This document shows, in pieces, positions 1 to 22,327 of a DNA stretch of 22,327 nt (position 1 is its first letter; every line of letters starts with the position of its first letter). The notes below the pieces were generated by a model. That model was not told the origin of the DNA. It made no database searches and worked only from the letters and a program-made list of their open reading frames with translations. The translations under genes and the position numbers were made by a program. This DNA comes from a virus: the IMG/VR virus record IMGVR_UViG_3300030329_000509, positions 14,533 through 36,859 of that record; one strand, given 5' to 3'.

Positions 1-1602
1 ATTCAAGACACTTATGATGCTGCTGTTTTATCAGTTGCTACAACTTTAGCAGAGACTGAAACAGGTCAAAAATTTTTAAAACATTTAGAAGAAAACCCCG
101 GAGATGCTAAAGATTTAGAAGCAATTTTAGATACTGCTTCTATAATTCCTGCTGCGGGTTTAGCTATGAAAACTCCATCAGCTATAGGAAAAATAGGAAG
201 AAATTTAGACACGGAAATCAATCTCTATGAAAGTCCTAAAGAAAGTCTTAAAGCTCTAGCCAGAGGAGGCGTAAAAAGTACAGTAGTATCTTTGTTAGAC
301 GCTGTAAGTGCAAAACGTCAAGCATCAATAAGAGCTTTAGCTGGAGGTTCTCTATATAAGACGCGAGAAGCTTTAAAGCGTCTACAAGATATTAAACAGT
401 ACGGAGAAGCTGCTGCTATTGCGGATGCGTTTTTAACTAGGCAGAGTCCACAAGGAACGTATAAAGTTCTGGAATCTGCAAACATTACTTTTGATCAGAC
501 TCCTTTAGGAGTAAAATATTTTGAACCGGGAGGATTAGATATTCCTGCTACAGATACTGATAAAATTAGTAGAGTTATGGCAAAAGGATACACCGGACCA
601 AAAGCTCCTACAGAAGTTTTGAAACACTTTTTAGAAGAGATGCCTTCAATCTGGAAAGTTAAACCTGAAATAACTTCAGTAAATGTTCAACGCTTAGGCG
701 GACCTAGATCAATGGTTTTAGAAGCTTCTCCAACAGTAATACAAACTTCTACAAAATCTAAAACAAGTCCTGCAGGATCTACAATTCCTAGTCCTAGATC
801 TACTTCTGGTTTTTCAGAAATTTTGGGTTCTCAATCACCCCGTGTCATAAACAGTAAAAGACATCCTAAGGGATGGGCTAAAAGTATAAATAAAAAATTA
901 GAGAACATGGATGAAAATGACTGGAGAAATTATTTAACAAGTTTAGAATTTGACCCGCAGCCTCACACTAAAGAAGGTCAAAAAATGAAAAATAAAAAAG
1001 CATACAAAAAAAATAAATTGAATCCTAAATTTTGGGAAGCTGACGGAAAAAAATATGTATCCTTTCAACAGTCTCACACATCTACAGATAAAGTTTTAGG
1101 CGGTGTTAATGATTTTATGACTTTAGACATAACAGGCGGCAAAAAAGATATAAAACTTTATACAATTATATCAGATGCTCACGATCTAAAAGTACTCGGT
1201 AAAGACCTTATTCCGCCGGGCGGATCTCAACTAATTAATGTGTTTCCTGCTGTTACTCACAACATTTCAAAAGGTGTCACTTACAACGTAAAAGATAAAC
1301 ATTTTAAATCTTCTAAGAGTGTTCATAAAAATGAAGCTGAATTAGCAGCACAACAATTAGAAGAAGCTACAGGAATTAAACGGCTACCACATGAAAGAGG
1401 ATCTGCAGCCCAACTTAGTAAATATCAACGTAGAGTAATGTTAGAAGTAGCTGAAGGTGCTACTCCTTTACTAAAAGACAGAGCAAGAGCAGCTAGTAAT
1501 ATATCTCTTTTAACCGCTACTCCTACTACTCTTGCGTTTGGTGGAGAACAGAGAGAAGGTAAGGTTTTAAAAAGTCTTAGAAAATCGTCGGAGGATATTT
1601 AA
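1..1602 (+). CDS. probable virion/internal protein, C-terminal part (5' truncated)
   Basis: The reading frame is open from base 1 through the first in-frame ATG at 166, so this is the last 533 codons of a longer protein and 166 should not be taken as the start. The protein is hydrophilic and lysine-rich, with an Ala/Gly-rich hydrophobic stretch near the window edge and a low-complexity Ser/Thr/Pro linker (about codons 245-275 of the visible part). I recognise no catalytic motif. It lies directly upstream of the lysis cassette (TAATG overlap with the endolysin), at the end of the late genes, where large internal virion or tail proteins of podoviruses usually sit. That role is inferred from position only. 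Confidence 0.75.
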   Translation: MQDTYDAAVLSVATTLAETETGQKFLKHLEENPGDAKDLEAILDTASIIPAAGLAMKTPSAIGKIGRNLDTEINLYESPKESLKALARGGVKSTVVSLLDAVSAKRQASIRALAGGSLYKTREALKRLQDIKQYGEAAAIADAFLTRQSPQGTYKVLESANITFDQTPLGVKYFEPGGLDIPATDTDKISRVMAKGYTGPKAPTEVLKHFLEEMPSIWKVKPEITSVNVQRLGGPRSMVLEASPTVIQTSTKSKTSPAGSTIPSPRSTSGFSEILGSQSPRVINSKRHPKGWAKSINKKLENMDENDWRNYLTSLEFDPQPHTKEGQKMKNKKAYKKNKLNPKFWEADGKKYVSFQQSHTSTDKVLGGVNDFMTLDITGGKKDIKLYTIISDAHDLKVLGKDLIPPGGSQLINVFPAVTHNISKGVTYNVKDKHFKSSKSVHKNEAELAAQQLEEATGIKRLPHERGSAAQLSKYQRRVMLEVAEGATPLLKDRARAASNISLLTATPTTLAFGGEQREGKVLKSLRKSSEDI

Positions 1603-1970
1603 TGTATAAATACTTTACAGTAGACGAGCTTCATTGTCAACACTGCGGAAGGGACGGAATGAACCAAGTCTTCATGCAGCGTGTTGAAGCTTTACGAGAG
1701 AAGGTAGGCTTTCCGTTTATTATAAGCTCTGCTTACCGCTGCCCAGAACATCCCGTAGAAGCCCGTAAAAGCTCTCCAGGGGCACATGCGTCAGGGCAAG
1801 CCCTCGATATTACCTGCAGTGGAACTAACGCTTACGAGCTTCTGAGGGCGTCTCTGGAGATGGGCTTCACAGGTATTGGGGTAAATCAGACAGGAACCTC
1901 CAGATTTATTCATCTTGACATTTTAGAAGACGCAGCAGGGAGACCTAGACCTAGAGTCTGGAGCTACTAA
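1602..1970 (+). CDS. M15-family peptidase, endolysin
   Basis: 122 aa, similar to the Peptidase_M15_3 / VanY-type zinc peptidases that phages use as endolysins to cut peptide cross-links of peptidoglycan. Seen: SAYRCPEHP (43-51), the zinc-binding signature HASGQALD (62-69; H62, D69) and the second metal/catalytic segment FIHLD (102-106; H104, D106). Length is typical for the single-domain family. A CHCG-type cysteine pair (12 and 15) precedes the domain. The start shares its A with the upstream stop (TAATG), with the purine-rich GGAGG just before. No signal peptide is visible, so release would depend on a holin; two candidates follow directly. Confidence 0.88.
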   Translation: MYKYFTVDELHCQHCGRDGMNQVFMQRVEALREKVGFPFIISSAYRCPEHPVEARKSSPGAHASGQALDITCSGTNAYELLRASLEMGFTGIGVNQTGTSRFIHLDILEDAAGRPRPRVWSY

Positions 1971-1973
1971 TGT

Positions 1974-2342
1974 TTGTCTGCCCGGCATCTAATGGATGAC
2001 TTCGTTAGGGTTATAAATGAGGTCGGCTTCCCCATAGCCGCTTCTGCCGGGCTCGGTTATTTTATATGGAAGTTGATAATGCGGATTATCGATGGGATGG
2101 AGGGAAAGGTTGATGTTCTGGAGGAAAAAGTCGCATCGCAAATCGCAGAAATGGAAGCCCGCCTGGATGTTAAAATTGGAGCTTTACACGGTATTTTAAT
2201 TTCTCTTATAGACCGAGTGCGTAGTGTCGATAATCAGGCCATTCGCCAGGATGTTCTGCTCAAAACCCTAATTGGTAAGGCAGAACTAATAGATCTAGAT
2301 TTAATCGCCAAAGCTGTAAGAGATGACCAGCGTAAGGACTAA
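1974..2342 (+). CDS. holin-like small membrane protein with coiled coil
   Basis: 122 aa if it starts at TTG 1974, which has GGAG about 10 bases upstream; the first in-frame ATG (1992) has no ribosome site. The N-terminal third carries one hydrophobic helix (about residues 14-36), followed by a long charged region with heptad-like spacing (about 40-90). One N-terminal membrane helix plus a coiled coil resembles small phage lysis accessory proteins of the XhlA/BhlA type, and the position right after the endolysin fits. I see no motif that proves holin function. By eye this gene and the endolysin are less AT-rich than their neighbours. Confidence 0.6.
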   Translation: MSARHLMDDFVRVINEVGFPIAASAGLGYFIWKLIMRIIDGMEGKVDVLEEKVASQIAEMEARLDVKIGALHGILISLIDRVRSVDNQAIRQDVLLKTLIGKAELIDLDLIAKAVRDDQRKD

Positions 2343-2344
2343 AG

Positions 2345-2521
2345 ATGATTATAAATTTAAATACTTATAGAAATTCTAGAAGTAAAGAGGCTGAGTTAGC
2401 CTTTTACAACTCAGAGCTAAAAAGTAATATTATTAAGCGACATAAAATAGACACTGACATAGCTGTCATTGAAGATATTATACAAATTATTGAAAAAGAG
2501 ATTGAGGAAGATCAGGAATAA
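2345..2521 (+). CDS. small hypothetical protein (58 aa)
   Basis: ATG 2345 follows AAGGA with 8 bases between, and the frame runs 58 codons to TAA at 2519-2521. The protein is helical and charged, with an acidic tail (ends IEEDQE), and is probably a short coiled coil. It fills the gap between the holin-like gene and the zincin gene and its end nearly touches the next ATG (2523), so it fits the operon spacing. I do not recognise a family. In lysis cassettes such a position can hold a spanin or regulator, but no lipobox or membrane segment is present. Confidence 0.6.
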   Translation: MIINLNTYRNSRSKEAELAFYNSELKSNIIKRHKIDTDIAVIEDIIQIIEKEIEEDQE

Positions 2522-2522
2522 A

Positions 2523-2843
2523 ATGGTTATCTATACAAGATTTTCTAAAATCCTCAGCGGCGGGAGAAAAGGAATAGCTTTATGGCCTTTCGCTTTTATA
2601 GTTCCAGAACTAAAAGATGATACGGACATGGTGACTCACGAAAAAATACATTTAGCTCAGCAACAGGAGTTGTGGGTGATTCCTTTTTATGTTCTATATG
2701 TACTGTTCTGGGTAAAAGGATTGGTAAGAAGGGAGAAGAACGCTTACTTGTCTATTCCGTTTGAAAAAGAAGCTTACGCCAATGAAAAAGATGAAGTCTA
2801 TTTAGAAAATAGAAAAACTTTTTCTTGGGTTAACTACATATAG
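2523..2843 (+). CDS. mini-zincin, HExxH putative metallopeptidase
   Basis: 106 aa from ATG 2523, which has AGGA 5 bases upstream; a longer TTG-started reading from 2469 overlaps the upstream gene wholly and is less likely. The protein carries HEKIH (39-43), the zincin zinc-binding HExxH, in the context VTHEKIHLAQQ. A hydrophobic helix follows (about 51-66), then a possible third ligand at E81 or E83 in FEKEAYANE. This arrangement is that of a very small gluzincin-like metallopeptidase with a membrane-associated helix. Placed between holin-like genes, it may help lysis or process envelope proteins. The fold is inferred; the motif is seen. Confidence 0.65.
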   Translation: MVIYTRFSKILSGGRKGIALWPFAFIVPELKDDTDMVTHEKIHLAQQQELWVIPFYVLYVLFWVKGLVRREKNAYLSIPFEKEAYANEKDEVYLENRKTFSWVNYI

Positions 2844-2853
2844 AGGCGAGGGA

Positions 2854-3231
2854 ATGCTAAAAGAACTATTAGGTGGTTTAGGCGGGAAGGTAGTAGATGC
2901 TGTCTCTGCTCGTGGTGAGCGTAAGCACGAGGAGAAGGTTAAGAAGCTTGAAATAGAAGCTGCCAGACATAAAACTAAACTAGAGATGGCTATGAAAGGC
3001 CAGCAGATGGATAACTCTTGGGAACTTGAGCAAATTAGGAACTCAGGATGGAAGGATGAATTTGTTTTATTAATTCTTAGTATCCCTCTAATCCTAAGCT
3101 TTATTCCCGGTACTGTAAGCTACGTAGAAGATGGCTTCAGAGCATTGAGCCAAACTCCTGACTGGTATCAGTGGCTCATCCTCGCAGTATTTGCTGCAAT
3201 CTACGGTATACGCATATGGAGAAGAAAATAA
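2854..3231 (+). CDS. holin, gene-transfer-agent type (GTA_holin_3TM-like)
   Basis: 125 aa with a strong ribosome site (GAGGCGAGGGA) before ATG 2854. The N-terminal half is a charged amphipathic helix (about 20-60). The C-terminal half has two clear membrane helices (about 70-90 and 105-122), separated by PGTVSYVEDGF and DWYQW. The pattern of WKDEFVLL, then an IPG turn, then DWYQWLILAVFAAIYGIR, ending in basic residues, matches what I know of the GTA holin family common in alphaproteobacterial phages and gene transfer agents. It should make the inner-membrane hole that frees the M15 endolysin. Confidence 0.82.
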   Translation: MLKELLGGLGGKVVDAVSARGERKHEEKVKKLEIEAARHKTKLEMAMKGQQMDNSWELEQIRNSGWKDEFVLLILSIPLILSFIPGTVSYVEDGFRALSQTPDWYQWLILAVFAAIYGIRIWRRK

Positions 3232-3411
3232 ATGACTAAGAAAAAATCTAAAGTGAACGAAGCTGGTAATTATACCAAGCCTACTATGCGTAAAAGACTT
3301 TTTAATAAAATTAAAGCAGGTTCTAAAGGTGGTAAGGCGGGACAGTGGTCTGCTCGTAAAGCTCAAATGCTTGCTAAAGAATATAAAGCTAAAGGTGGAG
3401 GATACAAATGA
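3232..3411 (+). CDS. small basic protein (59 aa)
   Basis: ATG 3232 directly abuts the holin stop and the frame runs to TGA 3409-3411, which overlaps the next ATG at 3408 (ATGA). The protein is very basic (many Lys/Arg), with a conserved-looking core GGKAGQWSARKAQMLAKEYK and a GGGYK tail. I recall similar short proteins next to lysis genes in other marine phages, with no known role. The charge suggests nucleic-acid or virion association (inference). It is the first of three consecutive coupled basic genes. Confidence 0.72.
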   Translation: MTKKKSKVNEAGNYTKPTMRKRLFNKIKAGSKGGKAGQWSARKAQMLAKEYKAKGGGYK

Positions 3412-3659
3412 AGAAGCCTCAAAAATCTCTTAAAAAATGGACTAAGCAGCAGTGGGGAACTAAGTCTGGAAAACCTTCTACTCAAGGAAGTAAAGCTACC
3501 GGGGAAAGATACTTGCCAAAGAAAGCAAGAGAGGCGTTAAGTGATAAAGAATATGCTGCTACAACCAGAAAGAAAAGAGAAGATACTAAAAAGGGTAAGC
3601 AGCATTCTAAGCAACCTAAAAAAATTGCTAGAAAAACTAGAAAACATAGGAGAGCTTAA
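3408..3659 (+). CDS. small basic protein, DUF5872-like
   Basis: 83 aa, coupled to its neighbours on both sides (ATGA at the start, TAATG at the end). About a third of residues are Lys/Arg. The segments GERYLPKKAREALSDKEYAA and TKKGKQHSKQPKKIA look like the DUF5872 family that I remember from phages and large DNA viruses; the family number is from memory. Function is unknown. A nucleic-acid-binding or virion-packing role is a guess based on charge. Confidence 0.75.
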   Translation: MKKPQKSLKKWTKQQWGTKSGKPSTQGSKATGERYLPKKAREALSDKEYAATTRKKREDTKKGKQHSKQPKKIARKTRKHRRA

Positions 3660-3955
3660 TGGTTGACAAAGGTCGTAAAGAAAGACTGTTAAAAAAGCAC
3701 AGACTGAAGGGAGTAAACAAGCCTAAAAGAACTCCTGATCATCCTAAAAAATCTCACGTTGTTCTGGCTAAAGAAGGAGAGAAGCTGAAGCTTATAAGAT
3801 TTGGAGAGCAGGGTGCTAAGACCGCAGGTAAACCTAAGAAGGGCGAGTCTGATAGGATGAAGAAGAAGCGTAAAAGCTTTAAGGCTAGGCATGCTAAGAA
3901 CATTTCTAAAGGTAAGATGAGCGCAGCCTACTGGGCTGATAAGGCTAAGTGGTAA
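3659..3955 (+). CDS. small basic protein, DUF6321-like
   Basis: 98 aa, start overlapping the upstream stop in TAATG. Recognisable pieces are KPKRTPDHPKKSHVV near residues 22-36, LIRFGEQGAKT in the middle and the C-terminal block SFKARHAKNISKGKMSAAYW. I associate this C-terminal block with a widespread small viral family of unknown function (DUF6321, from memory). It is strongly basic. It follows the two other basic proteins and is followed by a further tiny gene whose GTG start overlaps its last codons. Confidence 0.78.
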   Translation: MVDKGRKERLLKKHRLKGVNKPKRTPDHPKKSHVVLAKEGEKLKLIRFGEQGAKTAGKPKKGESDRMKKKRKSFKARHAKNISKGKMSAAYWADKAKW

Positions 3956-4080
3956 TAGACGGCATACCAGTTTCTAGTTGGTCTAAGAGCGGTCAGGCAG
4001 AGTACGTCACTGAAAATAAAAAACTGGGAGAAGAGCGCAGACTTTCTAGAGTTTTTAGAACTATCTTCTATGAATTTTAA
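3949..4080 (+). CDS. tiny conserved-looking protein, possibly cut short by an in-frame TAA
   Basis: GTG 3949 lies inside the last codons of the upstream gene, with AAGG 4 bases before it. The frame encodes 43 aa ending in RVFRTIFYEF and TAA (4078-4080). The same frame then continues without a break for 20 sense codons (DGTVKLQDYTSDRSTVDLKI) to TGA at 4141-4143, ten bases before the next gene. The joined reading of about 64 aa looks like one small globular protein with a nonsense codon in the middle. It could be a true 43-aa protein, a recent pseudogene, or a readthrough product. Confidence 0.5.
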   Translation: MVIDGIPVSSWSKSGQAEYVTENKKLGEERRLSRVFRTIFYEF

Positions 4081-4152
4081 GATGGAACTGTTAAACTACA
4101 GGACTACACATCTGACAGATCAACTGTCGATTTAAAAATATGAGGAATAATT

Positions 4153-4380
4153 ATGGATGAAACGATTCAGTTCATAGAAACACCCGAGTCTACAGTGCTT
4201 AGAATTAATTCAGACGCCATGTCTCACTTAGGAACAACTCTTTCAGAATCTTTGCAATACGAAGATGAGAGCATGAAGAAAACTATTTTATCTTTAATGC
4301 AACAGCATAGCGCAGTTATTCTAGAAACCAGCAACAAGATAGTGATGAAGCAGAAATTAAATATCCACGCTGTCAGCTGA
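4153..4380 (+). CDS. hypothetical protein (75 aa), last rightward gene
   Basis: ATG 4153 has GAGGAA five to ten bases upstream. The product is mildly acidic and predicted helical, with no membrane segment and no motif I recognise. Its TGA lies in TCAGCTGA, the 8 bases it shares with the stop of the convergent gene on the other strand. It is the last gene of the left rightward block. Confidence 0.65.
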   Translation: MDETIQFIETPESTVLRINSDAMSHLGTTLSESLQYEDESMKKTILSLMQQHSAVILETSNKIVMKQKLNIHAVS

Positions 4381-4582
4381 GGGCGTTTAATTCATCTTCT
4401 ATAAACTTGTGTAAGTTTTCAAGCTTAGGCTCAAGTTCTTTTAAAATCTTTTTAATCGTGACAACATCTTCTTTGTAAAAGATACTGTCTACTTTTTCTT
4501 TAGGAAACTTTGAGTATTCGCTCATCAAGTTTCCAGAAGGATCTATAAAGATTTTAAAAGATATAATATTAGCTTCGTTCAT
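4373..4582 (-). CDS. hypothetical protein (69 aa), last gene of leftward operon
   Basis: Its ATG lies 14 bases inside the end of the upstream gene, and its TGA overlaps tail-to-tail with the rightward gene. The sequence is a lysine/glutamate-rich helix in its second half (KKILKELEPKLENLHKFIEDEL) after a short beta-like N-terminus (ISFKIFIDPSGN). I do not recognise the family. It is the promoter-distal end of the replication/nucleotide operon. Confidence 0.65.
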   Translation of the reverse strand: MNEANIISFKIFIDPSGNLMSEYSKFPKEKVDSIFYKEDVVTIKKILKELEPKLENLHKFIEDELNALS

Positions 4583-4772
4583 CTAGTTTTTCTTCTACTA
4601 CTAGAATTTTTTCTTTAGCAGAAGCTATCTTTTCAATCATAGCATCCATAGATTTTATAATATTAGGATGTTTTGCAACACCTACAGAGTTGTATAGATA
4701 GTTTTCTAGATTAGCAGTAGCTATAGCTATTTCTGCTTCATAAGTCATTTTAAGAGCTACTAAGTAGTCCAT
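4569..4772 (-). CDS. hypothetical protein (67 aa)
   Basis: The start shares one base with the ThyX stop (TAATG), so it is translationally coupled to thyX. The product is almost entirely helical, with alternating Ala/Ile-rich and charged stretches (EAEIAIATANLENYL, IEKIASAKEKILVVEEKL), consistent with a two-helix hairpin or small coiled coil. There is no membrane segment or motif. No function can be assigned. Confidence 0.65.
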   Translation of the reverse strand: MDYLVALKMTYEAEIAIATANLENYLYNSVGVAKHPNIIKSMDAMIEKIASAKEKILVVEEKLDERS

Positions 4773-5419
4773 TAGTTATTCTCCTCAGTTAAAACTTTCC
4801 AAGATATTTTAAAATTTTCTGTCTTAGTTATTTCATTACTAATAAGTTGAGCAATTTCCTGACACTCTTTCTGTGCATCAGCATGATTTCTTAATTTTAC
4901 TACCCTAGCAAAAGCTGCAAGAGATCCTGTCCAAATCCACTCTGTCATCATACTTTGAGGAAGCACCATTCTAGCTTGTTCAGGGGCTGCTCCTCTTTTA
5001 AGTAGCATATCATACAAAAGTTCTGAAGCTTTTAAAAGCTTTTCGTAGTTAGAAAACAGAAGATCATCATAAATGATAATGTCGTCAGATGATCCTTGTT
5101 TCTTATTCTCTGCTCTTTTTCTCCATACCGGAGGGGTATAGAAAGAGACATCAGAGTCTACGTACCTTCTACTAACTTCGTTCCACACCAATCCTACCTG
5201 ATGCTTTCCTAACTGTCTAGCAATAAACACAGGTGCTGAGATCCTGAACTGTAGTTGAGCATGTCCAAAGGGAGTCCAGTGTTTGTGTTTAGCCAAGTAA
5301 GATATTAAATTTTCATCAGATTTACGCAGCTTTGAAATTTCTTTATTAAAAGAAACACGAGCAGCATTAACAACGGTTTTATCGCTGCCCATGAAATCTA
5401 TTAATTTAACTCTAAGCAA
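4772..5419 (-). CDS. thyX: flavin-dependent thymidylate synthase ThyX
   Basis: 215 aa, the normal family length. ThyX makes dTMP from dUMP using FAD, NADPH and methylenetetrahydrofolate. Seen in order: HWTPFGHAQLQFRISAPVFIARQ (47-69), the signature region GKHQVGLVWNEVSRRY (71-86), and the C-terminal block ARMVLPQSMMTEWIWTGSLAAFARV with KLRNHADAQ. The signature is unusual: the canonical RHR reads KHQ and there are 8 rather than 7 residues before Ser83, while N80, E81, S83, R85 and Y86 remain. The start overlaps a tiny membrane protein gene. It works with the upstream ribonucleotide reductase in nucleotide supply for phage DNA synthesis. Confidence 0.93.
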   Translation of the reverse strand: MLRVKLIDFMGSDKTVVNAARVSFNKEISKLRKSDENLISYLAKHKHWTPFGHAQLQFRISAPVFIARQLGKHQVGLVWNEVSRRYVDSDVSFYTPPVWRKRAENKKQGSSDDIIIYDDLLFSNYEKLLKASELLYDMLLKRGAAPEQARMVLPQSMMTEWIWTGSLAAFARVVKLRNHADAQKECQEIAQLISNEITKTENFKISWKVLTEENN

Positions 5420-5549
5420 GAATAAATACCATCACACTAAGAATAAAAACAAATAAACCAATCAAAGCTAACTGCTCATGTTCTGTAACATATCCCATGT
5501 AAATATCCATGATAATGTTTTCAATATATTCTACAATTTTCTTAATCAT
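5412..5549 (-). CDS. small single-pass membrane protein (45 aa)
   Basis: ATG 5549 overlaps the ribonucleotide reductase stop as ATGA, and its TAG lies 8 bases inside thyX. The protein has an amphipathic N-terminal half and one hydrophobic helix at its end (about 27-45: QLALIGLFVFILSVMVFIL). Perfect four-base coupling on one side and overlap on the other argue that it is real in spite of its size. No family is recognised. Confidence 0.65.
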   Translation of the reverse strand: MIKKIVEYIENIIMDIYMGYVTEHEQLALIGLFVFILSVMVFILA

Positions 5550-7420
5550 AGTTCACACACTCCTGATACACAAGCAAGAGTTTGCATACCTTCTGTGTTA
5601 TCTTCATCTTCTTCAAGATCCCAGTCCATAGCTAAAGGCATTTGCTCATTAAGAGTTTTATAATCTTCAGAGTTTATTTTCTGATAAGGAGCCTGCTTAT
5701 ATACATGCTCTGACTCTGGAAGAAAGCTGATACCGCTAACGCTATCAAAGTTTTCCCAAATCCATTGACATACTGCAAAAAATGAATCATCGTTATAGTA
5801 GCATGTCATTGATGGTTTATGTTCACACCAGCTATCTTGATAAATCTTCCAAAGTTTAAGCTGTTCTAAAGAATTAAGGCTATCTACCGTAAAAGAGCCT
5901 TCAGGAGACTTCTGAGGAAATGAGAATACCCAGTTAGAGCTATTCATTACATCTTCTTCATGTGGAAACCCAAAGGAGATCATAGCAGTTGCCAGTGGAT
6001 CTTTCTTATCTGCACGTACAGTCCTGATATAGTAGTCACTAAACCTTGGATGAATACCAGAAGCACTGTCAGTTAGCTGAGATACTGTACCAGAAGGCTT
6101 AACACACGTTACAGCAGTAGATTGATTAATACCAAGCTCTCCAGCCATAACTTTATTGGTCTCTACAGCAATCTCCCGCAACTCAGATAAGAATCTAGCG
6201 GTAGCCTCCTCTCCTGCACTACCATTGGTAATAGGACAATCCATAATACCTGTTAAAGATACTCCGAGCAAGGCTTCTTCTTCAGTATTACGTTTCCAGA
6301 TGTTGCGAAGGTACCTAAAATCTGTCAGAGTAGCCTGCAAAGTCCCTAAAATTGTAGCCTGTTGGACTTTAACCCTTAGAGTCTGCTTCGTATCTGTAGA
6401 TCTTACTACAACTTCTGAAAGATTACAGAACTGATACGGCCTGAGAATAATTTCAGAGCAAGGATTAGTACCAAACTTATGATCAGTATCTCTTCTGCCA
6501 TTTCTAGCAGCCACATTCTTAGCTGCTACACGGCTAAAGATACCACGCTCTCCTGATTTACTTTCGTAGAGTCGCTTCATCTCACTGACATAAGTGTCAA
6601 AGTCTGGCTTCTCAGAATAGACAGCACTGTTATTAGCTAAAGCTCGCTGACCATTGGTCAAATACCATTCACCGTTCTTAGCATTAGCCATACGGTTATC
6701 TGTAACATTACTTAGGCTTATCAAGGCAGACCTACGCACCCCTCCTACTACAACAATGTCCGCAATCTTACATACAAGATCGTGGCATTCAAGAGACGTG
6801 AGCTTCCTACCAGCAGCACCTTTGAATAGGTCTACTGTGAAATTAAACAGGTCTGCCAGAGGCTCTGGTCCTGAAGCACGACCACCAAAAGTCTTCAGTC
6901 TAGCCCCTGCAGGACGTACTCTAGTTAAATCACACTTAGGAACCTTGCCAGCATACAAAAGACTGATAAGCTCTCTGAAGGCAGAGGCCCAGCCAATCTT
7001 ACTATCAGATACAATAATAGTTGATTCTGTTATGTGAAAGCTGTCAGCAACTACTGGAAGCTGCGTAACGTAATCTCTCTCGACGCTAAAGCCAACTCCT
7101 GTACCGTTCAGGAGAATATACATTAGCTCATCAAAGGAGCGAGGATTATCAATAGGGAGATAAGAACAATTGTATCCTGCTACATTATCCCTATCAAGAG
7201 CTTCCCCTGCGGTCATCATACAACGCATAGAAGGCATAATATCATGATTATGTATAGAAGTATAAAGCTCATCCCAATCAATTTCAAAGAGATCAGGATT
7301 TCTATCTTTGAAGAAATTAATATATCTTTCTACAGTTTCTTTCCAAGTTTCTCTACGCTTCTCATCATCTAGGTAACGTGCGTATCTACTTTTGTGAATA
7401 TAATGTTGATACTGATTCAT
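5546..7420 (-). CDS. nrdJ: adenosylcobalamin-dependent (class II) ribonucleotide reductase, monomeric RTPR type
   Basis: 624 aa. It reduces ribonucleoside triphosphates to deoxyribonucleotides using a B12 radical. Visible active-site residues: C85 in AGYNCSYLP and C332 in FCNLSEV as the dithiol pair, C321 and E323 in NPCSEI as the thiyl cysteine and proton donor, and a C-terminal C617/C622 shuttle pair (CVSGVC). The 11-residue spacing between C321 and C332 and the 5-residue C-terminal spacing match the Lactobacillus leichmannii enzyme as I know it; that enzyme is longer (739 aa). Being a single-chain class II enzyme, it needs no small subunit but does need host cobalamin. TAATG coupling to the upstream basic gene. 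Confidence 0.95.
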   Translation of the reverse strand: MNQYQHYIHKSRYARYLDDEKRRETWKETVERYINFFKDRNPDLFEIDWDELYTSIHNHDIMPSMRCMMTAGEALDRDNVAGYNCSYLPIDNPRSFDELMYILLNGTGVGFSVERDYVTQLPVVADSFHITESTIIVSDSKIGWASAFRELISLLYAGKVPKCDLTRVRPAGARLKTFGGRASGPEPLADLFNFTVDLFKGAAGRKLTSLECHDLVCKIADIVVVGGVRRSALISLSNVTDNRMANAKNGEWYLTNGQRALANNSAVYSEKPDFDTYVSEMKRLYESKSGERGIFSRVAAKNVAARNGRRDTDHKFGTNPCSEIILRPYQFCNLSEVVVRSTDTKQTLRVKVQQATILGTLQATLTDFRYLRNIWKRNTEEEALLGVSLTGIMDCPITNGSAGEEATARFLSELREIAVETNKVMAGELGINQSTAVTCVKPSGTVSQLTDSASGIHPRFSDYYIRTVRADKKDPLATAMISFGFPHEEDVMNSSNWVFSFPQKSPEGSFTVDSLNSLEQLKLWKIYQDSWCEHKPSMTCYYNDDSFFAVCQWIWENFDSVSGISFLPESEHVYKQAPYQKINSEDYKTLNEQMPLAMDWDLEEDEDNTEGMQTLACVSGVCEL

Positions 7421-7578
7421 TAATCTACATCCTTCATGTCTTTTTTGGCTTCTAATTCTTCAATCTCTCGGGTCTTTAAACGCTTAAAATTTTTCTGAGC
7501 TTTTAAAGGTTTACCCTTAAACTGCTTACGGTTGTATCGTTCTCGGCGCTCCTCCTTACGGTCCAGTTTCTTTTTCAT
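7420..7578 (-). CDS. small basic protein (52 aa)
   Basis: ATG 7578 lies 23 bases inside the DUF3310 gene, and its TAA shares a base with the reductase ATG (TAATG). The product is a Lys/Arg/Glu-rich helix (KKKLDRKEERRERYNRKQFKG at the N-terminus, then KAQKNFKRLKTREIEELEAK), probably a nucleic-acid-binding or coiled-coil peptide. No family is recognised. The ribosome site lies within the upstream coding sequence. Confidence 0.65.
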   Translation of the reverse strand: MKKKLDRKEERRERYNRKQFKGKPLKAQKNFKRLKTREIEELEAKKDMKDVD

Positions 7579-7861
7579 TATAAATCTCCAATAACTTTTT
7601 CTCGTACCACTCAGCCTTCTTTAAATCCTCTACTCCATTTTTATATGGATACCTCCAACGATACTTAAGAGAGTTACCGCGAAGGTATCCAATATATTCT
7701 TCTTTGGAAAGCATTGCCTCGATACCATCAATACACTCTATATCACCCTTGTTGTAATGGGGAGGCTTGTTCACCATATCGTGGTTATGATGTAATGGGG
7801 CTTTACCGTAGTCGTTTCTTAATGAATCCCACTCAGTCATCTTTATATTATTAAGGCTCAT
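7556..7861 (-). CDS. DUF3310 / SaV-like protein, related to T7 gp1.7
   Basis: 101 aa. Residues 29-100 match the DUF3310 pattern: VNKPPHYN (30-37), GDIECIDGIEAML, then YLRGNSLKYRWRYPYKNGVEDLKKAEWY. The domain occurs at the C-terminus of T7 gp1.7 (a nucleotide kinase) and in many small phage proteins. Kinase activity of this short form is not established. ATGA overlap with the endonuclease I gene, and a place in a nucleotide-metabolism operon, are consistent with a role in nucleotide supply. Confidence 0.85.
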   Translation of the reverse strand: MSLNNIKMTEWDSLRNDYGKAPLHHNHDMVNKPPHYNKGDIECIDGIEAMLSKEEYIGYLRGNSLKYRWRYPYKNGVEDLKKAEWYEKKLLEIYNEKETGP

Positions 7862-8358
7862 TCCATCTCCAAATTTATTTTATCATTACGTTTTTTGAAA
7901 TCTTCTGTCTCTTTGGCAGAACAATCTATCCACTTTTCCGGAATAGATTCTTCACTATACCATCTAAAACCATTAGCCCCTGCCCATTCAGCATGAGACC
8001 TTTTCGTACCGTCTTTCCTAACTTTAGATCCCGGCATAGGTGCAGAAGGATTAGCAAACAAAAACACAAGTTCCGTATTTTCTGGAAGGTTTCTTTTAAC
8101 CCAAATATACTTAGAATACTCAGCATGATCCCAGAATCTTCCTTTAGATTCAAGAAGGATTGTTTTCTTACCAATCTTTCTTACAAAGTCTGGCTCGTAG
8201 GTATGCTCTACAACATACGATATTTTATTTACGTGATGATCCCAATCTTTTAATATTGACTCATGTAGAACAGCTTCCCACATAGAGTCATATTTAGTAT
8301 TAAATCTTTTAGGACGTTTCTTTCTAGATTTCCTTAATGCAGTTTTTCTTGTAGCGAT
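7858..8358 (-). CDS. T7 endonuclease I-like Holliday junction resolvase, probable ATC start
   Basis: A PD-(D/E)xK nuclease that resolves branched DNA during phage recombination and packaging. Conserved core: HTYEPDF, then ILLESKG (D57, E70, K72 when counted from 8358), matching T7 gp3 D55, E65, K67. The first ATG in frame (8283, giving 141 aa) would start directly at the segment aligning with the first catalytic glutamate (SMWE against T7 SGLE20). The frame is open upstream for a basic arm, and a perfect AGGAGG (8369-8364) stands 5 bases before an in-frame ATC at 8358-8356, with no in-frame ATG, GTG or TTG nearer. I therefore give 166 aa from ATC 8358 as the likely product. T7 gp3 is 149 aa. 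Confidence 0.78.
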   Translation of the reverse strand: MATRKTALRKSRKKRPKRFNTKYDSMWEAVLHESILKDWDHHVNKISYVVEHTYEPDFVRKIGKKTILLESKGRFWDHAEYSKYIWVKRNLPENTELVFLFANPSAPMPGSKVRKDGTKRSHAEWAGANGFRWYSEESIPEKWIDCSAKETEDFKKRNDKINLEME

Positions 8359-8492
8359 GATAGCCTCCTGTCTAAAAACTCTTTAAGAATAATAAGATCA
8401 TCATAATCTAGTTCTGTGTTCAGCATCATTATCTTATTAGCAAGCATTACTATAAAATGATCTACCGTCATAAAGCTTTCATCTTCAGACAT
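8334..8492 (-). CDS. small acidic protein (52 aa)
   Basis: ATG 8492 overlaps the end of the upstream 90-aa gene by 8 bases; TAA is at 8336-8334. The product has an acidic N-terminus, a Met-rich helix and a second helix (LDYDDLIILKEFLDRRLSSLQEKL). Its Arg-Arg codons are the AGGAGG that would serve as ribosome site for endonuclease I, and the two genes overlap by 25 bases. No family is recognised. Confidence 0.62.
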   Translation of the reverse strand: MSEDESFMTVDHFIVMLANKIMMLNTELDYDDLIILKEFLDRRLSSLQEKLH

Positions 8493-8757
8493 TTAGATCT
8501 TCCAATGTGATAGATTTTATATTCACTGAAGGATTATTTACACAAAAAGATTTTAATTTCTTTCTGATCCATCTGGGAGAATTAGGAGAAAGTCTTAAAG
8601 TTCCTTCTACAAGAGCGTGATATTCATCAGGAACAAGGTCGCGATAGTCAGTATCGTCAACCTTCAAGGCTTCTTCCTCAGGTAGAAGAGTCTTGACCCA
8701 CTCTTTAAAAAGAAATTCAGTGTGTCTGTTAATCTCTTTTAATTTTTTATTGTTCAA
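8485..8757 (-). CDS. hypothetical protein (90 aa)
   Basis: The start lies 11 bases inside the exonuclease gene. The protein is soluble, with an acidic mid-section (EEEALKVDDTDYRDLVPDEY) and a basic helix (SPRWIRKKLKSF). I do not recognise it. Its place between the exonuclease and endonuclease I suggests a helper in DNA degradation or recombination, but nothing in the sequence proves that. Confidence 0.65.
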   Translation of the reverse strand: MNNKKLKEINRHTEFLFKEWVKTLLPEEEALKVDDTDYRDLVPDEYHALVEGTLRLSPNSPRWIRKKLKSFCVNNPSVNIKSITLEDLNV

Positions 8758-9595
8758 GCCTGACTACCTTAGGTTCTCTAACAACTCTTGTAAAGTATTT
8801 AATACCTGAAGCATACTTATAAGCCATGAGACCGTTCCCATTATTAGCATCAGACCAACACTCATTCTTATATGGGCAGTAGTTACAGTTGGTGGATATT
8901 CTTCTGTTTCCACTTTTACCATCAGGAATGTCAGAGTAGCATTTAGGAGGAGGACTGTCAAGATTTAAATAGTCCCTGATGTTAGAAATTCTAGCTTTTA
9001 TATTAGGCTTACTAAAAGGCCCCGGCCTGTATAAAGAAAGCTCTCCTGACTCCTTGTTAATAGCCAAGAAGCCACCATCAGAAGTCCCTTCAGCAGCCTC
9101 ATACCCAGCTAACTGAGCCATATACCCAAAAGGATCGTCATCCTGTAAAGTACCTTCCTTAAATTTCTTAAAGGCAAAGTTACTTGCTGTTTTAATATCT
9201 ACTACTTCTCCATCAATCTTACAATCAATATGACCAACAATACCGTCTACAGAAACTTCTTTCTGTTGGTCAGTTATAGAATGTCCAGAAAGCTTTACCA
9301 GAAGTACCACAAGTTCTTCTAGGATATGGCCGTACAAAAATTTAATCTGTACAGGCGCAGGAATACTTCTAATATTTTCATCTCTAAACTGATACCACAG
9401 CTGTCTGGCAGGCTTTCCGATGTTGCTCATTCTGAGACCAGAAGTCTGTTTACGAGGAGAAGACCAAGACCTAACAGCGTCTTTGATCTTTTCCCCAAAC
9501 TCTTCTATGACGTCATCAGATAAATTTAGATCCTCACCTATCGCTAATGGTGATAGAGAAGAATAAATATCATCTATCAGTGTGCTAAGATCCAT
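8747..9595 (-). CDS. PD-(D/E)xK exonuclease, Cas4/RecB-like, with a four-cysteine cluster
   Basis: 282 aa. RecB-family nuclease signature in order: GHILEE (89-94), GHID (121-124; D124), VVDIKTA (131-137; D133, K135) and QLAGY (161-165, the QxxxY motif). The C-terminal part has C219, then C237, C240 and C246 (Cx17Cx2Cx5C), which could hold an iron-sulfur cluster as in AddB or Cas4, although Cas4 has one of its cysteines at the N-terminus. In T7-like phages the gp6 exonuclease degrades host DNA and removes primers; this enzyme may replace it. There are no CRISPR genes nearby. The start overlaps the HNH gene by 11 bases. Confidence 0.85.
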   Translation of the reverse strand: MDLSTLIDDIYSSLSPLAIGEDLNLSDDVIEEFGEKIKDAVRSWSSPRKQTSGLRMSNIGKPARQLWYQFRDENIRSIPAPVQIKFLYGHILEELVVLLVKLSGHSITDQQKEVSVDGIVGHIDCKIDGEVVDIKTASNFAFKKFKEGTLQDDDPFGYMAQLAGYEAAEGTSDGGFLAINKESGELSLYRPGPFSKPNIKARISNIRDYLNLDSPPPKCYSDIPDGKSGNRRISTNCNYCPYKNECWSDANNGNGLMAYKYASGIKYFTRVVREPKVVRLEQ

Positions 9596-9989
9596 TGATT
9601 TTATTATAAAAATCTGCGACCTTTCTGATTTGATCAGGGGTGGCTTGATTCTTAATAGAGTTAGCCATCATACAGACAACAATAACATTGTCTGGTTCAT
9701 ATCCTCTACTGTTATCAATTCTATCAAGAGAAGGAGAATTCTTCCAGTTTTCGCGACCTACTTCAAACTTAACATTTAGAATAGGGCAATGAGTCCCTAT
9801 CTGAATATCGTCTAATGTAAGATCAAAAAAAATATTACGGCGGCGTGCCCTATCCTTAGCGTGCCGCAACATGGTTAGGCGATAATCTCTACCCTGAGGA
9901 TTTCGCTCAACAATCTCATACCTTGTTTTTCTATCCAAACCTTTACAAAGGCTGGGGGATTCATCTGGTTGAATGTTCACGAGTTTCAT
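9585..9989 (-). CDS. HNH-type endonuclease
   Basis: 134 aa. The C-terminal part has the pattern CPIL (68-71), SLDRIDNSRGYEPDNV (87-102), then CMMANSIKNQAT (106-117), typical of phage HNH/treble-clef nucleases where the DRID and the later N/K residues build the metal site. The zinc cysteine pairs seen in many HNH enzymes are absent. It could be a recombination nuclease of the phage or a homing-type gene lodged in the operon. The tight overlaps on both sides (ATGA upstream, 11 bases downstream) speak for a resident operon gene. Confidence 0.75.
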   Translation of the reverse strand: MKLVNIQPDESPSLCKGLDRKTRYEIVERNPQGRDYRLTMLRHAKDRARRRNIFFDLTLDDIQIGTHCPILNVKFEVGRENWKNSPSLDRIDNSRGYEPDNVIVVCMMANSIKNQATPDQIRKVADFYNKINGS

Positions 9990-10294
9990 TTTTCCTCCCT
10001 ATTATTTAAAAACCTAGAGCAAAAATCTTCTATGTTTTTAGAACGGTAATGTTTTTTGAAATGCATTCCATATGAAGACCATCTACCTGTAGTGTAATAA
10101 TAAGAATATTTTTTACCGCTATTGCTATATACCCAGAGCATTTGTGCGCCAGCCTTAACTTCATACTCAATATTATTAGAATCTAAATATTCAGACACAT
10201 CTTCTAATGTTTGATTAGTAGAATGTTTAAATATAGTTTCTCCTTTAGAGTTTATCCTGTCAAACTTCCAGTTATATTCTGTTTTAGATTCCAT
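9986..10294 (-). CDS. hypothetical protein (102 aa)
   Basis: A soluble protein rich in aromatic residues; the middle QMLWVYSNSGKKYSYYYTTG followed by RWSSYGMHFKKHYRSKNIEDF looks like a compact conserved domain I have seen in other phages but cannot name. It is coupled to the HNH gene by ATGA and overlaps the upstream gene by 11 bases. No catalytic motif is evident. Confidence 0.65.
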   Translation of the reverse strand: MESKTEYNWKFDRINSKGETIFKHSTNQTLEDVSEYLDSNNIEYEVKAGAQMLWVYSNSGKKYSYYYTTGRWSSYGMHFKKHYRSKNIEDFCSRFLNNREEK

Positions 10295-10646
10295 TTGTAT
10301 CTGACTCTTTTTTCCAAGGATATTCTAATTCTGAAGTTATTTCTGAAATAACCTCTTTATGATAATAAAGTTCTTCATCATCTACAGACAACCAAATTCC
10401 TGTATCGCTGCTATCGTCAGGGTTGAGTTTAAATTTGTTGTGAAAAAAAGCAATATCTACTTTATCTGGATCAGCGCCTATCCAAAGTGTTCTTTTCTCA
10501 GGATTAAAAAGTTTTTGGCGTGGTTCATATTGAATATCTAACCCATCATCAAAAAAAGCATAAAATCCTCCATACTCATCCGGCTCAAAGGATATACTTT
10601 TTAAATATACTTTATCAATGTGTTTCGGCCCAGTTGTTTCCGACAT
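10284..10646 (-). CDS. hypothetical acidic protein (120 aa)
   Basis: I prefer ATG 10646, which has GGAG six bases upstream, over ATG 10658, which is inside the polymerase gene and has none. The coding region still overlaps the polymerase end by 32 bases. The product is acidic and aromatic-rich, with beta-like stretches (YGGFYAFFDDGLDIQY, TGIWLSVDDEELYYHKEV). No family is recognised. Confidence 0.65.
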   Translation of the reverse strand: MSETTGPKHIDKVYLKSISFEPDEYGGFYAFFDDGLDIQYEPRQKLFNPEKRTLWIGADPDKVDIAFFHNKFKLNPDDSSDTGIWLSVDDEELYYHKEVISEITSELEYPWKKESDTNGI

Positions 10647-12369
10647 TATACTCTCCATCTAGTGGACATTTAAGTTCTAAAACTTCTCCAGCATCTATAA
10701 TTGCTTCAACACCTAGCTCACCAACCAGATCAGCAATCTCCTCGTGTACTTCTACCTGCCACTCATCGTGAACATTAGCTACTATATTGGCTTTTAAATT
10801 GCTGATACTCTCCTCAAAGATTATTAGAGCTTGCTTCATAACTATAGCTCCAGCACCTTGTAGAAGAGTGTTAAGTGCTGAGTGTTCAGACCTGACAAAT
10901 ATCTTACGACCATCTAAACCTTTAAGAAATCCTTTTTCAGACGCTGTTGATACTCTTCTTTTAAGATCTCTAAATGATGGTAGATTATCGAAGAATGATT
11001 GTCTAAGTCTAGCACCAACTTTTGAACCTCCTCCAACCACGGTCCCAAGCTTCTCATCTCCTGCTCCGTACAAGAGGGCATAGATGAAAGTCTTCGCCTG
11101 ATTTCTTGATTCAAGTCCTGCAAGTTTTTGATTAGCGGTGTGTATGTCTCCGTTAATAATTTCATTTATATACTCCCCATCGTTCATGTAATGAGCAAGC
11201 ATTCTCAGTTCAAGTTGACTGGCATCAATACCTACTAGCTTATAGCCATAAGGAACTATCCAGCATTCTCTACACTCCTTACCATAAGGTGAAGACAGAT
11301 TGGGAACCTGTGCCATGTTAGGATCTCTGTGGGTCATACGTCCTGTAATGGTTCCATTGGGTATAACAAAACCATGTACACGATTATCCTCACCAAGAAC
11401 CTTAAGCCAAGATTTAATCTGAGCTTCACGTTTCTGATACATCAAGAAGTCTTTAATTAGATCTGCTTGAGGAATGTTCTCAATTTGAGATAGAGTCTTT
11501 TCATTTACTACAGGTCTACCGTTCTCCGTAAACTGCTTAGGTTTCCATCCAAACTCCTGTAGATACTCACCTACTTGTTTACGTGATCCTATATTAAAAG
11601 GAACCATAGTCTTTCTGGTTAAACTGAGTAGTCCCGGCATCTGCACAAACTTCTCGTACTCATCAGGAGTTAGTCTAACACCTTTACCGTTGGGATTATC
11701 CCAGCTACCAGTCTTAGCCAGACTACCTGATTTATTATCTTTACGATAAATATACCTCTCATCAACCTTAGGTTTAAAGACTTTCTCAACCTCTCGCTGA
11801 GTCTCTGCCATCTTCTCACGCATCAATGCCAGTAACATCTCTGCTTTAAACTCATCAAAGTAGAACCCGTAAGCTTCCTGATCTTTCAGAATGCGTGCAG
11901 ATTCATTCTCAATTTCAATAGACTTAGGATCAAACCCAGAACTCTCCTTTCTGAGAGCATGGTACACCTTAACATTTAAATCTACATCCCGCTTACAATA
12001 CTCCATCATCTCTTTAGAGTACCGTTCAAACTGATCAAACTCTATCTTAGCTAGGCCAAGACGCTGACCCCACATACCTAGACTATGACCACCTTCCCTT
12101 ACAGGATTGAACAATCTCGAAAGAACAAGAGTATCTATGATTCTCTGAGAACCTAGTTTAAATGATGTAAGTTGTTCCAAGACAGGAATGTCAAAGCCAA
12201 TTATATTATGACCTGCTAATACTTCTGCCTTGGATAGCAGCTTAACACCATCTTCTATTTCATTTGGTGAATACTCCCATACTTGATTTGTATCAACATC
12301 TTGAATTACTAGACACCATATTACAGAAGCGTCTAGACCATCTGTTTCAATGTCAAATAAAAGCTTCAT
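10615..12369 (-). CDS. family A DNA polymerase, T7-like, with 3'-5' exonuclease
   Basis: 584 aa replicative polymerase. Exonuclease motifs: DIE (D6, E8), NIIGFD (55-60) and YCKRD (124-128), all intact, so proofreading should work. Polymerase motifs: A DASQLELR (382-389), B RNQAKTFIYALLYG (422-435) and C HDE (534-536). Y430 in motif B corresponds to T7 Y526 / E. coli F762. The protein is about 120 residues shorter than T7 polymerase, and no long thumb insertion comparable to the T7 thioredoxin-binding loop is apparent, so processivity may depend on another factor. ATGA coupling to the primase-helicase gene. Confidence 0.95.
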   Translation of the reverse strand: MKLLFDIETDGLDASVIWCLVIQDVDTNQVWEYSPNEIEDGVKLLSKAEVLAGHNIIGFDIPVLEQLTSFKLGSQRIIDTLVLSRLFNPVREGGHSLGMWGQRLGLAKIEFDQFERYSKEMMEYCKRDVDLNVKVYHALRKESSGFDPKSIEIENESARILKDQEAYGFYFDEFKAEMLLALMREKMAETQREVEKVFKPKVDERYIYRKDNKSGSLAKTGSWDNPNGKGVRLTPDEYEKFVQMPGLLSLTRKTMVPFNIGSRKQVGEYLQEFGWKPKQFTENGRPVVNEKTLSQIENIPQADLIKDFLMYQKREAQIKSWLKVLGEDNRVHGFVIPNGTITGRMTHRDPNMAQVPNLSSPYGKECRECWIVPYGYKLVGIDASQLELRMLAHYMNDGEYINEIINGDIHTANQKLAGLESRNQAKTFIYALLYGAGDEKLGTVVGGGSKVGARLRQSFFDNLPSFRDLKRRVSTASEKGFLKGLDGRKIFVRSEHSALNTLLQGAGAIVMKQALIIFEESISNLKANIVANVHDEWQVEVHEEIADLVGELGVEAIIDAGEVLELKCPLDGEYNVGNNWAETH

Positions 12370-14036
12370 TCAAAAGCCATCTCATCCGAATTTTCAAATT
12401 CAACATCGGAATACTCAACCTCAGAAAGCCTACCAGTTTCCTTGTCATAAAGCAAATGTGTAGCGACACCAACATCACCAGTGTACCTCGACTTCAGAAT
12501 CCTTACACGGGTGGTAGCAGCCTCAACTGGATCATCAGACTGCTGGTTCCTCTCTAAAGTAATAATAGAATCAGAAACCTGACCAATGCTGTGCGACCCA
12601 CGCAGGTGACTTATGTCGGTCTCAGCACCCTTCTCATGGCCCTTGTTGCCGTCAATACGTCTGAGGTGGGACACCAGTATTAACCCTGCTCCAGTCTCCT
12701 CAGCGAGGCTCCTGAGGCGTGTCATAATGGAATCAATAGAACGTCGTTCATCACCCTCCAAGGTAGCAGACACCATCATATGCAGGTGATCAATGACAAT
12801 CCATTTACACTCACAACCTATGATCATGTAGCGAAGCTTACTGAAGATCCCATCAATGTCATTGCTGCCAAAATGGGCATGAATCCACACCCGATCTCTA
12901 TTGTCGTTATCAACAAAGACATCATCAAATAGAATAGAAAGTTCTTCTTGAGAATAACCCTCTCTAATTCTATCAATGTGAAGTCTGTCATTAGCTTCAA
13001 TAGACAGGATACCATCAACAGTCCTAGTCCAGTCCTCCTCTAGAGCAATGATACCAATGTTATCTTTAGAGTTCTTGATCAACCAGTGTTCAAGCTCGCG
13101 AGTTACAGAAGTTTTACCAAGACCTGTACCACCAGCAAGAGTAACTAACTCACCCTGTCTCAGACCTTCAAGCTTCTTGTTAAGACCTTCCCACGGATAC
13201 GGGATGGACTCCTTCTTCAAACGGTTATGAAACTTATCCTTATTCTCAGATATGTTCATAACACCAGACGGTGTGTAGGTTTTAGCATTCCACCAAGATG
13301 AAACAAAAAGACCGTGACCATTCTTTTTCAAGATGTCATTAGCATCTTTGAAACCTTCAGGCATGATCATTATCTTTGCCTTGTTAGGCTTCAACAGACG
13401 AGCCACTTTCTTTGCTGCCTCTTGTCCCGGTTTGTCAGCATCAAAAGCAATGACGATGTGATCAAAGCGTTCTAGAAATTCTATATTAGCTTTAACATCT
13501 TTCTCTGCTGACTGTGCGCCACCCTTGATAGAGATAACTGGCCACTTAGAACCAAGCAACTCATACGCTGCCATAGCATCACACTCACCTTCAGTGATGG
13601 TAAGGTACTTACCGCCAGTATCATTGCACAACTGCTGACCAAACAGACCACACTCCTGAATAGGACCGCTGCTTAGGAATCCCTTAGAGTCTACAACTCT
13701 AGTTTTATAAGCTACTTCTTCAGAACCATTATAATAGGGGTAGAAGTGTTTCAGGACACGTCCCTCACTATTAATAACAGACTTAACTCCAAACTTCTTA
13801 GCGGTATCTAGTTTAATACCACGATCTGTCAAAGGATTAAATCCTCCGTCAGCAGGACTGGAATTATCTTTTATTAATGTAGGTCTAGATGTCGTTTCCA
13901 CTGAACCTACTTCCTCCTTGTAGTTTTTATAATACTTAGTACAGGAATGACACCAAGCTGTACCATCAGTATTAATAGTTAAACATTTTTTATGTCCACA
14001 AGAGGGACAATCTTCATGTGTTTTTTCATATGCCAT
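12366..14036 (-). CDS. bifunctional DNA primase-helicase, T7 gp4-like
   Basis: 556 aa against 566 in T7. N-terminal zinc ribbon C10-C13/C29-C32; TOPRIM primase core with EGECDA (149-154; E149) and FDADKPG (198-204; D199, D201); a linker around 230-270; then the RecA-like ring helicase with Walker A GGTGLGKTS (302-310), E333/E334 in ALEED, Walker B-like WIVIDHLHMM and the later VSHLRR and HLRGSHSIGQ segments. It unwinds DNA and makes primers for the adjacent polymerase. The ATG at 14036 has no good ribosome site; instead a GC-rich hairpin ends 8 bases upstream. Confidence 0.95.
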   Translation of the reverse strand: MAYEKTHEDCPSCGHKKCLTINTDGTAWCHSCTKYYKNYKEEVGSVETTSRPTLIKDNSSPADGGFNPLTDRGIKLDTAKKFGVKSVINSEGRVLKHFYPYYNGSEEVAYKTRVVDSKGFLSSGPIQECGLFGQQLCNDTGGKYLTITEGECDAMAAYELLGSKWPVISIKGGAQSAEKDVKANIEFLERFDHIVIAFDADKPGQEAAKKVARLLKPNKAKIMIMPEGFKDANDILKKNGHGLFVSSWWNAKTYTPSGVMNISENKDKFHNRLKKESIPYPWEGLNKKLEGLRQGELVTLAGGTGLGKTSVTRELEHWLIKNSKDNIGIIALEEDWTRTVDGILSIEANDRLHIDRIREGYSQEELSILFDDVFVDNDNRDRVWIHAHFGSNDIDGIFSKLRYMIIGCECKWIVIDHLHMMVSATLEGDERRSIDSIMTRLRSLAEETGAGLILVSHLRRIDGNKGHEKGAETDISHLRGSHSIGQVSDSIITLERNQQSDDPVEAATTRVRILKSRYTGDVGVATHLLYDKETGRLSEVEYSDVEFENSDEMAFE

Positions 14037-14043
14037 AAAAGTT

Positions 14044-14063
14044 GGGGAGCCTTAGGACTCCCC
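14044..14063 (-). terminator. GC-rich hairpin before primase-helicase (weak terminator or attenuator)
   Basis: Arms GGGGAG (14044-14049) and CTCCCC (14058-14063) pair perfectly around an 8-base loop with an inner CC/GG option. Read on the - strand, the hairpin is followed by AACTTTT and then the primase ATG. The T-run is short, so at most partial termination is expected. It spans the stop codon of the 72-aa gene and sits where the primase ribosome site should be. Confidence 0.4.
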
Positions 14064-14270
14064 CTCATCTCCTTTAACTGAATGCTCAATGTTCTGAGCA
14101 ATGTTAGCACGTGCTGCATTTAGAACCGCCAAACGCTTAGTCAACGCACTAATCTCAGGAACAATCTCAGTAAGTAAGGAATAACCGAACTTTCCTTCAT
14201 CACTGAGTTCTTCCACGGGATACTCTACGTTGTTAATAGTTACGACAGGTCTGTCTTCTTCTTCTTCCAT
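14052..14270 (-). CDS. small acidic protein (72 aa), DUF6447-like
   Basis: Strong AGGAGG six bases before ATG 14270. The N-terminus is a run of acidic residues followed by VTINNVEYPVEELSDEG and a helix (EISALTKRLAVLNAARANIAQNI). This resembles small marine-phage proteins with a VTIDGxEY start that I associate with DUF6447 (from memory, uncertain). It lies between SSB and primase-helicase, so a role in the replication complex is likely but unproven. Confidence 0.7.
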   Translation of the reverse strand: MEEEEDRPVVTINNVEYPVEELSDEGKFGYSLLTEIVPEISALTKRLAVLNAARANIAQNIEHSVKGDEGES

Positions 14271-14283
14271 ATACTACCTCCTT

Positions 14284-14748
14284 TTAAAAGGCTAGTGATC
14301 CTATAGAATCATCAGACTCAGCATTGTCTCCAAAATACTCTACTAGGTCAATGATCTGAACATTCTCAAGAATAGGACGACGATACTTACCATCACCATA
14401 TTCGGCGTGGCGCCACTGTACAGCAACCTTAGAACCATTTCCAAGTGCAACGTCAACATCATTCTTGTCTTGATCGACAAGACGCGGCTTACGGTTAGGC
14501 TTACCCCCGGCACCTATCTCCCACTGCTGGAATGTAATCACCGGGTCTTCTGTGAATGACGCACGCCCTGCAGGCTTCATGCCACAGTTATATCCAGCGT
14601 CTTGAAACTTCTGAAACACGTCATCAGATACAGCAAGATTAACAATGTACAGATTCTTTTCTCCGTTGAAGTCAGGCTTAGGAATAGTAACACTACTATA
14701 GTAAGCTACACCTTCAACTACTTGCGGAATACCATTAATGTTTTGCAT
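14284..14748 (-). CDS. single-stranded DNA-binding protein, phage OB-fold type
   Basis: 154 aa. It begins VVEGVAYYSSVTIPKPDFNGEKN and has a core with GNGSKVAVQWRHAEY and VQIIDLVEYFGD, the pattern of T7 gp2.5-like SSBs in marine phages. It ends in an acidic tail closing with SLAF, as expected of an SSB tail that contacts polymerase and helicase. AAGGAG lies about ten bases before the ATG. It is placed two genes ahead of primase-helicase in the promoter-proximal part of the replication operon. Shorter than T7 gp2.5 (232 aa). Confidence 0.82.
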   Translation of the reverse strand: MQNINGIPQVVEGVAYYSSVTIPKPDFNGEKNLYIVNLAVSDDVFQKFQDAGYNCGMKPAGRASFTEDPVITFQQWEIGAGGKPNRKPRLVDQDKNDVDVALGNGSKVAVQWRHAEYGDGKYRRPILENVQIIDLVEYFGDNAESDDSIGSLAF

Positions 14749-14789
14749 TAAAACACGTCTCCTTAATTAGAACTAATAATTATTACACA

Positions 14790-15002
14790 TCATCTACAGG
14801 GAAACAATCCCTCTGAGAGATTTTCTAAAAACTTTATAAAAAGTTTTAAAAGTTCTTCTTCATTTAAAATTAAATTATATCTTATTACCTCCTGCTTTAC
14901 AAACGCAATAAATTTATTTTTAACTCTATCTTTTGGAAGATTAGAACCTATTCTCATTGCAAAAAGGTAACACCAGAACTCATCAATGTCATCTTCTATC
15001 AT
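14790..15002 (-). CDS. hypothetical protein (70 aa), first gene of replication operon
   Basis: ATG 15002 has GGAGG eight bases upstream and is preferred over a TTG at 15023. The product is a helical, hydrophobic/charged mix (DEFWCYLFAMRIGSNLPKDRVKN, then ELLKLFIKFLENL) without a clear membrane span. It is the first open frame after the promoter at 15036-15064, with a leader of about 27 bases. Unknown function. Confidence 0.65.
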   Translation of the reverse strand: MIEDDIDEFWCYLFAMRIGSNLPKDRVKNKFIAFVKQEVIRYNLILNEEELLKLFIKFLENLSEGLFPCR

Positions 15003-15035
15003 CCTGTGAACCTCCGTAAGCAATTGATTTAGTTG

Positions 15036-15064
15036 ATTTTAGCATATTTTTCAGAGGATGTCAA
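15036..15064 (-). promoter_or_regulatory. strong sigma70-type promoter for the replication operon
   Basis: On the - strand: TTGACA (15064-15059), a 17-base spacer, and TAAAAT (15041-15036) with an extended TGC just before. This is five of six at -10, perfect at -35 and optimal spacing. Transcription should start near 15029, 12 bases after tRNA-Arg ends plus the promoter length, and reach the GGAGG and ATG of the 70-aa gene with a short leader. Confidence 0.75.
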
Positions 15065-15075
15065 GCCCTCAGAAT

Positions 15076-15152
15076 TGGCCTCCCCGGTAGGACTTGAACC
15101 TACAACCCTTAGCTTAGAAGGCTAATGCTCTATCCGGTTGAGCTACGGGGAG
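15076..15152 (-). tRNA. tRNA-Arg, anticodon UCU
   Basis: 77 bases including an encoded CCA. Acceptor arms CTCCCCG and CGGGGAG pair fully; D-stem GCTC/GAGC; anticodon stem TTAGC/GCTAA around CTTCTAA (anticodon TCT, reads AGA and probably AGG); T-stem GTAGG/CCTAC around TTCAAGT. AGA is a frequent arginine codon in the neighbouring phage genes, which fits a supplementing role. The first ten bases also encode the end of the upstream SleB-like gene. Confidence 0.95.
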
Positions 15153-15622
15153 TAAAAGATATGATTGTCTATCTGTGTTACCTTTGTTTTACTGCTTGAC
15201 CAGTAAGGATTAACACTAGTATTATGATACCACATACTACCTTCAGTAATATCAGGTAAAGTTTTTAATAGTACTCTCATAGAAACATTAACAGCTAAAT
15301 CCCAAGCCTTTCTGTCTGTTATACTTTCAGGTTTACCGTCACAGTACCAGCTAAACTGACACTTATGTTTAATAGGTAGTATGTTTCCACTATAAGATAT
15401 GTAGTACGGTCCTTCATAAATAACATCACAAGGATTGTTGGGAAAGTGTTCTGATTCTACACGATTCATAACAACTTGGGCAACAGCTATCTGACCTATA
15501 AAAGATTCAGATGCCGCTTCAAAGTAAACATTCTGTGCCATACAATTTAAATTTCTATCAGCAAAAACCTCAAAAGAAATCGTCAACAGGCATAGCAAAC
15601 TCAGCATCGTTTTCAAGCGCAT
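15143..15622 (-). CDS. SleB-like cell wall hydrolase with signal peptide
   Basis: 159 aa. Residues 1-21 form a signal peptide (basic start, Leu-rich core, cleavage after VFA). The mature part starts with NCMAQNVYFEAASES, the Hydrolase_2/SleB pattern with the likely catalytic glutamate E35, then GQIAVAQVVMNRV and CQFSWYCDGK, which close the domain. It would be exported to the periplasm and cut glycan strands. It is a second peptidoglycan enzyme, placed in the leftward block far from the late endolysin. Its last codons (YSP, then TAG) lie within tRNA-Arg. The start overlaps the 47-aa gene upstream. Confidence 0.85.
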   Translation of the reverse strand: MRLKTMLSLLCLLTISFEVFADRNLNCMAQNVYFEAASESFIGQIAVAQVVMNRVESEHFPNNPCDVIYEGPYYISYSGNILPIKHKCQFSWYCDGKPESITDRKAWDLAVNVSMRVLLKTLPDITEGSMWYHNTSVNPYWSSSKTKVTQIDNHIFYSP

Positions 15623-15713
15623 ATATCAGAACCTTTGAATTTTCTATGAATTTATCAAAATCTTCTTCTTGTTTTAGAAGTCTCCAGAACTTATATATTT
15701 CTTTAATGTTCAT
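15570..15713 (-). CDS. small acidic protein (47 aa)
   Basis: ATG 15713 follows the C5-methylase-like stop by two bases (TAATAATG), with GGGGAT upstream, and the frame runs to TGA at 15572-15570. The product is helical and acidic (KQEEDFDKFIE; ends MPVDDFF). It overlaps the SleB-like gene by 53 bases in another frame, which is long but includes that gene's ribosome site. Unknown family. Confidence 0.5.
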   Translation of the reverse strand: MNIKEIYKFWRLLKQEEDFDKFIENSKVLIYALENDAEFAMPVDDFF

Positions 15714-15715
15714 TA

Positions 15716-16357
15716 TTATCCCCATTGAGTTGCCATTGCATTTGCAATACCAGTGAAAGTTTTGCTACGGATCTTCCATCTATCTTCGGATGGTGACAAG
15801 TAATGCACTCTGTGTTGTTGCTTTTTAGGAAGATTATCGAACTGTTTTTTGACGTTATCAGTCTCCTTTAGTGGTGATAATCCGTGTAGCCACAGGCCAG
15901 TCTTCTTGGACTCAGGATGTCCAAACATCCAAGGCTGTACATATTGGGTGGCCTTCATTGGTAAAACTCCTACAGGATTTTCTAGGTAAACTTTATCACA
16001 TACTTTCGTTGCCAAGTCCCATACTGATATGGTCCAGTCAATAGACTCTAGCCTGAGATGATGCTTAGGTTTACCTTTACCATAGGTACCATTGCCGCTG
16101 ACCGCTAAAGCTGTACAAGGTAGATGCATACCTATAAGGTCCCATGAGTCGCTCCTGATAGCATCTATACAGTCCTCCTGTAGATGATAGGGGCTGTTAT
16201 CATCAGACGGTAGAAGATCATTAGAGAAAGCGTCGTGGCCTCTGCTCCTGAATGCTTCCCTAACTGTTCCAGAAAATTCAGCGACGATCAGAATCTTCAA
16301 CAATTCTATACGAGTATCTCTAGCTTCCTCAATCTCTGAATGTATATCTATGCCCAT
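15716..16357 (-). CDS. cytosine-C5 DNA methyltransferase-like protein
   Basis: 213 aa from ATG 16357; a TTG at 16369 would add four residues. Seen: a motif I-like VAEFSGTVREAFRSRGHDAFSND region, LPC (motif IV-like, catalytic Cys) in GMHLPCTALAVSGN, and LENPVG (motif VI-like ENV). The usual target-recognition region and QRRxR motif are missing, so it is short. Small proteins of this kind occur in many phages; they may methylate DNA against restriction or have lost activity. It follows tRNA-Leu immediately and may share its transcript. Confidence 0.65.
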   Translation of the reverse strand: MGIDIHSEIEEARDTRIELLKILIVAEFSGTVREAFRSRGHDAFSNDLLPSDDNSPYHLQEDCIDAIRSDSWDLIGMHLPCTALAVSGNGTYGKGKPKHHLRLESIDWTISVWDLATKVCDKVYLENPVGVLPMKATQYVQPWMFGHPESKKTGLWLHGLSPLKETDNVKKQFDNLPKKQQHRVHYLSPSEDRWKIRSKTFTGIANAMATQWG

Positions 16358-16371
16358 AGTTATTCTCAAGG

Positions 16372-16458
16372 TGGTGCCCCGAGCCGGACTTGAACCGGCA
16401 AGGCCGCTAGGCCGGGAGATTTTAAGTCTCCTGTGTTTACCAATTTCACCATCGGGGC
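16372..16458 (-). tRNA. tRNA-Leu, anticodon UAA
   Basis: 87 bases including an encoded CCA. Acceptor arms GCCCCGA/TCGGGGC; anticodon stem GGAGA/TCTCC with loop CTTAAAA (anticodon TAA, reads UUA/UUG); a long variable arm (CCGGCCTAGCGG), typical of class II leucine tRNAs; T-stem GCCGG/CCGGC. UUA is common in the AT-rich phage genes. Head of the next gene lies 15 bases downstream. Confidence 0.95.
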
Positions 16459-16467
16459 GGGTTAAAG

Positions 16468-16563
16468 TTATTGGTTATAGTATACGTGCCATAGTGCTGC
16501 TATACCTAATAGCAGAATACCTTGACCAAACATGAAAACACCAACACCTATTAAGGTTTCCAC
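16468..16563 (-). CDS. very small membrane protein (31 aa), GTG start
   Basis: GTG 16563 lies inside the end of the upstream gene and the frame runs to TAA at 16470-16468, just before tRNA-Leu. The product is nearly all one membrane helix (LIGVGVFMFGQGILLLGIAAL) ending WHVYYNQ. No clear ribosome site is seen, but the overlap with the upstream stop would allow coupling; an internal ATG (16533) would leave 21 aa. Unknown function. Confidence 0.42.
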   Translation of the reverse strand: METLIGVGVFMFGQGILLLGIAALWHVYYNQ

Positions 16564-16787
16564 TGTTTAAATTCCAGAATATAGTCATCACCTTCTTCAA
16601 GTTTCTGAAGACTATATCCTCCTTTCCTGTACCTATTACCTGCTTGGTTAGCCTTGTCTCTGTCTTTTGCAGGGATAGTTACCCAGTGTCCTACTTGAGC
16701 TTCTGAAAATAACTGCTGCCATTTGCCTTTTCCTCCACGCTTAATAGTTTTAGGTGCAGGTCCAGTTTCAATTTTAAAAATGTTCAT
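16551..16787 (-). CDS. small basic hypothetical protein (78 aa)
   Basis: Start chosen at ATG 16787 (MNIFKIE); ATG 16799 is also possible and would add four residues. A compact basic domain: RGGKGKWQQLFSEAQVGHWVTIPAKDRDKANQAGNRY in pieces, with K/R-rich turns and an acidic end. The layout (KW..LF...VGHWV, then NRYRKGG) recalls a small phage domain of unknown function common near replication genes. It overlaps the upstream gene end. Confidence 0.6.
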   Translation of the reverse strand: MNIFKIETGPAPKTIKRGGKGKWQQLFSEAQVGHWVTIPAKDRDKANQAGNRYRKGGYSLQKLEEGDDYILEFKQWKP

Positions 16788-16950
16788 GTTTAGATCCATC
16801 CGAAAAAGTTATATATACTTTAGCATTACGTGTAAAGAGTTTAGCTTTATTGTCGAACTCGCTCACAAGCGTCTCTGGTTTTTCAGTATTTAGTTTCTCC
16901 TTTTCAAGCCAGTATTGAAATAGTTCAGATAGTGTAGCATCTTCAAGCAT
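16774..16950 (-). CDS. small hypothetical protein (58 aa)
   Basis: ATG 16950 is preferred to TTG 16962 because it overlaps the stop of the zinc-ribbon gene upstream by 8 bases, the usual spacing here. Helical N-terminus (LEDATLSELFQYWLEKEKL), then a short beta-like end (AKVYITFSDGSKHEHF). No family is recognised. Confidence 0.6.
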   Translation of the reverse strand: MLEDATLSELFQYWLEKEKLNTEKPETLVSEFDNKAKLFTRNAKVYITFSDGSKHEHF

Positions 16951-17074
16951 TTTGTTTACCAAGTTTTTTAATGGTACATCTGTAACAGTATAACAACTTG
17001 TCGAAGTAAAACATTCTATGTCTTAAATCTTTTTTAAAACAAAGAATACAAATCTCTTCATCATGGTTTATCAT
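16943..17074 (-). CDS. small zinc-ribbon-like protein (43 aa)
   Basis: ATG 17074 shares its first base with the upstream stop (TAATG) and the frame ends at TGA 16945-16943, overlapping the next start by 8 bases. The protein has two CxxC knuckles, CILC (9-12) and CYRC (30-33), separated by 17 basic/aromatic residues, with a basic tail. That is the layout of a single zinc ribbon or zinc finger and suggests nucleic-acid or RNA polymerase binding. The function is inferred. Confidence 0.68.
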   Translation of the reverse strand: MINHDEEICILCFKKDLRHRMFYFDKLLYCYRCTIKKLGKQNA

Positions 17075-17271
17075 TAGCTATTATACCCTAACTGTTCCCA
17101 AGCTTCATCAGTTAGTCCAGTCTTTATAAACTCACGCTCAGAATGTGTTAGATTAGGCATGGCGTCCTCGATTAAGGTTCCTTCCTGCCAAAGTTTAAGC
17201 TGCTCTTCTGTAACATCAATTTCCTTTCTTTTTTCTCCACCAAAGATAGGACATTTACGAATGATTAACAT
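17074..17271 (-). CDS. small conserved phage protein (65 aa)
   Basis: ATG 17271 lies directly after the upstream stop (TAAATG). The protein begins with a beta-like stretch (LIIRKCPIFGGEKRKEIDV), then EEQLKLWQEGTLIEDAMPNL and THSEREFIKTGLTDEAWEQL. The second half is a pattern I know from many small phage and bacterial proteins (IxDAMPxL...EREFIxTGxTxExW), function unknown. Confidence 0.72.
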   Translation of the reverse strand: MLIIRKCPIFGGEKRKEIDVTEEQLKLWQEGTLIEDAMPNLTHSEREFIKTGLTDEAWEQLGYNS

Positions 17272-17451
17272 TTACTTTTTCCCTATTAAAGTACTTGTGC
17301 ATAGGTCTACCTTTTCATTTACATTAAAAACAATAGCCATAGATTTAGGATCTAGCTGTATCTCTCTGGCTTTCTCCGCAGCTTCTATACTAGACTCTGC
17401 TGAAATTTCAACTGTCCATGTAACAGTGTAGTCTTTAGTCACGCATGCCAT
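17272..17451 (-). CDS. small hypothetical protein (59 aa)
   Basis: ATG 17451 overlaps the upstream gene by 13 bases; TAA abuts the next ATG. The pattern YTVTWTVEISAESSIEAAEKAREIQLDP followed by a short beta segment (SMAIVFNVNEK) resembles small phage proteins with an aromatic beta strand and an AAExA helix. It has two cysteines (3 and 51). Unknown function. Confidence 0.66.
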   Translation of the reverse strand: MACVTKDYTVTWTVEISAESSIEAAEKAREIQLDPKSMAIVFNVNEKVDLCTSTLIGKK

Positions 17452-17690
17452 TCCTTTACTGTCTCGTCAATGATCTCCTCCATCCAAGGGTCTAGATCAC
17501 AGTCACCATCAGGATCTAAAAGTTTATGATGAGTACTATTAGAATCAACATAGGCGTCTAAACCTTCGGACAGAAAGTTATTTACCAACTTATCTGTAAA
17601 CTCCTCTGCCTGTTCTCTCTCTTCTTTTTCTGAAAGATACCCATAAGCATTAATTATGTTGTAAATTTGAATAAGACTAAGCTGTATCAT
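17439..17690 (-). CDS. hypothetical acidic protein (83 aa)
   Basis: ATG 17690 has GGAG seven bases upstream and is chosen over TTG 17696. The product is acidic and helical (SEKEEREQAEEFTDKLVNNFL; DPDGDCDLDPWMEEIIDETV). It overlaps the upstream gene by 14 bases. No family is recognised; the high negative charge could fit DNA mimicry, but nothing specific supports that. Confidence 0.62.
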   Translation of the reverse strand: MIQLSLIQIYNIINAYGYLSEKEEREQAEEFTDKLVNNFLSEGLDAYVDSNSTHHKLLDPDGDCDLDPWMEEIIDETVKEWHA

Positions 17691-17904
17691 TCTCAAACTC
17701 CATTACTTCGTTAAATATTGTAGAAAGTAACATACTTTGATCCAGTTGTCTATCAGAAGAGATAATCATATTAAGACTTGGAGGAATATCACAGTCAATA
17801 TTAAGGTACTCATCTTCAGCTTCGAATACAAAAGTTATCCTTCCATCTGAATCTTCTTGAATGCTGATAGAATTAATATCTCGAATAGAAATTGCGTTAA
17901 TCAT
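17677..17904 (-). CDS. hypothetical protein (75 aa)
   Basis: The start (ATG 17904) overlaps the end of the membrane-protein gene upstream by 8 bases. Acidic, with beta-like N-terminal repeats (ISIRDINSISIQED; ITFVFEAEDEYLNIDCDI). No recognised motif. Confidence 0.62.
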   Translation of the reverse strand: MINAISIRDINSISIQEDSDGRITFVFEAEDEYLNIDCDIPPSLNMIISSDRQLDQSMLLSTIFNEVMEFENDTA

Positions 17905-18070
17905 TTTCCATAAACCTCATAAAAGATGCTGTTATTATACTAACAATTGTTAGAAATAAACATATCATATAATCACATAATGGTATCATGTCTGCATAGA
18001 AACCGTATGTGCAGAGAATCAACATTAAAAGTGTAAACCATAGAATAAATATCAAGTTATCTTGTGTCAT
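17897..18070 (-). CDS. small two-helix membrane protein (57 aa)
   Basis: ATG 18070 to TAA 17899-17897. Two clear hydrophobic helices (about 6-24 and 35-51), separated by YADMIPLCDY, with a short charged tail (RFMEND). The stop overlaps the next start by 8 bases, the same geometry as its neighbours. It could be an early membrane-acting protein such as a superinfection exclusion factor, but no family is recognised. Confidence 0.6.
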   Translation of the reverse strand: MTQDNLIFILWFTLLMLILCTYGFYADMIPLCDYMICLFLTIVSIITASFMRFMEND

Positions 18071-18092
18071 ATTAACCTGCGGCGATGTTAGA

Positions 18093-18440
18093 TTATTTCA
18101 TATACGCTGGACCAGTCCATCTGACCCAGCTAAAATCCTTATCTATGACATTTCCTCGTGCCATGTCAAAAGAAGGTTTATTCCATCCCTCGGCTCTCAT
18201 TATGTCTCCTCGCTTAAAACTAGAGTGGTTTTTAATTACAAAACCCCAAGCCTTTTGATCAACTAGATCATATTTGTTATCTCCCAGACATATTTTAAAA
18301 TACTTTGAAGATTCCTGACAAAATAAAATATCTCTGAAATTAGAAAGATTTTGAGGAAGCATTGGGTGATCCCTTCTATTGTAATCCTCCTCAATTTTAT
18401 CCAAGAGAATATCTATATTTTCTTTTAAACTTTGGATCAT
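18093..18440 (-). CDS. hypothetical phage protein (115 aa)
   Basis: GAGGA lies about nine bases before ATG 18440. The C-terminal half is a compact conserved-looking domain: YDLVDQKAWGFVIKN, then FKRGDIMRAEGWNKP and ARGNVIDKDFSWVRWTGPAY. I have seen the RGDI...W..P...ARGN...VRWTG pattern in small phage and bacterial proteins of unknown function. The N-terminal part is a helical extension. Confidence 0.68.
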   Translation of the reverse strand: MIQSLKENIDILLDKIEEDYNRRDHPMLPQNLSNFRDILFCQESSKYFKICLGDNKYDLVDQKAWGFVIKNHSSFKRGDIMRAEGWNKPSFDMARGNVIDKDFSWVRWTGPAYMK

Positions 18441-18489
18441 TTTAAAAAATCCTCAAAGCAGTTTAGCGTCATGCTTAGGACAGGTTGGT

Positions 18490-19428
18490 TTATGCTGCTA
18501 GAAGTTTAAGCGTGCCTCTTACAGACTCTTGCTGACGCGCCTTGATTGTCAGGACACTGTTACTATTGGTCTTGTCACCTACAGGAGCATGAGTAGACCA
18601 GTGAGTGAGAGCGTTGTATACCGCCCATTCATTGTCACCTAGTTCTTTTTTCTCGTGGACAATGTATTGATTCCATATGTACTTGAGAGATTTATTTTTA
18701 ATCTTGCCCAGCAGATCTCCCAGTGGTACGTCACGGGATTCTGCAACAACAGAACAATCCGCAGCCTTTGCGAAAATCTCTAGCGCCTGTCTGTCAGAAA
18801 CGGTGGACTCTTTCCAGCGACTCCAGCGTTCTGCCTCAATTTCAAAGGTCTTGATCGCTTCAGCCATCTTTCGGCGAGCGTGCTCCAAGCTAAGATTGAC
18901 GGTATGCCGCGTTTTGTATAGACATACATTGTCAGCAAAGATCTGCCCGTTAGTACAGGCCATTCTGATTGCTCCTGCCTGAAAAACTACAGGCCATGAT
19001 CCGTCGAAGCTTGAGCGTGCCAACAGTTGGAACTGTGATGTGTCACCGTGTCCTAAATCAATCTCGTAGTGCGGGAATGTCATCTGTATGAGACCACGCG
19101 AGCCGTTTGGTGACATCTGAGACCGGACATGCACACCTTCTGCATTGATCCCAGAAGATTTACAAATTCCTACGAGTTGCCTGTACAGATCGCTGTACTG
19201 CGCCCCTTCAAAATTGTATGAATTATTCACAATTGATATAGGTGCTGAGCTATCACCCACAATGTATAGTCCCTTCCTGTCAGGATCACAGTGAAAATTA
19301 TCATTATCCTTGTAGAAAATCGGACGTGATTCAATCGTGGTGTTGACAATTTCCGGCGGTTCCAGAAGGTCCAGCGGGTTATTTGAAATTGATACGACGT
19401 TCATATCTTTGCTTTTGTATTTGAACAT
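18490..19428 (-). CDS. DUF932 family phage/plasmid-like protein
   Basis: 312 aa with GAGGT before ATG 19428. Recognised by YSDLYRQL...GINAEGVHVRSQMSPNGSRG, then WPVVFQAGAIRMACTNGQIFAD and the C-terminal NEWAVYNALTHWSTH, which follow the DUF932 pattern of phage and plasmid proteins. Function is unknown; such genes often lie among anti-restriction or methylation genes, and a Dam-like methylase is close. By eye the region is clearly richer in G+C than the surrounding genes, which may mean recent acquisition. An inverted repeat (19455-19468) lies upstream of its start. Confidence 0.82.
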   Translation of the reverse strand: MFKYKSKDMNVVSISNNPLDLLEPPEIVNTTIESRPIFYKDNDNFHCDPDRKGLYIVGDSSAPISIVNNSYNFEGAQYSDLYRQLVGICKSSGINAEGVHVRSQMSPNGSRGLIQMTFPHYEIDLGHGDTSQFQLLARSSFDGSWPVVFQAGAIRMACTNGQIFADNVCLYKTRHTVNLSLEHARRKMAEAIKTFEIEAERWSRWKESTVSDRQALEIFAKAADCSVVAESRDVPLGDLLGKIKNKSLKYIWNQYIVHEKKELGDNEWAVYNALTHWSTHAPVGDKTNSNSVLTIKARQQESVRGTLKLLAA

Positions 19429-19454
19429 TTTTTACCTCACTAGAAAATTTCACA

Positions 19455-19468
19455 CATGACAAGTCATG
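19455..19468. promoter_or_regulatory. inverted repeat CATGAC-AA-GTCATG, possible operator
   Basis: A perfect 6-bp palindrome with a two-base spacer 27 bases upstream of the DUF932 start; it overlaps the stop region of the 63-aa gene. It may be a repressor site. No -10/-35 pair of quality is seen around it. Confidence 0.35.
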
Positions 19469-19655
19469 CTGTTATCGCCCGCTCCAATTGTGATTGCGCG
19501 ATTCCCACAGAGATTCCCATCGCCTTAATCTGCCTTATTGTGCGTGGCGTAAGTGTCTTTGTTCCAGCAATTTCCGCGAATCTCCACGAGTTCTCACAGG
19601 CTGGGTACACTTTGTCCTCGCCATACACATTTTTGATTTTAACTGTGATGTTCAT
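19464..19655 (-). CDS. small conserved protein (63 aa) upstream of DUF932 gene
   Basis: AAAGGA before ATG 19655. The protein is TVKIKNVYGEDKVYP at its start, ACENSWRFAEIAGTKTLT in the middle and RTIRQIKAMGISVGIA later, a pattern I know from small proteins often found next to DUF932 genes. Same higher G+C look as its neighbour, so the two may have arrived together. Function unknown. Confidence 0.72.
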   Translation of the reverse strand: MNITVKIKNVYGEDKVYPACENSWRFAEIAGTKTLTPRTIRQIKAMGISVGIAQSQLERAITA

Positions 19656-19673
19656 TTTTAATCCTTTATCAGG

Positions 19674-19718
19674 TTTTTTTTACTGTGGATACTTTCACAA
19701 ATACCCACAGTAAAAAAA
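19674..19718. terminator. bidirectional rho-independent terminator
   Basis: Arms 19675-19688 and 19705-19718 are perfectly complementary (14 bp: a T7 run, then ACTGTGG, against CCACAGT, then an A7 run), with a 16-base loop. Both strands end in a T-run. It separates the Dam-like gene from the 63-aa/DUF932 pair. The left arm and loop also contain TGTGGATAC, one base off a DnaA box; that may be chance. Confidence 0.75.
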
Positions 19719-19753
19719 GAGCAGTTTGTAATCTTACTCAGGATTTTTTGTTT

Positions 19754-20272
19754 TTAGCTATTCAACAGCCTATAAGGAACATATAAGGTTCCATATTTAC
19801 CAAATACTTTATTAAATCCATCCAAATCTTTCCCCAAATATATTATTGCAGATTGGAAGGGTGATGCACCTTTACCATCACCAAATTTCATTCTTTTATT
19901 AATAGCAATCCAAGGATATTTACTCACAGATTTCCACCATTTAGTAGAAACATCTAATTTAATAAGTAACACTAACTCCTCTGCATTTCCTGATTCATAT
20001 TGTAAACTAGCATAAGGAACCCATTCTTTACTATTACTGTAAGGATGGTTCATAAACACTTTACCATGCCAATCATGTGCTAATCCATTAGTTTTTTCAT
20101 TATAATAATTTTTAGCGGGAACATTAGGATTACCCTCACTATTTGAACATGGGTCAAGGTCAATCGTACCGAAGAACTTAACAACATCCGCAACAAATTC
20201 GGGTGGTGTGTTCCATTTATCAGTACGATTACCAGTGGTTGATGTTAATGCTTTAAGTGCGATTGATGCCAT
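19754..20272 (-). CDS. phage N6-adenine DNA methyltransferase (Dam-like)
   Basis: 172 aa. It has the family start DKWNTPPEFVADVVKFFG (18-35), TIDLDPCSN (36-43) and a motif IV region KVFMNHPYSNSKEW (71-84), followed by beta strands (LVLLIKLDVSTKWW) and GKGASPFQSAIIYL at the end, as in the phage Dam family (PF05869, from memory). Motif IV reads NHPY rather than the usual NPPY/DPPY. It would methylate adenines, possibly to escape restriction. No clear ribosome site is seen at ATG 20272. The terminator at 19674-19718 follows it. Confidence 0.85.
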   Translation of the reverse strand: MASIALKALTSTTGNRTDKWNTPPEFVADVVKFFGTIDLDPCSNSEGNPNVPAKNYYNEKTNGLAHDWHGKVFMNHPYSNSKEWVPYASLQYESGNAEELVLLIKLDVSTKWWKSVSKYPWIAINKRMKFGDGKGASPFQSAIIYLGKDLDGFNKVFGKYGTLYVPYRLLNS

Positions 20273-20315
20273 TAAAATATACTTTGTTCAAATGTTCTTG
20301 TAAGATAAAATGCCA

Positions 20316-20606
20316 TTAGAAGTCTTCTACAACAATACTTCCGGTATCTGTTATTCTGTACGATGTAGGTATATCTTCAAGAGTTTCAATGTTTTCGTAG
20401 TTTTCTAGGACTTCATCCGCTGATCCATACTCTGTATAATCGCAGCACAGCCCTACAACATCCAACTCTATCTCTGCACCTATCGCGTCTTCGTAGTCTT
20501 CCAGCATTTCAAACAGCGTCCTCAATCCTGAAAAACTGAATTTATCTTTTATTTGGTCCATTTGGAAGGCCTCCTCAAAGTCGTAAAAGTTAACAGTAGT
20601 CCACAT
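20316..20606 (-). CDS. small conserved acidic protein (96 aa)
   Basis: The pattern FEEAF...FSFSGLRTLFEMLEDYEDAIGAEIELDVVGLCCDYTEY is that of a small acidic protein common in phages and bacteria, function unknown. I keep ATG 20606 because the family begins near FxDFxxAF. An internal ATG (20561) has a better ribosome site (GAGGAGG, 8 bases) and would give 81 aa, so a shorter form may be made. It is the first clear gene of the leftward block. Confidence 0.75.
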   Translation of the reverse strand: MWTTVNFYDFEEAFQMDQIKDKFSFSGLRTLFEMLEDYEDAIGAEIELDVVGLCCDYTEYGSADEVLENYENIETLEDIPTSYRITDTGSIVVEDF

Positions 20607-20830
20607 GATGTGTCTGTCTCTCTGTATGAATTGATGAAGCGAACATTACATCGCGCAGTTAGACTTGGCAAGTACTAAATAATGGAAGAATAGTGGAGAT
20701 TGTATTACTTCCTTTATAGGAAAAAGGAAAGGATGTGGTAACTGGCTGTAACTTGTTGATTGGTAAAGTTTTTAAAAGAATATAGCGTTGCTTTTTTAAA
20801 ACTTTTTAAACGGCGGGAGAAATTGTCAAA

Positions 20831-20973
20831 CCTTTTGGAAAGTTTCCAGAAGATTAATTCCATTTTGGAAAGTATTAACCTTTGGAAAGTTTCCGAAAGA
20901 TTAATTCCATTTTGGAAAGTATTAACCTTTTGGAAAGTTTCCGAAAGATTAATTCCATTTTGGAAAGTATTAA
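20831..20973. repeat. three tandem 47-48 bp repeats (iteron-like)
   Basis: Units 20831-20878 (48), 20879-20925 (47) and 20926-20973 (48) are nearly identical. Each contains two copies of TTTTGGAAAGT (the fourth T is missing at the first site of unit 2), beginning at 20833, 20863, about 20880, 20910, 20928 and 20958, i.e. alternating steps of 30 and 17-18 bases. The first copy in each unit sits in GGAAAGTTTCC, almost a palindrome. Confidence 0.88.
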
Positions 20974-21217
20974 AAATTGCGGAAACTGGTATAAATGTTG
21001 CAGGGCTCTTTTTAAAAAGCCTTGCAAAAGTTGTGCCAGTTTTTTTTCGGTGAGGAGTCTTGACAAAGCTTTTAAAAAGGTGTAGGCTCTGGGGTAGGCA
21101 GGAGGCCATGCCCCCTCCCCCATATATAAATACATTCAAAAACATTTTAACAACTTTTAAAATTGTCCAACCTTCGGGGAACTTTTAGCCGGATCACCTT
21201 TCTAAAAGCTTTTAAAA

Positions 21218-21250
21218 ACTTCTAATATACTTCTAATATACTTCTAAATA
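21218..21250. repeat. three 11-bp repeats (ACTTCTAATAT)
   Basis: Two perfect copies (21218-21228, 21229-21239) and a third starting at 21240 that drifts after ACTTCTAA. Period is one helical turn. Confidence 0.7.
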
Positions 21251-21270
21251 AATATTTATTTAAAAGATTC

Positions 21271-21306
21271 TAAAAACTTTTAAAAACTTTTAAAAACTTT
21301 TAAAAA
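21271..21306. repeat. 10-bp A/T-tract repeats (TAAAAACTTT)
   Basis: Three perfect copies (21271-21300) followed by TAAAAAC. A-tracts recur every 10 bases, the spacing that bends DNA. They lie directly upstream of the minus-strand transcription start. Confidence 0.8.
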
Positions 21307-21330
21307 CACTCTTAGAAGGCGTGTTTTTCT

Positions 21331-21359
21331 ATTATAGGGTTGTTTTCTTATTTTGTCAA
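21331..21359 (-). promoter_or_regulatory. leftward consensus sigma70 promoter
   Basis: On the - strand: TTGACA (21359-21354), 17-base spacer, TATAAT (21336-21331), a perfect match to consensus. Start expected near 21324, giving a long untranslated leader across the repeats before the first clear gene at 20606. A hairpin with arms 21302-21309 and 21321-21328 would sit at the very 5' end. Confidence 0.78.
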
Positions 21360-21375
21360 GAAAAAACTTGACAAA
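21352..21375. promoter_or_regulatory. 9-bp inverted repeat spanning both -35 boxes, probable operator
   Basis: TTTGTCAAG (21352-21360), AAAAAA, CTTGACAAA (21367-21375). The arms contain the -35 box of the leftward and rightward promoters, so one dimeric protein bound here could control both. It could also be only the geometric result of two back-to-back -35 boxes, but the match extends beyond the hexamers. Confidence 0.6.
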
Positions 21376-21396
21376 TCTTAAATTCAGCTATATAAT
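21368..21396 (+). promoter_or_regulatory. rightward consensus sigma70 promoter for terminase genes
   Basis: TTGACA (21368-21373), 17-base spacer, TATAAT (21391-21396), a perfect consensus. The start is expected about 7 bases on, near 21403, while the terminase ATG is at 21405, so the transcript should have almost no leader. Confidence 0.82.
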
Positions 21397-21404
21397 GGGC
21401 AGTC

Positions 21405-21821
21405 ATGAATAAATATCTACCACAGAAATCATCCGAACGTGTTTTAACAGAAAAGCAACAAAAGTTCTTGGACTGTTTAATCCAAACGGGAGGTGATCCA
21501 AAACTAGCAGCAAATTTAGCAGGCTATGCTGAAGGAAGCTACCTTCAAGTTATAAAATCATTAAAACATGAAATAATAGAGTTAGCCACTCAGATCCTTG
21601 CTCAATCTGCACCTAGAGCCGCTTTAAAACTTGTACATGTGATGGAATCAGATGAACCTATTCCTCAAGCTAATGTAAAGTTACAAGCAGCCCAAACTAT
21701 TTTGGATCGTATTGGAGTTAGTAAGACAGATAAGTTAGACATTAGCGTAGATGATAGCGGTGGATCTTTATTTATTCTTCCTGCGAAAAGGGTTATAGAT
21801 ATTGAAGTTACCGAAAACTAA
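21405..21821 (+). CDS. terS: terminase small subunit
   Basis: 138 aa. LTEKQQKFLDCLIQTGGDPKLAANLAGYAEGSY (14-46) is the helix-turn-helix DNA-binding start typical of small terminase subunits, which recognise the packaging site. A helical middle (IIELATQILAQSAPRAALKLVHVM) and VKLQAAQTILDRIG for ring assembly follow, then an acidic end. It has no ribosome site and stands about two bases after the predicted transcription start, so it is probably read from a leaderless mRNA. It overlaps the next gene by 20 bases. Confidence 0.8.
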   Translation: MNKYLPQKSSERVLTEKQQKFLDCLIQTGGDPKLAANLAGYAEGSYLQVIKSLKHEIIELATQILAQSAPRAALKLVHVMESDEPIPQANVKLQAAQTILDRIGVSKTDKLDISVDDSGGSLFILPAKRVIDIEVTEN

Positions 21822-22327
21822 ACCAAGAACACAGGGTACAGCACCTTTTGCGTATGATGATGATAAACCTAATAAACAATTTGTCCGCAACGAAACTAAA
21901 TATAAAATATTAAAAAAGGTTGTAGAAGGCATTGTTGCTGGGTCTATCAAATCTATCCGAGAAGGTAGATTATTTGTAGAACATGAAGGTTATAGTATAT
22001 CTATACAATCTCTTTCAAACTACGTAAAAGAAGAAAGAAAAGCTGTCGGTAACAAAGGTAAGTATCATTATACAAGAGCTAATCAGGCTAAGATAGCTGC
22101 TAGACAGGAAGTAAGAGATAAAAAAGAACAAGTTGAAAAGCTTCAAAAACAATTAACCAATGCTAAAAACTCTTTAGATTCTAAAACCAAGACTTTAACA
22201 AAACTTGACGAAGATCCTAAAACTAAGACAAAGGCTGGTAAAGTTGTAACAGATGCTGACATTGAAGAACTTTCACCGACTGTTCAAGAGGCTGCAAAGA
22301 AAGAAGTTATATTCCAGCCTAATGAAG
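21802..22327 (+). CDS. probable large terminase subunit, N-terminal extension (3' truncated)
   Basis: The frame is open from TTG 21802 (an in-frame stop lies two codons earlier) to the window end, 175 codons without a single in-frame ATG, so TTG is the likely start; the site is weak (AAAGGG) but the 20-base overlap with terS allows coupling. The first 80 residues are basic with a possible helix-turn-helix (SIREGRLFVEHEGYSISIQSL, in pieces), followed by a long Lys/Glu/Gln coiled coil (about 90-150). The last residues read KEVIFQPNE, much like the sequence that precedes the ATPase domain of many phage large terminases. The ATPase motifs themselves are outside the window, so the call is inference. 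Confidence 0.55.
   Translation, partial: MKLPKTKPRTQGTAPFAYDDDKPNKQFVRNETKYKILKKVVEGIVAGSIKSIREGRLFVEHEGYSISIQSLSNYVKEERKAVGNKGKYHYTRANQAKIAARQEVRDKKEQVEKLQKQLTNAKNSLDSKTKTLTKLDEDPKTKTKAGKVVTDADIEELSPTVQEAAKKEVIFQPNE

Follow-up and report, generated by a model that had tools for sequence, protein, structure and literature searches.

Does a perfect inverted repeat between two back-to-back promoters mark a genetic switch in a phage genome, or only a site from which RNA polymerase leaves in both directions? The repeat lies in a window of 22,327 nucleotides, the whole stretch of DNA analysed here, covering positions 14,533 to 36,859 of IMG/VR record IMGVR_UViG_3300030329_000509. In this record the site is a divergent junction, with a replication block running leftward and terS and the late block running rightward. 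The leftward genes, all on the minus strand, encode primase/helicase, DNA polymerase A, ribonucleotide reductase (RNR) and ThyX. Of the HMO-2011-type core set (TerS, TerL, DNA polymerase, primase/helicase, portal and capsid, in two divergent blocks), the window shows TerS, DNA polymerase A and primase/helicase, and the gene order is that of HTVC115P. TerS homologues in annotated records come from HTVC115P, HTVC103P, HTVC104P, HTVC033P, Roseobacter CRP phages and HMO-2011. The source phage thus appears to be a marine HMO-2011-type phage, related to SAR11-infecting phages; its own host is a presumed one.

Table 1. Features at and around the divergent junction, in window coordinates.
Feature	Position	Strand	Details
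Leftward promoter PL	21331-21359	-	-35 TTGACA 21359-21354, 17-bp spacer, -10 TATAAT 21336-21331; 12/12 consensus
Rightward promoter PR	21368-21396	+	-35 TTGACA 21368-21373, 17-bp spacer, -10 TATAAT 21391-21396; 12/12 consensus
9-bp inverted arms (two facing extended -35 boxes)	21352-21375		TTTGTCAAG 21352-21360, A6 21361-21366, CTTGACAAA 21367-21375
8-bp gap between -35 boxes	21360-21367		GAAAAAAC; A-tract in the position of a putative UP element shared by both promoters
terS, terminase small subunit, 138 aa	21405-21821	+	phrog_2538, E 6.8e-08; start codon 8 nt after -10 box
Long noncoding leader of leftward transcript	20607-21330	-	Reaches first leftward ORF 20316-20606; 724 nt from -10 box
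Conserved 58-bp leader element	21091-21148	-	AAAATGTTTTTGAATG-TATTTATATAT-GGGGGAGGGGG-CATGGCCTCCTGCCTACCCC; tract 21111-21121

A promoter pair kept at the junction

Chance does not account for the promoter pair. Both strands carry TTGACA and TATAAT with equal 17-bp spacing, as the initial annotation had recorded. A scan of the whole 36,859-base record for TTGACA-N15-19-TATAAT returned these two matches only, and the same pattern read backwards returned none. Under a first-order Markov model, 0.008 perfect promoters are expected in the window and about 3e-8 pairs no more than 40 bp apart, which excludes a chance origin of the pair. C precedes TTGACA on both strands, and in their boxes and the ~17 bp between them both halves conform at the sequence level to the sigma70-type consensus of alphaproteobacteria. 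Transcription is predicted to start at ~21324 leftward and at ~21402-21404 rightward.

Perfect pairs of this kind recur among phages: with a gap of 0-30 bp they are present in at least 120 IMG/VR stretches. The pair is not unique to the source phage, and the rarity first claimed for it has to be qualified. Among the 72 distinct perfect pairs in the matches listed, gaps of 23-28 bp are the most frequent, and 93 of the 144 arms have a C before TTGACA.

The pair is also conserved together with terS. Searching IMG/VR with TerS gave 64 loci, which with isolates made 67 scored sites, and a near-perfect divergent pair lies upstream of terS in 65 of them. Pooling all fetched loci yielded 215 in which a divergent pair is followed by a TerS homologue. 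Because single-linkage clustering of TerS merged most loci, we grouped these greedily at 75% identity into 30 clusters, some still containing mixed gap lengths, and compared their 60 promoter arms. TTGACA is present in 59/60 arms and the 17-bp spacer in 56/60; the -10 box reads TATAAT in 48, TATACT in 10 and TACAAT in 2. The flanking bases are kept as well, with C before TTGACA in 56/60 arms and A after it in 57/60. Retention across 215 loci and 30 TerS clusters supports the initial proposal that strong sigma70-type promoters occupy an early/late junction.

HTVC115P, isolated on SAR11 strain HTCC7211, shares the two-block layout, with a divergent junction adjoining terS. The back-to-back pair is present there and its rightward promoter is perfect, whereas in Roseobacter phages and HMO-2011 terS lies within an operon instead. 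Further perfect promoters occur within the late block of HTVC115P (MN698247.1, 18832-18860 and 50898-50926 (-)), with GGTGTATAAT common to them and the terS promoter.

What the inverted repeat is

The inverted repeat is exact in the window but is not kept as a unit. Its arms around A6 are exact reverse complements enclosing the -35 boxes, as first described, and the next outer pair is a T/T mismatch. At homologous sites anything from 7 to 58 bp separates the facing -35 boxes, so the "repeat" amounts to two facing CTTGACAAA boxes rather than a fixed operator. In the nearest relatives (L001-L005) the gap is 7 bp and the outermost base pair is broken (TGTCAAT versus TGTCAAG). The expectation that related phages would conserve the repeat is therefore borne out for the promoters and fails for the repeat itself. 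Judged by these comparisons, the conserved unit is each extended -35 box and not a dyad at fixed spacing, and two identical extended -35 boxes set face to face give rise to the inverted repeat as a side effect.

This variation makes a shared repressor very unlikely. The initial annotation read the site as a switch, in which one phage or host protein on the inverted repeat would shut both promoters at once. The perfect 9-bp dyad in the window and the very strong retention of the extended box in pairs would suit such an operator, and a repressor binding CTTGACAAA as a monomer could tolerate variable spacing. Against it, homologues with gaps so diverse lack the lambda-type hallmark of a dyad operator that overlaps both promoters and holds its half-sites at a fixed spacing, and the broken outermost pair of the nearest relatives also speaks against one protein on one dyad. 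The identical extended -35 box also turns up at non-paired promoter matches; in the fetched loci, C precedes the box in 61% of them against a 19% background. The published alphaproteobacterial sigma70 consensus, CTTGAC-N17-CTATAT (PMC2873474), agrees with the leading C of the phage arms. Among the part of the window proteins scanned, Pfam matches named no DNA-binding repressor. An additional DNA-binding contact would nevertheless fit the A's after the -35 box, which are kept more strongly in pairs (80% and 77%) than in single promoters (49% and 46%), though the singles include chance coding matches.

The gap itself does not resemble an operator either. Gaps of relatives are 78% A+T, and their dyad symmetry is weak (0.40 versus 0.33 in shuffles), arising from a T-rich left half and an A-rich right half. 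Because of these halves, an A-tract stands just upstream of each -35 box as seen from that promoter's own side. In E. coli promoters, the UP element is located just upstream of the -35 box. The A/T-rich gap could thus serve both promoters as an UP element.

Competition between polymerases is an alternative that we consider unlikely as the conserved property of the site. With -35 boxes 8 bp apart, two holoenzymes might exclude each other, so that one direction is read at a time and the two blocks are coupled. In the window and its nearest relatives, ~80 bp separate the predicted starts, and polymerases can interfere at E. coli bidirectional promoters, whose starts are 10-23 bp apart (PMC12825309). 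The spacing in the window, however, far exceeds these examples, and the predicted starts are 86-132 bp apart in 26 of the 30 cluster representatives. Since most homologous gaps are longer, exclusion would not be a conserved property, although competition is possible in short-gap members.

A predicted leaderless terS and a long leftward leader

The rightward promoter is tied to the terS start codon. At 99 of 132 unique homologous sites an ATG begins 6-8 nt past the rightward -10 box, compared with 10 of 132 at the matching offsets past the leftward one. If transcription starts ~7 nt past the -10 box, the terS mRNA is predicted to be leaderless, probably with essentially no 5' leader.

The leftward transcript, by comparison, would begin with a long leader (Table 1). 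In relatives, the first ORF with a Shine-Dalgarno-like site lies a median of 733 nt from the leftward -10 box. Nothing in the leader convinces as a coding gene; ORF 20714-21145 drew no Pfam match. An Rfam scan of the window found two tRNAs only and no known RNA family at the leader.

Within the leader lies a conserved element of the general form AAAATGTATANGATT-TATATATA-(G or C tract)-GGCCNCCTGCC. In relatives it reads AAAATGTATANGATT-N-TATATATA, a 10-18 nt G- or C-tract and then GGCCNCCTGCCNACCC, and its distance downstream of the leftward -10 box is ~70-250 nt. An IMG/VR scan by the left box alone gave, among the matches listed, 113 exact matches with enough sequence. A near-perfect divergent pair lies upstream in 83 of these listed matches and is absent from 30, part of which resemble chance coding matches. 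The first rightward ORFs recovered at paired element loci fall into a single cluster with the window TerS.

The element behaves as a DNA feature rather than an RNA feature. On neither strand does its segment fold better than shuffles (mean z -0.36 and 0.00). Pairing is not conserved either, since the tract varies among 61 non-redundant copies, 36 of them G-rich, 20 C-rich and 5 mixed; even the close relatives L014/L020 and L012/L018 differ, with GGGGGAGGGGG versus CCCCCACCCCC. A conserved RNA structure was rejected on both counts. Given its link with terS, the element may be a packaging site or a replication origin.

The leader holds several other features. A 48-bp tandem repeat in three copies (95% matches) occupies 20829-20973, with TTTGGAAAGTTTCC-like inverted motifs. 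A/T-rich tandem repeats of TTTTAAAAAC units lie just downstream of the leftward start, at 21200-21307; the 87-nt leader RNA there is more stably folded than shuffles (z -3.8), which repeats of this type would lead one to expect. An 8-bp perfect inverted repeat, AAAAACAC/GTGTTTTT, followed by A/T, sits right at the predicted leftward start (21302-21328, minus strand). Stronger terminator-like hairpins are visible by eye 40-95 nt into the leftward leader of HTVC115P (L068), L061 and L062, and are possible attenuators. At ~21188-21205 the plus strand reads GCCGGATCACCTTTCTAA, close to a 16S rRNA 3' end. The leftward RNA there has an extended Shine-Dalgarno-like stretch, TTAGAAAGGTGATCC, with no start codon nearby, and relatives have GGTGAGC-like versions.

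What is conserved here might mainly be a packaging or replication locus, formed by the leader element and terS, with the early and late promoters merely flanking it. This is a real possibility, if a somewhat doubtful one. In its favor, 61 non-redundant relatives retain the element, which is linked to TerS, and cumulative GC skew reaches a minimum near the junction, although gene direction switches at the same place. On the other side, the ends of metagenome contigs are scattered, with no pile-up at the tract, which leaves fixed physical DNA ends there unsupported, though assemblies can bridge cos. A search of HMO-2011 and Roseobacter phages, in which terS sits inside an operon, also gave no occurrence of the element as such beyond control rates. 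More speculatively, and with rather low confidence, the promoter pair, leaderless terS and G/C-tract element could form one control-and-packaging module of SAR11-type phages. The element would then be a TerS-recognised packaging start or a replication origin, its tract of 11-12 nt flipping between G-rich and C-rich even among close relatives, like a fast-evolving cohesive or recognition sequence.

A probable bidirectional promoter among known systems

We favor, at a probability of roughly 0.7, a constitutive bidirectional promoter for host sigma70 RNA polymerase at an HMO-2011-type divergent junction. Host sigma70 polymerase would read leftward into the replication block and rightward into the terminase/late block. 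Each half would act as an extended alphaproteobacterial promoter, CTTGACAAA-N15-TATAAT with 17 bp between hexamers, and the A/T-rich gap as their shared UP element. Rightward transcription would begin on or next to the terS ATG, giving leaderless translation, and leftward transcription would make a ~700-nt leader ahead of the first early gene. No repressor would act at the pair itself. If reading is constitutive, temporal control of the late block must come from elsewhere. It would be unusual for a late block to be fired early in a purely constitutive way, and some regulation is probable: attenuation, a polymerase-binding protein or gene dosage after replication are candidates that would leave no trace in the hexamers.

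According to the literature, pelagiphages rank among the ocean's most abundant viruses, and we found no description of promoters in HMO-2011-type phages in the literature searched. A compact, conserved bidirectional promoter gives exact predicted starts for both gene blocks. It also predicts a leaderless terminase mRNA and points to the neighboring element as a packaging or replication candidate. The promoter pair is real, well conserved, functional-looking and of a known kind; the novel part is its linkage with a predicted leaderless terS and the G/C-tract element. The locus further exemplifies how a striking perfect inverted repeat can arise merely from two good promoters facing each other.

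Phage lambda offers a parallel in PR/PRM, likewise back-to-back sigma70 promoters at a divergent operon junction, with starts ~80 bp apart as in the window. In lambda, three CI/Cro operators overlap the promoters and PRM is weak, whereas both window promoters are consensus, the group keeps no fixed-spacing operator and the window proteins scanned yielded no repressor. Phage phi29 (PMC3100819) likewise places early and late promoters (A2c/A2b-A3) close together at an early/late boundary in a lytic phage that uses host RNA polymerase. In phi29 the change from early to late is brought about by the phage's own p4 and p6 proteins; the window's late promoter differs in its full consensus -35 box, and on sequence grounds would need no activator. 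E. coli bidirectional promoters (PMC12825309) also transcribe divergently from one site with sigma70. Their starts are only 10-23 bp apart and their elements are shared through pseudo-symmetry, while the phage group has two complete, separate promoters with 7-58 bp from -35 to -35. With the alphaproteobacterial sigma70 promoter (PMC2873474) the phage site has the leading C and the 17-bp spacing in common, but relative to CTTGAC-N17-CTATAT, and in a host that is itself presumed, its -10 box is a full TATAAT and its -35 box extends to CTTGACAAA.
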